Below, one piece after another: positions 1 through 56,319 of a DNA stretch of 56,319 nt (within the stretch, counting starts at the first letter, position 1; each line of letters starts with the position of its first letter). Where the stretch lies: IMG/VR virus record IMGVR_UViG_3300020478_000009, positions 1 to 56,319 of that record, one strand, 5' to 3'. The position numbers and the translations under genes are program-made. This stretch comes from a virus. Under the pieces are notes generated by a model. That model searched no databases. It saw only the letters and a program-made list of their open reading frames with translations, and was not told the DNA's origin.

Positions 1-77
1 GATGTTACATACCCATAAGGAGGATAATGAAAGTTTGGATTGATCAAGATTTGTGTACTGGAGATGGTTTATGCGAA
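1..77. repeat. Terminal redundancy, left copy
   Basis: These 77 bases are identical to positions 56243-56319. They hold the last bases of the large exported-protein gene, its stop, a strong AAGGAGG ribosome-binding site and the first 17 codons of the ferredoxin gene. An exact end-to-end overlap of odd length inside coding sequence is what a circular assembly leaves behind, so it most likely shows a closed or circularly permuted genome rather than a biological terminal repeat. Confidence 0.9.
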
Positions 78-266
78 GAACTTTGCGGTGACATATTCTA
101 CGGTCATAGTGACGGATTGTTTTACGTTAAGGAAGCAGGAACACCAACACCTAAAGAACCTACTCACAAGATGAGCGAGACAGTTGATGTGCCTGACAAC
201 TTAGGTGAAGCAGTTATTGAAGCGGCTGAAGAATGTCCCGGAGAATGTATTTTTGTTGAGCCTTAA
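27..266 (+). CDS. Small ferredoxin (actinobacterial 3Fe-4S/4Fe-4S type)
   Basis: A 79-residue single-electron carrier, probably cytoplasmic. The cluster motif is C10-x2-D13-x2-C16 with C70-P71 near the C-terminus, the arrangement of short actinobacterial ferredoxins that partner P450s and other reductases. Asp at the second ligand position permits a 3Fe-4S cluster or an Asp-ligated 4Fe-4S cluster. Extra cysteines lie at C20 and C74. The start follows AAGGAGG at 17-23. Across the circle it lies 8 bases downstream of the late exported-protein gene, so it should be expressed late. Its 3' end overlaps the convergent methyltransferase gene by 3-4 bases. No reductase or oxygenase partner is encoded here, so it presumably serves a host enzyme. 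The fold call is firm; the partner is unknown. Confidence 0.85.
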   Translation: MKVWIDQDLCTGDGLCEELCGDIFYGHSDGLFYVKEAGTPTPKEPTHKMSETVDVPDNLGEAVIEAAEECPGECIFVEP

Positions 267-1159
267 ACAGTCATTAACTTTTTTTTCATAAAAGCAATAT
301 GCTTAGGTGTGCTTCCACAACATGCACCTATGATTGTTAAGCCTTCTTTTATGACTTCAGCAGCTTGTTCTGCCATGATCTCAGGTGTTCCACTATAAAC
401 AAGATCAGCACCATGCCATTCAGGGACACCAGCATTAGGTTTAAAAACTATAAGGCAATTATAACCAGAGTAGTTTTCACAAACACTTCTCATCATTTTT
501 ATAGCATTTTTTGTATCTTCCAGACTAGCTCCACAATTAGCCCCAATTCCAAGAAGATTATAAGACTCAATTAAATCTGCTTGTTGAAAACCGCTAACAC
601 CCATCATTGTATGGCCTGCTGTGTCATAGCTCATTGTTGCAACAAGTGGCAAATTTGTAACTTGACGAATACCTTTTATAGCCGCTTGAATTTCTTTCAA
701 ATCACTAAAAGTCTCTAGCCATAAAATATCTACTCCACCCTCAACTAAACCTATAGCTTGAGTTTTATAAGCATCTGTTACTTCCTCTGGTGTAAGAACA
801 CCTAAAGGTTCTAACAATCCCCCTGTCGGGCCAAGGGAACCCGCTACAAAAGCCTCTCTGTCTAAAACATCTACTGCTCGCCTAGCTATTTCTGCCGCTG
901 ACTTGTTGATTTCTATAACACGATCATCTAATTCATGTAAAAGCAACCGAAACTTGTTACCACCAAAAGTGTTAGTTAAAACAATGTCTGAACCAGCGTT
1001 TAAATATCCTTCGTGGACTTTATAAACTTTTTCTTTATCATGTAAATTTAATGCTTCTGGTGCCATCCCTGCTTCTAGCCCAGAATTAAAAAGTTGTGTC
1101 CCCATTGCACCGTCAGCTAATAAATAACCTTGTTTCTTTAATAATTCTTTTATAGTCAT
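263..1159 (-). CDS. Homocysteine S-methyltransferase (auxiliary metabolic gene)
   Basis: A 298-residue Zn-dependent methyltransferase that would move a methyl group to homocysteine to make methionine, the SAM precursor. The TIM-barrel start motif D-G-A-M-G-T is at residues 16-21. The zinc ligands are all present: C209 in G-A-N-C-G, and C280/C281 in G-A-C-C-G-S-T-P. Length matches stand-alone enzymes of the MmuM/BHMT type rather than full MetH; the methyl donor (S-methylmethionine, betaine or other) cannot be told from sequence. It is the last gene of the leftward operon, with its ATG touching the stop of the phosphoesterase gene. It looks intact. Its likely value to the phage is methionine/SAM supply for the two encoded DNA methyltransferases, which is inference. 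Confidence 0.88.
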   Translation of the reverse strand: MTIKELLKKQGYLLADGAMGTQLFNSGLEAGMAPEALNLHDKEKVYKVHEGYLNAGSDIVLTNTFGGNKFRLLLHELDDRVIEINKSAAEIARRAVDVLDREAFVAGSLGPTGGLLEPLGVLTPEEVTDAYKTQAIGLVEGGVDILWLETFSDLKEIQAAIKGIRQVTNLPLVATMSYDTAGHTMMGVSGFQQADLIESYNLLGIGANCGASLEDTKNAIKMMRSVCENYSGYNCLIVFKPNAGVPEWHGADLVYSGTPEIMAEQAAEVIKEGLTIIGACCGSTPKHIAFMKKKLMTV

Positions 1160-2227
1160 TTAGTCCTCAAAGGTTATAGCTGTTTGCCAAAGAACATTCT
1201 TATTAGGCGTATCAATCCAAAGAGCTTGCTGTGGGGCTTCATAAGGATAATTGCTAATAGCGGCGTACTCGTCATAACCTTTAAGGCTTCCATTTAACAT
1301 AAACCCTGACGATGGAGCCATGATTAACTGGTGAAAATGTCCTAATACCATGTAATCAAAATGTGCATTTTGTCGTTTACGTGCCACCATTCTCATAAGC
1401 GGAGGCCAGATACCACCGATACCACCACCACCTCTAGCTTGATCACCATGAGTTAAAAGATATGTAGTGTCTTGAACTTGAACAAAAGTATCTGCCGCTT
1501 CACCAACATTAAAAGTAACTCGTTCATGGTCTTCAAATTGTTTCTCTAAGGTTTTAGAAAGAAGCCAATCGAAGTTGTCTTTCGCTCGAAGCTTTGCTCT
1601 GCTCTTCCGGGTTCTTCGTCCATGATTACCCACTACTGAAGGAACATGAACATAATCAAAATGATCGGCAAGTAAATTGATTCCTGCGGCTAATTGCTCA
1701 GTCCAGAAAATAACAGAACTCAGAATGGTGTCTTCGTTGGTTTCTGAAAGCTCTTCGTGAATATCACCTGAGAATAAATCTCCGCCAAGAAACAACACGC
1801 AACCTTCGTACTCAATACCAGTGATGTAATCGGTTGTTAAAAGAATTACTTTCTGAAAGTACGTTTCCAGTCTCTTGACCGCAATTTTTCGATTGTATTC
1901 ATTACGGTGTTGTATTTCTTCCGGTCTAACAATCTCGTCAAAATGTGTATCTGAAAGAATTGTACAAACAACACCGCTTCCTTTCTTTCCTTTTTTCTTT
2001 AACCATTTAGGTGGTTCGTAATGATGACCACCTAGATAACCGTGAATAGTTGCAGAGAGTTGAGCTTCTTCTAAAGCTTCTTCTAATTCTTTTATTTGAG
2101 CTTGTTGAATTTTTTTTTCAGTTTGAAGTTTAGTTTTAGCTCTTGAAAGAGTAGCAAGTTCTTGGATTACAGCGTTTTCATTGGCGAAAGACGCTAAATC
2201 CGGCTTATTTTTCTTCTCTGCGTTCAC
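1160..2227 (-). CDS. Calcineurin-like metallophosphoesterase
   Basis: A 355-residue two-metal phosphoesterase starting at GTG. The full motif set is present in order: D93-x-H95, G-G-D150, G-N201-H202-G-R, T-H260-G-D and G-H297-x-H299. Residues 20-57 form a charged coiled coil before the catalytic domain. Such phage enzymes may act on nucleic acid ends or cyclic nucleotides; the substrate is not evident. The gene overlaps the end of the upstream 81-residue gene by 23 bases with no clear ribosome-binding site, which suggests coupled translation, and is followed directly by the homocysteine methyltransferase. Confidence 0.85.
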   Translation of the reverse strand: MNAEKKNKPDLASFANENAVIQELATLSRAKTKLQTEKKIQQAQIKELEEALEEAQLSATIHGYLGGHHYEPPKWLKKKGKKGSGVVCTILSDTHFDEIVRPEEIQHRNEYNRKIAVKRLETYFQKVILLTTDYITGIEYEGCVLFLGGDLFSGDIHEELSETNEDTILSSVIFWTEQLAAGINLLADHFDYVHVPSVVGNHGRRTRKSRAKLRAKDNFDWLLSKTLEKQFEDHERVTFNVGEAADTFVQVQDTTYLLTHGDQARGGGGIGGIWPPLMRMVARKRQNAHFDYMVLGHFHQLIMAPSSGFMLNGSLKGYDEYAAISNYPYEAPQQALWIDTPNKNVLWQTAITFED

Positions 2228-2450
2228 GCGTAGTTACCGCATGTAGTTTTCCTTGGGTAGCACCTTCGTATCCTAATGAATGCAACCACTCGCAGATAAC
2301 AACTTTGCCGTATCTTCGTTGACCTGCTGGAGTTTGAAAAACATCCCAGATTTCGTTAAAAATGTTGTCAGGTAAGTCATCTACCCATGCACCAATGGTG
2401 CTTGTTTTATCTTTAGCAAACTCTTCTAAGCTAATATGTTGATTGGACAT
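2205..2450 (-). CDS. Hypothetical protein, 81 residues
   Basis: I do not recognise this protein. It is a compact, predicted alpha-helical polypeptide with a basic C-terminus (T-T-R-E-R-R-E-E-K). The middle (F-Q-T-P-A-G-Q-R-R-Y-G-K-V-V-I-C-E-W-L) could hold a helix-turn-helix-like segment, possibly for DNA binding. It begins the distal leftward set (this gene, phosphoesterase, methyltransferase). No Shine-Dalgarno sequence precedes its ATG, so a leaderless mRNA or read-through is possible. The divergent nuclease gene begins 167 bases away. Confidence 0.6.
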   Translation of the reverse strand: MSNQHISLEEFAKDKTSTIGAWVDDLPDNIFNEIWDVFQTPAGQRRYGKVVICEWLHSLGYEGATQGKLHAVTTRERREEK

Positions 2451-2616
2451 AGGGTTTAGCTTAGTCTTTTATCGCCTAAAATCGAGGTATTCCATTCAAC
2501 TAATCCAAAATTTTAAGAAATTCCAGTATGAACGACATCGTGCGAAGCGTTCGTTAGCTAATGTAGTAAGCACTGAACCTCCGGTTTATTTAGATCGGCG
2601 GATAGGAGGTAAACCT

Positions 2617-2985
2617 GTGAGTAAACAAAAGTTGTTCCATTACAGGGCAAATGTAGATCGCATTATTGATGGAGATACCATTGATGTTACTTTAGATTTG
2701 GGTTTCGATATTCAAATGAAAGGGCGTATCCGGTTTCATGGAATAAACGCTCCTGAGTCTAGAACAAGAGATGCTGTAGAGAAAGAAGCTGGTTTGGCTT
2801 CTAAAAGATATGTTGAAGATTGGATAAGCGCACAAGAAAATAGTGTGATTATTCAAACTTCTTTAGATGACAGAGGAAAGTTTGGTCGTATACTGGGCAG
2901 AATCCTTAGTAGTGAAGGTGATTGTCTTAATGATGAGATGGTCAGCTTAGGTCATGCAACACCATACGAGGGTGGAAAACGTTGA
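2617..2985 (+). CDS. Staphylococcal-nuclease-like (thermonuclease) protein
   Basis: A 122-residue SNase-fold nuclease. The motifs are D-G-D-T (residues 18-21), R-I-R-F-H-G-I-N-A-P-E (R39 and E47 as catalytic Arg and Glu) and D-D-R-G-K-F-G-R (R91). I start it at the GTG at 2617, 6-12 bases after GATAGGAGGT; a longer in-frame extension to 2443 would overlap the divergent gene's start and shows no conserved features. It could degrade host DNA or process phage DNA. It sits as a rightward island inside a leftward region, coupled to the next membrane-protein gene by a 4-base overlap. Confidence 0.82.
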   Translation: MSKQKLFHYRANVDRIIDGDTIDVTLDLGFDIQMKGRIRFHGINAPESRTRDAVEKEAGLASKRYVEDWISAQENSVIIQTSLDDRGKFGRILGRILSSEGDCLNDEMVSLGHATPYEGGKR

Positions 2986-3224
2986 GCGCAGAAGTTGTTA
3001 CTGCGATTGGAGCTATAGCTACTGCGGCTGTTGGTGGTTCGTTCACAGTAATGGCATATAAGGTACGGCGCAACAATGATGATGCCCATGAATCCAATAA
3101 ACGAGTTTTAGACTCTATTGATCGTAGAACTGAGCAAATGGACAACAAATTGGATCGGCATGGAGAATGGATTGCAGCCCACGGAGCGTGGCATCGCGGC
3201 CGGGGCGACAATCCCAGTGAATAG
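2982..3224 (+). CDS. Small membrane protein with coiled coil
   Basis: An 80-residue protein starting at TTG that overlaps the nuclease stop (TTGA). Residues 3-26 are a hydrophobic membrane segment rich in Ala and Gly, followed by a charged helix (about 27-65) with heptad-like spacing. The topology resembles small phage holin or spanin-like accessory proteins, but the gene sits away from the lysis cassette, so membrane recruitment of the coupled nuclease is equally possible. The gene ends 8 bases before the convergent gene at 3233. Confidence 0.6.
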   Translation: MSAEVVTAIGAIATAAVGGSFTVMAYKVRRNNDDAHESNKRVLDSIDRRTEQMDNKLDRHGEWIAAHGAWHRGRGDNPSE

Positions 3225-3232
3225 ATTATTTA

Positions 3233-3652
3233 CTATTTGTTGAATATCGCTTTGTTAGCTTCAACAACTTCTTTGCTTAACTCTTCTGCCCATTCAGCAG
3301 GGGTAGCCCCATTGATTGATGAGGCATCTTTTAATGTCATCTCAGGGGTATAAAAGTATCTTTTAGCAACTTTCCAATTCCCGGAAGCTTTTGAAAGCAC
3401 GTAAGTTCCGTTGTCACCGTTGTCGTGATCAAGTTTTCTAACCTGATCAACGTAAACGCTTAACTGACCACCGAACCAATTAGCGACCATTTGAATGAAT
3501 CTTGCTTTTTCGCTGATTTCTAGCTCGTCTGCCGCTTTACAGAAACCTTCAACAGATTCCAGCCCCCCATTCCAATGAAGGTAAAGGCCAACTTCGTTCA
3601 AAGTTTGTTGAAGTGATTCACTTTCAAAAGCGATAACTGCTCTGTTTCCCAT
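3233..3652 (-). CDS. Conserved phage protein of the M-G-N-R-A-V-I type
   Basis: A 139-residue cytoplasmic protein. Its start M-G-N-R-A-V-I and the motif Y-L-H-W-N-G-G match a widespread family of uncharacterised phage and bacterial proteins that I recognise by pattern only. No catalytic motif is evident. It belongs to the leftward cluster of small genes that starts near 4782; the start is preceded by the AGGAGG-like end of the upstream gene (complement of 3660-3667). Confidence 0.7.
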   Translation of the reverse strand: MGNRAVIAFESESLQQTLNEVGLYLHWNGGLESVEGFCKAADELEISEKARFIQMVANWFGGQLSVYVDQVRKLDHDNGDNGTYVLSKASGNWKVAKRYFYTPEMTLKDASSINGATPAEWAEELSKEVVEANKAIFNK

Positions 3653-3657
3653 TATAT

Positions 3658-3909
3658 TTACACCTCCTTCCCTAGTACTAATTTTTTGTCAATCTGATGT
3701 TCGTTGATGTTGTCAACACCGTCACCTTCGCCATATTCGACTGGGTTGTAACAAGCTTTGCAACAAAGCTCATCTGTGTCCATGTATGTGGAATACGCTC
3801 CACAACAGTTTGTTAAACGTGTTCCGTCTCTTTTATCAATAACCCATACTTCAATATCTTGTGCTGTTGAAACTTCTGTTAGAACAGCGTTTTCATTTTT
3901 AAATCTCAT
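3658..3909 (-). CDS. Small cysteine-rich, probable zinc-binding protein
   Basis: An 83-residue protein with the cysteine set C-C-G-A-Y ... C-C-K-A-C-Y, which reads as a CxxC-type zinc ribbon split by about 15 residues. The C-terminus is acidic. AGGAGAAG stands just upstream of the ATG on the minus strand. Function unknown; zinc-ribbon proteins of this size in early phage clusters are often modulators of host proteins. Confidence 0.6.
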   Translation of the reverse strand: MRFKNENAVLTEVSTAQDIEVWVIDKRDGTRLTNCCGAYSTYMDTDELCCKACYNPVEYGEGDGVDNINEHQIDKKLVLGKEV

Positions 3910-3927
3910 TTCTCTTCTCCTTTTCTG

Positions 3928-4146
3928 TTAATGAGTTAAAACGTAATAGCTCACTTGGTTAGCGTAAGGCGTGTGCAAACCTTGAACTTCTACTTGCTCG
4001 CCATCTTCAACAATGTGTTTGAAAACTTCACCTTCGCAAATACCAAGTCCATCTTTTGCAGTAGTCCAAATTTCATCACTTTGTGCTTCTGCTACTTGAC
4101 CTTGATATGTGATTTCTTCACAACAGTGCATACAAGTTGTTGCCAT
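3928..4146 (-). CDS. Small probable zinc-binding protein
   Basis: A 72-residue protein with C-M-H-C-C near the N-terminus and an isolated Cys at G-I-C-E, enough for a partial metal site. It contains the phrase E-A-Q-S-D-E-I-W, which recurs as E-A-Q-S-D-E-L-W in the protein at 7145-7477, suggesting two diverged members of one phage-specific family. AAAGGAGAC precedes the start codon on the minus strand. Function unknown. Confidence 0.6.
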   Translation of the reverse strand: MATTCMHCCEEITYQGQVAEAQSDEIWTTAKDGLGICEGEVFKHIVEDGEQVEVQGLHTPYANQVSYYVLTH

Positions 4147-4175
4147 TTTTGTCTCCTTTCTTTTTTCTTTAATTA

Positions 4176-4481
4176 TTAAGGCCTTACCCCTTCTTTAGCT
4201 TCTGCTAAGTATTCGGTAAGAGTTTTTGTTGCTGTAAAATAAGCATCTCTTTCAACCCTTGGAACGTTCGCAAGTGTGAGTTCTTTCAACTCATTCACAT
4301 CGACATATCCCAATTCAGGAAAACCTAAACCAAGGTCACACAAACCAAAAGCAACACCGTTTTCATCTATTTCAGTAAGCAACCAATACGCTTGACCAAA
4401 AGCGTCAAACAGTTTTACAACTGGTTTGTCTGTTTTGTTAGTTAACAGTTTTTCCTCTTGTGCTTTAGTTATCAATTTCAT
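4176..4481 (-). CDS. DUF2958-like protein
   Basis: A 101-residue protein beginning M-K-L-I-T-K, with G-x-A-Y-W-L-L-T-E-I-D, F-G-L-C-D-L-G and E-L-G-Y-V-D-V-N-E-L. These match the layout of DUF2958 proteins, which are common on plasmids and phages and have no firm function. A clear AGGAGG stands just upstream on the minus strand. Part of the leftward small-gene cluster. Confidence 0.7.
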   Translation of the reverse strand: MKLITKAQEEKLLTNKTDKPVVKLFDAFGQAYWLLTEIDENGVAFGLCDLGLGFPELGYVDVNELKELTLANVPRVERDAYFTATKTLTEYLAEAKEGVRP

Positions 4482-4512
4482 TTTTCACCTCCTTTCTTTT
4501 TTCTTTCGACCA

Positions 4513-4782
4513 TCAAACTTCTGCCCAAAACGCTTCTCTCGCTTCTGCTACTTGGGCAAATCTTTTTCTTTCCACTCTCCAAACCACAAAGTTTTCAGCC
4601 GCAACAACCGCTTTCTTCCAAGCCCAAACCAAAACAAACACAGCACCAGCCGTTGCCGCCACACACCAAAAAAACGCAACGCCTTTGTAAACTCTCCGAT
4701 TGTATTCCTTCTGCCGTCTGATTTTTTCGGCCTCAAAAGCACCAACCACAACCGCTTCCTTCCGGACCCTCTTCTCTCTCAT
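4513..4782 (-). CDS. Small single-pass membrane protein, predicted leaderless
   Basis: An 89-residue protein with a basic N-terminus (M-R-E-K-R-V-R-K), a hydrophobic segment at about 34-57 and a basic C-terminal tail. The ATG lies 6 bases after TATACT on the minus strand, so it should be at the 5' end of the mRNA, with no room for a ribosome-binding site. It heads the leftward cluster. Codon use is GC-richer than its neighbours, and long open frames on both strands here leave some doubt whether it is coding; the promoter geometry is the main support. Confidence 0.55.
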   Translation of the reverse strand: MREKRVRKEAVVVGAFEAEKIRRQKEYNRRVYKGVAFFWCVAATAGAVFVLVWAWKKAVVAAENFVVWRVERKRFAQVAEAREAFWAEV

Positions 4783-4788
4783 ATAATA

Positions 4789-4826
4789 AGTATATATCGA
4801 GATAGCGTAATATAGCTAGTTATAGC
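4789..4826 (-). promoter_or_regulatory. Tandem phage promoters for the leftward small-gene cluster
   Basis: Read on the minus strand this holds two copies of the phage promoter signature in which a GCTATA-like hexamer starts exactly 12 bases before the -10 box: GCTATC (from 4806) with TATACT (4794-4789), and GCTATA (from 4826) with TATATT (4814-4809). The first places the 4782 ATG 6 bases downstream of the -10. Other copies of the signature are at 6761, 17133, 21061 and 28793. Confidence 0.65.
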
Positions 4827-4847
4827 GTAGATATATATAGAAAAACC

Positions 4848-4882
4848 CTCTAAAAAACCCTATGAAATCAAGGTTTTTAGAG
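4848..4882. terminator. Hairpin terminator with conserved loop
   Basis: CTCTAAAAA (4848-4856) pairs with TTTTTAGAG (4874-4882), and CCT pairs with AGG inside, leaving the loop ATGAAATCA. A/T runs on both sides would let it work in either direction. The core recurs at 17070-17096, 28771-28790 and 52411-52435. Here it could end leftward transcripts from terL before the promoters at 4789-4826. Confidence 0.6.
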
Positions 4883-4915
4883 AGTTTTAGAAAAAGTTTA
4901 GATTTTTTTAGAAAA

Positions 4916-5080
4916 TCAGGCCAGAGAATGAGAATTTTTGAGAATCTTAATCATTCCTTCAAGTTGATGCTCGCTAATTTTATTTTCAATCTCAGTTTGT
5001 TTAAGCTCATTTAGAACACGAAGCTCGCAACAGCAATCAAATTGACCATCTTCGCTATAACAAATTTGTTTATGTTTCAT
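4916..5080 (-). CDS. Short hypothetical protein, 54 residues
   Basis: An open frame starting M-K-H-K-Q-I-C-Y with a C-C-C-E-L cluster at residues 16-20 and a helical C-terminal half. Three consecutive cysteines suggest metal binding or chance. It lies 39 bases downstream of terL on the same strand; no good ribosome-binding site is visible. The space 5081-5119 holds only a weak AGGTTT/AAACCT dyad. Coding status is uncertain. Confidence 0.4.
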   Translation of the reverse strand: MKHKQICYSEDGQFDCCCELRVLNELKQTEIENKISEHQLEGMIKILKNSHSLA

Positions 5081-5119
5081 ATTGCTATAAGTCTACAGGT
5101 TTATCTGACAAGAAAAACC

Positions 5120-6673
5120 TTAACGAATGTCCCAAGGATTAGATTGAGTTAAACCAGTAGCTCCAATGATCGGGACTTTTCCACGTGGTGTCTCGTATAA
5201 AGCTAGAAGAATAGCTTCAGCCCTATCCGGGGACGGCACTCCACGTTTACGCATAGCTTCTTTTTTCTCAATCGTAATTCGACCAGAAGAATCTGAGCCA
5301 TAACGAGGCACAGAAAGTTGAGCGGCAGTTTTCCTATCAATCTCTAGTCTTACTTCCTGTAGGCCATTGGAATCTGGTTGTAAAAGTCTTCGAGTGTTCC
5401 ACCACATTTCTGCTCGCTGATTAGCAAATTGCTGAGGCGACCCAGAGCGTTCAGCAACATTAACTCGAATGATCTCAGCACTATGTCGGCGTTCTGTTTT
5501 CCATGTTTCCAAGATAGAAGCTACACCCCATCCAACTCCGACTGAATCAATTTTTACTCTTATGGGTTTGCGCCAAGGCCCGCGATCAGCAAATTTTTCT
5601 GCTTCTTCGATTTGTCTGAGTATTTGACCTGCGACATCTACAGCATTGATATTTGCTATACCACCTTGTGTATAAACCAAACGTACTGAGAAACCTTCGG
5701 CTCTAGCGATTGCAACTTCATCACCACCTCCTGCGGCGACATCAACACCTAATCTAATTTCGTCACTATAAGATGGGGCCTCATTTTCCATACTTCGTTC
5801 AACCCAGTCAATAGGAATAACTCGGTTACCTGTGTCTCTTGGAAATTCGGCGTGAACTCTGGCTTTGACATAAGCAGAGTCTTCACCAAATTCTCTGATT
5901 ACATCATCAACCCATTCTTGATTGATTAACTGTTGAGCTATTTCAGGTGGGCATTCTTCACCAGTAAAGTTAGGCGTGACTGAAGCTGGAATTTTTACAA
6001 CGTTATAGTTTCCGGCTTCGACTGCTCGTTCAAACCATGTATCGGAATCATCACTGGGAGGATTTCCAATAGCTAGTAAACGTGTGTGTCCACCTGTCAT
6101 TAGAGACTCAAATCCTTTTCCCAGTGTTGGACTAATACCTCCGGCTTCGTCAACAATAATTAAAAGATGAGGAACGTGGATTCCCTGCACACTTGCTTCA
6201 TCATGGTCAGAAGGAGAGAAACCAAAAGCTATTAAATCACGACCTTGTTTCCATTCGGTTGTTGTCATTTCTCCTAGAAGAGAACCTGCAGCGTGAACTT
6301 TGCGAATGTGAGGCCAAAGAATTGTACGCACTTGTCTAAAAGTTGGCGCTGTAGTTATCACTAGAGCAGATCCCGGTGGATGAACCGCTCCCCACCATGC
6401 AGCGGCTCTTGCCGCTATATGGGATTTACCGGGAGCGTGACACGCTGGGACTGCTGTTCTTTTATTATCTACTAGAGAGCGAAGTATTTCTCTTTGCTTT
6501 GACCAGAGAAATTCCCCTAAAGCTATTTCTACAAACCCTTCAGGGTAATCCTCGAATACGGCCCATTTTGTTCCACGTTCAGCTTCGAGTGCTTCCCATG
6601 CAAGTTTGCCTTCAGCATTAAGGATTTTTAAGCGTTCCTGTGGTGGTAGGTCAAAAAGTAAATCTAGAGACAT
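5120..6673 (-). CDS. terL: Terminase large subunit (packaging ATPase-nuclease)
   Basis: A 517-residue DNA packaging motor. The ATPase has a Walker A-like A-C-H-A-P-G-K-S (about 77-84), Walker B L-L-I-I-V-D-E-A (170-177, D175/E176) and a coupling motif A-I-G-N-P (201-205). The RNase H-like nuclease has acidic residues D311 and D318 in L-G-V-D-V-A-A-G-G-G-D and a third Asp in V-K-I-D-S-V-G. Length is normal. It lies on the minus strand, 13.5 kb from the small-subunit candidate and 15.4 kb from the portal, which is unusual. The ATG is 8 bases after a GATACT -10 box with no ribosome-binding site, so the mRNA is probably leaderless. Confidence 0.93.
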   Translation of the reverse strand: MSLDLLFDLPPQERLKILNAEGKLAWEALEAERGTKWAVFEDYPEGFVEIALGEFLWSKQREILRSLVDNKRTAVPACHAPGKSHIAARAAAWWGAVHPPGSALVITTAPTFRQVRTILWPHIRKVHAAGSLLGEMTTTEWKQGRDLIAFGFSPSDHDEASVQGIHVPHLLIIVDEAGGISPTLGKGFESLMTGGHTRLLAIGNPPSDDSDTWFERAVEAGNYNVVKIPASVTPNFTGEECPPEIAQQLINQEWVDDVIREFGEDSAYVKARVHAEFPRDTGNRVIPIDWVERSMENEAPSYSDEIRLGVDVAAGGGDEVAIARAEGFSVRLVYTQGGIANINAVDVAGQILRQIEEAEKFADRGPWRKPIRVKIDSVGVGWGVASILETWKTERRHSAEIIRVNVAERSGSPQQFANQRAEMWWNTRRLLQPDSNGLQEVRLEIDRKTAAQLSVPRYGSDSSGRITIEKKEAMRKRGVPSPDRAEAILLALYETPRGKVPIIGATGLTQSNPWDIR

Positions 6674-6681
6674 ATATAAAA

Positions 6682-6687
6682 AGTATC
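6682..6687 (-). promoter_or_regulatory. Putative -10 box for terL
   Basis: GATACT on the minus strand ends 8 bases before the terL ATG (6673). No AGGAGG-like site lies between, so a leaderless transcript is predicted. An upstream TATAAA-like stretch (about 6694-6700) is an alternative -10. The 139 bases between the terL ATG and the rightward gene at 6813 hold only this and the promoter at 6761-6778. Confidence 0.4.
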
Positions 6688-6760
6688 AGTCTTATTTTAT
6701 ATTAGGGGAATTATCTTGGGATTTCGGAAAAAGTATTTTTAGCAAAATATAATTATTCAT

Positions 6761-6778
6761 GCTATATCGTGCTATAGT
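6761..6778 (+). promoter_or_regulatory. Early rightward promoter, GCTATAT-N5-TATAGT
   Basis: GCTATAT at 6761-6767 and TATAGT at 6773-6778, with the two TATA elements 12 bases apart as in four sister sites. A GTG at 6786 lies 7 bases after the -10 box and is in frame with the ribosome-binding-site start at 6813. This promoter should drive the 6.8-17 kb operon. Confidence 0.65.
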
Positions 6779-6812
6779 TAATCATGTGGTTGATGATAAC
6801 GAAAGGAGAGAA

Positions 6813-7127
6813 ATGGAATCATTAAAAACATCAGCAATATGTGGTCCTTGGACGTCACAACAATGTCCAGTCTGTGAAGAATGGATTTATGTTGACGGAG
6901 GCCCATTTGCTGAAGACAATGACAGAACAAAACCTTTGGCTGGTGCTCATCACGTAAAGTTAGAGCATCCAGAAGTTTGTGTTTTTAACACTAACGAAGA
7001 AGGTCATGTAACTTCTGTTAGTTTTCCTGTTTTGACTTTCAATGAAGAAACTGTTGAAGCATGGATACCTAATGAGTTAGTAGATGATTTAAGGGCTAAA
7101 AACCCTTGTGCGTTTTCAAGGTTCTAA
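6813..7127 (+). CDS. Small zinc-ribbon-like hypothetical protein
   Basis: A 104-residue protein with C-P-V-C, an H-H pair and a later E-V-C, a plausible zinc site. The start at 6813 follows GAAAGGAGA (6801-6809). An in-frame GTG at 6786, exactly 27 bases upstream and at the predicted transcript 5' end, could give a 113-residue form. First gene of the early operon; function unknown, perhaps host modulation. Confidence 0.65.
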   Translation: MESLKTSAICGPWTSQQCPVCEEWIYVDGGPFAEDNDRTKPLAGAHHVKLEHPEVCVFNTNEEGHVTSVSFPVLTFNEETVEAWIPNELVDDLRAKNPCAFSRF

Positions 7128-7144
7128 AAGAAAAGGAGAAAGAA

Positions 7145-7477
7145 ATGACACCTGAAATGAAAAAAGCAACAGAAGAACTTTCTGTAAAAATAGATGAAGC
7201 TCAATCTGATGAACTGTGGATTGATTTAGGAGGTCGAGTAGCTTGTGCCAAAACAAGATGTATTGGCCTTTATGCAATGAGTGCTTTGGGACATAATCCT
7301 GAGGCAACAGAGATTGAAACACCTATCAGTGTTTGGAAGAAAATCTCTGTCTTCTATCCGGGATGGATAGAAGAAGAAGGTGTTGAGTGTGAGACTTGTG
7401 AACACGACAAAAAAACAGAAATGCAAAAGAAGATTGATGGTGTTTTGGAACTAATAGCAACAACTAAAGGAGAATAA
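7145..7477 (+). CDS. Hypothetical protein of the E-A-Q-S-D-E-L-W family
   Basis: A 110-residue acidic protein. It carries E-A-Q-S-D-E-L-W, shared with the 72-residue protein at 3928-4146, two isolated Cys near the middle and C-E-T-C near the C-terminus. The start follows AAAAGGAGA at 7133-7141. No fold recognised; early expression is likely from its place in the operon. Confidence 0.6.
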   Translation: MTPEMKKATEELSVKIDEAQSDELWIDLGGRVACAKTRCIGLYAMSALGHNPEATEIETPISVWKKISVFYPGWIEEEGVECETCEHDKKTEMQKKIDGVLELIATTKGE

Positions 7478-8257
7478 GTGAGTGATAAAGAAAAAGTATT
7501 AAGCACTATACAAAAACTACTTAATCAAGCTGAAAGCACAGAGTTTGAAGAAGAAGCTCAAGCTTTCTTAGCTCATGCTGAACGTCTAATGACGAAGTAT
7601 GACATTGAAGAAGCGTTGCTTGCTCAAGCAGGTAAACCAATTAGCGATTCTATTAACAAGGCACAATTTTGGTTTGATTCCAACAATTACCAAGGGCCTC
7701 GTATGCGTCTAGTTACTGGTGTAGCTCGCGCTCACGGATTGACTGACATAATCCAGTTACATCCTCAATATAGAGATGGTAAAAAGCAAGTAGCCATTGA
7801 GGTGTTTGGTTATCAATCTGATCTCGATTACTTGAACATGCTTGTAACATCTTTGTTTATGCAAGCAGGCGAAGCACTTCATAAACCTGATGTTGTAGCT
7901 CAGATGGAAGCTGAGTGTTATTATCCTGCGCATAAGGTCGCGTGGAAGAATGCGTTCATGCTTGGTTTCTCAGGCAGGGTTGCATCAAGGTTAGCTGAGG
8001 CTGTTAAGGAAGCTAAAGAAGAAGTAATTCAAGAGCAAACAGAAACTACTTCTGAATCAGTTGAGCTTGCTTTGATAGACAAATCGAAGCTAGTAACTGA
8101 AGCTTTTAGAAGTGAATATCCTCGTACTGTCCAAGGTCGAGGTTCAAGCGCTGGTTCAAGAGGAGGTTCAGGTTCAACTTTTGGAGACAAGGCTGGTCAA
8201 AAAGCAAGCCTTGGTGGTAAATCTGTTGAAAGTAAACAAGGAGCGCTGACAGCATGA
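7478..8257 (+). CDS. DUF2786 domain protein
   Basis: A 259-residue protein starting at GTG after AAAGGAGAATAA. Residues 5-45 (K-V-L-S-T-I-Q-K-L-L-N-Q-A-E-S-T ... A-E-R-L-M-T-K-Y-D-I) are the DUF2786 signature, found in many phage and actinobacterial proteins. The C-terminus is a Gly/Ser-rich flexible tail. Its stop overlaps the SprT-like gene (ATGA), and the two families are often neighbours, which suggests a joint role, possibly on DNA-protein structures; that role is inference. Confidence 0.8.
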   Translation: MSDKEKVLSTIQKLLNQAESTEFEEEAQAFLAHAERLMTKYDIEEALLAQAGKPISDSINKAQFWFDSNNYQGPRMRLVTGVARAHGLTDIIQLHPQYRDGKKQVAIEVFGYQSDLDYLNMLVTSLFMQAGEALHKPDVVAQMEAECYYPAHKVAWKNAFMLGFSGRVASRLAEAVKEAKEEVIQEQTETTSESVELALIDKSKLVTEAFRSEYPRTVQGRGSSAGSRGGSGSTFGDKAGQKASLGGKSVESKQGALTA

Positions 8258-8778
8258 ATGTAAAATACAACGAAGATATTGACGCGCCTGATGTTTATGA
8301 TGCAGAAAACAAAGTTGAAGTTCCTGAGCATTACCAGTTTTCAACTTTTGATGAATGTAAAGATTTCACTGAAGCTCTTACGACATCTCACTACTGGTTT
8401 GAGCGTGGTGGAGAAATGGCGATGATTGAACCAATTCTTCTTTATAGACAAAGATGCAATGCTACCAGTGCTGCCGGGTATGAAGCCCGTGGTTTGTCAG
8501 TTAGATTGAATGAGCAACATTATAATGTTCTGATTATTTGCCATGAATTAGCTCACATAATGGCAACGTTCAGACATTCTGTGTCACAGGGCCATAGTAA
8601 ATTGTTTAGGACTGAATACTTATCTTTAGTCAAATATGTTTCACCAGACTTAGCTTCACAATTAGCTGAGAAGTTTAGTGAAGCTGATTTAGACTGGGAG
8701 GCAGATACTCAAGCGTGGGATGCACCAAAATTTGTCTACGATTTTAATAAACGTATAAACGGTGCAATAGCGCTTTAG
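8254..8778 (+). CDS. SprT-like zinc metallopeptidase
   Basis: A 174-residue protein with H97-E-L-A-H101 and a downstream G-H114-S-K-L-F, the usual third ligand region of SprT-type proteases. Cellular relatives (SprT/Spartan) cut proteins cross-linked to DNA. Co-transcribed with and overlapping the DUF2786 gene by 4 bases. A non-catalytic DNA-binding role is also possible. Confidence 0.75.
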   Translation: MNVKYNEDIDAPDVYDAENKVEVPEHYQFSTFDECKDFTEALTTSHYWFERGGEMAMIEPILLYRQRCNATSAAGYEARGLSVRLNEQHYNVLIICHELAHIMATFRHSVSQGHSKLFRTEYLSLVKYVSPDLASQLAEKFSEADLDWEADTQAWDAPKFVYDFNKRINGAIAL

Positions 8779-8820
8779 CCTGCTATATTAAATACAACAT
8801 AAAAAACATTCTCAAGTTTT

Positions 8821-8940
8821 GATTGGGAACAGAACAAGTTAAAACTCTTAATGTAGTTCTATTCTCAATCATTTAAGTGGTAGGGGGATGGTTCCCTTCT
8901 TCGGAAGTTAATGACCTTAACCCCTATCACTACCCTTAAA
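8821..8940 (+). ncRNA. Structured intergenic RNA candidate
   Basis: The 191-base gap 8779-8969 holds two consecutive structures. Hairpin 1: 8821-8835 pairs with 8856-8870 over 15 positions with one G-U and one C-A. Hairpin 2: TTTAAG (8872-8877) with CTTAAA (8935-8940), GGTAG (8879-8883) with CTACC (8930-8934) and GGGG with CCCC (8921-8924), enclosing a C(UUCG)G tetraloop stem at 8896-8907. It has no run of Ts and no tRNA cloverleaf. It could be an mRNA leader, processing site or phage small RNA. TGCTATATT at 8782 may be a promoter. Confidence 0.5.
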
Positions 8941-8969
8941 TAATATGAGATTTAAATAAAGGAGATATT

Positions 8970-9608
8970 GTGAGTAAAACTCAGATACTTAAAGACCGAT
9001 TAAAAGAAGAAATTGAAAAAGAAAAGCAATTTACATATTCAGGTGAAGCAGATGTTAATGAATCTATTCATCGGCTAGTAGTTGAAATTGAATATCTTAA
9101 TAATTTGATTTCAACAGGTATAGCTTCAACTCCGCATTACCAGTCGGAGGCAATGAAGGTCGCTAGTGCTATAAACGATGAGACAGCTAAAGAGATGTCG
9201 ATTGAGAAACTGTGCCTCTGGGTAGAAGCTCTTGAAGAAATTAAAAGAGAAATTGGGCCGTTAGTTACAACAATAAATTCTAGTCTTGCTGATTTGATGG
9301 AAAACAATACTCCGATCATGGAGATACCTTCAGCCCCGGTTTTGAAATGGGGAGCGACTAGAAAGTCTTGGGACAATGAATCATTACTTTCTGAAGTTCG
9401 TAAGAGAATAGTTAAAGAAGCTGAAGAGGCTGGTTTGAATGAAGTTCAATTAGTAATTATCAATACGGCTATTACTCAACTTAATCATGTTTATCGTTTA
9501 GCCGGGGCAAATGCGAGAATCAAAGCATTAAAAGAAATGGGCATTGATCCTGATGAGTATTGCGAATCCTTGCCACCAGTTCCTCGTATCCAGTTCTTGA
9601 ACGGATGA
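8970..9608 (+). CDS. Hypothetical coiled-coil protein upstream of recombination genes
   Basis: A 212-residue, largely helical protein starting at GTG after AAAGGAGAT. It has charged coiled-coil segments at about 5-60 and 80-110 and ends in a Pro-rich tail (S-L-P-P-V-P-R-I). I do not recognise a domain. Position ahead of the HTH, Erf and initiator genes suggests a DNA-metabolism accessory role. Confidence 0.65.
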   Translation: MSKTQILKDRLKEEIEKEKQFTYSGEADVNESIHRLVVEIEYLNNLISTGIASTPHYQSEAMKVASAINDETAKEMSIEKLCLWVEALEEIKREIGPLVTTINSSLADLMENNTPIMEIPSAPVLKWGATRKSWDNESLLSEVRKRIVKEAEEAGLNEVQLVIINTAITQLNHVYRLAGANARIKALKEMGIDPDEYCESLPPVPRIQFLNG

Positions 9609-9901
9609 GTTATCCGTATGTGGTTCTTGAGGCGCATTGTAATGAGTGCAACAAGACAGAAGGTATTACTGTAACTATTACAGAATTAAATCTGTGGTTA
9701 AACAGTTTGACACCTATGCAGGACATCTGGTCTCATATTCCTCCTATCGTTAGAGACATTATTCTTGGGTGGAGGTCGACTGACAAGAAGCGAGCTACAA
9801 AAGGTAGAAACGCCTATCTGTGTATGCAATGTGTATCTATAGCTGAAGCTGAAGAAGCAGAAATAGATTATTTCGGTGTTAACGATAAAGGAGAACAATA
9901 A
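9605..9901 (+). CDS. Small zinc-finger-like protein
   Basis: A 98-residue protein with two cysteine pairs, C-N-E-C near the N-terminus and C-M-Q-C near residue 77, the layout of a treble-clef or ribbon zinc site. The start (ATG in ATGA) overlaps the upstream stop, so translation is probably coupled. Function unknown. Confidence 0.6.
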   Translation: MSYPYVVLEAHCNECNKTEGITVTITELNLWLNSLTPMQDIWSHIPPIVRDIILGWRSTDKKRATKGRNAYLCMQCVSIAEAEEAEIDYFGVNDKGEQ

Positions 9902-10335
9902 TGTTACAACCCTCATTTTGGGCAGCTGAAGATGAAATCAGCGCCATAAGCCCTGAGATTATAGGTGGAAAAGTTGGTAAGTATCACCCAGAGACTTCTA
10001 AAAAAGCATCTGCCCGTGTACGCTCTGGTAGTCAACGCTATAACGTTCTTGAAGCTTTACATAACTTTGGTGGAAAAACCGGCTGGGAGCTTTCAGAATA
10101 CTATGTTCGTAAGGAATCTGGCGACAGAATTTCACCAAATCAAATTGCAACTCGTCTGGGAGAGCTACGAGAATTAGGATTAGTCAAGAGAACGCGCGTA
10201 TCTAAAGACGGTGAATGGTTAGAACGTGTAACAACAAGCGGTAATACTGCTATAGTGCATGAGATAACGTTATTAGGAATAGAAACTCTTATAGCAGAAC
10301 AGACTCGTTCTAACAAAGAAAAGGAGACAAAATGA
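9901..10335 (+). CDS. Winged-helix DNA-binding protein
   Basis: A 144-residue protein. The segment from about 40 to 110 (S-G-S-Q-R-Y-N-V-L-E-A-L ... G-W-E-L-S-E-Y ... N-Q-I-A-T-R-L-G-E-L-R-E-L-G-L-V) is a typical winged helix. Such proteins sit in phage replication/recombination clusters and may act as regulators or replication accessory factors. Overlaps its neighbours by 1 and 4 bases, ahead of erf. Confidence 0.7.
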   Translation: MLQPSFWAAEDEISAISPEIIGGKVGKYHPETSKKASARVRSGSQRYNVLEALHNFGGKTGWELSEYYVRKESGDRISPNQIATRLGELRELGLVKRTRVSKDGEWLERVTTSGNTAIVHEITLLGIETLIAEQTRSNKEKETK

Positions 10336-10988
10336 CAACAAAAGAAAACGAAGAGTATCCACTTTCAATCGAGGTGCTTTTGCATCGAGTGATGGCTGAT
10401 ATTGGAGTAGTAGAAAAAACCGGTTACAACAAATCCCAAAATTTTTATCATCGAACTATCGATGACACGATGAACGCTGCCCATAGGGCTTTAATAGCTC
10501 ATGGAGTTATTGTTTTACCAAAAGTTTTAAATAAAACCAGTGAGCGTGTAGCAACAAAAGGTGGAGGAACTGCTCAAAGAGTAGAGTTAACTGTTGGTTA
10601 CTCATTTGTTGGCCCTACTGGCGATTGCCTGACCGCTACTGTTGTTTCGGAAAGTATTGACTATGGAGATAAAGCAACTAGCAAAGCTATGAGTATGGCT
10701 CTTAAAGTTGCACTGCTTCAATCCTTGATGATTCCTACTGACGAGCTTGATCCTGATTCTGAGACTTACGAATTAGACGATCCCAGTATTAGTGAAGAAG
10801 AATTGAAACAAATCAATAAGTGGTTTTCAAGTATTGAGGATACAGAAAAACGTAAACACGCTAAACAACAATTCATAGACAAGTTCAGTTGTCGCCCTAT
10901 AGAATTGAAAGCTAATCGCATGTCTGATTTTTATGACTGGGCAGGTGCGTATATGGCTGATATAAGCGTGGAGGAAATTGGTGACTGA
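10332..10988 (+). CDS. erf: Erf-family single-strand annealing recombinase
   Basis: A 218-residue protein with the ERF core: Y-N-K-S-Q-N-F-Y, a central beta region, and D-K-A-T-S-K-A-M-S-M-A-L-K-V-A-L-L-Q-S-L-M-I-P-T. It would anneal complementary single strands for phage recombination and genome circularisation or repair, working with the SSB at 20588. No exonuclease partner is evident nearby; the SNase-like protein is a weak candidate. The start follows AAAGGAGACAAA. Confidence 0.85.
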   Translation: MTTKENEEYPLSIEVLLHRVMADIGVVEKTGYNKSQNFYHRTIDDTMNAAHRALIAHGVIVLPKVLNKTSERVATKGGGTAQRVELTVGYSFVGPTGDCLTATVVSESIDYGDKATSKAMSMALKVALLQSLMIPTDELDPDSETYELDDPSISEEELKQINKWFSSIEDTEKRKHAKQQFIDKFSCRPIELKANRMSDFYDWAGAYMADISVEEIGD

Positions 10989-11739
10989 AGAAAGACTTTG
11001 GAGTGATACTGGTTATTTTACAATAATCCCGGAATGGGTTTTAGATGCAAAGATAAGTGATGGTGCTGTTCGATTATATGGAATCTTAGGTCGTTACAGT
11101 GATGCTGAGGATAAATGTTTTCCTTCGCGTGGAACTCTGGCAACACGAATGCAAACTACAACAAAGAGTGTTGATCGCCGTATCGCTGAGTTAGTTGCAA
11201 TCGGGGCTTTAACTGTTGAGCATCGTTTAGCTGATAGTCCTTCCGGGAACAAATTTCATCGTTCCAACATTTATCATTTAAAACGAATAAACCCGCAAGG
11301 GGTAGGGACACAGTTGTCCCTAGGTAGTGATACTGCTGTCTCTAGGGTGGGGACACCGGTGTCTCAAGGTAGGGACACCACCGTCTCGCATAACGAGAGC
11401 CAAGAACGTGAGCCAATAGAATCAGATTTACTCTCAGAAAAAGAAGACGCATATATTCTTTGTAAAGTTCTTGCTTCTGCGATTTCAGCAGATGGAACTA
11501 TTGAACCTAAGATTACAAAAAGATGGATAATAGAAATGGATAGACTGTTAAGAATAGACCAACAACCAGTTGATGTTGTCCATGAAATGATTCAATGGTC
11601 AGCGGCAGATGATTTTTGGTGTACAAACATATTGTCTCCTCAGAAGTTGAGGAAACATTTTCCACGTTTGATTAAACAGAAACAAAGAGAAAAAGGGAGT
11701 TCACGCACCAGTCGGTTGTTATCTGTATTAGATGAGTAA
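10981..11739 (+). CDS. Replication initiator-like HTH protein
   Basis: A 252-residue protein. Residues about 5-95 form a helix-turn-helix of the replication-initiator (DnaD/RepA-N-like) type: F-T-I-I-P-E-W-V-L-D, then a winged helix F-P-S-R-G-T-L-A-T-R-M. The middle (about 105-145) is a low-complexity linker encoded by the iterons at 11301-11389, the lambda O arrangement in which the origin lies inside the initiator gene. The C-terminal helical domain would recruit the helicase loader. I start at GTG 10981, 6 bases after GTGGAGGA; TTG 10978 is an alternative. Role inferred from architecture and neighbours. Confidence 0.72.
   Translation: MTEERLWSDTGYFTIIPEWVLDAKISDGAVRLYGILGRYSDAEDKCFPSRGTLATRMQTTTKSVDRRIAELVAIGALTVEHRLADSPSGNKFHRSNIYHLKRINPQGVGTQLSLGSDTAVSRVGTPVSQGRDTTVSHNESQEREPIESDLLSEKEDAYILCKVLASAISADGTIEPKITKRWIIEMDRLLRIDQQPVDVVHEMIQWSAADDFWCTNILSPQKLRKHFPRLIKQKQREKGSSRTSRLLSVLDE
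11301..11389 (+). repeat. Four iterons, predicted replication origin
   Basis: Four direct repeats of 22-23 bases start at 11301, 11323, 11346 and 11368. Consensus GGTAGGGACAC then TGTCTCTA. Each is also an imperfect palindrome; the first contains GGGACA-CAGT-TGTCCC and the third GGGACACCGGTGTCTC. They lie inside the initiator gene and spell a Gly/Thr/Ser-rich linker. This is the classic form of an initiator-bound origin. Confidence 0.75.
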
Positions 11740-11748
11740 AGGAGAGAA

Positions 11749-12171
11749 ATGAATAAAGGAGAAATTAAAGAAGTCCTTGGGATGTTACTTGGGGCTTTTC
11801 CTAGAAATGGTTTAGACGATGATGGTATCAGAATGTGGTCTGAGGCCTTACAAGATTTTAAAGTTGATGAAGCTAAAGCAACTGCTAGCCGGTTTGTGCA
11901 GGATGAAGAGTTCATGCCATCGATAGCTAAGTTTCGAGCTACTCATCGTAATTTAATAAGTGCTGCAAAAAGAAAAGATTTAGGTAAATGCACTAGAACA
12001 GATTGCTGGTCAGGGTGGGTAGATGCAAATTACTTGGAAAACAAAGTTGATCCTGACACTGAGGAAATAACCCAACATGAGCATCAGGCAGTAAGACCAT
12101 GTTCTGGATGTCGCCCAGAGTTGTATCAAAGGTGGTTAGATGGAACTATTCACCAGTCTTTAACACAGTAA
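11749..12171 (+). CDS. Helicase-loader-like protein
   Basis: A 140-residue protein. The N-terminal 75 residues (L-L-G-A-F-P-R-N ... W-S-E-A-L-Q-D-F ... F-M-P-S-I-A-K-F) fit the helical pattern of phage helicase loaders of the G39P type. The C-terminal half has a four-cysteine cluster (C-T-R-T-D-C and C-S-G-C), a likely zinc ribbon. It directly follows the initiator with AAAGGAGAGAA before its ATG. With no phage helicase encoded, it would load the host DnaB. Confidence 0.65.
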   Translation: MNKGEIKEVLGMLLGAFPRNGLDDDGIRMWSEALQDFKVDEAKATASRFVQDEEFMPSIAKFRATHRNLISAAKRKDLGKCTRTDCWSGWVDANYLENKVDPDTEEITQHEHQAVRPCSGCRPELYQRWLDGTIHQSLTQ

Positions 12172-12172
12172 A

Positions 12173-12814
12173 ATGACAGCAAAATTATTTTCAGCCTTAA
12201 CAGCTTTTATGGCAATGTTTAATACTTGTACTGGACAAATTGCCGAAACGCCGGGAGTCGCTCACATAAATGAGCCTGTAGTGACCCACACAGCGATCAC
12301 AGACTCTTCTTCAGTAGAACGCACTCCTATCCCTCTTTATCACCAGCAGGCTTTCAGAACAGCTATAGAACGCCCTCAGGAGCCAATAGATTTAAACGGC
12401 TACGGTAGATGGTTAAAAGCACAGGGGAAACTGGAAGAATGTCCTATAAATAAGCCCTGTGAAATTGATCCTGAGCTTTATATAGAGCAATTACCAACTC
12501 TGGAAGAACTGGTTAACTGGTTTTTCCCTAAATGGTCTGATCGTCAACTGTTTCTAAGGATAGCTTTTTGCGAGTCGAGTGCTAAACCTACAGATAAGTA
12601 TTCAACAGCGGTTAATAAATCTAGTGGAGCTTCAGGCTGGTTTCAACACTTACCAAAATTTTGGTTAGAACGAACCAAAAAAAGCGAATATTTTGATGGT
12701 TTTCATATTCTTGATCCGATTGCGAACGTAGGTATGGCGGCTTGGATTTATTTTAATTTGCCGGGCGGTAGTAGTCATTGGTATCCCAGTCGTTCATGTT
12801 GGGAGAAGCAATGA
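12173..12814 (+). CDS. Lysozyme/transglycosylase-like exported protein
   Basis: A 213-residue protein with a short hydrophobic N-terminus (signal-like, about 1-20) and a C-terminal lysozyme-like domain. F-C-E134-S-S-A-K-P carries the probable catalytic Glu; S-G-A-S-G-W-F-Q-H and D-P-I-A-N-V-G-M-A-A-W-I-Y-F complete the SLT/Rpf-like fold. It would cut peptidoglycan glycan strands. It lies in the early DNA-metabolism operon, 38 kb from the lysis genes, so it may remodel the wall earlier in infection or act as a virion factor. Confidence 0.7.
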   Translation: MTAKLFSALTAFMAMFNTCTGQIAETPGVAHINEPVVTHTAITDSSSVERTPIPLYHQQAFRTAIERPQEPIDLNGYGRWLKAQGKLEECPINKPCEIDPELYIEQLPTLEELVNWFFPKWSDRQLFLRIAFCESSAKPTDKYSTAVNKSSGASGWFQHLPKFWLERTKKSEYFDGFHILDPIANVGMAAWIYFNLPGGSSHWYPSRSCWEKQ

Positions 12815-13791
12815 GTCCTGCATGGGGTTGTGTACCACCTGTGGATAAACCATATAAACATGGCTCTTTTTGCACAGGCTACGGCGGTTTAGATATGGCT
12901 ATTGAAGAGTTTTTTGATGCTGAAACTGTTTGGTATTCTGAAATAGAAGCATCTTGTAATACGTTGTTAGAGCAACATGGATATAGAAATAATTTAGGTG
13001 ATTTAACAAAAATAGACTGGAACGAGGTAGAACAAGTAGATATTATGTCTGCTGGTTTCCCTTGCCAGCCGTTTAGTATCGCAGGCTCAAGGAAGGGTTT
13101 TAATGATGAAAGAGCAATCTTTGAATGGATCGCGGACGGTATTAGCATTTTACGACCAAGAATTGTCGTGTTGGAGAATGTCGGAGGCCTCCTTACTCTT
13201 GGAGGAACCAGCGTTGTTGGATTACTTACCCGCATCGGGTATGACTGTAGATGGAGCGTTGTTTCCGCTTCCGAAGCCGGAGCGCCACACCAACGAAGAA
13301 GATGGTTCTGCATTGCAGAGGCGAAAAACTTTATTGCCTACACCGATGGCACACGACCACAAAGACACAGGATTAGCTCCATCACAGGAGAACAGGGGGA
13401 CACGGACACTTCCAGTGGTACTACATTTGCTACCAACACCGCTAGCACTCGGCTCGAACGACAGCGGTTTAGCTCCAACACAACTTCGAGGAAACTTTCA
13501 ATCAACTTCGGCAGTGCTACGGAAAATAGCGAACAACCAGACTTCGTGTGGGGAAAATACGAAGGAGCCATTAGAAGATGGGAACACATTATTGGGAGAT
13601 TGGCTCCATACCCAGTAGCTGAGAGAGGAGTTAATCCAGCGTTTACAGAATGGATGATGGGTTTACCTGAAAATCATGTGTGTAATCGAGGTTTATCAAG
13701 AGCAAAAGAATTAAGGATGCTTGGCAACGGTGTGGTTCCTCAGCAGGCGCTTTTGGCTTTAGAGATGTTGTATGACTGGAGATGCGACTAA
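12811..13791 (+). CDS. dcm: DNA (cytosine-5) methyltransferase, copy 1
   Basis: A 326-residue C5-cytosine methyltransferase. SAM motif F-C-T-G-Y-G-G-L-D-M, catalytic G-F-P-C85-Q-P-F-S, V-L-E-N-V and Q-R-R-R-W-F are all present, and the C-terminal motif L-G-N-G-V-V-P-Q-Q completes the fold. The target-recognition stretch (about 175-245) is Ser/Thr-rich and shares its DNA with a second reading frame. The start overlaps the upstream stop (ATGA). It would modify phage DNA against host restriction. A diverged paralogue follows directly at 13791. Confidence 0.9.
   Translation: MSPAWGCVPPVDKPYKHGSFCTGYGGLDMAIEEFFDAETVWYSEIEASCNTLLEQHGYRNNLGDLTKIDWNEVEQVDIMSAGFPCQPFSIAGSRKGFNDERAIFEWIADGISILRPRIVVLENVGGLLTLGGTSVVGLLTRIGYDCRWSVVSASEAGAPHQRRRWFCIAEAKNFIAYTDGTRPQRHRISSITGEQGDTDTSSGTTFATNTASTRLERQRFSSNTTSRKLSINFGSATENSEQPDFVWGKYEGAIRRWEHIIGRLAPYPVAERGVNPAFTEWMMGLPENHVCNRGLSRAKELRMLGNGVVPQQALLALEMLYDWRCD
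13106..13618 (+). CDS. Overprinted gene inside dcm copy 1
   Basis: A 170-residue open frame in the +1 frame of dcm. It starts M-K-E-Q and follows AAGGAAGGG (13089-13097). Landmarks are S-C-W-R-M-S, G-M-T-V-D-G-A-L and two L-L-P-T-P motifs. The same order appears at the same offset inside the second dcm (14056-14484), and I recall similar S-W-R-T-S-Q ... L-P-T-P sequences associated with phage Dcm genes. Function unknown; possibly a specificity or helper protein. It could also be a relic of an ancestral in-frame recognition domain. Confidence 0.5.
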   Translation: MKEQSLNGSRTVLAFYDQELSCWRMSEASLLLEEPALLDYLPASGMTVDGALFPLPKPERHTNEEDGSALQRRKTLLPTPMAHDHKDTGLAPSQENRGTRTLPVVLHLLPTPLALGSNDSGLAPTQLRGNFQSTSAVLRKIANNQTSCGENTKEPLEDGNTLLGDWLHTQ

Positions 13792-14630
13792 TGAATGAAT
13801 CACTAACTCACGGCTCTTTTTGTACAGGCTATGGAGGGCTTGACATGGCTGTAGAGGAATTTTTTGGAGCTTCAACTGTCTGGTATTCTGAAATAGACTC
13901 AGCGTGTAATAAGCTTTTAGCTAAATATGGTTATGAAACAAATTTAGGTGATTTAACAAAAATAGACTGGGATAAGGTAGAGCCTGTCGATATCATGTCG
14001 GCTGGTTTTCCTTGCCAACCTTTTAGTTTTGCAGGAGAAAGAAAAGGAGAAGAAGATGAAAGAGCAATTTTCCAGTGGATCGCTGACGGCATTAGCGTTC
14101 TTCGACCAAGAATCGTCGTGTTGGAAAATGTCGCAGGAATCCTTAATCTCGGAGGACCATCAGTCCTTGGAGCTATTGCCAGCTTGGGGTATGACGCAAG
14201 ATGGGGCATTGTACGGGCTTCCGATGTCGGAGCACCACATCAGCGACAAAGATGGTTTTGCGTTGCTAACGACACCACAAGCGTCAGAGAACATCCGGGG
14301 CAGACCGAAAAGATTCGAGGAGAGAGTACACAAGGCGAAAAAAGAGTACCGGTACGATTTAGCAGACCAGATAGTCTACATAGCGATTTTGAATGGGGGC
14401 GATATGGGCCTGCTATTAAACGATGGGAAGGCGTTTTGGGAAGGTCGGCTCCAGAACCCTGCACAAACGTCAATGACAGATTGATAAATAGTTCTTTTTT
14501 GGAATGGATGATGGGTTTACCTGAAAATCATGTATGCAATCAGGGGTTAAGCACATCTCAAGAGTTGCACGCCTTAGGTAATGGCGTAGTTCCCCAGCAG
14601 GCTTATCATGCTTTGGAGTTGTTGGTATGA
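13791..14630 (+). CDS. dcm: DNA (cytosine-5) methyltransferase, copy 2
   Basis: A 279-residue paralogue of the preceding gene, sharing the N-terminal F-C-T-G-Y-G-G-L-D-M, catalytic G-F-P-C75-Q-P-F-S, V-L-E-N-V, H-Q-R-Q-R-W-F and L-G-N-G-V-V-P-Q-Q. It is 47 residues shorter, nearly all lost from the target-recognition region, so the two enzymes probably methylate different sites. I start at the ATG of TAATG (13791), 9 bases after TGGAG. A second frame (14056-14484) lies inside it. Confidence 0.9.
   Translation: MNESLTHGSFCTGYGGLDMAVEEFFGASTVWYSEIDSACNKLLAKYGYETNLGDLTKIDWDKVEPVDIMSAGFPCQPFSFAGERKGEEDERAIFQWIADGISVLRPRIVVLENVAGILNLGGPSVLGAIASLGYDARWGIVRASDVGAPHQRQRWFCVANDTTSVREHPGQTEKIRGESTQGEKRVPVRFSRPDSLHSDFEWGRYGPAIKRWEGVLGRSAPEPCTNVNDRLINSSFLEWMMGLPENHVCNQGLSTSQELHALGNGVVPQQAYHALELLV
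14056..14484 (+). CDS. Overprinted gene inside dcm copy 2
   Basis: A 142-residue open frame, +1 relative to dcm copy 2. Its ATG is 5 bases after a perfect AAAAGGAGA (14042-14050), hard to explain as chance inside a methyltransferase gene. It shares with the copy-1 frame M-K-E-Q, L-A-F-x-D-Q-E, S-C-W-K-M-S, L-P-A-x-G-M-T-x-D-G-A-L and L-L-T-T-P-Q-A. The C-terminal part is charged and helical. Function unknown. Confidence 0.55.
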   Translation: MKEQFSSGSLTALAFFDQESSCWKMSQESLISEDHQSLELLPAWGMTQDGALYGLPMSEHHISDKDGFALLTTPQASENIRGRPKRFEERVHKAKKEYRYDLADQIVYIAILNGGDMGLLLNDGKAFWEGRLQNPAQTSMTD

Positions 14631-14878
14631 CACATCATCAAATGAAATGTGCTACTGGATGTATAAACCAGTCACCTTTATGTCGTTGGTGTATTCCTAC
14701 TGGTTGGCGGTTCCCGGTTAGAAAATGCAATCACGACTGGGAAGATGCTATTGCAGTAACAAAAGAAACAGAGATTTTAAAAGAATTAAAAAGTAAAAAA
14801 CATAAAAGCAAAGAATCTTTACGTTATGAGTTTTGGCTTCGATGCGTAAAGTGTGAAAGTTTCAAGGCAATTATATGA
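14627..14878 (+). CDS. Small cysteine-rich protein
   Basis: An 83-residue protein with six or more cysteines (C-A-T-G-C, C-R-W-C, K-C-N-H and C-V-K-C), consistent with two zinc sites. It overlaps the dcm stop and the next start by 4 bases each, so it is translated as part of the chain. Function unknown. Confidence 0.6.
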   Translation: MTHHQMKCATGCINQSPLCRWCIPTGWRFPVRKCNHDWEDAIAVTKETEILKELKSKKHKSKESLRYEFWLRCVKCESFKAII

Positions 14879-15762
14879 AGTATTACATTCAGCTATGGTC
14901 AATGGTGATTATAGGGCTTTTAATCTGTGGGATTATGTGGCTTGCTTGTGAACCACATACAGCTAAAGCTCATCACGACAGAATATACACACCCTGTGAC
15001 ACAACTACTGGGCATGTTCACATGAGCTACGAAGAAATGGTTGCTCGTATCTCAATAATGGAACAAGACGGAACTATTCCACCGGGCATGATCTCACGTT
15101 ATGTAGAAGCTAGAGATGGCGGTAAAGGTAATGACGATCCTCGTTTTGTTTGGGCTAGAAATCTGGAAGAAGGACAAATACTTTCTTTAGGAAACTGGGC
15201 AAGCGGGCATCATCCTGAGCTTGAACAACTTGTGCTTAATTCAGGGCTTGTAGCTGAATGGCAGTTGGATGCTAATAAAACAGTAAGACGATTTAATGAT
15301 CCTTACTGGATGCAAGCAAATCCGCTGTCACCAGCATTTACGGTCTGGGAGTCTCTTTGCATGGCTAATCTTGGTTATTCGATTCCAATGTTTGAAGTAG
15401 ACGATAATGGAGAATGGGTGTCTAATGTGCCTACCGTCACTACAACCACACCACCACCAACCACAACTATTATTGTTGAAGAAATTACTTTTGATGGCGG
15501 TACAAGTATTAACATTACTGACCCTGATGTAGTCCCTGTAATTCTTGCGCCAGTGTATGAAGAACCTTCTTTTAGTTGGGTTGAAAGATGGTTTCAAGCT
15601 GAGTGGGATGATTTTCCTTTTGAAGACACGATTAAGCTTTTAGAGGAAAGATACCCACCTAACACTCCTAAGAAGTATCATTTTAGATTATCCACTGCTG
15701 TAGAGTTTTTAAGAGAAGGTGGCAAACTTAAAGGATTAGATAATGTTTGGAATGGTGAATGA
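14875..15762 (+). CDS. Exported or membrane-anchored hypothetical protein
   Basis: A 295-residue protein with an N-terminal hydrophobic segment (about 8-26, ending L-A-C-E), a possible lipoprotein cleavage site at W-L-A-C. The body is rich in His, Asp and Trp. A T-T-T-T-P-P-P-T-T-T linker at about 184-195 separates it from a second helical region. It looks like a cell-surface or envelope protein; superinfection exclusion is one possibility but nothing proves it. Confidence 0.6.
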   Translation: MKYYIQLWSMVIIGLLICGIMWLACEPHTAKAHHDRIYTPCDTTTGHVHMSYEEMVARISIMEQDGTIPPGMISRYVEARDGGKGNDDPRFVWARNLEEGQILSLGNWASGHHPELEQLVLNSGLVAEWQLDANKTVRRFNDPYWMQANPLSPAFTVWESLCMANLGYSIPMFEVDDNGEWVSNVPTVTTTTPPPTTTIIVEEITFDGGTSINITDPDVVPVILAPVYEEPSFSWVERWFQAEWDDFPFEDTIKLLEERYPPNTPKKYHFRLSTAVEFLREGGKLKGLDNVWNGE

Positions 15763-15917
15763 TTTACTCAGGTGAAAATCTTGACGATTTCAATTTTTCT
15801 ACTCAATGGTTGAATAAGAAACCAATTAAAGTTAAAGAAGCTGTTGTTTGTCATTGTGGAGATGTTGAAAGTTCTCATTCGATAAAACAAAAACGTATTT
15901 GTAGGAATGGGGCTTAG
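15759..15917 (+). CDS. Short cysteine/histidine protein, 52 residues
   Basis: An open frame overlapping both neighbours (ATGA at its start; TAGTG at its end). V-V-C-H-C-G-D ... S-H-S ... R-I-C-R-N resembles the short Cys/His knuckles seen in many actinophage mini-proteins. Supported by tight coupling, not by a ribosome-binding site. Confidence 0.5.
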   Translation: MIYSGENLDDFNFSTQWLNKKPIKVKEAVVCHCGDVESSHSIKQKRICRNGA

Positions 15918-16207
15918 TGTTAGCACAAGTAGATGTTGAGGTTTGGAGTAAAGACGAAGAGGGTAACCCAGTAGTGGCTCATCAGAGTCTTTTAGAAAAC
16001 ATTGAACGTGTCATTACTTATTCGACTATGGAGTATGACGGTATCCCGGAAGAAAACACTGGTTTCTTTTATGAAGTGATTGTTACTAAAGGAATGATTG
16101 AAGTTAATCAATTTGATGAAAGTGGTGAGTTTTTAAAAGGTGGCTTTATGCCATTAAGTAATTACCCAGTTTCATTAAGCAATACTTTTATCGAGAAAGA
16201 GAAATGA
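15917..16207 (+). CDS. Hypothetical protein, 96 residues
   Basis: Starts at GTG overlapping the previous stop. A beta-rich, acidic protein with no recognised motif. Overlaps the HNH gene by 4 bases, so it belongs to the same translational chain. Confidence 0.55.
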   Translation: MLAQVDVEVWSKDEEGNPVVAHQSLLENIERVITYSTMEYDGIPEENTGFFYEVIVTKGMIEVNQFDESGEFLKGGFMPLSNYPVSLSNTFIEKEK

Positions 16208-16593
16208 AGCGCACACCGTTAAAAAGAAAAACACCTCTTAAAAGAAAAACACCATTAAGACCTGTTAGTAAGAAGCGTCAACGTATTCAGGCTCAACGCC
16301 GGGAACTTGTGAGAAACGAGTTGGAGTATAGACAGTGGTGTGAAGCAGGGCCTCATATTACTAGATTTCTGGTTTCACAATTAACTGAAAGTATGAAGCG
16401 TTCAGTTGAAGGTAAAACTGTTTGTCAGGGGCGTTCTGTTGATATTCATGAGCCTTTAACTAGAGCTAGAGGTGGTTCTATCTTAGATACTGAGAACACT
16501 ATGGCTGTTTGTCGGGCGTGTCACGATTGGATTCATACACATCCTGAGAACGCAAAGCATTTAGGTTTGTTAAAATCAAATTATGACTCTTAA
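16204..16593 (+). CDS. HNH-type nuclease-like protein
   Basis: A 129-residue protein with a basic repetitive N-terminus (K-R-T-P-L-K repeated three times), a lone Cys, and a C-terminal D-I-H-E-P-L ... N-T-M-A-V-C-R-A-C-H-D-W-I-H, the treble-clef His-Asn-His core with zinc cysteines. It resembles NinG/HNH proteins of replication clusters, which act on recombination intermediates. The H-E rather than H-H first motif is conservative. Confidence 0.75.
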   Translation: MKRTPLKRKTPLKRKTPLRPVSKKRQRIQAQRRELVRNELEYRQWCEAGPHITRFLVSQLTESMKRSVEGKTVCQGRSVDIHEPLTRARGGSILDTENTMAVCRACHDWIHTHPENAKHLGLLKSNYDS

Positions 16594-16723
16594 ATGTCAT
16601 TGCGGTAGACGCGCTGCTTGGGTAGTTGAGCATAAGAAAAAATCGTTTGAGCTTTGCGAAAGTTGTGCATGGACTTATGCGGCTGACAAGGTTTTAACTC
16701 CGATTGAAGCGGTGAAGAAATGA
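16583..16723 (+). CDS. Zinc-ribbon mini-protein, 46 residues
   Basis: An open frame with C-H-C-G and C-E-S-C, the four ligands of a zinc ribbon separated by 18 residues. The start lies inside the end of the HNH gene and the stop overlaps the next ATG (ATGA). Function unknown. Confidence 0.55.
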   Translation: MTLKCHCGRRAAWVVEHKKKSFELCESCAWTYAADKVLTPIEAVKK

Positions 16724-17058
16724 TTGTTCAGGGGCAGATCGAGGAACAAATTTTAGAGCTTGTTGACGAACTGGAAAAAACAACGGATGTGTTCGCTACT
16801 TGTATTGAGGAAACGGCTCGCGCTGATGTGGCTTACAAGCGTTCTTATTCGATTGCTTTGGCTAAGAGGGCTTCTGATTTTCCCAAGGAAACGGTGGCTG
16901 TCCGGGAAGCAAAAGTGATGACTGAAACGATTGATGAGCTTGCTGTGTCTAAGATTCTTGGAGCTAAAGAGAAAGCTGTTAAAGAGAAGCTGATTAGTTT
17001 GCGTTCTCAGTTGGATGCTTTGCGAACGTTATCTGCGAATGTTCGCGCTCAAACCTAA
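16720..17058 (+). CDS. Conserved helical phage protein
   Basis: A 112-residue, wholly helical protein with an even charge pattern, ending L-R-S-Q-L-D-A-L-R-T-L-S-A-N-V-R-A-Q-T, a C-terminal signature I associate with uncharacterised proteins of phage DNA-metabolism clusters. Last gene of the first rightward operon, before the terminator at 17070. Confidence 0.65.
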   Translation: MIVQGQIEEQILELVDELEKTTDVFATCIEETARADVAYKRSYSIALAKRASDFPKETVAVREAKVMTETIDELAVSKILGAKEKAVKEKLISLRSQLDALRTLSANVRAQT

Positions 17059-17069
17059 AAAAAATTTTC

Positions 17070-17096
17070 AAAACCCTTGATTTTATAGGGATTTTT
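17070..17096 (+). terminator. Terminator with conserved loop
   Basis: AAAACCCT pairs with AGGGATTTT around the loop TGATTTTAT, then a T-run. It ends the operon that starts at 6761. Near-copies of stem and loop are at 4848-4882 (minus), 28771-28790 and 52411-52435 (minus). Confidence 0.65.
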
Positions 17097-17132
17097 AGCA
17101 TAAATTTCTTTCGCCCAATCACGCATTATCAC

Positions 17133-17150
17133 GCTATATGAGGTTATAAT
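17133..17150 (+). promoter_or_regulatory. Early promoter, GCTATAT-N5-TATAAT
   Basis: GCTATAT at 17133-17139 and a consensus -10 TATAAT at 17145-17150, again 12 bases apart. An ATG at 17157 lies 6 bases after the -10, at the predicted transcript start. It restarts transcription for the small-gene block after the terminator at 17070. Confidence 0.72.
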
Positions 17151-17156
17151 AAATAT

Positions 17157-17186
17157 ATGAGATCAACCGCAAAGGAGAGAAATTAA
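17157..17186 (+). other. Possible leaderless 9-codon leader ORF
   Basis: ATG at the predicted transcript 5' end opens M-R-S-T-A-K-E-R-N-stop; the stop TAA (17184-17186) touches the ATG of the next gene (TAAATG). The codons K-E-R include the AAAGGAGAG ribosome-binding site. Compare in-frame leaderless starts at 6786, 21085 and 28818, where no stop intervenes. Confidence 0.45.
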
Positions 17187-17402
17187 ATGAGTTGGTACGG
17201 AAATGATATGAAAGATGGAGTGGCAGTTTATCGGGAAAGCCATCCTGAGACTGAGGCTGATAAAGCAAGAGCCGCTGAAGCTCTAGTTCGTTTCAATAAA
17301 GAAAAAGCAGAACGTGATGCTTATTGGAAAGATCGGCAAGATGAAGTTCAAGCCGCAAATCAAGCATTATGGGATGCTTACAATGAAGGGAGAAATCAAT
17401 GA
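17187..17402 (+). CDS. Small charged helical protein
   Basis: A 71-residue protein, strongly helical after residue 20, rich in Glu, Lys and Ala. Ribosome-binding site AAAGGAGAG at 17171-17179. First gene of the second early operon; function unknown, typical of small host-directed early proteins. Confidence 0.6.
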   Translation: MSWYGNDMKDGVAVYRESHPETEADKARAAEALVRFNKEKAERDAYWKDRQDEVQAANQALWDAYNEGRNQ

Positions 17403-17764
17403 TTGATTATGAAGCAGTTCATGTCAAAGCTCACGTAGCTGGTCTTGAAGCTGGTCGCAATGTTGATGCTGAAAAGTATCACGCTGTTGATGAAGCGACT
17501 GGGAAGGTTTACGAACCATTCGAGTTGTGCGGTTTCGCTACCGTTCAGGTGAAGGGCGCTAACAAGGGCTTTGGTAAGTGGTTAGCTAACAATGAGGGGC
17601 GGACAGACCGTTACTATGGTGGTGCGGCTCTTCATGTGTTTCACTTTAATCAGAGTTGGGAAAGGAAAGGCGCTTACGCAAGAGCTTATGCGAAGACTGC
17701 GACAGCGTTACTAGCTGAACAAGGTGAAGAAGTAGAGATTTGGACTACTAACAATATGGACTAA
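17399..17764 (+). CDS. Conserved phage protein, 121 residues
   Basis: The core G-F-A-T-V-Q-V-K-G ... F-G-K-W-L ... Y-Y-G-G-A-A-L-H-V-F ... A-Y-A-R-A-Y-A matches a family of uncharacterised phage proteins I recognise by pattern. Mixed alpha/beta, cytoplasmic. Overlaps the upstream stop by 4 bases. Confidence 0.65.
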   Translation: MIDYEAVHVKAHVAGLEAGRNVDAEKYHAVDEATGKVYEPFELCGFATVQVKGANKGFGKWLANNEGRTDRYYGGAALHVFHFNQSWERKGAYARAYAKTATALLAEQGEEVEIWTTNNMD

Positions 17765-17782
17765 TAAGAAAGGAGAAAAATA

Positions 17783-17959
17783 ATGAAAGTTACAAGTATA
17801 AAGTATTTTGAAACATCTAGAGGAGTTGGCTATGAAGCTAAAACTGACGAAGGTGTTATTTGGAATAATGGTGATGGTGGTGCTACCTATCACATACCAG
17901 ATGTTGGTTTAGATGAGTTTCAATTAGAAGAACTTATTGATGTGTTTGAAGGAGTTTAA
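17783..17959 (+). CDS. Small acidic protein, 58 residues
   Basis: Follows GAAAGGAGA (17769-17777). Starts M-K-V-T-S-I-K-Y-F, has a W-N-N-G-D-G-G-A turn and an acidic helical end. A small beta-hairpin plus helix fold is likely; function unknown. Confidence 0.6.
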   Translation: MKVTSIKYFETSRGVGYEAKTDEGVIWNNGDGGATYHIPDVGLDEFQLEELIDVFEGV

Positions 17960-17983
17960 AGCAAATTAAGAAAGGAGAAAATA

Positions 17984-18250
17984 ATGGAAGGTCAGTGTGT
18001 TACTGACGAAGAGATGCGAGAAGAACTACTTTTTGACATAGCATTGCAAACAGTATCTTATGCTCGTAGTCTTGCCGGGGCCTCTGAAGGTATTGAGCCT
18101 TTAAGTCAAGAAGAATGGCACTCAGTAATCAATGATATTAAAATCGTTTTAGACAGCCACATGGCTTGTCATGGTTTTAAGTGTGTATCACCAGTTGATG
18201 ACATATCAAAGTATGGTTATTTACCATTAGCTGATAAGAAAGAACACTGA
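17984..18250 (+). CDS. Hypothetical protein, 88 residues
   Basis: Follows GAAAGGAGA (17970-17978). Helical, acidic, with three scattered cysteines. No recognised motif. Same early operon. Confidence 0.6.
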   Translation: MEGQCVTDEEMREELLFDIALQTVSYARSLAGASEGIEPLSQEEWHSVINDIKIVLDSHMACHGFKCVSPVDDISKYGYLPLADKKEH

Positions 18251-18251
18251 A

Positions 18252-18395
18252 ATGAGTGATGTAGAAAATTTGATTGTGGAAATTGAAACGTTTCTTGAAG
18301 TTACTGCAAACCGGGAGTTGTTTAGCTCTCAGGAAATACAAAACCTCTTATTAGATTTACGCTCTTTAGCGACACAAGAAGCACCAATAGCGTAA
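18252..18395 (+). CDS. Mini-protein, 47 residues
   Basis: An open frame of mostly helical character (M-S-D-V-E-N-L-I-V-E-I-E) that starts just after the previous stop (TGAAATG). No independent ribosome-binding site. Its end overlaps the promoter at 18404 region only by proximity. Tentative. Confidence 0.4.
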   Translation: MSDVENLIVEIETFLEVTANRELFSSQEIQNLLLDLRSLATQEAPIA

Positions 18396-18403
18396 CAAGA
18401 GGC

Positions 18404-18409
18404 TATACT
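18404..18409 (+). promoter_or_regulatory. Promoter -10 box TATACT
   Basis: GGCTATACTTAAT resembles the -10 part of the early promoters but lacks the GCTATA element 12 bases upstream. Here the spacing to the ribosome-binding site (AGGAAGGAG, 18415-18423) and the ATG at 18434 is that of a normal short leader rather than a leaderless start. Confidence 0.5.
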
Positions 18410-18433
18410 TAATAGGAAGGAGAGAGGCATAAT

Positions 18434-18655
18434 ATGACAAATACAGCAACACAGATTTTAGCGGATTTTCCTAAAAAGGATTATCCTTGGAACGTTTGGC
18501 TTGATGGGAATACCAGAGTGTTAGTTCGAGGAACACACTTTGATCCAGACCCCCAGTCAATGAGAGTTACCGTTTATCGTGCTGCGAGCAGAATGGGCCG
18601 AAAAGTACGAACTGTAATAGACGGAGACCAACTGATTATTAAAGCTAAAGATTAA
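18434..18655 (+). CDS. Small basic beta/alpha protein, 73 residues
   Basis: Contains Y-P-W-N-V-W-L-D-G-N-T-R-V-L-V-R-G-T-H-F and a basic helix A-A-S-R-M-G-R-K-V-R. The strand-helix-strand plan and net positive charge fit a nucleic-acid or protein-binding domain. Not recognised. Own promoter at 18404. Confidence 0.6.
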   Translation: MTNTATQILADFPKKDYPWNVWLDGNTRVLVRGTHFDPDPQSMRVTVYRAASRMGRKVRTVIDGDQLIIKAKD

Positions 18656-18677
18656 ATAGGAGAAGAAAGGAGGAAAA

Positions 18678-19196
18678 GTGAAACTAAATAAGCTGATACC
18701 GCAAAGCGTGAGAGCGGCGAAATTAGCGGCTGAAGCTCATTCAGGTCAAACAGATTTGACTGGTGAGCCTTACATTCTTCACTTGAAGAGAGTAGCTAGA
18801 ATGACTAACTCTTCTGATGAAGCTACAGTTGCATGGTTGCATGACATTATCGAAGATACTCCGATAACGTCAGCAGATTTGAAAGCTTATGGTTTTAAAC
18901 CAAGAGTTGTTAAAGCTGTTGAGGCCATAACTCACCTACCGGGACAACCCGATGATGAGTACATGGATCAAGTAGCTAGGAATCCGTTAGCTGTCACAGT
19001 CAAACGGTATGATTTGTTAGACCATGTGAATCATAAAGCTAAAGGCATTTACGGTCAGGTTGGTTGGGAAGCGCCCCGGGTTATGCAGGGACACCCCAAG
19101 TTACCAGTCTATAAAAAGTTTTTAGCTTATTTGAAGCTAGTTGCAGTTATTGGGTATGTCCCAGTTCCTGAAAATGTTGATCTGGTTAACGCCTAA
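18678..19196 (+). CDS. HD-domain (p)ppGpp hydrolase-like protein
   Basis: A 172-residue protein starting at GTG after AAAGGAGGAAAA. It has the SpoT/MESH1 plan: A-H21-S-G-Q, Y-I-L-H35, W-L-H55-D56-I-I-E-D-T and K-R-Y-D112-L-L-D-H. These would bind a metal ion and remove the 3' pyrophosphate of (p)ppGpp. No synthetase domain is attached, so it is a small alarmone-hydrolase type. It could blunt the host stringent response; its relation to the RelA/SpoT-like domain in the head protein is notable. A different nucleotide substrate is possible. Confidence 0.78.
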   Translation: MKLNKLIPQSVRAAKLAAEAHSGQTDLTGEPYILHLKRVARMTNSSDEATVAWLHDIIEDTPITSADLKAYGFKPRVVKAVEAITHLPGQPDDEYMDQVARNPLAVTVKRYDLLDHVNHKAKGIYGQVGWEAPRVMQGHPKLPVYKKFLAYLKLVAVIGYVPVPENVDLVNA

Positions 19197-19366
19197 TGAA
19201 CTCGTTAAAGGTAAAAGTAGAGGTTAAGAAAGTTCTTGGCCCTACTGGCATGTTTCATTGGGCGGTATATCAGGATGGCAGATGCAGAGATTTATGTAAG
19301 ACTGAATACGAAGCGCAAAGACTCAGGGACAATATCGTTGATAGTTGGGAGTCGAAAGATGAGTAA
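19196..19366 (+). CDS. Mini-protein, 56 residues
   Basis: Starts in TAATGA, overlapping the stop of the HD gene. M-N-S-L-K-V-K-V-E-V then a W-A-V-Y-Q-D-G-R hairpin and a charged helix. Beta-rich with a basic start; function unknown. Supported by coupling and sensible composition. Confidence 0.5.
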   Translation: MNSLKVKVEVKKVLGPTGMFHWAVYQDGRCRDLCKTEYEAQRLRDNIVDSWESKDE

Positions 19367-19381
19367 TAACCGTTATTATCA

Positions 19382-19531
19382 ATGCAAGTATTAGGTATGG
19401 GGCATCCCGACTGGTGGAAAGTATCAGTCTTTCATCAGGAGGAGTACTGGGAGCTGAAAGAAAAAGGTTATGTGCGGCTTCCAGTAGAAATCTGTTCTGC
19501 GAAACTTAACGAAATAATCGAGGAAATATGA
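19382..19531 (+). CDS. Mini-protein, 49 residues
   Basis: M-Q-V-L-G-M-G-H-P-D-W-W-K-V-S-V-F ... with its stop overlapping the next ATG (ATGA). No ribosome-binding site of its own is clear. Tentative coding call. Confidence 0.45.
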   Translation: MQVLGMGHPDWWKVSVFHQEEYWELKEKGYVRLPVEICSAKLNEIIEEI

Positions 19532-19737
19532 GTTTATATAATTCAAAAGAACAAGAAATAATAACGAAGCTTGGTATTCTTTGCCATCTCTTAGATAGTG
19601 CTAGTCAAGTTATGGCAGAGCTAGGAAAGCTAGTTGAAGGCCATGATGCAGATGAGATAAATAGAATGATAGAAGAACACAGCGAAAAAGGAATAAAGAT
19701 GATCGCTGACTTTTTAGATGAAGTGAATGAGATATAA
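19528..19737 (+). CDS. Small acidic helical protein, 69 residues
   Basis: Two amphipathic helices with an acidic C-terminus (D-F-L-D-E-V-N-E-I). Preceded by AGGAAAT and coupled to the previous gene. Function unknown. Confidence 0.55.
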   Translation: MSLYNSKEQEIITKLGILCHLLDSASQVMAELGKLVEGHDADEINRMIEEHSEKGIKMIADFLDEVNEI

Positions 19738-19832
19738 TGGAAATTTTAACAGAGTTTCTCTTAGCCATAATGGTAGCTTTACTAGGTTTCTGTGTAGGGA
19801 TGCTTGTTTGCATGATTCAAAACCATGACTGA
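19737..19832 (+). CDS. Membrane mini-protein, 31 residues
   Basis: Almost the whole protein is one hydrophobic helix (residues 5-27), with two cysteines. Start TAATG overlaps the upstream stop; the stop overlaps the next gene. A short membrane peptide of this kind can depolarise or modulate the membrane; coding is supported only by context. Confidence 0.4.
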   Translation: MEILTEFLLAIMVALLGFCVGMLVCMIQNHD

Positions 19833-19983
19833 AGCTGAAAAGTGGCTCGCAGAAGGAATAGAAAAGGGCTTCTGTTCTTACGACTGGTGTAAACTTCATG
19901 ACAATAGAGAAGGTGAAAAGTGTGTGATGCTTGTTCAGTTATTCAAAGAATGTCTCATTCCGAAAGATGCCAATGTCCAGTAA
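19825..19983 (+). CDS. Mini-protein, 52 residues
   Basis: M-T-E-A-E-K-W-L-A-E with four cysteines (C-S-Y-D-W-C, K-C-V, E-C-L), a possible zinc site. Overlaps both neighbours. Three frames are open here; I prefer this one because of the Cys spacing and coupling. Confidence 0.4.
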   Translation: MTEAEKWLAEGIEKGFCSYDWCKLHDNREGEKCVMLVQLFKECLIPKDANVQ

Positions 19984-20128
19984 TGAACCTATTCTTAGCG
20001 ACAGAGATACAATCTGGGGTAGGAAGCACTTTGATCCAAAGAAGGGAACATCGTGGCACACTTTCCCTGATGGAATTGATACACGCCAAACTATTCCATT
20101 ACGCAAAAAATACAGAAAACAAGCCTAA
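19967..20128 (+). CDS. Small basic protein, 53 residues
   Basis: S-N-E-P-I-L-S-D-R-D ... K-H-F-D-P-K-K-G-T-S-W-H-T and a basic tail R-K-K-Y-R-K-Q-A. It overlaps the end of the previous frame by 17 bases; a start at 19973 is also possible. Function unknown. Confidence 0.45.
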   Translation: MPMSSNEPILSDRDTIWGRKHFDPKKGTSWHTFPDGIDTRQTIPLRKKYRKQA

Positions 20129-20157
20129 TTTGACGCAAATGACGTAGCATTAGAACA

Positions 20158-20652
20158 ATGAATAACATTATAGAACCCGATTTTGGAAGCAGAGCTTTCC
20201 GAGGAGACAAACGAAAAGAGTATTTAGAACACCTGCGTAACGGTATGGGCCGAAAGCAAGCTGCAAGAGCTACAGGTGTAGGAATAAGAACTGTACAAAG
20301 ATATGTAAATCAACATCCAGACTGGGAAGCAGAACGAGATGAAGCTGAATCAGAAGCCATTGAGCTAGTAGAGAACGCTTTGTTCAATACAGCGGTAGAA
20401 GGCAATGTCTCAGCAGGCATCTTTTTTCTGACTAACAGGTCGCCTGACAGGTGGACAGATAAACGTAGACCGAATATAAACCTTAACGCTCAAGCGGCTG
20501 TCGCTATAGGTGATGGCGAGCATGAGGGTGTGGTTGGAAGAATGATAGCTAGAGCAGAAGCTCTACTAACAGAAGGAGAAGAAACAAATGGCGAACGCCG
20601 AAGTAGTAATGTCAGGGAACTTGGTAGCGGACCCGGAGGTAACACAAACTAA
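20158..20652 (+). CDS. terS: Terminase small subunit-like protein
   Basis: A 164-residue protein. Residues 15-60 form a homeodomain-like HTH (R-K-Q-A-A-R-A-T-G-V-G-I-R-T-V-Q-R-Y-V-N), followed by a helical region (W-E-A-E-R-D-E-A-E-S-E-A ... G-I-F-F-L-T-N-R-S-P-D-R-W) typical of small terminases that bind pac or cos DNA and hand it to TerL. No ribosome-binding site precedes the ATG. The last 65 bases overlap the ssb gene. TerL is on the other strand 13.5 kb away. Confidence 0.72.
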   Translation: MNNIIEPDFGSRAFRGDKRKEYLEHLRNGMGRKQAARATGVGIRTVQRYVNQHPDWEAERDEAESEAIELVENALFNTAVEGNVSAGIFFLTNRSPDRWTDKRRPNINLNAQAAVAIGDGEHEGVVGRMIARAEALLTEGEETNGERRSSNVRELGSGPGGNTN

Positions 20653-21001
20653 ATCCGGGTTAGCTTTAACCAAGTTTCGTGTAGCGGTTAATGACCGTAA
20701 GAAAGAAGGAAACGACTGGGTTGATGATCCATCGTTTTACAATGTGGTGTGCTGGGATAAGCTCGCTAGTCATGTAGCTGAGTCTTGCTATAAAGGAACT
20801 GGTGTGATCATCCGGGGCCGGCTAAAAGAAAACACTTGGACTAACACCGAAGGTGAGACTCGGCGAAACGTTGAGATTATCGCTGATGATGTTGGTGTGT
20901 CTTTAAAGTTTGCGATTGTTGAGAAGATTGAGCGCATGGCTTCTACTGGTAGACAGCAAGAAAGTAAGCCTAAGTACGAGAAACCGGAAGAGCCTTTTTA
21001 A
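20588..21001 (+). CDS. ssb: Single-stranded DNA-binding protein
   Basis: A 137-residue SSB. The OB fold is evident (V-M-S-G-N-L-V-A-D-P-E, L-A-L-T-K-F-R-V-A-V-N, F-Y-N-V-V-C-W-D-K-L-A, V-I-I-R-G-R-L) and the tail ends E-E-P-F, close to the canonical acidic tip that binds partner proteins. It would coat ssDNA during replication and Erf annealing. Ribosome-binding site AGAAGGAGAA at 20572-20581; the start lies inside terS. Confidence 0.92.
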   Translation: MANAEVVMSGNLVADPEVTQTKSGLALTKFRVAVNDRKKEGNDWVDDPSFYNVVCWDKLASHVAESCYKGTGVIIRGRLKENTWTNTEGETRRNVEIIADDVGVSLKFAIVEKIERMASTGRQQESKPKYEKPEEPF

Positions 21002-21060
21002 TCTAGTTACATTCGTGTAATTACATCAAAAGAAATCGGAAGCAAAAGCACATATATCAC

Positions 21061-21078
21061 GCTATATAGAGTTATACT
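21061..21078 (+). promoter_or_regulatory. Early promoter, GCTATAT-N5-TATACT
   Basis: GCTATAT at 21061-21067 and TATACT at 21073-21078. ATG 21085 is 6 bases downstream, at the predicted transcript start, in frame with the ribosome-binding-site start at 21112, exactly 27 bases further. The rest of 21002-21060 shows nothing else. Confidence 0.7.
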
Positions 21079-21111
21079 ATCTGTATGGAAGCAAACGAAA
21101 AGGAGAAAGAA

Positions 21112-21372
21112 ATGAAAGCAACTTCCGAATTACCAGTCGAGTTCACTGACTGGAAAAAAGTAGAAAAGGGTACTCAAGGAACTTATGGTTTAATCCAATG
21201 TTCTGAAACTGGTAGCCATGTTCTTTACTTGATAGATAACACAGATTACAACAACGAAGATTATGCCTTCCTTAAAGAATTTGCAGGTCATACTCAAGTT
21301 GGATATGTAGCTCATCCTGATGAACTTTGGATAGCAGTTGAAGCGGCTGACGAAGAGATAGCGGCTTTGTAA
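21112..21372 (+). CDS. Small hypothetical protein with dual start
   Basis: An 86-residue acidic protein (W-K-K-V-E-K-G-T-Q-G-T-Y-G-L-I-Q-C). The start at 21112 follows AAAAGGAGAAAG; a leaderless ATG at 21085 would add nine residues (M-E-A-N-E-K-E-K-E). No recognised domain. First gene of the third early transcript. Confidence 0.6.
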   Translation: MKATSELPVEFTDWKKVEKGTQGTYGLIQCSETGSHVLYLIDNTDYNNEDYAFLKEFAGHTQVGYVAHPDELWIAVEAADEEIAAL

Positions 21373-21374
21373 GA

Positions 21375-21482
21375 ATGGTAGAAATCATTCACTACAACGA
21401 AGTTGTTGCATTCATCTTTTATAGTTTGATGATTATTGCAGGAACTCTTATTCCTTGTTGGTTAGCTCATAAAGTTGGCTAA
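21375..21482 (+). CDS. Membrane mini-protein, 35 residues
   Basis: A single hydrophobic helix (F-I-F-Y-S-L-M-I-I-A-G-T-L-I-P-C-W-L) after a short polar start. Begins two bases after the previous stop. Coding call rests on position and composition. Confidence 0.4.
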   Translation: MVEIIHYNEVVAFIFYSLMIIAGTLIPCWLAHKVG

Positions 21483-21515
21483 TAAGGTTAGTTAATAAAC
21501 AGAAAAGGAGAATAA

Positions 21516-21704
21516 ATGAAAATCAACTTATTGTTCATCGAGGAGGTTGATCCTGATGACTACGAGCAGTTAGCTGAACTTGTGAACAACGAAATAATAA
21601 ACGTTGTCACAGAAGATTTAACTTTTGAACAGTACGAAAACTTTATAGACGAGTTGACTTCTGTTCTTGATACTCAATTAGAAGCTCACAAAGCTTCACA
21701 ATAG
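21516..21704 (+). CDS. Small acidic protein, 62 residues
   Basis: Follows AAAAGGAGAATAA. Starts M-K-I-N-L-L-F-I-E-E-V-D and is strongly acidic and helical throughout, the composition of DNA-mimic or inhibitor proteins, though nothing specific supports that. Function unknown. Confidence 0.55.
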   Translation: MKINLLFIEEVDPDDYEQLAELVNNEIINVVTEDLTFEQYENFIDELTSVLDTQLEAHKASQ

Positions 21705-21719
21705 AAAAGGAGAAATGTT

Positions 21720-21965
21720 TTGTTTGCTCTAATGGAAATGACTAACCCGATGTGGGAATGGCTGGTAGCGCCACTTATCCTCATCGGAATCGGAATGTTA
21801 CTCGGTGGAGTAATCGCTAAAAAAATGCTCAAGTATGAGCTTGACCAAGGGTGGCGTGAAAGCTATATAGATAAAAAACCTCCATTAAAACACGTTAAGT
21901 TCATACCTGATAGCGGAGCTACTCTATATAATTGGGAAGACGAGGAGGGTTTTCCAAACGAGTAA
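21720..21965 (+). CDS. Small membrane protein, 81 residues
   Basis: Starts at TTG 21720, 7 bases after AAAAGGAGAA; the ATG at 21715 is in another frame and stops at once. One membrane helix (L-V-A-P-L-I-L-I-G-I-G-M-L-L-G-G-V-I-A, about 15-33) followed by a polar tail. Last gene before the hairpins at 22004-22080. Confidence 0.55.
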   Translation: MFALMEMTNPMWEWLVAPLILIGIGMLLGGVIAKKMLKYELDQGWRESYIDKKPPLKHVKFIPDSGATLYNWEDEEGFPNE

Positions 21966-22003
21966 CATTTGACTCGCAAAATAATGTGTAAGATGCGTTC
22001 ACG

Positions 22004-22080
22004 CCCGCCTTACCCACCACAGCGGGTCTACCTAACTGTAGGGGCTGAGTTAATCTCCTTTCGCAGTCCCTACAGTTAGG
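22004..22080 (+). terminator. Double hairpin; loop complementary to ribosome-binding sites
   Basis: CCCGC (22004-22008) pairs with GCGGG (22022-22026). Next, 22031-22047 pairs with 22064-22080 over 17 bases with one G-U, then GTTCTTTT. The 16-base loop (22048-22063) contains TCTCCTTTC, the exact complement of GAAAGGAGA, the ribosome-binding site of several early genes. It ends the early region and may also be a regulatory RNA. The 141-base gap 21966-22106 holds this and the promoter at 22091. Confidence 0.7.
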
Positions 22081-22090
22081 GTTCTTTTGG

Positions 22091-22096
22091 TATAGT
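22091..22096 (+). promoter_or_regulatory. Promoter -10 box for the portal operon, near-leaderless
   Basis: TATAGT at 22091-22096, just downstream of the hairpin. The portal GTG (22107) is 10 bases away with no ribosome-binding site, so the 5' leader would be only a few bases. No clear -35 box. TATAGT also occurs at 31701 before the scaffold gene. Confidence 0.6.
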
Positions 22097-22106
22097 CTTT
22101 AGTATT

Positions 22107-23438
22107 GTGACTGACCTTATAGATACTTTTGCTGAGAACGAAATTAAAAAAGCGACCTCCACTGATTTTATGGAGATCGGTTCTTCTGGTTTACACGTTT
22201 ATGACGGACAAGTAAGAGAAGAGTTTCTAACTCAGCTTCGTGGAAGAAACGCTTACAAGACATATCGGGAGATGCGTGACAACGATCCTGTTATTGGAGC
22301 GGTGCTTCAAGCTATAACTATGTTGATGCGCTCAGTTGAATGGCAGGTTGAACCTGCTGATCCTGAGGACCAGAAAGCGGCTGATGTCGCAGAGTTCTGT
22401 GGTAGCTGTCTAACGGACATGAGTCAAACATGGGAAGATATGCTCGCTCAGATAATGACTTACCTTACTTACGGCTGGTCATATTTTGAGATTATCTACA
22501 AATACCGTAAAGGCTGGAATGAGACAGGGGATCGTTCCCGGTATGACGATGGGATGATCGGTTGGCGAAAGCTTGCACCACGCGCTCAGGACACTTTGGA
22601 ACGCTGGGAGTTAGATGAGAACGGCGGAGTTCAAGGCATGTACCAGATGAACCCTGTGTCCGGTAAAGGACAGGTTCTTATTCCTATTGAGAAAGCTTTG
22701 CTGTTTAGAACATCTAGTGCTTTGAACAACCCTGAAGGCAAATCGGTTTTAAGAAACGCTTACACTTCTTACTATTTTAAAAAACGAATACAAGAGATCG
22801 AAGCTATCGGTATTGAACGTGACCTTGCAGGGCTACCTATCGCATACGTGCCACCTCAACTACTTTCAGATAACGCTACAAGCGAAGAGACAGCGGCTTT
22901 AGGTGAAATAAAAAAGATTATTCGTAACATTAGGCGTGACGAGCAGGAAGGCGTGGTCTTTCCGCTGGCTTACGATCCTGAGACAAATAACCTTGCTTAC
23001 GATTTAAAGCTTCTCTCGACTGGTGGTGATCGTCAGTTCGACACAGATGCGATCATAGGTAGATACGATCAGCGCATGGCGATGACGATGCTCGCTGATT
23101 TCATTCTTTTAGGACACGAAAAAGTAGGGACTCAAGCCTTGTCTGTTTCTAAGGTCGCTTTGTTCAGCCAAAGCTTGAACGCTTACCTAGATGGAATAGC
23201 GGCAGTATTTCAGAATCACGCATTCCCTAGATTGTTGAAGATCAACAACATTGATGCGAATTTGACTCCCAGTCTTACTCACGCACCAGTAAGAAACGTG
23301 GACTTGAAAGAACTCGGCGAGTATGTCAGCAAACTCACCGGTTCAGGAGCCACGCTATTTCCTGATGATCAGCTTGAAGCTTACTTGAGAGAGGTTGGCG
23401 GTTTACCAGTAAGCAGTGATGCTGAATCGGTTGACTAA
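22107..23438 (+). CDS. Portal protein
   Basis: A 443-residue portal of the Mu gp29/DUF935 type: N-A-Y-K-T-Y-R-E-M-R-D-N-D-P-V-I-G-A-V-L-Q-A-I near residue 45-67, W-Q-V-E-P-A-D, a helix-rich wing and stem, and a C-terminal region with L-I-P-I-E-K-A-L-L-F-R. It forms the dodecameric channel for DNA entry and exit. GTG start, predicted leaderless. The stop overlaps the MuF gene start (TAATG). Confidence 0.88.
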   Translation: MTDLIDTFAENEIKKATSTDFMEIGSSGLHVYDGQVREEFLTQLRGRNAYKTYREMRDNDPVIGAVLQAITMLMRSVEWQVEPADPEDQKAADVAEFCGSCLTDMSQTWEDMLAQIMTYLTYGWSYFEIIYKYRKGWNETGDRSRYDDGMIGWRKLAPRAQDTLERWELDENGGVQGMYQMNPVSGKGQVLIPIEKALLFRTSSALNNPEGKSVLRNAYTSYYFKKRIQEIEAIGIERDLAGLPIAYVPPQLLSDNATSEETAALGEIKKIIRNIRRDEQEGVVFPLAYDPETNNLAYDLKLLSTGGDRQFDTDAIIGRYDQRMAMTMLADFILLGHEKVGTQALSVSKVALFSQSLNAYLDGIAAVFQNHAFPRLLKINNIDANLTPSLTHAPVRNVDLKELGEYVSKLTGSGATLFPDDQLEAYLREVGGLPVSSDAESVD

Positions 23439-26400
23439 TGCCGCTGACTATAGGGCGTTCTCGCCGGTCAGGTTTCGCTAAAACTGTTGTTAAAATCCCG
23501 CGCAAGCAGGTAGCTGGACAACCGGGGTTAGAGCCTGTAGACGCTCCTTTAACTCCATTAGAGAAAAAAGTAGCTCGTATTTTTGTTGAGGCTTTAACTT
23601 TCACACCCCGGCAAATATCCAGACTATTAGAAGAAGATGAAACTGTAGGAGCGTTAACACCTTTTTTAGAGCATCTTGAACCTGCTCGCAAAGAACTATC
23701 TGACGCTTTAATGGAACAACTCGATGAGTCCGGGGCTTTCTTCTGGAATGAACTTGTTGATCAGCTTAAACGTAAACCTGATCCCTCATCAGTTAATTTC
23801 ATTGCTAAAAACCAAATCAGAAAAGAGATTGATCCTGAAGACGTAACAGTAGTGATGCCTACAGGGGCAGAGTTCACCAGTAGTTTCTCTAAACGCACAC
23901 CACGCGGTAAACGCTGGGCTGATAACGAATCAGCGAGACTAATAACTAACATCGCTGAAGAAACAAGAGAGAACCTGCAAGACGTTATTGCTTCTGCTAC
24001 CGGGCGTGGGGGCAGGCAACGAATGATGACTTTACTGGGAAACGTTTTAGAAAACGCTCCTGCGGGTATTGACTCTGGGAATGTTCTCACAAAGTTTCAA
24101 TCTGAAGTCTCACCGGCTGTCGCAGGGCTTACATTCAAACAGCATAATGCTGTAATCAATACAGCTAATAAAGCTTTTGATGATGCTTTAGCTAAAGGCT
24201 TGCCGTTTAATAAAGCTGTTGAAGCGGCTGAGAAAGAAGCTTTAGCTCACGGTAAACGTGCGCGTGAATATCGAGCAAGAATGATTTCACGTACTGAGAT
24301 GATGGAAGCTTCAAACAGGGGAAAGCTCGAAGCGGCGAAACAAGCCGCTGAAGCTGGAATGTTTAACCCTCACAGGGCAGGTAGACAATGGGTTACTTCT
24401 ACTTTCGATGTTTGCGTTACTTGCGAACCTTTGCATGGGAAAGTTGTTGCGTTTGAAAGTGGAACCTTCCCAGCGAAATACAAAGTTAGCGGGAACTGGG
24501 TAGAGGAACCCCACGATTTACCTCCGGCTCATCCAAATTGTCGATGCACTTGGACACTGGTTTACGACACCGTAGTTCCTCCTACTGCTACAGAGACAGG
24601 TGTTTTAACTCCTCCAAAAGATGTTCCATTAGAGTTGCTTAACCGAGCGTGGGCTGAAGCAGGCAAGCTCGCTCGTTCTGTAGCTTCAGTACAAGACGAA
24701 GTTACTGGAGTGATGGTAAGTGTCGCTGACGACATCGGCGCAGATATGTATGGGTTGCAACACGCAACAAAAACAGAAGCTTCTCTAGCTCGTAAAATCA
24801 CAACAGATTTCACAGAAGAAGTAGCTAAAGATCCGACACTTACTGTAGAAGCTGTAGCTGAGGACATTGGAGATGCGCTTAGGTTTACGATGATCGCTGA
24901 TGCTGAAAATTACACGGATGATGTGATGGCGGCGCTTCGAGATTTAGAAGCCCGTGGTTACACGTACAAGAAGGCTCCTAAGAATTTTTGGCGAGTTGAT
25001 AATCTGAAAAATCCGTACAACGGAATTAACGTGAATATGCGTACACCTACTGGGCAAATAGTGGAAATTCAGTTTCATACCCCTGAAGGTATCGCTATGA
25101 AAAACAGGATTCATCCTCTTTATGAGAGACAGCGAGCTATTGGTGTTACTCAAGAATTGAAAGATGAGATCGCTGAAGAAATGGCTGAGATGGTTTCAGT
25201 GTTGGATTATCCGGATGATGTAACCGATTTGCGGTTCTTCCCTGATGAAGAAATCAAGTATCGTTTAGAAACTGAAGATGACATTGTTGCACGTTTTGGT
25301 GGTAAGTGGCCTGAAGGATCAATGGATGCTTACACGGATGCTGACGGCAACTGGTGGGAGATGCGTGAAACCCTGCATGAGAACATAATCGAAGAAGGAT
25401 TGTCGAAAGCTACACCTGTTGAAGAACCGATAGTGCATTTCATGGGAGGAGGCCCTGCATCCGGTAAAGGCACAGCGATTAGGCAAGGACTGATAGATGT
25501 CCCTGACAACATCGTGGTTGTTGACGCTGACGAGATTAAAGATGCTTTACCTGAATATAAAGCTTTGATTGATGACAGGTCATCGAGAGCGGCGGCGTAT
25601 GTGCATGAGGAAAGTTCGTATTTGTCGAAAGAAATGTTCCAAGAGTCGATTGATAGTGGAAGAAACACTCAGCTTGACGGTACAGGAGATTCTTCTATAG
25701 AGAAGCTTCGCTCTAAAGTCGCATCAGCTAGAGAAGCTTCATCAGCGCAAGGCGGAACTAGAGTGATTGCTGATTACATAACTATTGACACGGAAGAAGC
25801 TGTTAAACGAGCAAGAAGTCGAGCAATTCGCACAGGTCGTTCAGTCCCAGAGTCGGTTGTTCGTGAAACACATGCAAGTATCAGTAGGATATTCCCTGAT
25901 ATTCTTGATGAGAATTTGTTTGATGACATTAAGCTTTGGGATACAGCGTTTGATCCACCGAAGCTGATTTTACGTAAAGTTGATGGTGTTCTTGAAATTT
26001 ATGACGAAGCGGCTTATGAACGTTTCTTGTTGAAGAACCCTGATTATCCCGGTGCTGGTATCAAACCGGGAATTGAGCCGATTATTGACAGTAAGAGCCG
26101 TGTTTATTTAACGATTGATGAACAGTATGATCCGCTTCGACAGTCGCAAGTTCACGAACCTTTTTATGAAGAGAAACTGGCTCAAGGCGTTCCTACCGAT
26201 GAACCTGATGTAGTGATCTTGGGAGGAGGCCCTGCGTCTGGTAAAGGTCATTTATTAGATAGAGACATTATTGAAAAACCTGAAGGTCATATTGTTGTTA
26301 ATCCTGATGACGCTAAAGCAGTCATACCTGAATATAAACAAATTATCGAAAATGGTGACAGTTGGGCTTCTACTTATGTTCACGAAGAATCTTCTGACAT

Positions 26401-28159
26401 GGCTCAAGAGCTAATGGCAAGAGCGCTAGTAGATGAAAGCATCCCAGTCATTTTAGATGGAACTGGAGATTCAACTTACGAAAAGTTAACGATCAAAGTT
26501 AATACAGCACGACAAAGAGCTAAAGGTGGAAGAGTTCGAGGGGAGTATGTCACATCAGATATTGATGTCGCTATAGAGAGAGCGGCAATACGGGCTAAAA
26601 GAGAAGGTCGTGATGTTCCTGAAGGAGTAATCAGAGAGACTCATGTGAATGTTTCTAAAGTTTTCCCTAAAGCGGCTGATGACGATTTGTTTGACGAGTT
26701 GCGTTTGTATGACACTAATAGTGGTGAGCCTGTTTTGATTTACGAGAAGATTGATGGTGTTGAAAACATTATTGACCCGGAAGCTTACGAACGGTTCTTA
26801 ATGAAGAATCCTGATTATACTCCACCTGCGTCTGAGACAATAGAATCTTTGCGGTCTATTACTGAAACATTGTCAAATATGGAAGATGACTTGGGCATTT
26901 CTCTTCTAGTAGATGATGCCGGTAATTATGCTGGCACACCTGCATATTATGCTGATGATGTGCCTGTTCGTGTAGAAACAGGTACGAGCTATGCAGATGA
27001 GGTAGAAGTAGTGGGAAGTTTCAAAGAGCAGAAAGAAACTCTTGATGTCGCTTTGGAGATGGTAGATAGTGCGTTTGCTCCACCTACAGGTGGCTTGTCG
27101 CTTTACTGGGATAGGAGACCAAAGAAAGTTGAGTTTCGTTACACTCCAACTAAACCTAAAGGAAAAGACGGTTTAGGTGGTTCGTATAACAAAAAGAAAT
27201 ACCCAGACAGGCCTAAACGTGTAGCTAAACCTGCACGTATAAAAAAGATGATTCCGGAGGTTACCTCGAATTTAGACGAATGGGCAAAACAACGATCATA
27301 TGCACTTGGTGAACCTATAGCGGCATTAGATGTGGCTACTGGTCTTCCCGCAACTGTAAATGGCAAAATTGCTTACGTTCACGACAATATGGCAGAACAA
27401 GCTAAACAATACAGACACGTTGCGACACGATTAGAAGAACTCAATAAGCGGGCTATGCAGGACTCGGCTTTGTTTGAACTTTATGGTTATGAGAGTGCTG
27501 AAGAAATGCTGGAAGAGTATTACAGCTACTGGTACGCACAAGCTGAACGTTTAGAAGAAATTGATGTATATGATCGTGGATACATCGGGGAGTCTTTCCG
27601 TTTCATCAGGCTCCGACCGGGAACTAAAGGCAGTCGAACAAACGCTCTTGTGCATGAGATAGGACACGATTTTGATTACATGCAAGAAATAGAACTTGTC
27701 TTAATTAAAAACAAAGAAAAGATGCAACTCTCGCCAAATGATAGCAACATAGAAATTATTTTTGATTTGTATAAGAGAGGCAAAATTAATAAAGCGTCAG
27801 TTGGAGAGCAGGGCTTGGCTTACATTGAGTTCATGGAAAACGTTGTTGAGAGCAAGGCTTACAAAAAGTTACTTTCACAAGAAGTTCAGGACACGATGTT
27901 GAACGCAGGAATGTCGCAAGCGGAAATATCTGCTTACCTACAATACGCTACCAGTCCAAAAGAAGTTTGGGCTAGAGCATTTAACCAGTGGACTACAACA
28001 CGACATGGGCGTAATGCACCTGACGCAGTAGAAGATATGCTAGTCGAATCTTTGCCATCGTTTAATAACATTGGTTTTCAGTGGGAACAAGAAGATTTTG
28101 ATATAATGGTAGCACCATATTTAGAGAAAATTTTTAAAGCAAACGGGTGGGTTGAGTAA
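23438..28159 (+). CDS. MuF head protein fused to RelA/SpoT-like, two zeta-type kinase and zincin domains
   Basis: A 1573-residue multi-domain minor head protein. About 200-375: MuF/SPP1-gp7 head morphogenesis domain (S-R-T-E-M-M ... C-V-T-C-E-P-L-H-G ... H-P-N-C-R-C-T-W). About 430-590: RelA/SpoT-like fold (G-D-A-L-R-F-T, Y-N-G-I-N, E-I-Q-F-H-T). Two zeta-toxin-type kinase domains with Walker A G-G-G-P-A-S-G-K-G at 670-678 and 929-937, each with L-D-G-T-G-D-S and R-E-T-H, 259 residues apart. C-terminal zincin: H1406-E-I-G-H1410 with S-P-K-E-V-W-A-R-A downstream. MuF proteins enter the capsid and can carry toxins delivered with DNA, so this is a likely packaged effector. Which domains are active is unknown. 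Confidence 0.82.
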   Translation: MPLTIGRSRRSGFAKTVVKIPRKQVAGQPGLEPVDAPLTPLEKKVARIFVEALTFTPRQISRLLEEDETVGALTPFLEHLEPARKELSDALMEQLDESGAFFWNELVDQLKRKPDPSSVNFIAKNQIRKEIDPEDVTVVMPTGAEFTSSFSKRTPRGKRWADNESARLITNIAEETRENLQDVIASATGRGGRQRMMTLLGNVLENAPAGIDSGNVLTKFQSEVSPAVAGLTFKQHNAVINTANKAFDDALAKGLPFNKAVEAAEKEALAHGKRAREYRARMISRTEMMEASNRGKLEAAKQAAEAGMFNPHRAGRQWVTSTFDVCVTCEPLHGKVVAFESGTFPAKYKVSGNWVEEPHDLPPAHPNCRCTWTLVYDTVVPPTATETGVLTPPKDVPLELLNRAWAEAGKLARSVASVQDEVTGVMVSVADDIGADMYGLQHATKTEASLARKITTDFTEEVAKDPTLTVEAVAEDIGDALRFTMIADAENYTDDVMAALRDLEARGYTYKKAPKNFWRVDNLKNPYNGINVNMRTPTGQIVEIQFHTPEGIAMKNRIHPLYERQRAIGVTQELKDEIAEEMAEMVSVLDYPDDVTDLRFFPDEEIKYRLETEDDIVARFGGKWPEGSMDAYTDADGNWWEMRETLHENIIEEGLSKATPVEEPIVHFMGGGPASGKGTAIRQGLIDVPDNIVVVDADEIKDALPEYKALIDDRSSRAAAYVHEESSYLSKEMFQESIDSGRNTQLDGTGDSSIEKLRSKVASAREASSAQGGTRVIADYITIDTEEAVKRARSRAIRTGRSVPESVVRETHASISRIFPDILDENLFDDIKLWDTAFDPPKLILRKVDGVLEIYDEAAYERFLLKNPDYPGAGIKPGIEPIIDSKSRVYLTIDEQYDPLRQSQVHEPFYEEKLAQGVPTDEPDVVILGGGPASGKGHLLDRDIIEKPEGHIVVNPDDAKAVIPEYKQIIENGDSWASTYVHEESSDMAQELMARALVDESIPVILDGTGDSTYEKLTIKVNTARQRAKGGRVRGEYVTSDIDVAIERAAIRAKREGRDVPEGVIRETHVNVSKVFPKAADDDLFDELRLYDTNSGEPVLIYEKIDGVENIIDPEAYERFLMKNPDYTPPASETIESLRSITETLSNMEDDLGISLLVDDAGNYAGTPAYYADDVPVRVETGTSYADEVEVVGSFKEQKETLDVALEMVDSAFAPPTGGLSLYWDRRPKKVEFRYTPTKPKGKDGLGGSYNKKKYPDRPKRVAKPARIKKMIPEVTSNLDEWAKQRSYALGEPIAALDVATGLPATVNGKIAYVHDNMAEQAKQYRHVATRLEELNKRAMQDSALFELYGYESAEEMLEEYYSYWYAQAERLEEIDVYDRGYIGESFRFIRLRPGTKGSRTNALVHEIGHDFDYMQEIELVLIKNKEKMQLSPNDSNIEIIFDLYKRGKINKASVGEQGLAYIEFMENVVESKAYKKLLSQEVQDTMLNAGMSQAEISAYLQYATSPKEVWARAFNQWTTTRHGRNAPDAVEDMLVESLPSFNNIGFQWEQEDFDIMVAPYLEKIFKANGWVE

Positions 28160-28374
28160 TGGTTTTACCTAAGTTTATGTCAACAGAAGAAGCCGAAGAG
28201 GCTTTAGGAAACGCGCCTAAGTATGATTTAGTTATGGATGATGAAGACACAGTTGAGTTCGGAGAATCTATGTCAAGCTTTTTTAGCTCACATGAAGAAA
28301 GACTAGAACTTGTTGAACGAGGAGTAATCATTTCTGCTTATGATGCTTTTCCTTATTCGCCTGACGATGAGTGA
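28159..28374 (+). CDS. Small acidic protein after the MuF effector
   Basis: A 71-residue, strongly acidic protein (M-D-D-E-D-T-V-E-F-G, S-P-D-D-E end) whose ATG overlaps the effector stop (TAATG). Not recognised. Its place and charge would suit an inhibitor that neutralises one of the effector domains in the producing cell, but a structural or regulatory role is equally possible. Confidence 0.6.
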   Translation: MVLPKFMSTEEAEEALGNAPKYDLVMDDEDTVEFGESMSSFFSSHEERLELVERGVIISAYDAFPYSPDDE

Positions 28375-28705
28375 CGTAGCATTAAATTGGTTTATTAACG
28401 AAGCGACCGGTGAGCGAGTAGTTTTAAGAAACCAACAAGGAGAAGACTGGAAAAAAGATTCCGCTTGTAAAGACTCTTCAGTTAAAACATTCTTCTTAGA
28501 GAAAGGTTCTACTGGTGTAGTAAGAGCTAGGGAGATATGTGCCGATTGTCCAGTCAGAGTTGATTGTCTTGATTATGCGTTGCGACATGGTGAGAAGTGG
28601 GGAATCTGGGGAGGGTTGACTTCAACTGAGCGAAGGCCCTTCCGTAGGTTGCAGTTAGAGAACCCTGAACAGGATTTAAAGCCGATCTGGCAAAAAATTT
28701 TTTAA
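28367..28705 (+). CDS. whiB: WhiB-family Fe-S transcription factor
   Basis: A 112-residue protein with the four conserved cysteines C34, C58-x2-C61 and x5-C67 that hold a 4Fe-4S cluster, and the G-I-W-G-G (79-83) turn with a basic helix R-R-P-F-R-R-L. WhiB proteins occur only in actinobacteria and their phages and bind the sigma factor to steer transcription. I start at 28367 (ATGA overlap with the acidic gene). It may shift host RNA polymerase to phage promoters. Strong host-lineage marker. Confidence 0.93.
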   Translation: MSDVALNWFINEATGERVVLRNQQGEDWKKDSACKDSSVKTFFLEKGSTGVVRAREICADCPVRVDCLDYALRHGEKWGIWGGLTSTERRPFRRLQLENPEQDLKPIWQKIF

Positions 28706-28770
28706 ATTTATTTTTTCCCTTTAAAGACTTTAAGTTTTTTGTCGTTTTTGGTCGTTTTGGGCTTGTTTAA

Positions 28771-28790
28771 AAACCCTTGAATTGTAAACC
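28771..28790 (+). other. Partial copy of the conserved terminator-loop element
   Basis: AAACCCTTGAATTGTAAACC matches the left half of the 17070-17096 element and lies directly upstream of the next early promoter, as the other copies do relative to theirs. AT-rich dyads at 28722-28740 followed by TTTTTT may terminate the whiB transcript. Nothing else is seen in 28706-28792. Confidence 0.4.
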
Positions 28791-28792
28791 AT

Positions 28793-28810
28793 ACTATATG
28801 ACGCTATACT
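28793..28810 (+). promoter_or_regulatory. Early-type promoter, ACTATAT-N5-TATACT
   Basis: ACTATAT at 28793-28799 and TATACT at 28805-28810, 12 bases apart. ATG 28818 follows the -10 by 7 bases and is in frame with the ribosome-binding-site start at 28845, exactly 27 bases on. It embeds an early gene block between head genes. Confidence 0.7.
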
Positions 28811-28844
28811 TATATATATGAGAGAGAACAGCAAAGGAGAAGAA

Positions 28845-29162
28845 ATGAAAACAGTAATTGTAGTTTCTCATTCACATGATTGTCAGTCACAGCGAACAGT
28901 CGCCGTTGATGAAAATTGTGAAGCTTGCTCTGAGCTTCAACTCAGAGAAGATGTAGTAACTGGTTATGGTGAACGACTCGCAGAATTTGTTAATGAAAAC
29001 ATTCTGTGTGGACTTTCTGCTGATGAAGCAAGAATCGCTTTTGGACCACTACCAAAACTTCCAACAATAATTGTTAAAAACAAAGCTCCATATGAACGTG
29101 CGGCTGAAGCTGAAAAAGCTTTTTTAGCATTTTTTGAAGAAGAAGAAATCCCACCATTTTAA
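28845..29162 (+). CDS. Small hypothetical protein with dual start
   Basis: A 105-residue protein (M-K-T-V-I-V-V-S-H-S-H-D-C) with C-E-A-C and an acidic end E-E-E-E-I-P-P-F. SD AAAGGAGAA at 28834; an upstream leaderless ATG at 28818 would add M-R-E-N-S-K-G-E-E. The E-I-P-P-F tip recalls the SSB C-terminal peptide (E-E-P-F) and might compete for SSB partners; speculative. Confidence 0.6.
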   Translation: MKTVIVVSHSHDCQSQRTVAVDENCEACSELQLREDVVTGYGERLAEFVNENILCGLSADEARIAFGPLPKLPTIIVKNKAPYERAAEAEKAFLAFFEEEEIPPF

Positions 29163-29174
29163 GAAAGGAGAAAA

Positions 29175-29561
29175 ATGATTAAACGATCATTAACTAAAAA
29201 ACAACAACAACAAGTTCAAGCTGAACGTGAAGCTTTCTTTGAGGGCTGGACAAAAACTCCGACCTACAAACCTGAAGGCACACTTCCATTGGAAGAAGGC
29301 CGAAGGTTCTTCGTGAAACAAGGTACTTGTCATAAGACGGGTTGGTTTGAGTTCATCGAGCATGTGGTTGAACCCAGTGGTCATGAATACATAAGTTGTT
29401 ATGGACCATACACCAAGGCCGGGAAGAACAAAACTGGCACTGGTTATCACGCTTTAAGGCCAGAGGTTATAGCAAGGGTTGAACAAACCAAGGTATCACC
29501 TTTGAAGAAAAGAGTTAAACAGATTGAAGAAGAAAGACAGCAAGAATCACTTGCTGCTTAG
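29175..29561 (+). CDS. Hypothetical protein, 128 residues
   Basis: Follows GAAAGGAGA (29163-29171). Basic N-terminus with poly-Gln (K-K-Q-Q-Q-Q), a central beta region with G-T-C-H-K-T-G-W-F-E-F and a helical end. No recognised domain; the basic character allows nucleic-acid binding. Confidence 0.6.
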   Translation: MIKRSLTKKQQQQVQAEREAFFEGWTKTPTYKPEGTLPLEEGRRFFVKQGTCHKTGWFEFIEHVVEPSGHEYISCYGPYTKAGKNKTGTGYHALRPEVIARVEQTKVSPLKKRVKQIEEERQQESLAA

Positions 29562-29573
29562 AAAGGAGGTGAA

Positions 29574-29771
29574 ATGACTACATATCCTGAAATAGAAGTT
29601 CAGTTGACCGGTAATGATGGTAACGCATTTGCGATAATGGGTGCGATACAGAAAGCATTGCGTGAACATGATGTTCCGCAAGATGAGATAAACGCTGTTC
29701 TAGCTGAGATGAAGTCAGGTGATTATGATCATCTGCTCCAGACTGCAATGCAAACAGTAACAGTGCATTAA
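29574..29771 (+). CDS. Conserved small protein with L-T-G-N-D-G-N-A-F motif
   Basis: A 65-residue protein. V-Q-L-T-G-N-D-G-N-A-F-A-I-M-G-A-I-Q-K-A-L and G-D-Y-D-H-L-L-Q-T match a widespread uncharacterised family of phages and bacteria that I recognise by pattern. Strong AAAGGAGGTG ribosome-binding site. Function not known. Confidence 0.7.
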   Translation: MTTYPEIEVQLTGNDGNAFAIMGAIQKALREHDVPQDEINAVLAEMKSGDYDHLLQTAMQTVTVH

Positions 29772-29799
29772 CAGATATAATAAAAGATAAGGAGGCGTA

Positions 29800-30006
29800 A
29801 TGCCAGATAGCGAAGAGCTAAACAGAATGATGGTCGAAATATCGGCTGGAATGGATTATGGTGATCCAAGGTCAAAAGTACCGAAGCGTAAAGACATTAA
29901 GGAATTTTGGCCCAAACTTAAAGCAGAGATGGATGAGATTAAAGCTAAAGGTCACATCGTAGAAATCCCCGGCGAGATACCTGATTTAAGTCAACGTAAT
30001 GCCTAG
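29800..30006 (+). CDS. Small hypothetical protein, 68 residues
   Basis: Follows AAGGAGGCG. Charged, helical (K-E-F-W-P-K-L-K-A-E-M-D-E-I-K). Overlaps the next gene by 8 bases. Unknown. Confidence 0.55.
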   Translation: MPDSEELNRMMVEISAGMDYGDPRSKVPKRKDIKEFWPKLKAEMDEIKAKGHIVEIPGEIPDLSQRNA

Positions 30007-30241
30007 ATCAAACATTAAACGAAGCTATTTATTAAATGAGATTGATGGAAAAGTTGGCGCAATTTACATGATTGAGCAAGGCCCCGGTTTCTTACGAGAC
30101 TGGGTTCTTGGTTGGGAAGGTTGGATTCCTACAAACCAGATTTCAGATTGGCGTATTGGGGAACGTGATTTTGATGAGATTACGCGCAAAGAAGCTAAAG
30201 AAGCGGCTAAAAGTTTAGGTTTAGGAAAGTACGTTAAGTAA
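29999..30241 (+). CDS. Small hypothetical protein, 80 residues
   Basis: Basic protein with two W-rich strands (F-L-R-D-W-V-L-G-W-E-G-W-I-P) and a helical Lys/Ala end. Last gene of the inserted early block; a head promoter follows. Unknown. Confidence 0.55.
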   Translation: MPRSNIKRSYLLNEIDGKVGAIYMIEQGPGFLRDWVLGWEGWIPTNQISDWRIGERDFDEITRKEAKEAAKSLGLGKYVK

Positions 30242-30264
30242 TAACTCTGGCTCTTCTCAGTTGA

Positions 30265-30270
30265 TATTAT
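30265..30270 (+). promoter_or_regulatory. Putative -10 box for the head operon
   Basis: TATTAT ends 7 bases before the ATG at 30278, with no ribosome-binding site in between, matching the leaderless geometry seen at other phage promoters. No GCTATA element upstream, so it is probably a different (late) class. Confidence 0.45.
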
Positions 30271-30277
30271 TGTGTTT

Positions 30278-31510
30278 ATGCCTTATTCAATTACCAGTAA
30301 CCACAAAGATTGCTCAACGTTTGCAGTTGTTAAAGACGATGATGGTAAGTTGATGGGGTGTCATGAAACACGTGAAGCGGCTAAAAGACAGATAGCCGCA
30401 TTGTACGCATCTGAAGGAGCGAGCATGGAAAAAGCAACCAAGACTGATGATGGTAACGAATATCCTGCTAAAGCTTATGCGTATGTTCCTGATGCTGAGA
30501 AACCTTCAACATGGAAGTTACGTCTTTGGCAAACCCCTGAGATGGGAGTAACACGTAGGCAAGTTGGTTTAGCGATAGCCGCTTTAGGTAAAGGATATAG
30601 AGGAAACAGAGTGCGAATACCTTCTGGTGATCTTCCGGCTGTTAAAAATCGAGTGTTGAATGCGTGGTTGGATGTTCACCCTGAGATGAATCGTAGTGAT
30701 GCTCCCAGAGTTCTTTTAGCTAGTCGCATGACTGTAGCTACTCCTGCTGATAAGCGTCTTTACGACAAAGGGCATAACGACTGGCAGAGCGATTCAATGA
30801 CTTTGTTGCTTATGGCTTATCGTGAAATGCTGAATCATCCTAATTGTGAAGAGTTGCTTGAACCTCTTATGGAACTCATTCACATGAAGCAAGACATCAT
30901 GTTAGAAGCAATGGAAATTGAACTGGATGAAGAAGAAGACTATGAATATGCTCTTGAGCAACCCACGTTGGAAAGAATTAAAAGAGCGTCATTAAGACAG
31001 TTGACCAAATGGATTAACGGCATGGATAAGATGGGCGATTCTCGCGATGTCGCTGTGTTAAGAGCTTACGTTGAAGCAGAGATTAAGAGTCGAATAAACA
31101 AAGCTGGTTTCGTTGTAGAAAAAGCTGAAGCTAAACGTTACACACTAGGTCCGGTGTACGTGCCAAACGTTGAAGATGCTCATGGAGAGTTCACAGATGA
31201 TGACACTTTACAGGAAGCACTTTGGGGATGGATGCAAAAAGATGATCGTTCCATTTACTTGCAACATTCTGAAACTAAAGCAGGAGAGTTTGTTGAACTA
31301 TTAACATGGCCTTTCGCAATGAAAGCAGAGATGAGTTTGCCTGATCAAGAAGCTCAAGAGTTTGAGTTTCCCGCAAACACACCTTTCATGGGTGTTATAT
31401 GGGAACCTTGGGCATGGGAGCTTGTACAGCAAGGAGAGCTTCGTGGTTACTCAATCGGAGGAACGGCTCGCAGGGTTGAAGCGGATCTAGGTGAACTGGT
31501 TTCTGCGTGA
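30278..31510 (+). CDS. XkdF-like phage protease
   Basis: A 410-residue protein. The C-terminal third (about 283-400) matches XkdF-type putative phage serine proteases: L-G-P-V-Y-V-P-N-V-E-D-A-H-G-E-F, V-E-L-L-T-W-P-F and L-R-G-Y-S-I-G-G-T. The N-terminus (S-N-H-K-D-C-S-T-F-A-V-V-K) and a middle part with R-L-W-Q-T-P-E resemble extensions that appear in many phage head operons. It would process head proteins during maturation. The catalytic residues are not certain from sequence. Precedes scaffold and capsid genes. Confidence 0.75.
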   Translation: MPYSITSNHKDCSTFAVVKDDDGKLMGCHETREAAKRQIAALYASEGASMEKATKTDDGNEYPAKAYAYVPDAEKPSTWKLRLWQTPEMGVTRRQVGLAIAALGKGYRGNRVRIPSGDLPAVKNRVLNAWLDVHPEMNRSDAPRVLLASRMTVATPADKRLYDKGHNDWQSDSMTLLLMAYREMLNHPNCEELLEPLMELIHMKQDIMLEAMEIELDEEEDYEYALEQPTLERIKRASLRQLTKWINGMDKMGDSRDVAVLRAYVEAEIKSRINKAGFVVEKAEAKRYTLGPVYVPNVEDAHGEFTDDDTLQEALWGWMQKDDRSIYLQHSETKAGEFVELLTWPFAMKAEMSLPDQEAQEFEFPANTPFMGVIWEPWAWELVQQGELRGYSIGGTARRVEADLGELVSA

Positions 31511-31698
31511 ATGCCATTATCAATAGCTGGATTGAACAGCTTAAAAGATACGAGAAGCTCGTAGCTACTTTCGATGGTCAAGTAGAAATTCGTCTTTATG
31601 CGAACAAAGGTTCGGTTCGTAAACGACCAATGATTGTTCTTAATGGGGGAAGCCAACCAACAGAAAATGTATTAAACACTACCACTAGCGCAGAATAA
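31507..31698 (+). CDS. Hypothetical protein, 63 residues
   Basis: ATGA overlap with the XkdF-like gene. An amphipathic helix followed by a basic strand region (R-L-Y-A-N-K-G-S-V-R-K-R-P). Unknown; context suggests a head-assembly accessory. Confidence 0.5.
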   Translation: MNAIINSWIEQLKRYEKLVATFDGQVEIRLYANKGSVRKRPMIVLNGGSQPTENVLNTTTSAE

Positions 31699-31700
31699 GC

Positions 31701-31706
31701 TATAGT
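31701..31706 (+). promoter_or_regulatory. -10 box upstream of the capsid operon
   Basis: AGCTATAGTCTAATAC has TATAGT, the same -10 as the portal promoter. The start of a 10-codon ORF lies 21 bases downstream, followed by a terminator-like hairpin before the scaffold gene. Confidence 0.5.
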
Positions 31707-31727
31707 CTAATACAAGGTCATTAACCT

Positions 31728-31760
31728 ATGGCCGGAAAACAGAGGCAAGCCCAAGGGTGA
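31728..31760 (+). other. Ten-codon leader ORF before a hairpin
   Basis: ATG at 31728 reads M-A-G-K-Q-R-Q-A-Q-G-stop, with its TGA (31758-31760) inside the 5' arm of the hairpin at 31756. An upstream mini-ORF that ends in a hairpin stem is the layout of a translational attenuator. There is no strong ribosome-binding site, so translation is unproven. Confidence 0.4.
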
Positions 31761-31785
31761 AAGCGGATAATGCTTTCACCTTTTT
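31756..31785 (+). terminator. Terminator-like hairpin before the scaffold gene
   Basis: GGTGAAAGC (31756-31764) pairs perfectly with GCTTTCACC (31772-31780) around GGATAAT, then TTTTT. This is a classical intrinsic terminator, yet the scaffold, decoration and capsid genes start 8 bases later, so it is likely an attenuator, a processing site, or the end of one transcript with partial read-through. Confidence 0.7.
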
Positions 31786-31792
31786 GATTTAT

Positions 31793-32542
31793 ATGGCAAA
31801 GAAACTTAAGAAATTAACAGAGCTAGACATAGTAGAAGCATCCGGGGTGGATCATCCCGCACATCTCCATGAGGGATGGCTTCTTATGAAAAGCTTGGAT
31901 GACGTTCTAGATGAAGCCGATGCTATTGAATCAGCGGATGACTCACTTGATGACACGGAGGTAATAACCGTGAGTGAAGAAACTGTGGAGGCTGAAGCCG
32001 AAGAAGAGGCAACCGAAGAAGCAACAGAGCCGGAAGCCGTTGAAGCTATTCCTGAAACTGAGGAAGCAGTCGAGCCTGAGCCAGTAATGGCATCGGTTGA
32101 CTCTCCTGAAGATTTCAAGAAAGAACTAACGGATTTACGGAAACGTGCTGAGGACGCTGAAACTTTAGCTAAAGCACTTCAACATGAGCGAGCCGTAGAA
32201 AAAGCAGAAGACCGTGTACACGGTTGGAGCTACCTTCCACAAATGACAGAAGACTTCACTAAGTCTCTTGTTACTTTGAGGGAGACTTTGCCAACAGAAG
32301 CAGAAGCAGTTGAAAAGGTATTGGATGCCGCTAACGCTTTGTTGTCAGAGAACGTTTCTATGACTCCACTGGGAACCGATGGTGAACTAAGCGAAGAGAG
32401 TGCTTTCGGGCAACTCGAAGCTATGGCTAAAGCCGCAGTAGCAGACGGAGAATTTTCTTCTTATGTTGATGCGCTTCAGCATGTTTCCATCAGTAATCCT
32501 GATTTATACGAAACACATAGAACAGAGATGGGGAGAGGCTAA
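31793..32542 (+). CDS. Capsid scaffolding-like protein
   Basis: A 249-residue protein starting M-A-K-K-L-K-K. The segment V-E-A-S-G-V-D-H-P-A-H-L-H-E-G-W is a known start of phage head-operon proteins. Residues 50-110 are very acidic (E/A repeats), followed by coiled coil (D-L-R-K-R-A-E-D-A-E-T-L-A-K-A-L), the plan of scaffolds that guide capsid assembly. Directly upstream of decoration and capsid genes. No ribosome-binding site, only T-rich DNA, precedes the ATG. Confidence 0.7.
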   Translation: MAKKLKKLTELDIVEASGVDHPAHLHEGWLLMKSLDDVLDEADAIESADDSLDDTEVITVSEETVEAEAEEEATEEATEPEAVEAIPETEEAVEPEPVMASVDSPEDFKKELTDLRKRAEDAETLAKALQHERAVEKAEDRVHGWSYLPQMTEDFTKSLVTLRETLPTEAEAVEKVLDAANALLSENVSMTPLGTDGELSEESAFGQLEAMAKAAVADGEFSSYVDALQHVSISNPDLYETHRTEMGRG

Positions 32543-32931
32543 TGGCGGCATACGAAGGCGCACAATTAAGAGAAGGCACTTTAAAAGCCGCCGCGGACCT
32601 ATCAAGTAAGCAGTATCATTTCGTTAAACTAGCTTCGGCTACAACAGTTAACGTATGCACTGCGATTACTGATGTCCCAATCGGCATCCTTCAGAATGAT
32701 CCCGAATCCGGCGAAACTGCTGTCATTACTATTTTTGGTATTTCCAAAATGGTAGCTGATGGCACTATTGCGGCTGGCAACATTATCGGCACCAGTGCTG
32801 ATTCTCAAGCTGACGCTATCGCCGCCGGAACTGACACAACCGTCTACACGATGGGATGTGCAATCGGGGCCGCATCAGCAGGTGAAACATTCACAATGTT
32901 TCTCAACCCGACTTTCGGTCGCGCGGCTTAA
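32542..32931 (+). CDS. DUF2190-type capsid decoration protein
   Basis: A 129-residue beta-rich protein: V-K-L-A-S-A-T-T-V-N, D-V-P-I-G-I-L-Q-N, G-I-S-K-M-V-A-D-G-T-I-A-A-G and F-L-N-P-T match the small capsid decoration family that sits before the capsid gene and stabilises the head surface. Overlaps the scaffold stop (TAATG). Confidence 0.8.
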   Translation: MAAYEGAQLREGTLKAAADLSSKQYHFVKLASATTVNVCTAITDVPIGILQNDPESGETAVITIFGISKMVADGTIAAGNIIGTSADSQADAIAAGTDTTVYTMGCAIGAASAGETFTMFLNPTFGRAA

Positions 32932-32943
32932 GGAGGATAACTA

Positions 32944-33891
32944 ATGCCACAACCAACTCAATCAGACGTACACGTAGACGCGATACTGACAAATATGTCA
33001 GTAGCTTACATGCAGGAAAACTATGCTTTTGTTGCATCTAACGCATTCCCTACAGTAAACGTCAATAAACAATCGGACAAATACTTCACCTATACACAGG
33101 CTGATTTCTTCCGTGACCAAGTACAACTTCGTGCCGATGGCACAGAGTCCGCTGGTACCGGATACGGCTTGAGTACAGCTACCTATTCAACAGCGGTTTA
33201 TGCTTTGCATAAAGACATTGGTGATCAGGTTCGTGAAAACTCCGATAGCCCACTTAATCCTGATATGGATGCCACACGCTTCTTGTCTCAGCAAATGCTG
33301 ATTCGCCAAGAAGTTGACTGGGCATCTTCAGCTTTCACAACTGGTGTTTGGGGTACTGATAGTACACCATCAACCTTGTGGAGCGCATCAGGTTCGACAC
33401 CAATCAGTGATGTTCAAGCAGGAATTAATACTGTCCTTTCTAATACAGGTTATGTACCAAATACTTTGGTCATGTCCTATGCAGTTTGGTCAATCCTGAA
33501 GAACCACTCAGATGTTGTTGATCGGTATAAGTACACATCATCCGACTCAATCACCACTGACCTTCTTGCTAAGGTTCTTGGTGTTGACAAGGTACACGTA
33601 ATGGCAGGCACATATAACACCGCCGCTGAGGGAGCAACCGCTTCATACTCACAAATCGGTGATAAAGATGCTCTGCTTTGCTACGTGGCTCCAAGTGCAG
33701 GTCTTATGACACCTAGCGCTGGTTACAACTTTGTTTGGAACGGCGTTGGTGGAGGACTCGGTACTAGCACCGCTATCAGCAGATTCCGTATGGATCATCT
33801 ACGTGCTGACAGAATAGAAATTCAGAGTGCATGGGACTTTAAAGTAGTTTCATCACCTCTTGGATACTTCTTCTCTAACTGCGTAGCCTGA
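32944..33891 (+). CDS. Major capsid protein
   Basis: A 315-residue HK97-fold capsid candidate with a strong AAGGAGG 5-11 bases before its ATG. Recognisable parts are Y-A-F-V-A-S-N-A-F-P-T-V-N-V at the N-arm, D-I-G-D-Q-V-R-E-N-S, a helix V-D-W-A-S-S-A-F and the C-terminal D-H-L-R-A-D-R-I-E-I-Q-S-A-W-D-F. The order XkdF, scaffold, DUF2190, this gene and connectors is the standard head module. No long maturation N-domain is present. The terminator at 33908 follows. Confidence 0.85.
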   Translation: MPQPTQSDVHVDAILTNMSVAYMQENYAFVASNAFPTVNVNKQSDKYFTYTQADFFRDQVQLRADGTESAGTGYGLSTATYSTAVYALHKDIGDQVRENSDSPLNPDMDATRFLSQQMLIRQEVDWASSAFTTGVWGTDSTPSTLWSASGSTPISDVQAGINTVLSNTGYVPNTLVMSYAVWSILKNHSDVVDRYKYTSSDSITTDLLAKVLGVDKVHVMAGTYNTAAEGATASYSQIGDKDALLCYVAPSAGLMTPSAGYNFVWNGVGGGLGTSTAISRFRMDHLRADRIEIQSAWDFKVVSSPLGYFFSNCVA

Positions 33892-33907
33892 TTCATCAGG
33901 TAAACCT

Positions 33908-33955
33908 AAACGAACGGCTGAGGGTCGGTTTTGTGCCGGCTCTCGGCTTTCGTTT
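33908..33955 (+). terminator. Hairpin after the capsid gene
   Basis: The stem 33917-33928 with 33936-33947 (12 pairs, three wobble) is extended outward by AAACGAA (33908-33914) with TTCGTTT (33949-33955); the 3' arm runs into TTTTATT. A strong intrinsic terminator, probably leaky, that would raise capsid mRNA over downstream genes. Confidence 0.75.
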
Positions 33956-33970
33956 TATTAAGGAGTAAAA

Positions 33971-34444
33971 ATGGCTTGGACTTATAGCGGAGATCCTGAC
34001 TCTAGCGCTCTTGACGCTATTCGTTTTCTCTGCGGTGATACAGACACTAACGATCAGCTTCTCGCTAATGAAGAAATAAGTTGGATAAATAAAGAAGTGA
34101 CAGGTAGCACTACAGCTACAACTGGTTTATACGATGCGGCTTACCGTTGTTGCTTGCTTATAGCTTCTAAGTTTTCACGCATGGCTGACAAAGCTGTCGG
34201 TGATTTGCGTGTTGATATGTCACAGAAAGCAAAATCTTATCGTGATCAAGCCGCTGAATTAAAAGAACTCGCAAGCCGTGAAGGGCTTGTACCCACTCCT
34301 TACTCCGGAGGTATGACCATCAGCGATAAAGACATTGACGCTGAAGATTCAAACATGGTTCAACCTTCTTTCTATCAAGGGCAATTCAACAACCCCGGTG
34401 CAGTCGTGGGAAACAGAGAGTACTGGCCCGGATCGGATAACTAA
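33971..34444 (+). CDS. Head-tail connector (adaptor) protein
   Basis: A 157-residue helical protein: A-L-D-A-I-R-F-L-C-G-D-T-D, D-E-E-I-S-W-I-like stretch, Y-D-A-A-Y-R-C-C-L-L-I-A-S-K-F, and D-M-S-Q-K-A-K-S-Y-R-D. This is the pattern of gp6/gp15-type adaptors that ring the portal. Ribosome-binding site AAGGAGTAAA. Confidence 0.75.
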   Translation: MAWTYSGDPDSSALDAIRFLCGDTDTNDQLLANEEISWINKEVTGSTTATTGLYDAAYRCCLLIASKFSRMADKAVGDLRVDMSQKAKSYRDQAAELKELASREGLVPTPYSGGMTISDKDIDAEDSNMVQPSFYQGQFNNPGAVVGNREYWPGSDN

Positions 34445-34806
34445 TGACTGCTACAAATGTTCAGTTTTTAACCGATATCAAAAACGATATGACACCCGAC
34501 ACGGTGGATATTCGCACTACTTCAACTCTCAACAATTACGGCGAGCGTTCTTTTAGTGGAGGCGCTACTACTTACGATGCTTACGTGGAGAAATCCAACG
34601 AGGTTATTCGTAATGAGAACGAGGAACGCATCGCAGAGTACAAAGTATTTATCCCTGATGCTTCTTTGAATATCAACCCTGAAGACCAGATTACGTTACC
34701 TGCACCAGTTTCGGCTGTGCGCCCCATTATTAAGGTGGAACGCAGGACAGACAATTTCGGACAGCAGTGTGTTGTTGTTTATTGCGGAAGGAACACGCGT
34801 GGCTAA
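34444..34806 (+). CDS. Head closure/stopper-like protein
   Basis: A 120-residue beta-rich protein between adaptor and gp10-like genes, the position of the head-completion stopper. V-F-I-P-D-A-S-L-N-I-N-P-E-D-Q-I-T-L-P is typical of this class. Function assigned by order and general pattern. Confidence 0.65.
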   Translation: MTATNVQFLTDIKNDMTPDTVDIRTTSTLNNYGERSFSGGATTYDAYVEKSNEVIRNENEERIAEYKVFIPDASLNINPEDQITLPAPVSAVRPIIKVERRTDNFGQQCVVVYCGRNTRG

Positions 34807-35239
34807 GTTTTCGTCTGATTTTGAGATTGATGTTTCTCAATTTGAGAAAGGCATGAACTGGTTAGACAGTGTTGGTACGCGAGCCGCTCAAGCTTTATTC
34901 AGGGAAGCTACACGAATTGAATCTGATGTGATACCTAGAGTTCCTGTAGCTACTGGTTATTTAAAATCAACAGTTAGCCATGAACCTAACGTTCCACCAG
35001 TTGATCTTCCTGCGACTGGAAGATTCCAAATGGATATAACAGTAGGTGATGCAGATACGCCTTATGCGAAAGAAGTCCACGAAACCGCTGGTATACCTAA
35101 TCGGGGTTACGCGTGGAATCCAGTAGACAAAGTGGTTTACCAAAAATCAGGTGAAGGAAAGTTTTTAGAACGCCCTGTTATGGAAGCGGCTAAAGGAATG
35201 GAAATGAGATTAAAGCGAGACATTGAAGGATTGTTATGA
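34799..35239 (+). CDS. HK97 gp10-like tail-completion protein
   Basis: A 146-residue protein starting at GTG 34799 after GCGGAAGGAA. P-V-A-T-G-Y-L-K-S-T-V, Y-A-K-E-V-H-E-T-A and K-F-L-E-R-P-V-M-E-A match the gp10 family that joins head and tail. Overlaps both neighbours. Confidence 0.78.
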   Translation: MAKFSSDFEIDVSQFEKGMNWLDSVGTRAAQALFREATRIESDVIPRVPVATGYLKSTVSHEPNVPPVDLPATGRFQMDITVGDADTPYAKEVHETAGIPNRGYAWNPVDKVVYQKSGEGKFLERPVMEAAKGMEMRLKRDIEGLL

Positions 35240-35643
35240 GCGTTCTTGATGAAGTCGGCACTTATCTTGCCGCAAATGTAAGCGATACAACTCTCACACT
35301 GGGAACAAATCTTTTCTTGGGAAGGCTTCCTGATTCTCCTGATACTTGCGTTTCGCTTCAGGAGACTGGTGGTTTAGCTCCAGTAGATACAATGTCAGAT
35401 AACACGGCACCTGTTATGGAACGCCCGACAATACAAGTTTTAGTAAGAGCAGTAGCTTATTCAGATGGAAGAGCTTTAATTAAAGATTGTTTCGATAAAG
35501 CTAATCTAGTCTGTAACGAAGATTTATCTAGCGTGCGGTATGAACGCATTGAAGCGATTCAATCACCGTTTCCTGTTTACCGGGATAGCCAAGACCGAGC
35601 CGTATTTTCTGTAAACTTTATTTGTCATAAGACTATTTCATAA
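35236..35643 (+). CDS. Tail terminator-like protein
   Basis: A 135-residue alpha/beta protein: N-L-F-L-G-R-L-P-D-S-P-D-T-C-V-S-L, R-P-T-I-Q-V-L-V-R and a C-terminal strand. Such proteins cap the tail tube at the head end. ATGA overlap with the gp10-like gene. Assigned by pattern and gene order. Confidence 0.72.
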   Translation: MSVLDEVGTYLAANVSDTTLTLGTNLFLGRLPDSPDTCVSLQETGGLAPVDTMSDNTAPVMERPTIQVLVRAVAYSDGRALIKDCFDKANLVCNEDLSSVRYERIEAIQSPFPVYRDSQDRAVFSVNFICHKTIS

Positions 35644-35906
35644 TGTCCCTACTTGATCCTTATGGTGAAAACACTAAACCTGAACACAAACGTTTAACAC
35701 GGCTTAAAGTCAGGTGTGGTAATTGTGGAAGGCTGTTAGCTGAACGAGTAACAGCGCCTTGGACTATTAAATGTTCACGTTGTAAATGTGTTAACGAATC
35801 GGCTCCTTCGATACCGGCTCCTAAAGAATTGTCTGAAGAAGCGGCTTTAAAAGTAACTACTGCTCGAAAAGAATCTATAAATAACTCAGAGAGGTCAAAC
35901 AAGTGA
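35643..35906 (+). CDS. Com-like zinc-finger protein
   Basis: An 87-residue protein with R-C-G-N-C-G-R-L-L-A and I-K-C-S-R-C-K-C-V-N, the two CxxC pairs of Com-like (Mu Com) zinc fingers. Mu Com activates translation by binding mRNA; a similar role on this operon is possible. Starts in TAATG overlap with the tail terminator gene. Confidence 0.65.
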   Translation: MSLLDPYGENTKPEHKRLTRLKVRCGNCGRLLAERVTAPWTIKCSRCKCVNESAPSIPAPKELSEEAALKVTTARKESINNSERSNK

Positions 35907-35930
35907 TAAAGTTTGAGAGAACTTACATCA

Positions 35931-35963
35931 GTGACCTTCGTGTCCGCATGTGACCTTCGTGTC
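35931..35963 (+). repeat. Short direct repeat GTGACCTTCGTGTC x2
   Basis: The 14-base unit occurs at 35931-35944 and 35950-35963, 19 bases apart, in the 101-base gap between the zinc-finger gene and the next gene (AAGGAGG at 35998-36004). The 19-base period could place two copies of a DNA-binding protein near the same face of the helix. Possible operator. Confidence 0.6.
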
Positions 35964-36007
35964 TTATTTGGTTAGGCGTAAAGTCTCATGCACTATAAGG
36001 AGGCAAG

Positions 36008-36379
36008 ATGCCTAAGTATATTGTGACAGGAGGAGAACACGGAACCTCCGGTATTAACTATAAAGATGAACGTTACGAACCCGGAGATACCGTTGAAATA
36101 GCTAATCCTAAAGGGCTTTGGTTAATCAAAGAAGGCTACCTCGAATTAGCATCTGAAGCTGAAAAGCGTAAAACTGCTGAAGCTAAAGCAGAAGCAGAAG
36201 AAAAAGCTAAAGCTGATGCTCAAATTGAAGCTGAAGAACAGCTTGAACGTGCAAGAAACGACAAAGGACATTTTATTCCTGATGATCCTTCTACTCCTGA
36301 TGTAAATGAAGCTTATGTAACCAAAGAAGAAGCTGAAGCTCCTGAAGAAGCTGACGCTGAAACAACAGGAGGTAAGTAA
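36008..36379 (+). CDS. Tail-module hypothetical protein with charged helix
   Basis: A 123-residue protein. Residues 1-45 form a small beta domain (Y-E-P-G-D-T-V-E-I), then a long Glu/Lys/Ala helix and an acidic disordered end. Such proteins commonly precede tail-tube genes; its function is unknown. Confidence 0.6.
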   Translation: MPKYIVTGGEHGTSGINYKDERYEPGDTVEIANPKGLWLIKEGYLELASEAEKRKTAEAKAEAEEKAKADAQIEAEEQLERARNDKGHFIPDDPSTPDVNEAYVTKEEAEAPEEADAETTGGK

Positions 36380-37140
36380 TGCCAACATTTGTTCATGGTA
36401 AAGGAACCAAGGTTTATGTTGATGAGTTTGATTTGTCAACATATTTCCAGTCCGCAGACGTAACGTTAGAAAACGCAACATCAGATATAACTGCTTTTGG
36501 AGCTACTTCACGTTCGTTTCTTTTGGGATTAGCTAATGGCACTCTTTCATTAGGTGGAATGTGGTCAGGTGATACTGATGGTTCTGACGAAGAACTTCAA
36601 GCTCTACTGGGAAGCACCACGACACCAGTCGTGACAGTTTGTGAAGATGCTGGAACTATAGGCAATTCATCGACAGTCGCTAAAGCACACGAAACGAGTT
36701 ACACGATTTCTAATCCAGTGGGTGACGTTTCAACGATTACCGCTGATTTTCAGGGATCAACTGATGCAGTAAGTAATCTTACTTATGGTGTAGCAGGCGC
36801 AAAGCAGTTAACAACTGGCGCTTCGATAGCTTTTGGTTCGCTGGGTAATCTCACAGGTGTAGATAACAGTGCTTCAAGCACTAATGGTGGTGTAGGAGTT
36901 CTTCATGTGCCTGCAAATACTATTGGTGGTGGCGCAACAACAATAAAAATTCAACATGATTCATCCTCCGGCTTCGGCTCGGCGGCTGATCTCATAACGT
37001 TCACATCTGTCGGGGCTTCGACCAAGACAAGTGAGATGGTAGCCGTATCGGGAACAATAAATCGTTACGTTCGAGCTACTGCAAGTACAGCCGGAAGTTC
37101 CGGCGCAATCACCTTTATGGTGTCGTTAGCAAGGTTCTAG
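36379..37140 (+). CDS. Major tail tube protein, copy 1 (extended)
   Basis: A 253-residue beta-rich protein. Its N-terminal half (M-P-T-F-V-H-G-K, T-A-F-G-A-T-S-R-S-F, S-N-P-V-G-D-V) is shared with the next gene and matches actinophage-like tail tube proteins. The extra C-terminal region (about 140-253) looks like a surface-exposed Ig-like domain. Tube subunits polymerise around the tape measure. Confidence 0.75.
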   Translation: MPTFVHGKGTKVYVDEFDLSTYFQSADVTLENATSDITAFGATSRSFLLGLANGTLSLGGMWSGDTDGSDEELQALLGSTTTPVVTVCEDAGTIGNSSTVAKAHETSYTISNPVGDVSTITADFQGSTDAVSNLTYGVAGAKQLTTGASIAFGSLGNLTGVDNSASSTNGGVGVLHVPANTIGGGATTIKIQHDSSSGFGSAADLITFTSVGASTKTSEMVAVSGTINRYVRATASTAGSSGAITFMVSLARF

Positions 37141-37151
37141 GAGGACTATAA

Positions 37152-37559
37152 ATGCCAACATTTGTACACGGTAAGTCAACTGACTTTGAGCTTGATGATA
37201 CAGGCGGAACTTCACGTTCGCTTGCTAACACGCTCACTTCAGTAGATTTTCCTGAAACTATAGATACAGCCGAAACAACTGCTTTCGGTGCAACTTCACG
37301 TTCATATATCGTGGGGCTTCGTTCAGCAACCATTTCAGTCTCAGGACTGTGGGATGCCACTGTTGATGGTTACATCATAGGAACAGAGCCAACAAGTAGG
37401 AGCTTTATATTTGGTCCTGCTGGTAGCACAAGTGGTAATGTGAAATACACAGGTGAGTGTATTCTCACTAATTATTCAATCAGCAATCCTGTAGGCGATG
37501 TGGTGACATACACCCTTGATCTTCAGGTAACTGGTGATGTCACAAGAGGAACTTATTAA
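37152..37559 (+). CDS. Tail tube protein, copy 2 (short paralogue)
   Basis: A 135-residue paralogue of the preceding protein: same M-P-T-F-V-H-G-K start, T-A-F-G-A-T-S-R-S-Y and I-S-N-P-V-G-D-V, but no C-terminal domain. Preceded by AGGAGG. Two tube proteins may be mixed in the tail, or one may be a minor, decorated form. Confidence 0.75.
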   Translation: MPTFVHGKSTDFELDDTGGTSRSLANTLTSVDFPETIDTAETTAFGATSRSYIVGLRSATISVSGLWDATVDGYIIGTEPTSRSFIFGPAGSTSGNVKYTGECILTNYSISNPVGDVVTYTLDLQVTGDVTRGTY

Positions 37560-37596
37560 AATAAGTAATTAACAACTAGACGAAGGAGTGACCGAA

Positions 37597-38028
37597 GTGT
37601 CCAAACTTAGTGAAAAAATTAAAGCTGTCGATGACAGCAGTGTTACATTGTATGAGATTCCCGAATGGGGAGTCACAGTAGAAATCCGTTCAATTACGGC
37701 TAGATCACGCGCACGTTTCTTTGCGGAAATATCTAACGAAGATGGTACGGTTGGTTTCAACGCTGATCCTGACCGTATTGAAGGCATGTGGTGGCACGTT
37801 ATTTCTAAAACTTGTTTCGATCCTGAAAACGGCGAACCTGTTTTTGAAGATGGCGATAAAGAATGGCTATTTGAACGTAACGCACTTGTAATAAACCAAC
37901 TAGCTGAACAGTGTATGGCTGTTTCCGGATTAACAGGAGATGCCATTGATGAAGCGGGAAAAGTCTCCTTGGTTTCCCCAACCGACAAGGATGGAGAAAC
38001 CCCGAAAGACGATTCTACTTCAGGTTAG
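37597..38028 (+). CDS. Tail assembly chaperone, short form
   Basis: A 143-residue gpG-like chaperone for tape-measure assembly. Y-E-I-P-E-W-G-V-T-V-E-I-R and W-W-H-V-I-S-K-T-C-F-D-P match the family. GTG start after GAAGGAG; GTG 37588 is an alternative. It ends at 38028 in frame zero; a -1 shift near 38000 continues into the second domain. Confidence 0.8.
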   Translation: MSKLSEKIKAVDDSSVTLYEIPEWGVTVEIRSITARSRARFFAEISNEDGTVGFNADPDRIEGMWWHVISKTCFDPENGEPVFEDGDKEWLFERNALVINQLAEQCMAVSGLTGDAIDEAGKVSLVSPTDKDGETPKDDSTSG

Positions 38029-38183
38029 CGAGAGAGCTTGGCATGACTGTATCCGAACTCCTAGATCGCATGAGTAGTGCCGAGATGACAGAATGGGCGG
38101 CGTTGTTTAAAATCGAAGCCGAAGAAGCCGCTCACAATAATCGTGTATCCAGTTCTCGAACTAACATGAGATCGAGAAGGTGA
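37597..38183 (+). CDS. Tail assembly chaperone, frameshifted long form
   Basis: A -1 shift at or near ACC-CCG-AAA-G (37999-38008) moves into a frame reading F-Y-F-R-L-A-R-E-L-G-M-T-V-S-E-L-L-D-R-M-S-S-A-E-like sequence in short blocks, the gpT part of gpGT proteins, and ends at TGA 38181-38183. The gpT part lacks its own start near the join. Programmed frameshifting is standard for siphovirus tail chaperones; the exact slip site is inferred. Confidence 0.7.
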
Positions 38184-38186
38184 TAG

Positions 38187-41100
38187 ATGGCAACTAAAGT
38201 AGCTGAACTCGTAGCTTCCCTGCGTTTAGACGCTAAGGAATTTTCACAGGGTGTTAAAGAAGCTGAAAGCAAATTAACAGATTTCGGTAAGAAAGCGACT
38301 AAAACTGGTCGCAAGCTAACTATGGCAGTAACTCTGCCTATGGCTGGAGCCGCCGCTGGAGCGATTAAAGCCGCTTCAGATTTTGAAACTTCAATGACGA
38401 AGATTCAAAGCATGGTTGGTTTGTCTGCTGATACTGTTCAAGCTTTCGAGAAAGACGTTCTTCGTTTATCAGGAGAAACAGCACAAGCACCTAAAGAGTT
38501 AGCTGATGCGATGTTCTTTATCACTTCGGCTGGTTTACGAGGAGCTACAGCAGTTGAGGCGCTAGAAGCTTCCGCTAAAGCGGCGGCGGTAGGAATGGGT
38601 GACGCTCAGGTAGTCGCTGATGCGGTAACGAACGCTATCAACGGTTACGGTTCAGCTAACATTACTGCCGCTGAAGCCACTGATATTCTCGCTAAAACAG
38701 TTGAACAAGGTAAAGCATCGGCTGAAGATTTGGCTCCCCAGTTCGGTCGTCTTATTCCTATGGCGGCAGAGTTAGGAATAGAGTTTGGACAAGTTGGTGG
38801 CGGTTTAGCTTTCCTGACTAGAGCGTCAGGTAACGCTTCGCAATCAACCAGTTCTTTACGAGGTATTCTTCGTACTCTTATTAAGCCATCTCAGCAAGCC
38901 CGCGAGACTCTTTCAGATGTCGGTTTAAGTATCGAGGATCTTAGAGTAGCGGCGGGTGAAGACATGCTGGGCGCTCTTATGAAGATGCGCGCAACGTTGG
39001 AAGCTAACGGCGAAGAGATGTCTAAAGTGTTTGAAGATTCTGAAGCGTTAGCTGGTGCTTTACAGTTGACTGGAACTGCCGCAGGTGAAGCCGCTGGTGT
39101 TATGGATGAGATGACACGCGCTTCAGGGACTTTAAGTCGAGGCATGGCGGCGGTGCAGGAAACTTCCGGATTTAAGATGAAACAGGCAATGACTGATTTC
39201 AAAGTCGTAATGATTGAGCTTGGAGACAAGCTGATTCCAGTGGTTGTTCCATTGATTCAGAAGTTAGCGAACTTTGTTGGCGATCTCGCAGACAAGTTCG
39301 ACAATCTTTCACCAGTAATGAAGAAAGTTGTAGCTAGTTTTGCTGGGTTTGCGGTTGCCGCAGGACCGGCGCTTATGGCTATCGGGAGTATGTCTCGCGG
39401 TTTGGGCGCATTGTCAAAAATGGGACAAGGTGTAACAGGAGTTCTCACAGGTGGTGGTAAAGTTGGCGGTTCAGGACTGTTAAAGACTTTAGGTAAGTTA
39501 GGACCAGCGTTGAAAACTCCGCATGGAGCGGCAGTTGCTTTAGCGGCTGTTGGTGTTGGTACTGCTTTAACGCTATGGCGGAAGCGTGGTAAAGAAGCGC
39601 AAGAACGCATGGAAACTCTTCGTGCTGAACTCGTTGAAGCTGGCGATGAATCAGCTATGTTCGCAGGAAAAGTGGAAGGTCTTACTGAACGTTTAGAAGC
39701 TTTAGCGGAGACAACGAAGGAAGCAACTGAAGAAGGTTTTGACAAGTTTAACGGTTCACAGGCGTTGCTTGCGAATGTTATTGATCAGGATGTTCGACCA
39801 GCGTTTGCTAGGTACATAACTGATCTAGACCATCATCAAGAAGCGATAATGCAGGGTTCTGACAGATACGAAGAACTCCAAGATCAGCTTCGTGATTATG
39901 ACCACATGCTTGATAAGAACCTTGAGCTTTTGAGACAAAACTCTGATCTTTTCGGTGAGAACGCTGATTCGATTATTAAAGCAGTAGAAGCCGGTGATTT
40001 GGAAATAAGCACTCTTAAAAAGATGTTAGATGCGATAGACGAAACCGCTGACGCTCACGATGACATGATCAAAGAGAACGACAAGCTTGCTAAAAAGTGG
40101 TTAGAAAACGAAAAAAATATCATCAATTACGTTACTGCTTTGGATGAGGCAACTGTTCAAGAAATTGAAGCTTTAGAAAAGAAAGGGCAATACACAGAAG
40201 CCGTTAAATTAGCTATTGATGCTATTGCGGAAGCTGAACAAGCTCAGATTGACGAAGCTGAAGCGGCGGCAAAAGCGGCGATAGAAGCAGAACGTGTCGC
40301 AACCGAATTTCAGAATGCACGTTTTGGTGTAAGCGAATTTACTGGCGCTGTTGATGACAGCACAGACAGCCTTGTTGTCGGTGCTACTGCTTTGAAAGAT
40401 TACAGTAGTGAAGCTTCTACCCTGTCAGAGATATTAAGTGATCCTGCCGCTGGTTTAGATTCTGCTACGCGATCATTTATGGCGGCGGCTCAAGCGTCAG
40501 CGACATTAGGCGGAGGTGTGAAAAGCGGAATTTTTGCTCACACCGAAGATTTAATGGACATGACAATCAAAATCAACAAAGAAAACGCAGACAAACTTGA
40601 GGCTGAAGAACAGCTTAAAACTAATTTAGAGGAACAAAAAGTTCTTTTAGATGAGCAGAACCGGATACGCAGGGAAGCCAACAAAATGGTGAAAGCCATG
40701 CAGTCAGCACAGAATGATGTTAAGAGCGCCCTGAAAGCTCAGAAACAAGCCGAACAGGATATAGCTGATATTCAGGCAGAGATAGAAGATAACGCCGCTG
40801 AACAGCTTGTAAACCTCGCTGAGATAGAAACAATTAACGCTCGTATTCTTGAACTCCAAGAGCAAAGCAACAATGAGTCTTTCAAAAGCGCAGAGTTTGT
40901 TAGTGCTGTAACTCAGGAATGGGATAAACAGCGTCTTGCTGTAATGAATCTTGAAGAGAAGATAGCCAAGTTGCAGGCAGAAGCAACAGCGGAACCTCCT
41001 GACACAGCGGCGGCGAAAGAACTGGTAAGACAGAAGAAGAATCAAATCATGGTTTTGGATGATTTAGTTCACGAAGTCAATGATGCTGAACAGGCTCTTA

Positions 41101-42212
41101 TTGATTTAGATTTGATTACTGAAGATTATGCTAGAGGTTCTGATGTTGGTATTCGCGAAGCTCAACAGTTTGTGCGTCTTGAAAGACAGTTACGTGAAAC
41201 TCAGCAAGCTTACGAAGATGGTGAAGCAACTGTTCTTGATGTTTTGCAAGCCGAAGAAGCTTTAAATCAAGTTACAGACGATTTAGGGCAAAGCTTTGAT
41301 GATTTAAGAAAAGCTGAAAACGAGTTAGCTGACGCTCAAGAAGCGTTATCGAAACTTGAAGAAGAAGGTCGCAAGATACAAGAAGCTAAAGAAAAGACTG
41401 CCCTTGAATTAAAGATAGCTACTGAAGATTTGCGTTTAGCTACAAAGATTCAAAGCGAAGAAGAGTTGATGGCTATTAAGGTTGGTGAAGAGAAAGCCAA
41501 GCTTGATGAGCAAATCGCAGGGCTTGTAGAAGATAAAACAGCGATTGAAGAAAAGAACGCTGATCTAGCGGCGAGAAGAATCATTTTGGATTCTGCTTTG
41601 GTTGGCGCTACGCAAGCTAAAAAAGCGGCTGACGAGGAACTTTATTATGCTCAACAGCGACTTGCTGAAGTAATGGCGGAAGTTAATCGTTTAGCTGAAG
41701 AGGAAGAAGGAATCTTTACAAAGATTAAAGATTTGATTCACGCTGTAACCGGCGAGTTCCGAGAACTTAAAGATTTACTTAAAGACGGCTTTACTTCTCC
41801 AAGCGGAGGAGGTGCGAGCATTTCTATGGGCGCAAGCGGCGATCCTACGGTAACAGTTCCATCAGGACCTACTACTCCTACCGCTCCTTCTGACGCTGAT
41901 CTTTTAGCTGAGGCTGTAGCGGCTGGCGGAGGCGATTGGCTTACACATCTAAGCACTCTTTCTCCGGCAGAAATGGCAGAAATGACAGACGCTTATCATG
42001 CCATAGCCGCAATACAAGGCGGAGGTGGCAGAAGCTTTGGCGGAACCGCTCAGGGAAGTGCTGGTAATGTCAATTTAACAATAAATGTTGAAGGTTCAGT
42101 TATTACCGAAGATGATCTTTTAAATAACATAAATCTTGGACTTCAACATAAGATTGTGTCCTCCGGTGATCAGTTCACTAATATAGGCGCAACTGTGGAT
42201 TATTCGAGTTAG
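38187..42212 (+). CDS. Tape measure protein
   Basis: A 1341-residue protein that sets tail length; at about 0.15 nm per residue this predicts a tail near 200 nm. N-terminal F-S-Q-G-V-K-E-A-E-S-K-L and T-L-P-M-A-G-A-A-A-G-A-I-K-A-A-S-D-F are the TP901/PhageMin_Tail signature. Hydrophobic helices near 385-410 and 450-466, then long Glu/Ala-rich coiled coils (about 820-1230) and a Gly-rich end. Directly after the chaperone, as usual. Confidence 0.93.
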   Translation: MATKVAELVASLRLDAKEFSQGVKEAESKLTDFGKKATKTGRKLTMAVTLPMAGAAAGAIKAASDFETSMTKIQSMVGLSADTVQAFEKDVLRLSGETAQAPKELADAMFFITSAGLRGATAVEALEASAKAAAVGMGDAQVVADAVTNAINGYGSANITAAEATDILAKTVEQGKASAEDLAPQFGRLIPMAAELGIEFGQVGGGLAFLTRASGNASQSTSSLRGILRTLIKPSQQARETLSDVGLSIEDLRVAAGEDMLGALMKMRATLEANGEEMSKVFEDSEALAGALQLTGTAAGEAAGVMDEMTRASGTLSRGMAAVQETSGFKMKQAMTDFKVVMIELGDKLIPVVVPLIQKLANFVGDLADKFDNLSPVMKKVVASFAGFAVAAGPALMAIGSMSRGLGALSKMGQGVTGVLTGGGKVGGSGLLKTLGKLGPALKTPHGAAVALAAVGVGTALTLWRKRGKEAQERMETLRAELVEAGDESAMFAGKVEGLTERLEALAETTKEATEEGFDKFNGSQALLANVIDQDVRPAFARYITDLDHHQEAIMQGSDRYEELQDQLRDYDHMLDKNLELLRQNSDLFGENADSIIKAVEAGDLEISTLKKMLDAIDETADAHDDMIKENDKLAKKWLENEKNIINYVTALDEATVQEIEALEKKGQYTEAVKLAIDAIAEAEQAQIDEAEAAAKAAIEAERVATEFQNARFGVSEFTGAVDDSTDSLVVGATALKDYSSEASTLSEILSDPAAGLDSATRSFMAAAQASATLGGGVKSGIFAHTEDLMDMTIKINKENADKLEAEEQLKTNLEEQKVLLDEQNRIRREANKMVKAMQSAQNDVKSALKAQKQAEQDIADIQAEIEDNAAEQLVNLAEIETINARILELQEQSNNESFKSAEFVSAVTQEWDKQRLAVMNLEEKIAKLQAEATAEPPDTAAAKELVRQKKNQIMVLDDLVHEVNDAEQALIDLDLITEDYARGSDVGIREAQQFVRLERQLRETQQAYEDGEATVLDVLQAEEALNQVTDDLGQSFDDLRKAENELADAQEALSKLEEEGRKIQEAKEKTALELKIATEDLRLATKIQSEEELMAIKVGEEKAKLDEQIAGLVEDKTAIEEKNADLAARRIILDSALVGATQAKKAADEELYYAQQRLAEVMAEVNRLAEEEEGIFTKIKDLIHAVTGEFRELKDLLKDGFTSPSGGGASISMGASGDPTVTVPSGPTTPTAPSDADLLAEAVAAGGGDWLTHLSTLSPAEMAEMTDAYHAIAAIQGGGGRSFGGTAQGSAGNVNLTINVEGSVITEDDLLNNINLGLQHKIVSSGDQFTNIGATVDYSS

Positions 42213-42214
42213 AT

Positions 42215-43456
42215 ATGCCTGCCGCCGCGACTCTTAAAGTAACCGTTCGTTTTCAGACAAGCCCTTCTTTCGGTCCTAATCTTGTTTTAGGTGATTCAGC
42301 TTCACCCTTGGGAACAGGTGTTCTTTCTGATGCCGCTTCAACTCCTGTAGATATCACAAGTGTTGTTAACTCGGTTGCTATCAGGCGTGGGCGTAACCGT
42401 ATTCTAGATCGTTTCGATGCAGGCGCTTGTACTGTCACATTGACAGACACAACTGGTTTGTTTGATCCTGATAATGGAACTTACGCTAATGAAATTCTAC
42501 CAATGCGACAGTTGCAAATATCAGCTACTTATGGTGGCACTACATACACTCTTTATTCAGGTTTTATAGATGAGTGGGATTACACGTATCACCCCGGTGA
42601 GACAGCCGCGTTTATGACTATTAAAGCTGTTGACTCTTTTCGTTTGTTGAACCTGTCAACAGTGTCAACTGTTTCAGGTGCTACCGCAGGACAAACAACT
42701 TCAACTAGGTTAGGCAAAATTCTTGACATGATCACTTGGCCTGTTTCTTTGAGAGATTTTTCAACTGGAGCAGGACAAACAACGTGTCAAGCAGATTCAG
42801 GAACGACAAGAGATGTTCTTTCCGCTTGTCAAGCAGTTAATCAAACCGAGTTAGGGGCTTTCTTTTGTGAGACTAACGGTGTATTAAAATTCTATGATCG
42901 CGCTGGAATTATTGCTAAACACGCTGAAACTCCAACAGTATTCGATGACACTGGAGCAAACATCCAGTATCAGTCAGTTGATTTTGATATTGATGACACG
43001 ATCCTTGCTAATAATGTAACTGTTACACGTTCAGGTGGAACGGCTCAAAACGTTACTGATTCAACTTCTATAAGTGACTATTTTCAAAGGAACTACACTC
43101 GCACAGGTTTGTTGATGGACACGGATGCCGATGCTTTAAACCAAGCAACAACTATTCTCGCTAATCGTAAAGATCCGGAGCTAAGAATCGGAAGCATAAG
43201 CCTTGACGCTTACGGTGATGTTTCTAACAGAGTTACAGCGGCTTTAAATACGAAGATCATGGATCCCATTAAAGTTACTAGAACCCAACCGGGCGGTGGA
43301 ACGGTTTCTCGTACTCTTTCCGTACAGGGAATCGAACACACGATAAGACCTGATAGTTGGGTAACGACTTTTCAAACAGCAGAGAAGATATTGGATGGCT
43401 TCGTACTAGATAGCACCACAAGTGGTATCTTAGGTACGAACGCCTTGAGCTATTAA
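42215..43456 (+). CDS. Minor tail / distal tail-like protein
   Basis: A 413-residue beta-rich protein after the tape measure. V-A-I-R-R-G-R-N-R-I-L-D-R-F-D-A-G-A-C-T-V-T-L-T-D-T-T-like blocks and W-D-Y-T-Y-H match actinophage minor tail proteins of the tail tip. It probably joins tube and fibres. The role is by order and pattern. Confidence 0.72.
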   Translation: MPAAATLKVTVRFQTSPSFGPNLVLGDSASPLGTGVLSDAASTPVDITSVVNSVAIRRGRNRILDRFDAGACTVTLTDTTGLFDPDNGTYANEILPMRQLQISATYGGTTYTLYSGFIDEWDYTYHPGETAAFMTIKAVDSFRLLNLSTVSTVSGATAGQTTSTRLGKILDMITWPVSLRDFSTGAGQTTCQADSGTTRDVLSACQAVNQTELGAFFCETNGVLKFYDRAGIIAKHAETPTVFDDTGANIQYQSVDFDIDDTILANNVTVTRSGGTAQNVTDSTSISDYFQRNYTRTGLLMDTDADALNQATTILANRKDPELRIGSISLDAYGDVSNRVTAALNTKIMDPIKVTRTQPGGGTVSRTLSVQGIEHTIRPDSWVTTFQTAEKILDGFVLDSTTSGILGTNALSY

Positions 43457-43467
43457 GGAGCAAAACA

Positions 43468-44298
43468 ATGGCGGCACCAGCCGGATATAAAACATTTAAC
43501 ACAGGAGATGTATTAACCGCTTCTGACTTGATGAATTACTGCATGGATCAAGTTATAGGCGTTTACACTTCAACTACTAACAGGGATGCAGAACTTACTT
43601 CTCCAGCAGAGGGTATGTTTGCTTTCACAACTGACAGCGACACTCTCTACTATTATGACGGTTCAAGCTGGACAGCTACATCACTTGCGGCTGATATAAC
43701 TGACGTAAATGCAGGAACAGCGCTTTCGGGAGGTGGCAGTTCAGGTTCGGTTACGTTAAATGTTGATGTTAATGGCGCCGGTTCGGTGACAGGCACGACA
43801 TCTGATTACGTTTTAATTGAGGATGTCACAGACAATTCAACCAAGAAATGTTTGATTTCTGATTTCGTAGCCACAGGCGATATTACAGGGGTAACGGCAG
43901 GAACGGCTCTGTCAGGTGGTGGAACAAGCGGATCGGTTACTTTAGATGTTGATGTTAACGCCGCAGGTTCGGTTACCGCAGTCGCCACAGATTACGTGTT
44001 AATAGAAGATGCTACCGATAACTCAACTAAGAAGGCTTTAATATCTGACATCACAGCATTAGCAGGCGACATAACTGGTGTGACTGCTGGTACAGCAATG
44101 TCAGGTGGAGGAACTTCGGGGGCAGTAACGGTAAATGTTGATGTCAATGCGGCTTCAACTGCAACCGCTGAGACTACGGATTACATGCTCATTGAAGATG
44201 TTACAGATAACACAACTAAGAAAGCCCTGATTTCTGATGTCGTTACAAGCGGTGTCAGCACAGGTAAAGCTATTGCCATGTCAATGGTATTTGGATAG
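43468..44298 (+). CDS. Tail fibre-like protein with three 60-residue repeats
   Basis: A 276-residue protein. After an 80-residue start come three tandem repeats of about 60 residues beginning (D-I-T-G-V-T/N-A-G-T-A-L-S-G-G-G) and ending (Y-V-L-I-E-D-V-T-D-N-S-T-K-K-x-L-I-S-D), at about 72, 136 and 198. This pattern is typical of trimeric beta-structured phage fibre shafts. The ATG follows AAGGAG. Confidence 0.75.
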   Translation: MAAPAGYKTFNTGDVLTASDLMNYCMDQVIGVYTSTTNRDAELTSPAEGMFAFTTDSDTLYYYDGSSWTATSLAADITDVNAGTALSGGGSSGSVTLNVDVNGAGSVTGTTSDYVLIEDVTDNSTKKCLISDFVATGDITGVTAGTALSGGGTSGSVTLDVDVNAAGSVTAVATDYVLIEDATDNSTKKALISDITALAGDITGVTAGTAMSGGGTSGAVTVNVDVNAASTATAETTDYMLIEDVTDNTTKKALISDVVTSGVSTGKAIAMSMVFG

Positions 44299-44307
44299 GA
44301 GGAAAAT

Positions 44308-44682
44308 ATGGCGGCACCAAACATAGTCAACGTAGCAACCATAAATGGCAAAACAGCTTTAACTGCTTTGTCATCTGCTACTGCGGCAAGTGTTCTTGCG
44401 AATGCGGCTTCATCAAACAAGGTTCTGAAATTAGCAGGCGTTCTCGCTACTAACACTTCAGGTTCTTCAGCGGTGACAGCTTCGTTTGACCTTTATATAA
44501 CTAGATCAAGTGTGGATTATTACTTAGCTAAAGAAGTACCGATCCCTGCTCTTTCTGTTTATGAGGCTTTTCTGAAAGACGGCACACCAGTCTATTTGGA
44601 AGAAGGAGACACTCTTTACGCTAAATCGGATAACGCTTCCGGTTACATTCACGTAATGGTCGCTTACGAAGATATCTCGTAA
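44308..44682 (+). CDS. Small virion-surface protein, marine-phage type
   Basis: A 124-residue beta-rich protein starting M-A-A-P-N-I-V-N-V-A-T-I-N-G-K-T. This type of start and the strand pattern match small structural proteins I associate with marine phage tail regions. Ribosome-binding site AGGAGGAAA. Precise role unknown. Confidence 0.6.
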   Translation: MAAPNIVNVATINGKTALTALSSATAASVLANAASSNKVLKLAGVLATNTSGSSAVTASFDLYITRSSVDYYLAKEVPIPALSVYEAFLKDGTPVYLEEGDTLYAKSDNASGYIHVMVAYEDIS

Positions 44683-44684
44683 CA

Positions 44685-45380
44685 ATGCCGGATGTTCCAC
44701 CAAGTAAGTATCCTGTAGCTATACAAGGCGGTTCGATTTCACCTAGTGACAACTGGGTGAATCAAATGAGCGATACCGATTACATTGACGAAGCTGTTGT
44801 TCTGTTAGACACCGCTACTGTTACTGGTAGTTCCACTTCAGATATTACATTTACTTCAAACCTCTATGGTCAGAACGATTGGCGCAGATATGAACAACTC
44901 AGATGGGTTTGGTACGCCGATATAGATAACAGTTACGGAACTGGTATTGATTACACTTATATTGCCGCTCAGTTGGGTCCATATCCGACTTCTACTCCGT
45001 ATTCAGCGAACTATGGAACAATGATGTATGGTCGAAATCCAAATACTGGAGGTGAAGTTTGGAACGCCGCTTTAGCAGGTCCCGCTATTTATTGCGGCAT
45101 TTTAAGCCGAGACACTTCTTATCGAGGGAACTGTGTGATCATGGATTTCTATACAGGTCATGGGATGAATAAGCAAGGTTCTTTAGCGAGTCTTGCAGGC
45201 GGTAAAGAAGCTGGAGGTGTTGCAACAGGTAGTGTTGCTATTACTACTCCTGAACCTATTATGATAGCGAGGTTCATCTGTTATGTTCAGACTGGTACAT
45301 TAACTACTTTTGCGGTAGGAACTACAGTAAGTATGTATGGTTTCTTCGGGAATGATGGTGGAACAGGAGATTGGGAATAA
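44685..45380 (+). CDS. Tail-surface protein, paralogue 1 of 6
   Basis: A 231-residue beta-sandwich-like protein with no charged helices. Near the end it has the family signature (hydrophobic-T-x-x-M-Y-G-F) found in the next five genes. Aromatic-rich, like receptor-binding or fibre-tip proteins. Function inferred from position. Confidence 0.6.
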   Translation: MPDVPPSKYPVAIQGGSISPSDNWVNQMSDTDYIDEAVVLLDTATVTGSSTSDITFTSNLYGQNDWRRYEQLRWVWYADIDNSYGTGIDYTYIAAQLGPYPTSTPYSANYGTMMYGRNPNTGGEVWNAALAGPAIYCGILSRDTSYRGNCVIMDFYTGHGMNKQGSLASLAGGKEAGGVATGSVAITTPEPIMIARFICYVQTGTLTTFAVGTTVSMYGFFGNDGGTGDWE

Positions 45381-45955
45381 TGGGTGCGGCGGCTTATACA
45401 CATTTAATAACAAAAACTGCCAGCACTTACGTTGGCAATTTCTATTTTGAAAACATACCGCAAACATACCGCACGATAATGGGTATTGTGACTGGTCAAT
45501 GCACTACTTCTTCAAGTGGTGGAGAGAACAATATGGATATATGTATCAATCCGGCTGGTGGTAACACTTCAGGTTATACGTCTCCTGATTTTGGTTGGAA
45601 TAAAGGTTTTCAAGTTGCAGGAACAAGTGGACAAACTGTATACAACGGCTACAATTCTTCAAGCTCTTTTGTAGGTTTGTTTTACAATTCTTTTTGGTTC
45701 ACACATTGTGACGATGTGCAAAATACTTGTATATTCCATTTACACGATTACGCTAACGCTAACACGATAACAACAATTTCGTGGCAGGCAGGCTCAAATT
45801 ATAGAGGCACTTCTGATAGTGCTTCTGCAATGCCGGGGTTTGCTTTGAGTTGTGGTGGCACAAACCAAGTAGGTGCGACAACAAGCTTAACTGTAGGACC
45901 AAGCGGTAGTTTTCAATCAGGGGCTAGAATCTCTCTTTACGGAATGGCATCCTAA
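45371..45955 (+). CDS. Tail-surface protein, paralogue 2 of 6
   Basis: A 194-residue protein: L-I-T-K-T-A-S-T-Y, F-E-N-I-P-Q-T-Y-R-T-I-M, I-S-W-Q-A-G-S-N-Y and the end R-I-S-L-Y-G-M. These blocks are shared in order with the neighbours. It overlaps paralogue 1 by 10 bases. Confidence 0.6.
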   Translation: MGIMGAAAYTHLITKTASTYVGNFYFENIPQTYRTIMGIVTGQCTTSSSGGENNMDICINPAGGNTSGYTSPDFGWNKGFQVAGTSGQTVYNGYNSSSSFVGLFYNSFWFTHCDDVQNTCIFHLHDYANANTITTISWQAGSNYRGTSDSASAMPGFALSCGGTNQVGATTSLTVGPSGSFQSGARISLYGMAS

Positions 45956-46500
45956 TGGCGAGTGTAGAAGTTATAGACTCCGCAAGTGGTACAGGAGCGG
46001 CTGTATCTATGTCACTTACTGGAATTTCAGGCGACTATAAACACATTCAAGCGTGTATGTTTCTTAGAACAAGTAACGCTTCCGAAACCGACACTTTTTG
46101 GATGACGGTAAACAGTTCGACTGCGAGTCAGTATTATATAGCTGGTATAAATTCAGGATTTAATTCCACAGGACCTCCTTGGCCATTTGCAGAAACATCC
46201 GCAGGAACTACGATGTATGCGGCATTAGGACCTATGGTTTCGGGTAATGGTGCGACTGCTGGCGCTCATACACCTATTGAAATGTGGTTTGTTAACTATG
46301 CGGATAGCACTACGAAAAACTGTGGGATCATAACTTGGAGAGCTGGAGATAATACAAACAATTCAACTAATTCAAAAAATCCTGTTGGTGTCGCTGGCTG
46401 GTATTCAGACGTAGCAGAAGCTGTAACAAGTATTCAGATAGGTTGCGGTAATAATATAGATACCGATTCGTGGATCACACTTTACGGTTGGAGAGGTTAA
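45955..46500 (+). CDS. Tail-surface protein, paralogue 3 of 6
   Basis: A 181-residue protein: V-E-V-I-D-S-A-S-G-T-G-A-A-V-S-M-S-L-T-G-I-S-G-D-like start in short blocks, I-T-W-R-A-G-D-N and the end W-I-T-L-Y-G-W. Overlaps paralogue 2 by one base (TAATG). Confidence 0.6.
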   Translation: MASVEVIDSASGTGAAVSMSLTGISGDYKHIQACMFLRTSNASETDTFWMTVNSSTASQYYIAGINSGFNSTGPPWPFAETSAGTTMYAALGPMVSGNGATAGAHTPIEMWFVNYADSTTKNCGIITWRAGDNTNNSTNSKNPVGVAGWYSDVAEAVTSIQIGCGNNIDTDSWITLYGWRG

Positions 46501-46502
46501 AC

Positions 46503-47243
46503 ATGGGAGACGGATCAGCTTACAATTTTTACAGCAGTATAAATGGCACATGGGATGGCAGATACAATCCTTCTGAAATTCGTGACAGGACAGCTAATCA
46601 TCGTGCCGCTGGTTACGGAATGGTGCTTATAGATTCTGCTACTGTGTCAGGTTCAACCACTCACGCTGTGGAGTTTACGAGCATAACAGGTGATCCGATT
46701 AAAGATTTCAGAAGATACGGATTGCTGTGGGTTGTTGGTCACGTTCAAAACGATGATCCCACTTATGGACAAATGTATTATCATTACGCATGGGATAAAT
46801 ACAACAAAAACTATTATTACCACTCAATGTATTCGACAGTTACTAATGTTTCTACTGCTTGGGCTGGGCGTAATGGAACTTCGCCATATAACTATGGACG
46901 ATATGTTGATTGGTCTTACGGTGGGTTTTGGGCAGGTATGGTCGGTTCAAGCGATCAAACAGGTTCGGGTGCAGGTTCGACATCTGATAATTGGGGGATG
47001 ACTCAAGCATGGTTCTCAGGTTCTTCTAATAACAGAATTGGCGGTCAGGTGATGATGAGTCAATGCACTCAACTAAGTGATAATAGCACAAGCGGTTATT
47101 TAGTTAATTTTGTTGCAGGTCAAGTTTACGGTGACAAGATAGATTGTATTGTTGCTTTAGCGGAACAAATGACTGGAAGTCATGCATGGACAGCAGGTTC
47201 AACTTTTGAACTGTACGGCTATCCAAGAAACACGGTGTCATAA
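46503..47243 (+). CDS. Tail-surface protein, paralogue 4 of 6
   Basis: A 246-residue member with an N-terminal extension (Y-N-F-Y-S-S-I-N-G-T-W-D-G-R-Y-N), then V-L-I-D-S-A-T-V-S-G-S, and the end T-F-E-L-Y-G-Y. Very rich in Tyr, Ser, Gly and Trp. The ATG at 46503 follows TGGAGAGG; upstream in-frame extension would lie in paralogue 3. Confidence 0.6.
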   Translation: MGDGSAYNFYSSINGTWDGRYNPSEIRDRTANHRAAGYGMVLIDSATVSGSTTHAVEFTSITGDPIKDFRRYGLLWVVGHVQNDDPTYGQMYYHYAWDKYNKNYYYHSMYSTVTNVSTAWAGRNGTSPYNYGRYVDWSYGGFWAGMVGSSDQTGSGAGSTSDNWGMTQAWFSGSSNNRIGGQVMMSQCTQLSDNSTSGYLVNFVAGQVYGDKIDCIVALAEQMTGSHAWTAGSTFELYGYPRNTVS

Positions 47244-47812
47244 TGGCTACTGGGTATAAGAACTCGATGACATATTTAGGCACAACAACTGTTTATTATT
47301 GGGCGAGTACGGAATTTGATACAACGATTGCCAATTTGCTTCATGGTCAAAGTTGGGATCATCTACGAATGTTTATGGTAACTACTAACGCTCAGTCAAC
47401 TAATCAAATGGGATCTAATTTTGCAATAGAAATAAATGGTGATACGACAGCTAGTAATTATTTCAAAACTTTCTATTACACACAAGATGGGGGTTCAACT
47501 TTAACACATTCCACAGGACAGGATAACAACTGGTGGTTTAATGGACCTAGATATAATCTCACTTCAGGTACTTATCAGTCTTGGGGAGGTGATACGTTAG
47601 TAATAGGAGATTTCTATAACGTTAATTCATCAAGTTTGAAAACTGAATATAAAAGTAGGCAAATTCAAGCTGACAGAACGGCTAACTACTATTCAGGATT
47701 TACTCTAGGTATATGGGACAACACAGCGGCGGTAACAAGTATTAAGATTAAGACAACCGGCTATTTTATGACAGGTAGTTCGCTTACTTGGTATGGGTAT
47801 AATTCAGAATGA
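47243..47812 (+). CDS. Tail-surface protein, paralogue 5 of 6
   Basis: A 189-residue member: T-Y-L-G-T-T-T-V-Y-Y-W, L-R-M-F-M-V-T-T-N-A and the end S-L-T-W-Y-G-Y. TAATG overlap with paralogue 4. Confidence 0.6.
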   Translation: MATGYKNSMTYLGTTTVYYWASTEFDTTIANLLHGQSWDHLRMFMVTTNAQSTNQMGSNFAIEINGDTTASNYFKTFYYTQDGGSTLTHSTGQDNNWWFNGPRYNLTSGTYQSWGGDTLVIGDFYNVNSSSLKTEYKSRQIQADRTANYYSGFTLGIWDNTAAVTSIKIKTTGYFMTGSSLTWYGYNSE

Positions 47813-48342
47813 GTGCTTCAAGTCCTTTTACAATAATGGAAACTGCTACAGGCACAGGTAGTGCTTCTGCTATTACGTTTAGTTCTATTCCGCAGACGTT
47901 CAAAAGTTTGATGATAGTAGGTCAAGTAAAATCAGATATAGCTACTGGCAATGACGGTTTTTATTTGACGGTTAATGGTGATGCTACGGTTTCTCATTAT
48001 TCAGGTAAGTCCACTTTTAATTACAACGGCACAATGTATTATCAGGATTATTACAGTAGTTACGCTGGTTGGTATGTTACAGCTATCCCTTCAGATGGTT
48101 GGTATGCTGACAAACTGGGTTGGATGGATGTTCTCATTCCGAATTACACGCAGAGCAGTAATTGGCAAACGATGCAAGTAGAAACAGGTATTCAAAACAC
48201 AAACACTACGGAATCAATGTTTGCTCAAGCAAATGGGGCTTGGACTAATTCAACGACAGCGGCAGTAACATCATTAACATTTACGTTAATGTCAGGGAAT
48301 TGGACTACAGACAGCAAAATAACTATGTATGGATTAGGATAG
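47809..48342 (+). CDS. Tail-surface protein, paralogue 6 of 6
   Basis: A 177-residue member with the clearest family plan: M-E-T-A-T-G-T-G-S-A-S-A-I-T-F, S-S-I-P-Q-T-F-K-S-L-M-I-V-G-Q and the end K-I-T-M-Y-G-L. ATGA overlap with paralogue 5. Confidence 0.62.
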   Translation: MSASSPFTIMETATGTGSASAITFSSIPQTFKSLMIVGQVKSDIATGNDGFYLTVNGDATVSHYSGKSTFNYNGTMYYQDYYSSYAGWYVTAIPSDGWYADKLGWMDVLIPNYTQSSNWQTMQVETGIQNTNTTESMFAQANGAWTNSTTAAVTSLTFTLMSGNWTTDSKITMYGLG

Positions 48343-48350
48343 GAGACATT

Positions 48351-48644
48351 ATGGCAAATCCAATGAGATTAACAAATGAATCGGGTGAATGGAAAGAAGT
48401 CGAAATGACTGACGAAGAAGTCGCCCAAATGGAAAAAAGCAATGAAGAAGCTGATAAAAATATAGACAGTATCCGACCTGAACGTGACAGTCGATTAGAT
48501 CGGTCAGATTGGACGATTGGTAACGATTCACCACTTTCAACATCGAAACAGGATGAATGGAAAACATACAGGCAAAAATTAAGAGATTTACCTGCCGCAT
48601 TTTCTAAAGTTTCAGAAGTTGTGTGGCCGACACCACCAAGTTAA
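48351..48644 (+). CDS. Tail fibre assembly-like protein
   Basis: A 97-residue protein: I-R-P-E-R-D-S-R-L-D-R-S-D-W-T, S-P-L-S-T-S-K and W-K-T-Y-R-Q-K-L-R-D-L-P followed by W-P-T-P-P match the small chaperone-like proteins encoded after phage fibres. Ribosome-binding site AGGAGAC before the ATG at 48351. Confidence 0.72.
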   Translation: MANPMRLTNESGEWKEVEMTDEEVAQMEKSNEEADKNIDSIRPERDSRLDRSDWTIGNDSPLSTSKQDEWKTYRQKLRDLPAAFSKVSEVVWPTPPS

Positions 48645-48647
48645 GAC

Positions 48648-49949
48648 ATGGCTTTTAATGGCAGGATAAACCCTAAACGGTTTAGGAGAGCGCAAGCTCA
48701 AGGTTATGCTCCTTTTGTTTGCGCCGCACCAACTAGTTGTGCCGTGTGGCGAGATGATGCTTCTTTGACTGTAACTTGGAAAGCGCCTGACACTAAAGGG
48801 CAGACTCTTGAAAGTTATGTTGTTTCGTATTCGAGCGATGGTGGTTCTAATTGGACTATTGCTTCAAGCTCAGTTTCATCGAGCGATACCGCTTATGACA
48901 TTACTGGTTTAACTAACGGCACTACATATATTTGTTCAGTTCAAGCGGTTACTTGGAAAGCAGGACTAAGGGGTTTAACTGGTAGTGTCGCACCTGCGGC
49001 ATCTATGAGTTATACAGTAACTGGAAGTCCTGACGAAGTTAAATACTACTCTGTGAATGACGCTGTTAATGGTGTCGGTTACAAGAAACAGTATGTCAAG
49101 TTTAACGCTTCAGGGAGTATATCTTTTACGACTAATCCGTCAAGTGTAAGTGTTACTGCCGCTGTTGTAGGCGGTGGAGGAGGAGCAGGTCGGACTGGTG
49201 GCTCATACGGCGGTGGCGGCGGTGGTGGTGGACAAAATGCAGAACACACCATAGGTCACCTCGATGTAACCAGTAACACACTTACGGTAACTGTTGGAGC
49301 CGGAGGAGCTTATGGTGGTAGCGCTGGAGATCCTTCTTCCGGTTCGGATTCAAGTATTACCAATTCAGGAGGAGCGGCAACCATTTACGGCAAAGGTGGA
49401 GGTCGTGGAGGAAACGGTTGGTCAGGCGCTAGTCCTCATGCTGGTTCTGCGAGTGGTAGTTCTTACGGTTCAGGTGGTGGTGGTATTTACAGCGGACAAA
49501 AAGGATACTCAGGTGGTGCGATTTACGGAAATAACGGAGGTGAAGGAGCCTCAAACTGGTCTTATGGAGCAAGAACAGCAGGCGCTGGTGGCGGCATGGG
49601 CGCTGTTGGTGGCAACGCATATGTCTATCCTTATGCGGGCGGTCAATCATACGGCGGTTACGGTGGTCAAGGTGTAACACGACAACACGGTGGCAGTTGG
49701 TTCAATATGGGTGGCGGCGGCGGTGGTGGAGGAATGTATAATTCCGGTGGAGCAGCATGGTTGTTTACCAGTTACGGTTACGGTGGCGGCGGCGCTGGGT
49801 ACTCAGGTGGCTATTACGGAGCCGCTCCGGTAACACCCCAAGGGGGTAATGGAACCGCAAATTACGGCGGTGGTGGTGGTGGCGGCGGCTACAGTAATGA
49901 TGGCGGTTCAGGTGGTTCAGGTACTGTTTTAATGAAGTGGGATGTGTAA
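48648..49949 (+). CDS. Fibronectin-III plus glycine-rich tail protein
   Basis: A 433-residue protein. Residues about 25-125 form an FN3 domain (W-R-D-D-A-S-L-T-V-T-W-K-A-P, Y-D-I-T-G-L-T-N-G-T-T-Y). From about 165 it is a glycine-rich domain (G-G-G-G-A-G, G-G-G-G-G-G runs), like the polyglycine-sandwich tips of phage fibres that carry host-range loops. Probably a receptor-contact protein at the tail tip. Confidence 0.78.
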   Translation: MAFNGRINPKRFRRAQAQGYAPFVCAAPTSCAVWRDDASLTVTWKAPDTKGQTLESYVVSYSSDGGSNWTIASSSVSSSDTAYDITGLTNGTTYICSVQAVTWKAGLRGLTGSVAPAASMSYTVTGSPDEVKYYSVNDAVNGVGYKKQYVKFNASGSISFTTNPSSVSVTAAVVGGGGGAGRTGGSYGGGGGGGGQNAEHTIGHLDVTSNTLTVTVGAGGAYGGSAGDPSSGSDSSITNSGGAATIYGKGGGRGGNGWSGASPHAGSASGSSYGSGGGGIYSGQKGYSGGAIYGNNGGEGASNWSYGARTAGAGGGMGAVGGNAYVYPYAGGQSYGGYGGQGVTRQHGGSWFNMGGGGGGGGMYNSGGAAWLFTSYGYGGGGAGYSGGYYGAAPVTPQGGNGTANYGGGGGGGGYSNDGGSGGSGTVLMKWDV

Positions 49950-50464
49950 TGGCACATTTCGCTGAGGTAGATGAAAGCAACATAGTTTTACAAATTGTGG
50001 TACTTAGCAATACTGAAATCGCAGATGGTCGTTTCGCTTCAGGTGAATCTGAACAGAAAGGGATTGATTTCTTAAACAATCTATTTCCTGATTCTAAAAC
50101 TTGGGTGCAAACTTCGTACAACGAAAACTTTAGAGGAAAGTATGCGAGGATCGGTGGGACTTACGATAAAGATTTAGATAAGTTCATACCAATAAAACCG
50201 TTTGATTCTTGGGTTTGGAATAACTCGGAAAACAACTGGGAAGCACCAGTTCAACCGCAACCTGTTGGTCAAATATGGAATGAAGAAAAAGGCGAGTGGG
50301 AAATCCCTGAAAAGCCTTCAGATGTTCCCCCTTCATGGGAATGGGATTCAACGAACGGTGGATGGATACCACCTGACGGTATTGGTGTCCCTGAATTTGA
50401 AGAAGGTAAGATTAAAGAGTGGGATGAGGAGAACAGACAATGGACTGTTCGTGATGTAACATAG
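49949..50464 (+). CDS. Conserved marine-phage structural protein
   Basis: A 171-residue protein starting M-A-H-F-A-E-V-D, with G-K-Y-A-R-I-G-G-T-Y-D and F-D-S-W-V-W-N. This start and core match a structural family I know from many marine phages. The C-terminal half repeats Trp/Pro/Glu motifs (W-N-E-E-K-G-E-W-E). TAATG overlap with the upstream gene. Role unknown, probably virion. Confidence 0.7.
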   Translation: MAHFAEVDESNIVLQIVVLSNTEIADGRFASGESEQKGIDFLNNLFPDSKTWVQTSYNENFRGKYARIGGTYDKDLDKFIPIKPFDSWVWNNSENNWEAPVQPQPVGQIWNEEKGEWEIPEKPSDVPPSWEWDSTNGGWIPPDGIGVPEFEEGKIKEWDEENRQWTVRDVT

Positions 50465-50468
50465 TTGA

Positions 50469-51218
50469 ATGAACATTCCTACGACTAAAAGCACAGTTCA
50501 ACTGGACTTATTGCATCCACGATTCGTGACAAGACTTGAAGCTTTTTTTCAAGATCCGCAAATCAAAGGCAAGGTAGCTGTTTCATCCGGTTGCAGAAGC
50601 TACGCCGATCAGAAGTATTACTATGATCGTTACAAGTCAGGTCGTAGCACCATTCTTGCGGCTAATCCTGATAGGCGTTTCGGTGAGAAAGCTTTAGATG
50701 GTTTGGGTATATGGCGAGGCTCATGGCACATGCAACAGCTTGACGGCTGGTGTTACGCAGTGGACCTCGCTCAAATGGATAAGTCGATTAGCAAACCGGA
50801 AATAAATCGCATAGCCACAATGTATGGTGTCCAGCCAACTGTTGCTTCTGAGTGGTGGCATCACCAGCCTCGTAAATCAACTGACTGGTTTGAAGCTCCA
50901 GCTTTGAAGGGTGAATCAACTGAAGCCCCTGATGCTCCTGAACCTAAGATTGATTGGGCGGCGATAGCGGCGGCGATTAAGAAGCAACGTCAACAGGTTA
51001 GAAAAACTCCGTTGACTAAAGGCTCAAAAGGTGACGCTGTTAAAACCATTCAGACTTGCATGGGAAATCAGGGAATTAGATGCGGTGTAGCTGACGGTAT
51101 CTTTGGTCGTAAGACAGCTACAGCGGTTAAACAACTTCAAAAGAACCATCGTCTACCTGTAAATGGTATTGTTGACATTAAGACCTTTGATGTTTCTTTT
51201 AAAGAAAGAGGAAGATAA
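50469..51218 (+). CDS. Endolysin: M15-type peptidase with peptidoglycan-binding domain
   Basis: A 249-residue wall-degrading enzyme. Residues about 1-140 form a VanY/M15 zinc peptidase (S-G-C-R-S, S-W-H87-M-Q, A-V-D99-L-A and E-W-W-H131-H), which cuts D-Ala-containing peptide bonds. About 180-245 is a PG_binding_1 domain (L-T-K-G-S-K-G-D-A-V-K-T-I-Q, D-G-I-F-G-R-K-T-A). No signal peptide, so release needs the holin downstream. Confidence 0.82.
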   Translation: MNIPTTKSTVQLDLLHPRFVTRLEAFFQDPQIKGKVAVSSGCRSYADQKYYYDRYKSGRSTILAANPDRRFGEKALDGLGIWRGSWHMQQLDGWCYAVDLAQMDKSISKPEINRIATMYGVQPTVASEWWHHQPRKSTDWFEAPALKGESTEAPDAPEPKIDWAAIAAAIKKQRQQVRKTPLTKGSKGDAVKTIQTCMGNQGIRCGVADGIFGRKTATAVKQLQKNHRLPVNGIVDIKTFDVSFKERGR

Positions 51219-51562
51219 TGACTGATCATGCGTGGCTTAGTGTCACAAATAATTCAAACGTAACTGAAGTGCGTTCACTTCAGGAAGCGTTGGTTGCTAA
51301 AGGACACCGTATCGGTATAGATGGGCGATTCGGTATTAGCACTCAGCGTTGTGTGGTTGAGTTTCAGAACGAAAACAATCTCACGCCTGATGGTAACGTT
51401 GGTCCTGCAACTTGGGCCGCTCTAGAGGGTGGCGCTAAGAAAAAGAAAGCAGAACCTAAAGTAGAAGCTGAAGAAAAAGCTGAGGAGAAAAAACCTGCAA
51501 CTAAGAAAGCCCCAGCTAAGAAAGCTCCAGCTAAAAAAGCTCCAGCTAAGAAAGGCTCCTGA
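51218..51562 (+). CDS. Peptidoglycan-binding protein with K-A-P-A-K repeat tail
   Basis: A 114-residue protein: one PG_binding_1 domain (V-R-S-L-Q-E-A-L, I-D-G-R-F-G-I-S-T, G-N-V-G-P-A-T-W) followed by an acidic then histone-like tail with three K-K-A-P-A repeats. A second lysis or wall-anchoring factor; the tail may bind DNA or teichoic polymers. Overlaps the endolysin stop (TAATG). Confidence 0.75.
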   Translation: MTDHAWLSVTNNSNVTEVRSLQEALVAKGHRIGIDGRFGISTQRCVVEFQNENNLTPDGNVGPATWAALEGGAKKKKAEPKVEAEEKAEEKKPATKKAPAKKAPAKKAPAKKGS

Positions 51563-51831
51563 TGTTAGGAAACCTTAAATTAGATTGGGGACAAATCCGG
51601 GATGTGGCGGAAAGAGCCATATCCACTTATGCACAAACGGTAGTTGGTCTTTATTTGGCTGGTGGTTTAACAGAAATTTCTATTTCTGGAGTAAAAACTT
51701 TGGCTATTGGTGCGTTACCTGCGGCATTGTCTATCGTAAAGAGCTATGCTTGTAGTATTCTTCCGATTGGGGATGCTTCGGCTTCGCTCTTAAAGGCTAG
51801 TCCGAATAATGCGGAACTACCGGAAGACTAA
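51562..51831 (+). CDS. Holin-like membrane protein
   Basis: An 89-residue protein with hydrophobic segments at about 24-40 and 45-68 and an acidic C-terminus, right after the endolysin genes. Y-A-Q-T-V-V-G-L-Y-L-A-G-G-L resembles actinophage holins. Would open the membrane for the endolysin. Confidence 0.7.
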   Translation: MLGNLKLDWGQIRDVAERAISTYAQTVVGLYLAGGLTEISISGVKTLAIGALPAALSIVKSYACSILPIGDASASLLKASPNNAELPED

Positions 51832-51887
51832 TTAAGCTATAAATTTTATCTAAAAAGTAGTGTCCTGTGTGACCTGATGGAGTCACA

Positions 51888-52322
51888 ATGGACAGTAAAG
51901 AGCTTACAGAAGCATTAACTAACATTCAGGATAAGCTGAATGAGATCATTCCCTGTCGTTGTGCGCCTGAAAAAGCCCCGGAACAAAGCAAAATAGAACA
52001 GGCAACGTCTTTAATTGACAAAATTAAAGATAATATCGCATATATTGTTGGTTTGCCTGCAACTCTGGGCGGGGCCTTTGGGTTCCTTTGGGATTCATCG
52101 GCTGAAGAAGCCGAGTTGACACACAAGGTTACAATGCTTGAAGAAGCTGTTGCTGGCCTTAAAGCGGAAAATGACTTACTAGGTGGAGGAACAAAGAATT
52201 TCTCTATTGATATGAGTTCAGCCCCGGGAGGTTCCCTGACGGTAATAGTTATAGCAGGAGTAATCGCTGTAGCTGTTGGGTTTCTGATTGTTTATCAGAA
52301 GCGCCGTAGAAGCCATTCTTGA
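51888..52322 (+). CDS. Second lysis-region membrane protein
   Basis: A 144-residue protein with a cysteine pair (C-R-C) near residue 23, a hydrophobic segment at about 53-68, a coiled coil (about 72-96) and a C-terminal membrane helix (V-I-V-I-A-G-V-I-A-V-A-V-G-F-L-I-V) ending in basic residues. A co-holin or spanin-like role is plausible. Its stop overlaps the next TTG start. Confidence 0.6.
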   Translation: MDSKELTEALTNIQDKLNEIIPCRCAPEKAPEQSKIEQATSLIDKIKDNIAYIVGLPATLGGAFGFLWDSSAEEAELTHKVTMLEEAVAGLKAENDLLGGGTKNFSIDMSSAPGGSLTVIVIAGVIAVAVGFLIVYQKRRRSHS

Positions 52323-55300
52323 AGCGCTGCAGGCTTTTACTGGGTAGATTACTGGGTAATTTACTGGGTTTACTGGGTAATTCAGGCTCTTTATACCCCA
52401 GAGCAGTTAGAAAACCCTATAAAATCAAGAGTTTTGATATACCGGGATGTCCCAGCTCCTCTAAGAGCCTGTCACGGGGGTTAATAGCCTCAGGCGCTCT
52501 AATTGCTCTTCTAAGCGTTTCTTGTGCAGAAGCAACTAAATCTACAAATGTATCAGCTGGGGAAGCCCCAGATGAGCTTGTAGAGCCTGTAGAAGCTAAT
52601 TCTGAAGTTAGTAATACAGAAATTACCACTGGGAAAATAGGAGCTGGAGAAACAGGTTCAGGAGCTGGAGAAACAGGTTCCCAGAACAGGGCTATTCGGG
52701 CTTCTACTGGGTATAAGCCTGTCAAAGATGGCTTTGGTTTCGAGAATTTTGGTGGAGGAGAAGCTCCGGCTGAGTTAACAGTGAACATGACACGCAGATT
52801 TTATGGTGATAATCAAGTCTGTTCAGATGTAACAGACAACGAATGCACACCTTACCCAGTTATTTTACAGCTAATCGCTCAGGCTAACAGGTCAATGCAG
52901 GGAGGCTTATGTGAAGGTTTAACGGTTCTTTCCTTGCGATTAGCTAACGACCTGAAAGCTCTTACAGGCTTTCAAGATGTTGAAGATGTAGCTTCGCTAA
53001 TTAAAGAAGATCCGGCTCTCCTCTCGGAGATTGCTTACTGGTATGTAACCCAGTTTGCTATCGAAGTTCAGCAAGAAGCCGCACAGTTTTTAGAACTTTC
53101 TCCTTTAGCTTTAGCTCGTATTCTTTACGAAGATTTCGCTAAAGCAGAAACTGGTGAACCTTCAGTCGGTTACACGATGGGTATTTACTCTGAGCAAGGA
53201 GGACACGCTGTTACTCCATACAAAGTTGAAACTAATGGAGATATTTGGCGCATTTACATTTACGATTCCAACTGGCCTACAGCTGAAAGATGGATAGATG
53301 TAGATGAAGATGGTTGGAGTTATGCGTTAGCCGCAACTAATCCAACAGAAAAAGCTGAAGCTTGGGGTGGTGGGATTGGCACAATGGAACTCACACCTAT
53401 GACGGTAAGAAATGGGCCGTTCACTTGTGCTTTTTGTCCATCTGATAAAGAAGAAAAATCTGGAACTCTTTTAACTGTTGCCGCTTCAGGTAGCAAGCAA
53501 ATGGCTTTACAGATTGAAACTCCAGAAGGAAACCGTTTAGGGTATTACGATGGTTCTTTTGTAAATGAAATTGAAGGTGCTACTTATCGGTATCTGATTT
53601 CCGGACCTAGCACCGCTGATCCAGTAATGGTTTTTTTACCACCGGGAGTAGATGATTTCAGTGCAGATGTAGACGTTATTGATGTTCCCACTCCGGGAGA
53701 TTCTTCATCGTCTGTCCAATCCTCCCCCTCGATTCCTCAAGAATCGGAGGTCAGTATCCCACCGGAGCAGGAACCTATTACAGAAAATATCACACAACAG
53801 TTTTCATTACTGATTTTAGATGAAGAGAAATCAGTTCAAATTGAAGCTGAGGTAATTGAAGAAGAACCAATTTCTGCGGAGATAACAGGTGAACCGGAGA
53901 TTGCAGAATCTTTAATCAATTTTTCTGAAGAATCTGTAGAGATAGCCGACATTGAAGAAGCGGCAGTCGCTATCGCTGTAGATGCTTTAGAAGTAGAAAT
54001 AGACGTAGAGCAAGGTCAACAGGTGGCTGTCCAATTCGTTCCTGAGCCACCGCCTGTAGTAGAAGCAGGACAACCTGAACCAGTTGTAGAAGCTCCAGCA
54101 ATGTTAGATATTTCTATTGCTGATGACACAGGTGAAGTGCTTGCAGAAGTAGAGGTTGATTTAACTCCTTTCCGTGTTGAGGACAGACAGGAAGAGACAG
54201 AGCTAGAAGAAGAACCTGAACAAGCTCCCATAGTGCTTGCGATTTCGTTTGATGAGGAGATCGGTGAAATAGAACAAGTAGAAGAGTCTATCGAAGCTTG
54301 GGTGGCTTCAGACGCAGAATACTTTCAAGCAATCGTAGAGGATCGGTTAGATGAAGTATTAGGTGAAATTTATGTTGAGGAATTAGAAGAACGAGAAGAG
54401 TGGGAACTTCCTGAAGAATTTTTTGAAGAAGAATTTGATTTATTAGACACGCTATTAGCAGTTGAAGAAGAGTACTGGGAAGATGAACACTGGGAAGAGA
54501 TTGAGTATGACGAGGAATGGTTTGAAGAAATTGAATTAGCCGAAATTGAGTTATTCGGTGTTTACGAAGAAGAAGAGTGGTGGGATGAAGAAGAATGGAT
54601 AGAAGAAGATGAATGGTTTGAAGAAATTTGGATTGAAGAAGAATGGATCGAAGAACAATTTGATCCTGAACAATTATTTGAAAGATTTGAGGAACAAGAA
54701 AATGAAGAATTATTGGAAGAAATTTTTGATGAATTTGAAGAGTTTGAATTTGAAGAAGAAGGAGAAGAAGAACTCCTCGAAGAAGAGTGGTGGTTGGAAG
54801 AACCCGAAGGGCTTCCCGAATCCTTTGAGGAAATAGACTTTGAGGAAGAGTGGGAGGAAGAGTGGAACGAACTTCCTCCTACTACCACATGGATGGAAGA
54901 GTGGGATTTTGACGAGTTCGGTGAAATACCTGAAGATATGCTCGGATGGTCAGACGAAGATTTTGATTTATTTGAAACATTTTTAGATAACACAATAGAA
55001 GAAGAAGAATTAGAAGTCTGGGAGGAAGATCCTTTTCTTAACACTGAGGAAGAATGGGAAGAATGGGAAGATGAGTTTTGGTTTGAAGATTCTGAACTAG
55101 AAGATGATTGGGTAGATGATTGGATAGAAGAGGAGGAAGAAATTGAAGAAGAAGAAGAAACCCCACCACTTGAAGAAGAAGAATGGGAGAGTAACACCGA
55201 AGAAGAAGCTGATGAGTTCAGCGAGCTTGCCGAAATCATAGAGGAGGAATGGGATAATCCTTACGCAGATTGCATAGGCACTTCAGCTTGTGAAAATGCA

Positions 55301-56260
55301 CCAAGCGGTTTTGATAGTTGGGAATCTTGGGAAGCGGCAAACAATCCTAATTATGTAGCACCTGAAGTGGGTGATCCTGATTACATACCACCGCCTCCAC
55401 CTCCACCAGTTTATGTCCCTGTTTATTGGGGTTACAACGATGATTTAATTACTGAAAGATTTAGCGAGAGTAGTGAGTCAACTGTTACGACTGTTTTAGC
55501 TAGAGGCGAAGATGGACATTGGTATGAGACACACACAACAGAAACGACTGTCACAACCACGACTTACACTACAAATGGCACAGAACAATATAGTTGCGTA
55601 GATAATAGTTGTGTTTTATTAGGCACTACTTGGGGAGATGAAACAAGCGCCCAAACGGTAGCGGTAACAACTGCTACTGAGGTTGTACCTGCATCCTGCG
55701 ATCAGGGTGGATTTACTGGTCTAGGTGACTGGTGCATAGTTGATTCCAATAGCCGTAATGACCACGATTGGGTTGCGTTCTCGGTTCCTACCGCCGCTGA
55801 AGAAAACGAAGCCTGCGACTGCACAGATGGCGATGGGCTTATGGATATTCGTATAGACGCTGAAACGAACTTAACCAGAGCGCAGTTCGGGCAGAACAAT
55901 GAATGGGGAGATCCTTATATCTACCTGAACCATGACACAGACTCAGATGACGGCGACCATTCAGGGGATAGGGATGCGATAACAGTTGGTAATCAAATCG
56001 CATACAACGATGACAGCGGTAGAGATTGCGGTAATGCGTGCAGTAATCCACCTAGCACAGCAACCGATCCAGACGAAACACCGAACGTGACGCTCGCTAA
56101 CGGTGATCCTGTCATTGAAAACGTGTCAGATTCTTGGGACTCTCGCATAACAAGAGAACTTTCTGCGGGAGACTATGTAGTACGGGCTTCGGTCTATAAC
56201 AACGCCAATAGCGGATGGTATCGCTTAACAATAAGAGATGCCGATGTTACATACCCATAA
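52319..56260 (+). CDS. Giant exported protein: papain-like domain, Glu/Trp-rich tract, PPC-like domain
   Basis: A 1313-residue protein from TTG 52319; no other start codon lies before the lipobox L-S-V-S-C. Residues about 170-330 suit a papain-like/C39 peptidase: G-L-C198-E-G-L-T, G-G-H296-A-V and Y-D316-S-N-W-P. About 620-980 is almost only Glu, Asp, Trp, Phe, Ile and Leu (E-E-E-W and W-I-E-E repeats), with few Arg or Lys. About 1128-1313 is a beta-sandwich like pre-peptidase C-terminal (PPC) domains, Asp-rich. Probably a secreted or virion-bound surface protein. Last late gene; the ferredoxin follows across the junction. Confidence 0.7.
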   Translation: MKRCRLLLGRLLGNLLGLLGNSGSLYPRAVRKPYKIKSFDIPGCPSSSKSLSRGLIASGALIALLSVSCAEATKSTNVSAGEAPDELVEPVEANSEVSNTEITTGKIGAGETGSGAGETGSQNRAIRASTGYKPVKDGFGFENFGGGEAPAELTVNMTRRFYGDNQVCSDVTDNECTPYPVILQLIAQANRSMQGGLCEGLTVLSLRLANDLKALTGFQDVEDVASLIKEDPALLSEIAYWYVTQFAIEVQQEAAQFLELSPLALARILYEDFAKAETGEPSVGYTMGIYSEQGGHAVTPYKVETNGDIWRIYIYDSNWPTAERWIDVDEDGWSYALAATNPTEKAEAWGGGIGTMELTPMTVRNGPFTCAFCPSDKEEKSGTLLTVAASGSKQMALQIETPEGNRLGYYDGSFVNEIEGATYRYLISGPSTADPVMVFLPPGVDDFSADVDVIDVPTPGDSSSSVQSSPSIPQESEVSIPPEQEPITENITQQFSLLILDEEKSVQIEAEVIEEEPISAEITGEPEIAESLINFSEESVEIADIEEAAVAIAVDALEVEIDVEQGQQVAVQFVPEPPPVVEAGQPEPVVEAPAMLDISIADDTGEVLAEVEVDLTPFRVEDRQEETELEEEPEQAPIVLAISFDEEIGEIEQVEESIEAWVASDAEYFQAIVEDRLDEVLGEIYVEELEEREEWELPEEFFEEEFDLLDTLLAVEEEYWEDEHWEEIEYDEEWFEEIELAEIELFGVYEEEEWWDEEEWIEEDEWFEEIWIEEEWIEEQFDPEQLFERFEEQENEELLEEIFDEFEEFEFEEEGEEELLEEEWWLEEPEGLPESFEEIDFEEEWEEEWNELPPTTTWMEEWDFDEFGEIPEDMLGWSDEDFDLFETFLDNTIEEEELEVWEEDPFLNTEEEWEEWEDEFWFEDSELEDDWVDDWIEEEEEIEEEEETPPLEEEEWESNTEEEADEFSELAEIIEEEWDNPYADCIGTSACENAPSGFDSWESWEAANNPNYVAPEVGDPDYIPPPPPPPVYVPVYWGYNDDLITERFSESSESTVTTVLARGEDGHWYETHTTETTVTTTTYTTNGTEQYSCVDNSCVLLGTTWGDETSAQTVAVTTATEVVPASCDQGGFTGLGDWCIVDSNSRNDHDWVAFSVPTAAEENEACDCTDGDGLMDIRIDAETNLTRAQFGQNNEWGDPYIYLNHDTDSDDGDHSGDRDAITVGNQIAYNDDSGRDCGNACSNPPSTATDPDETPNVTLANGDPVIENVSDSWDSRITRELSAGDYVVRASVYNNANSGWYRLTIRDADVTYP
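52337..52379 (+). repeat. Four TTACTGGGT direct repeats
   Basis: Copies start at 52337, 52349, 52361 and 52370 (spacing 12, 12 and 9), inside the start of the giant exported-protein gene, where they encode L-L-G-R/N/L repeats. Because they sit before the true signal peptide, they may be a protein-binding array or a recent slippage product. Confidence 0.65.
52411..52435 (-). other. Copy of the conserved hairpin element (minus strand)
   Basis: Read on the minus strand this is AAAACTCTTGATTTTATAGG followed by GTTTTC, a close match to the 17070-17096 terminator. Here it lies inside an open frame, 32 bases after the TTACTGGGT repeats, so it may be a shared binding site rather than a terminator. 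Confidence 0.5.
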
Positions 56261-56319
56261 GGAGGATAATGAAAGTTTGGATTGATCAAGATTTGTGTAC
56301 TGGAGATGGTTTATGCGAA
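56243..56319. repeat. Terminal redundancy, right copy
   Basis: Identical to positions 1-77. Contains the end of the giant exported-protein gene, its stop at 56258-56260 and, from 56269, the first 17 codons of the ferredoxin gene, which are the same gene as that at 27-266 and not a second copy. Confidence 0.9.

Follow-up and report, generated by a model that had tools for sequence, protein, structure and literature searches.

The window, that is, the whole stretch of viral DNA that was analysed (56,319 nt), contains two tandem dcm genes, each of which encloses a second open reading frame (ORF) in the +1 register. The products of the dcm frame are denoted here as alpha and those of the +1 frame as beta. 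The upstream neighbours of the pair encode an Erf-like annealing protein, an O-like replication initiator and a helicase loader. The features of the locus are the following:

12811..13791, + strand: alpha 1, C5-cytosine methyltransferase catalytic chain with motifs I-VIII, IX and X (ORF; PF00145, E 1.2e-37; phrog_363)
13089..13108, + strand: SD-like AAGGAAGGG and beta 1 start codon (sequence)
13106..13618, + strand: beta 1, nested +1-frame protein of 170 aa (ORF; phrog_1008; shuffles, p<0.001)
13334..13429, + strand: first LPTP module of beta 1, cluster M4, beginning LLPTPMAHDHKDTG (module clustering)
13430..13615, + strand: second LPTP module and tail of beta 1, with no clustered relative (module clustering)
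13782..14630, + strand: alpha 2, second catalytic chain with motifs I-VIII, IX and X (ORF; PF00145, E 4.1e-34; M.HhaI match)
14042..14058, + strand: SD-like AAAAGGAGA and beta 2 start codon (sequence)
14056..14484, + strand: beta 2, nested +1-frame protein of 142 aa (ORF; phrog_1008; shuffles, p<0.001)
14266..14382, + strand: LPTP-type module of beta 2, cluster M8, LTTPQASENIRGRPKRF...RYDLADQIVYI (module clustering)

The alpha 1 ORF opens at a TTG (12778), and the ATG at 12811 forms an ATGA overlap with the stop codon upstream; an alternative ATG of alpha 2, at 13791, overlaps the alpha 1 stop. The motifs that characterize C5-cytosine methyltransferases are found in alpha in the proper order, namely I, IV (PCQ), VI (ENV), VIII (QRxR) and X, and motif IX, which reads EWMMGLP in the window copies, also lies in alpha, which extends to motif X. 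Alpha 2 could be aligned with M.HhaI over motifs I-VIII (18-174, E about 3e-16) and, weakly, over IX-X, and the stretch between VIII and IX was left unaligned. Directly downstream of the methyltransferases, an ORF at 14875-15762 includes a Thr/Pro-rich low-complexity stretch (TTTTPPPTTTII) at 15400-15530. Elsewhere in the window, a 412-aa ORF (30272-31510) has a C-terminal part that matches PHROGs named RNA ligase, DNA methyltransferase and head maturation protease, mixed names that probably denote one shared domain.

An initial, sequence-only reading of this DNA had proposed that each dcm gene hides an overprinted gene in the same register and at the same offset, and this proved correct: in both copies the beta ATG lies exactly 68 nt 5' of the ENV codons of motif VI. 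Both beta ORFs stop short of motif IX. An alternative ATG at 13103 would extend beta 1 to 171 aa, and the beta 2 ORF opens at 14029, corresponding to 151 aa. In PHROG profile searches, phrog_1008 was matched at its positions 67-170 by beta 1 (E 5.7e-9) and 52-157 by beta 2 (E 2.3e-11). The same reading had argued for dual coding from motifs common to the two hidden proteins, and from ribosome-binding-site-like DNA before their start codons. The motifs are indeed present, but they are shadows of Dcm motifs, MKEQ being the +1 reading of DERAI, SCWxMS that of VVLENV, and GMTxDGA, within LPAxGMTxDGAL, that of GYDxRWG; their sharing is therefore expected, because Dcm itself is conserved in those codons. 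Likewise, both AAGGAAGGG (13089) and AAAAGGAGA (14042) exist, but their strength is not clearly beyond what Dcm coding yields: the SD-like purines derive from Lys-Gly codons of the Dcm frame, and the mean SD match (4.50 observed versus 4.19 in synonymous shuffles) represents a marginal enrichment (Wilcoxon p 0.015, combined p 0.90). Since both lines of evidence largely follow from the Dcm frame, we relied on tests in which the Dcm protein is held fixed.

A first test of this kind concerned the openness of the +1 frame. When the window genes (45% GC) were shuffled synonymously, keeping the Dcm protein and codon usage (n=1000), the observed open lengths of 170 and 142 codons in copies 1 and 2 were reached by 0 of 1000 shuffles in each case (p<0.001), the expected means being 19 and 16 codons. 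Openness with p<=0.05 was found in 24 of 40 relatives (combined Fisher p 5e-37, a nominal value as the relatives are not independent), and the same test disclosed no excess openness in their +2 frame. The sequence-only reading would have been undermined by relatives with stops in the +1 frame and an intact dcm; none of the 141 two-frame relatives has a +1 frame shorter than 80 codons, and the GC content of 65 of them is below 0.55. A natural control is provided by locus L012, where a monomeric-type dcm (1174-2178) adjoins a two-frame gene and its +1 frame is closed (31 codons). The start codon gave a second result. The beta 1 ATG draws on the GAT codon of an alpha Asp-Glu-Arg sequence, and the ATG requires that this Asp be encoded by GAT, which occurs in 38 of 42 relatives, against an expectation of 15.1 (z 7.65); among the four relatives lacking GAT, two have an ATG 3 nt upstream. 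Conservation of the start ATG at a synonymous site points to independent initiation of beta.

Selection in the two frames was then compared. The ratio of divergence at codon position 3 to that at position 1 was 2.9-3.2 outside the overlap, 1.8 in the core and 0.83 between motifs VIII and IX, and codon-position counts were repeated on unbiased nucleotide alignments. In the VIII-IX stretch, the differences at positions 1, 2 and 3 amounted to 12, 2 and 3 for the pair L232/L233 and to 50, 18 and 25 for L026/L031, and a third position changing less than the first is what constraint on the +1 frame would produce. Simple pN/pS counts, pooled over 13 close pairs that share sequences and thus descriptive, were 0.26 before the overlap, 0.38 in the core, 0.96 in VIII-IX and 0.22 after the overlap for alpha, and 1.30, 0.74, 0.53 and 1.08, respectively, for the +1 frame, whose value in VIII-IX falls to 0.10-0.31 in several pairs. 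The codon-substitution check that had been suggested in relatives thus favoured a constrained beta in the pooled pairs and in copy 2, which, compared with its nearest relative in VIII-IX, gave 0.28 for beta and 0.70 for alpha, but not in copy 1, for which the values (1.32 and 1.74, from fewer than 55 codons) did not favour beta; we put this down to the comparison of non-homologous modules. The comparison of one paralogue with the other in VIII-IX was discarded as uninformative, as their modules differ. In alpha, VIII-IX, the target-recognition position of C5 enzymes, is neutral (0.96), that is, no in-frame target-recognition domain (TRD) is conserved there, which counts against a self-sufficient monomer and not against a chain of a C5 enzyme.

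The 141 two-frame relatives were sorted by motif pattern into three types. In the F type (63 loci), to which the window belongs, alpha contains motifs I-VIII, IX and X and beta is nested. In the S type (56 loci), alpha ends after motif VIII, and motifs IX and X are found in the +1 ORF only. In the E type (22 loci; for instance, L105 and L107), motif IX is in beta and motif X in alpha. Further viral loci with an open +1 frame lie outside these patterns, L246, L258 and L269 resembling the E type by eye. The S-type and E-type beta must be translated to obtain a complete enzyme, because the enzyme needs the motifs they carry and, in fact, some phage records annotate the S-type second chain (gp90/91 of Zaka, gp32/33 of Vash). 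The nested F-type beta is homologous to them over the core; the profile evidence for this is in part shadow, whereas the sharing of modules is not. In Streptomyces phage phiBT1 (L097, 1227-2274), gene 9.1 is annotated as 'DNA methylase may be inactive', and an unannotated +1 ORF (1345-2274) carries the GMT/LPTP region and motifs IX-X; this ORF is the half that seemed to be missing, and the enzyme is thus probably complete. In a prophage of E. coli PCP07014 (L106, 1500-2261), a stop codon lies inside alpha, which is annotated as a pseudogene, and a break in the +1 frame lies near it, so that both chains are broken together.

Past its core, beta is made of one to nine segments of about 30 residues, each opening with an LPTP-like motif. 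A total of 539 such modules, segmented by pattern, were collected from 189 loci, and 430 of them fall into 65 clusters (obtained by label propagation, with approximate limits), 46 of which recur at two or more ordinal positions, while the left-hand neighbour varies for 36. M8 (GRPxRF...DLxDQ), found in beta 2, is common to L188, L190, L191, L193, L022 and L025; the latter two viral contigs likewise contain two tandem two-frame copies with different modules (M8-M17 and M37-M38). The same modules are also found in the alpha frame (L042, L049, L081, L099 and L102). L045 and L081 share a homologous 98-nt block, 83% identical, whose product RATDGTKGxPxQRGSSGDLMLPSAVM is read from the +1 frame of the former and from the alpha frame of the latter: the same peptide in different frames implies that selection holds the peptide and not the frame. 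The modules are interchangeable, and each of them might confer a specificity of its own, as a unit of a multispecific C5-methyltransferase would. Beta is, then, under protein-coding selection, with a conserved start and with modules that are shared and shuffled, and the proposal of dual coding stands, on the grounds of openness, start codon, pN/pS, codon positions and the frame-swapped module instead of the shared motifs and ribosome-binding sites that had been adduced for it.

These observations can probably be integrated in the model of a two-chain C5-methyltransferase, composed of a catalytic alpha and a nested beta that carries target recognition. In this model, alpha (frame 0) would provide motifs I-VIII, for AdoMet binding and catalysis, as well as IX and X, and a weakly constrained linker would take the place of the TRD of other C5 enzymes. 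Beta would initiate at its own ATG within alpha, in the +1 frame, and would consist of a conserved N-terminal core, read across alpha motifs V-VIII, followed by at least one LPTP module, these modules acting as exchangeable target-recognition units. Association of both chains would yield the active enzyme, with beta selecting the target sequence and alpha carrying out base flipping and methylation of the cytosine, and the two tandem copies, with different modules, would probably protect the phage DNA at two different sites. Reading of the DNA target is most likely the task of beta within the enzyme, as its modules sit at the TRD position, vary and shuffle like TRDs, and replace a neutral alpha segment. 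We infer that beta is translated in this phage, forms a complex with alpha, recognises the target and plays a role against host restriction. The earlier suggestion that the +1 product alters methylation specificity is plausible, an obligate second subunit bearing the target-recognition part being the better reading. Several points weigh against the two-chain reading: the low confidence of the beta models, their lack of any match to a known TRD, the lack of a Pfam or NCBIfam model covering beta, the pN/pS values of copy 1, and the published placement of the predicted TRD of M.EcoHK31I in its large subunit. Moreover, the window alpha keeps motif IX, unlike M.EcoHK31I or M.AquI, and might therefore be active alone. 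On a broader scale, we give about even chances to the existence of a large and mostly unannotated family of phage C5-methyltransferases with their sequence-reading units in an overlapping frame, in which these units and motifs IX and X would move between frames by frame-changing indels, the peptide being preserved, as the two chains assemble whichever of them carries a piece; the LPTP modules would represent a combinatorial specificity set.

The competing explanation that survives best, albeit an unlikely one, is that beta is real and translated but serves to regulate, chaperone or stabilise alpha, or to modify its activity, and is not a target-recognition chain, as coding selection shows a protein and not its role. 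AlphaFold models built for beta 2 and for an S-type beta were of low confidence (mean pLDDT 66.8 and 60.6) and presented no significant PDB fold match, no known TRD and no recognisable DNA-binding fold. The S-type model yielded matches with E>1 only, mostly to DNMT3/DRM methyltransferases, a profile search of solved structures with the S-type beta returned nothing meaningful, and no Pfam or NCBIfam model covers beta. In addition, the window alpha holds every catalytic motif, IX and X included. However, the same chain belongs to the structure of the enzyme in the S-type and E-type relatives, where it bears motif IX alone or both IX and X, and recognition accounts better for the shuffled modules and for the neutrality of the alpha linker at the position of target recognition.

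Much less credible is the notion that alpha is active as a monomer, the +1 frame being a by-product or a fading relic, kept open by composition and shadow conservation. The shadow nature of the motifs first quoted fits it, and GC-rich monomeric dcm genes also display long +1 frames, matched by shuffles, and give weak matches to the beta profile for the same shadow cause. Yet this notion is already contradicted by the shuffles at 45% GC and the conservation of the start codon, and also by pN/pS, the codon-position patterns and the frame-swapped module; moreover, the +1 frame is closed in most low-GC dcm-like genes of cellular genomes (open in only 4 of 49 entries). We attach equally little probability to programmed ribosomal frameshifting fusing both frames into one alpha-beta polypeptide: the overlapping frames are ordered as a monomeric enzyme would need and S-type ORFs resemble gene halves, but beta starts before motif VI, so that frameshifting at its start, or earlier, would drop VI-VIII, and the ATG kept at a synonymous site suggests independent initiation. 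Finally, an out-of-frame homing endonuclease such as the hidden HNH element of ShiLan, which likewise lies out of frame within a phage methylase gene (PMC11855218), was rejected as very improbable, as that element is inserted between conserved residues, whereas beta is read across motifs V-VIII in all relatives of its type, with no insertion and no match to HNH or other endonucleases in Pfam, PHROG or NCBIfam.

If the two-chain reading is true, many phage 'Dcm' annotations describe one chain where two are encoded, and the annotated gene alone would look inactive; the nested arrangement is routinely missed by gene annotation. It would also constitute a clear and testable case of long same-strand overlapping genes with selection in both frames, and offer a set of modules from which methylation specificities, and hence phage escape from restriction, might be read.

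Two-chain C5 enzymes and S-type phage pairs are already known. In the papers searched, no survey of C5 methyltransferases in overlapping frames turned up, and none of these papers described the F layout, how broad the family is, or modules that hop between frames. In M.EcoHK31I the small chain is encoded in another frame within the gene of the large chain, and the window likewise has a second chain inside the alpha gene. This enzyme (YGGCCR) is made of two polypeptides, the large one with motifs I-VIII and X and the small one with IX, and its predicted TRD was placed in the large subunit (PMC3404938). The E-type relatives share its motif layout exactly; the window differs in that alpha holds IX and beta only the N-terminal core and the LPTP modules. 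M.AquI (CYCGRG) is a split enzyme, with motifs I-VIII in one polypeptide and IX-X in the other (PMC3404938), a layout matched by the S-type relatives and different from that of the window, where alpha reaches motif X and beta is fully nested. Similarly, phrog_1008 ('DNA methyltransferase'), which joins the beta region (52-170) to motifs IX-X (222-318), describes the S-type second chain, and the window splits these two regions between frames. ShiLan is alike in its out-of-frame ORF within a phage methylase, but this is a mobile, endonuclease-encoding insertion, and beta is neither. Multispecific phage C5-methyltransferases of the SPR and phi3T type carry, between motifs VIII and IX, short units for target recognition that stand in tandem and can be exchanged, as is well established (PMC12707154 cites Trautner et al. 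1996). The beta modules resemble them in arrangement, as tandem and exchangeable units; in those enzymes, however, the units are in the frame of the catalytic chain, whereas here most are in a second, overlapping frame.

Follow-up and report, generated by a model that had tools for sequence, protein, structure and literature searches.

An acidic Glu/Trp-rich tract as the possible stalk of a lipoprotein family in marine phages

The acidic tract at 54180-55260 is two things, a conserved module (54281-54553) and a variable segment (54554-55258), and both are part of one large phage lipoprotein. The tract has a somewhat better than even chance of being the stalk of a phage protein that is expressed late and displayed, through a lipid anchor, on the envelope of an infected marine actinobacterium. 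The architecture, variability, replacement, selection and gene linkage were obtained by sequence comparison within a family encoded on more than 90 IMG/VR contigs (four scans of IMG/VR). This widespread marine-phage family has no counterpart in GenBank phages or in the protein-family libraries that were searched: the whole lipoprotein gave no match in Pfam, PHROGs, NCBIfam or PADLOC, and tblastn against 50,697 GenBank phages gave 0 matches.

The window, meaning the whole stretch of DNA analysed, is an IMG/VR virus record of 56,319 nt. An exact 77-bp direct repeat is found at both ends (1-77 is identical to 56243-56319), and the record is therefore most likely a full genome of about 56.2 kb that closes into a circle. 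A PHROG search of the window gave matches for the terminase, portal, major capsid and tape measure proteins, which by homology makes it a long-tailed (siphovirus-type) phage. The WhiB gene at 28340-28705 (PF02467, E 5e-22) and the nearest capsids, which are those of Arthrobacter phages (47-48%), indicate an actinobacterial host. WhiB has been reported in marine Actinomarinales phages as well (PMC7771536).

The genes around the lipoprotein follow the order endolysin, peptidoglycan-binding protein, r1t-type holin, small membrane protein, lipoprotein and ferredoxin. Judged from this order, the lipoprotein ORF would be the last gene of the late operon, just past the lysis genes. A full-length alignment of the family gives the order of the parts as lipobox signal, Thr/Pro linker, 306-amino-acid domain, middle region, acidic module, variable segment, Thr-rich region and C-domain. 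The genes and the parts in the window are as follows.

50469-51218, + strand: endolysin of the lysis cassette (Pfam/PHROG-type family matches)
51218-51562, + strand: separate peptidoglycan-binding protein of the lysis cassette, next to the lipoprotein region
51562-51831, + strand: holin of the lysis cassette (Phage_r1t_holin, PHROG 443)
51888-52322, + strand: partner gene, a 144-amino-acid membrane protein with a C-terminal transmembrane segment and an Arg/Lys tail
52319-56260, + strand: whole lipoprotein gene, 1,313 amino acids, putative TTG start, 4-base overlap with the stop of the upstream gene
52319-52525, + strand: N-terminal signal region with the lipobox-like LLSVSC; the Cys is residue 69 of the ORF (TGC, 52523-52525)
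52733-53650, + strand: conserved 306-amino-acid domain (N-domain), putatively papain-like, with CEGL at 52910, GGHA at 53198 and YDSN at 53261
53651-54280, + strand: acidic middle region rich in beta strands (alignment; AlphaFold2 strands of moderate confidence)
54281-54553, + strand: conserved acidic module of about 90 amino acids, WVASDAEY...YWEDEHW...EEWF (alignments)
54554-55258, + strand: variable low-complexity Glu/Trp (E/W) segment, the proposed stalk (composition, lengths, repeats)
55259-55687, + strand: Cys pair, poly-Pro and Thr-rich region, the Thr part predicted as long beta strands (pLDDT about 76-90)
55688-56257, + strand: C-terminal beta-sandwich (C-domain), PPC/collagen-binding-like by VIA-align, with no Pfam match
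30-263, start repeated at 56269, + strand: ferredoxin-like gene (MKVWIDQDLCTGDGLCEELC), directly 3' of the lipoprotein gene and running on at the window start

The tract had been described in an earlier note as Glu/Trp-rich with hardly any Lys or Arg, and this is correct: the interval lies in frame in the ORF 52319-56260 and encodes residues 621-980. These 360 residues comprise 146 Glu, 30 Asp, 26 Trp, 26 Phe, 5 Tyr, 4 Arg, 1 His and no Lys (40.6% Glu, 7.2% Trp and 7.2% Phe). The expectation, taken from 9,270 residues of the other proteins in the window, is 27 Glu, 6 Trp and 34 Lys plus Arg (binomial log10 p about -68, -9.6 and -10.8, respectively). No other 200-amino-acid stretch in the 22 larger proteins of the window has an acidic share above 29%. 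The DNA was also said to be a long purine-rich strand, which is true to a moderate degree only, with 66% purine, a longest pure purine run of 21 bases and a GC skew of 0.39; the purine bias is caused by the GAA and GAG codons for Glu. The statement that no named domain resembles the tract agrees with Pfam, PHROGs and NCBIfam, where none was found. The tract itself is real, and what had been missed is the large lipoprotein with folded domains on both flanks.

The membrane-protein gene is found upstream of the lipoprotein in all 94 family loci, and in all 23 loci that could be tested the N-domain comes directly after it, some loci being the same contig represented twice; in the relatives checked the pairing is without exception. 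The ferredoxin gene is directly downstream in many relatives too. The membrane partner has conserved KDNIAY, GLPA, GAFGF and LLGGG motifs, and alignment of the relatives places its strongest hydrophobic segment at the C-terminal end, together with the Arg/Lys tail. It matches no known family in scans of Pfam, PHROGs and NCBIfam and had 0 matches in tblastn against the 50,697 GenBank phages. Anchoring of the partner by sortase, suggested by a weak LPXTG_anchor match, was rejected, as no LPXTG motif and no signal peptide could be seen.

A lipobox (LLFAGC, for example) was found by pattern match in 89 of 95 family rows, and the protein is probably lipid-anchored through its N-terminal Cys. The LLSVSC of the window is a weaker pattern match than those of the relatives. 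One phage-type family member, 76% identical, was located on a 3.3-kb contig (L017) of a Phycisphaerae MAG and is probably a mis-binned phage fragment.

The 306-amino-acid N-domain is 74-86% identical to the window in eight close members and about 65% identical at the far end of the family. Its residues C60, H158 and N180 occur in the order of clan CA; the His and Asn are invariant in 30 rows and the Cys is replaced only in the cellular L018. An AlphaFold2 model of the 608 residues that follow the signal and linker at the N-terminal end had a mean pLDDT of 57. With this low-confidence model the three best VIA-align entries were all IdeS/Mac-1 (Z 5.7-5.9), the match at Z 5.9 having 3.3 A over about 98 residues, and two of the next three entries were calpain (Z 4.2). 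The alignment to IdeS and calpain covers the part with GGHA and YDSN. These matches, together with the conserved Cys-Glu-Gly, Gly-His-Ala and Tyr-Asp-Ser-Asn motifs, suggest that the N-domain is a papain-like cysteine peptidase. The spacing of His and Asn in the N-domain (22) is the same as that of His262 and Asp284 in IdeS. IdeS and calpain are the best structural matches, but Z is below 8 over the roughly 98 residues and there is no sequence-profile match, since the N- and C-domain profiles gave nothing significant in a sequence search against solved structures. Foldseek of the N-part against PDB and BFVD gave nothing at E <= 0.001.

Homologues of the N-domain were found in 8 of 140 Myxococcota genomes (L102-L109) with profile E values from 3e-70 to 4e-19. 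They share the lipoprotein-like N-termini and the (C/S)EG, GH(A/G) and YD(N/S)N motifs, but have Ser for Cys in several cases and differ downstream, where they are long, of other sequence and in several cases have Cys-rich repeats. No acidic E/W tract was seen in the parts examined, and scans of family libraries placed these homologues in no named family.

The Thr-rich beta strands and the C-terminal domain were modelled mostly at pLDDT 70-90. The model of the C-domain has the beta-sandwich fold of the PPC/collagen-binding domains, with VIA-align matches to ColG s3b (Z 9.5, 2.7 A over 105 residues) and to the PPC domain of Bacillus anthracis collagenase (Z 8.5). The likeness to the collagenase domains thus extends over 95-105 residues at Z 8.5-9.5; the C-domain differs in being larger, with insertions and only putative calcium ligands, and in having no Pfam match. 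Pfam scans of eight members gave only a weak DUF4493 match below cut-off (E 0.03-0.05). Clostridium perfringens enterotoxin was rejected as a match for the C-part; the long alignments had an rmsd of 18-25 A and the shorter ones reflect the common beta-sandwich and rank below the PPC-like rows. Between the window and L016 the C-domain is 97% identical and the N-domain only 76%, which suggests that the outer C-terminal module has recombined between lineages. The Thr-rich region of L010 (9000-9400), L049 and L076 contains repeats such as TGTEVTGTEVTGTNVTGTEV, resembling a regular, beta-like stalk.

The acidic module is constant in every complete member, and in 54 of 54 testable loci one ORF encodes both it and the N-domain. 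The E/W segment that follows it varies from about 10 to about 580 residues among complete family members. Short landmark motifs were used to place the end of the segment, and in a few divergent members (L016, L022, L026-L028, L088 and L094-L096 among them) these lengths include part of the Thr-rich region. The acidic-aromatic type is retained in most members. It is replaced by PEPEPE in L009-L011, L026 and L076 and by PPTTT in L021, while there is almost no segment in L084, L086, L091-L093 and L098. When the E/W label is mapped on a tree of 49 N-domain rows, 7 changes are needed and well-supported branches force at least 5 of these; the Pro-Glu type has 5 separate origins. By this mapping, the E/W segment has repeatedly been exchanged while the flanks were kept.

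The segment is rich in insertions and deletions, yet its substitutions are under purifying selection. Pairwise dN/dS is 0.08-0.34 for the pairs with usable dS, and lower, 0.01-0.09, in the N-domain. In the window, Trp-Trp distances of 5, 10 or 15 are found in 10 pairs against 6.2 expected (p 0.08). The aromatics had been called regularly spaced; the window alone is only suggestive in this respect, while 10 of 12 members tested singly are significant (p < 0.05), the exceptions being the window and L003 (0.085). Pooling the members gives a lag-5 z of 7.9 for Trp, a value inflated by their relatedness. The purifying selection and the Trp spacing of five together show, at the sequence level, that the segment is not random, nor is it random in the relatives, where the composition is kept. 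Tandem Repeats Finder identified 15-nt tandem units (TGAAGAAGAATGGAT) at 54586-54659, and slippage of pentapeptide units is therefore a plausible origin of the period.

Hydrophobic power in the segment peaks at 70 degrees, the five-residue period (z 4.3), which does not match a beta strand or an amphipathic helix; the helix was rejected because the power shows no rise at 100 degrees (z 1.0). Pentapeptide repeat proteins have the same five-residue periodicity, but their A(D/N)LXX pattern, in which the position two before the central residue is small, is absent from the segment, where Glu is found at those places, and the protein has no Pfam match. A pattern search of the tract for EF-hand-like, RTX and LDL-A calcium motifs found none. 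The tract had also been proposed to fold only when Ca or Mg is bound; in the AlphaFold2 model the segment has a pLDDT of 34-55.

According to the proposed mechanism, the N-terminal Cys, given the conserved lipobox, would tether the protein to the outer face of the cytoplasmic membrane and the papain-like domain would sit near the membrane. The acidic E/W segment would be a solvated, like-charged and extended spacer that reaches across the cell wall or past it, with the Thr-rich beta region and then the calcium-domain-like C-terminal sandwich at its far end. Its length could be tuned by gain and loss of short repeats, both the 15-nt or pentapeptide W-x-E-E-E unit and larger units, and Pro-Glu or Pro-Thr spacers could substitute for it. 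We infer in this way the envelope location, the spacer role, the protease activity and the late expression of the lipoprotein. A segment that varies between folded, conserved flanks favours a stalk, as does the predicted contrast between its low pLDDT and the values of 75-90 in the C-terminal part. The Myxococcota homologues, lipoprotein-like with long downstream regions, point the same way. Pro-Thr and Pro-Glu repeats, which take its place in relatives, are classic extended spacers, and spacers are already known from other phage surface lipoproteins. Against a stalk, a pure spacer does not need 7-12% Trp at every five residues, and for such a spacer the near-total exclusion of Lys and Arg is superfluous; most members keep the acidic-aromatic type. 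A low pLDDT from 22 sequences is no proof of disorder, the lipobox of the window is weak and its start codon putative, and the adjacent module of about 90 residues, conserved in all members and possibly folded, also speaks against a stalk.

The main rival to the stalk takes the acidic-aromatic pattern for a binding surface. Evenly spaced aromatics in a polyanion might engage a cationic or hydrophobic partner, by analogy with acidic-aromatic disordered binding regions perhaps a cationic wall or surface polymer or a protein of an incoming phage; we regard this as unlikely, though realistic. It agrees with the Trp spacing enriched in 10 of 12 members, the 0 Lys and the dN/dS of 0.08-0.34. In Ltp of the Streptococcus thermophilus phage TP-J34, the extracellular repeat domain has negative residues that are reportedly important for its contact with the positively charged end of the tape measure (PMC3952083), which is what makes the binding reading realistic. 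A charge match of the Ltp type was itself rejected here, as the C-terminal end of this phage's tape measure is not strongly positive. The rest of the protein is retained where relatives have PEPEPE, PPTTT or a nearly absent segment, which argues that E/W chemistry is not required, and the earlier proposal that this chemistry is the function itself, through binding of cations, teichoic polymers or hydrophobic surfaces, is so far not supported. This point weighs less if the PPTTT and near-absent proteins do a different job. The pentad repeats could also simply come from 15-nt slippage. A related idea, to which we give a rather low probability, sees the segment as a polyanion patterned by aromatic 'stickers' at roughly five-residue intervals that evolves by slippage of 15-nt units; it would act around infected cells as an extracellular brush or condensate, or else in capturing a specific partner, and related phages would trade stalk chemistries to alter specificity. 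Acidic-aromatic disordered transcription activation domains have a similar mix of residues and low predicted order, but the segment is much longer, built of repeats and part of a putatively extracytoplasmic phage lipoprotein.

Other readings concern the protein as a whole. It is possible, if doubtful, that together with its transmembrane partner it is an accessory of lysis or envelope processing, a membrane-tethered papain-like peptidase that cleaves peptides of the host surface or wall late in infection; that the acidic tract then only keeps the enzyme soluble or spaced is doubtful to the same degree. The position directly 3' of the lysis cassette in the window fits this, as do endolysin and peptidoglycan-binding genes before the locus in L021, L023 and L094-L097 and after it in L039, L059, L092 and L093, the Cys/His/Asn pattern, the papain-fold resemblance and the ever-adjacent partner. 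The fold is however weakly matched (Z 5.9, mean pLDDT 57), Ser replaces Cys in some Myxococcota homologues, and the immediate neighbour genes differ, with ferredoxin following in many loci. It is quite unlikely that the protein is an Ltp-like lipoprotein for superinfection exclusion, displayed on the infected cell to keep other phages from entering. Both are phage lipoproteins with a lipid anchor, a spacer and a functional, variable outer part, the C-terminal modules here seemingly swapped between lineages. In Ltp, from temperate phages, the spacer is rich in serine and the repeat domain small (PMC3952083), and it lacks an E/W tract as well as papain-like and PPC-like domains; only the anchor-plus-spacer plan is in common. 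The present protein shares no sequence with Ltp, is far larger, lies beside late lysis genes rather than in a lysogeny module and has no PADLOC match. Overlapping genes for a transmembrane protein and a lipoprotein adjoining holin and endolysin recall a spanin-like pair bridging two membranes, but this is very improbable: an i-spanin has its transmembrane segment at the N-terminus and the partner at the C-terminus, with a basic tail; the host is predicted to be actinobacterial (WhiB); and the lipoprotein has about 1,300 residues. That the tract is a sequencing or assembly artefact, or a non-coding purine strand read by chance, has a negligible probability, since independent metagenome contigs carry the same tract and the ORF recurs in many of these metagenomes with synonymous-biased divergence.

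Returning to the stalk, the family provides a natural series of swaps (acidic-aromatic, Pro-Glu, Pro-Thr and none) on one conserved head, in which the chemistry and the length of a low-complexity stalk can be tested directly against each other. Should the protein work at the envelope of marine actinobacteria that are abundant and uncultured, it would be a lead to how their phages lyse or guard them.

Some other ORFs of the window were also recorded. The ORF 263-1159 (- strand) has no PHROG match and by eye resembles a homocysteine S-methyltransferase domain (LLADGAMGTQLF), a possible auxiliary metabolic gene. The region 23438-28159 (+ strand) encodes a 1,573-amino-acid fusion that matches minor head/head morphogenesis PHROGs and then polynucleotide kinase. 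Two overlapping tandem ORFs, 12778-13791 and 13782-14630 (+ strand), both start with a HGSFCTGYGGLDMA(I/V)EEFF motif, and the first of them matches DNA methyltransferase PHROGs.
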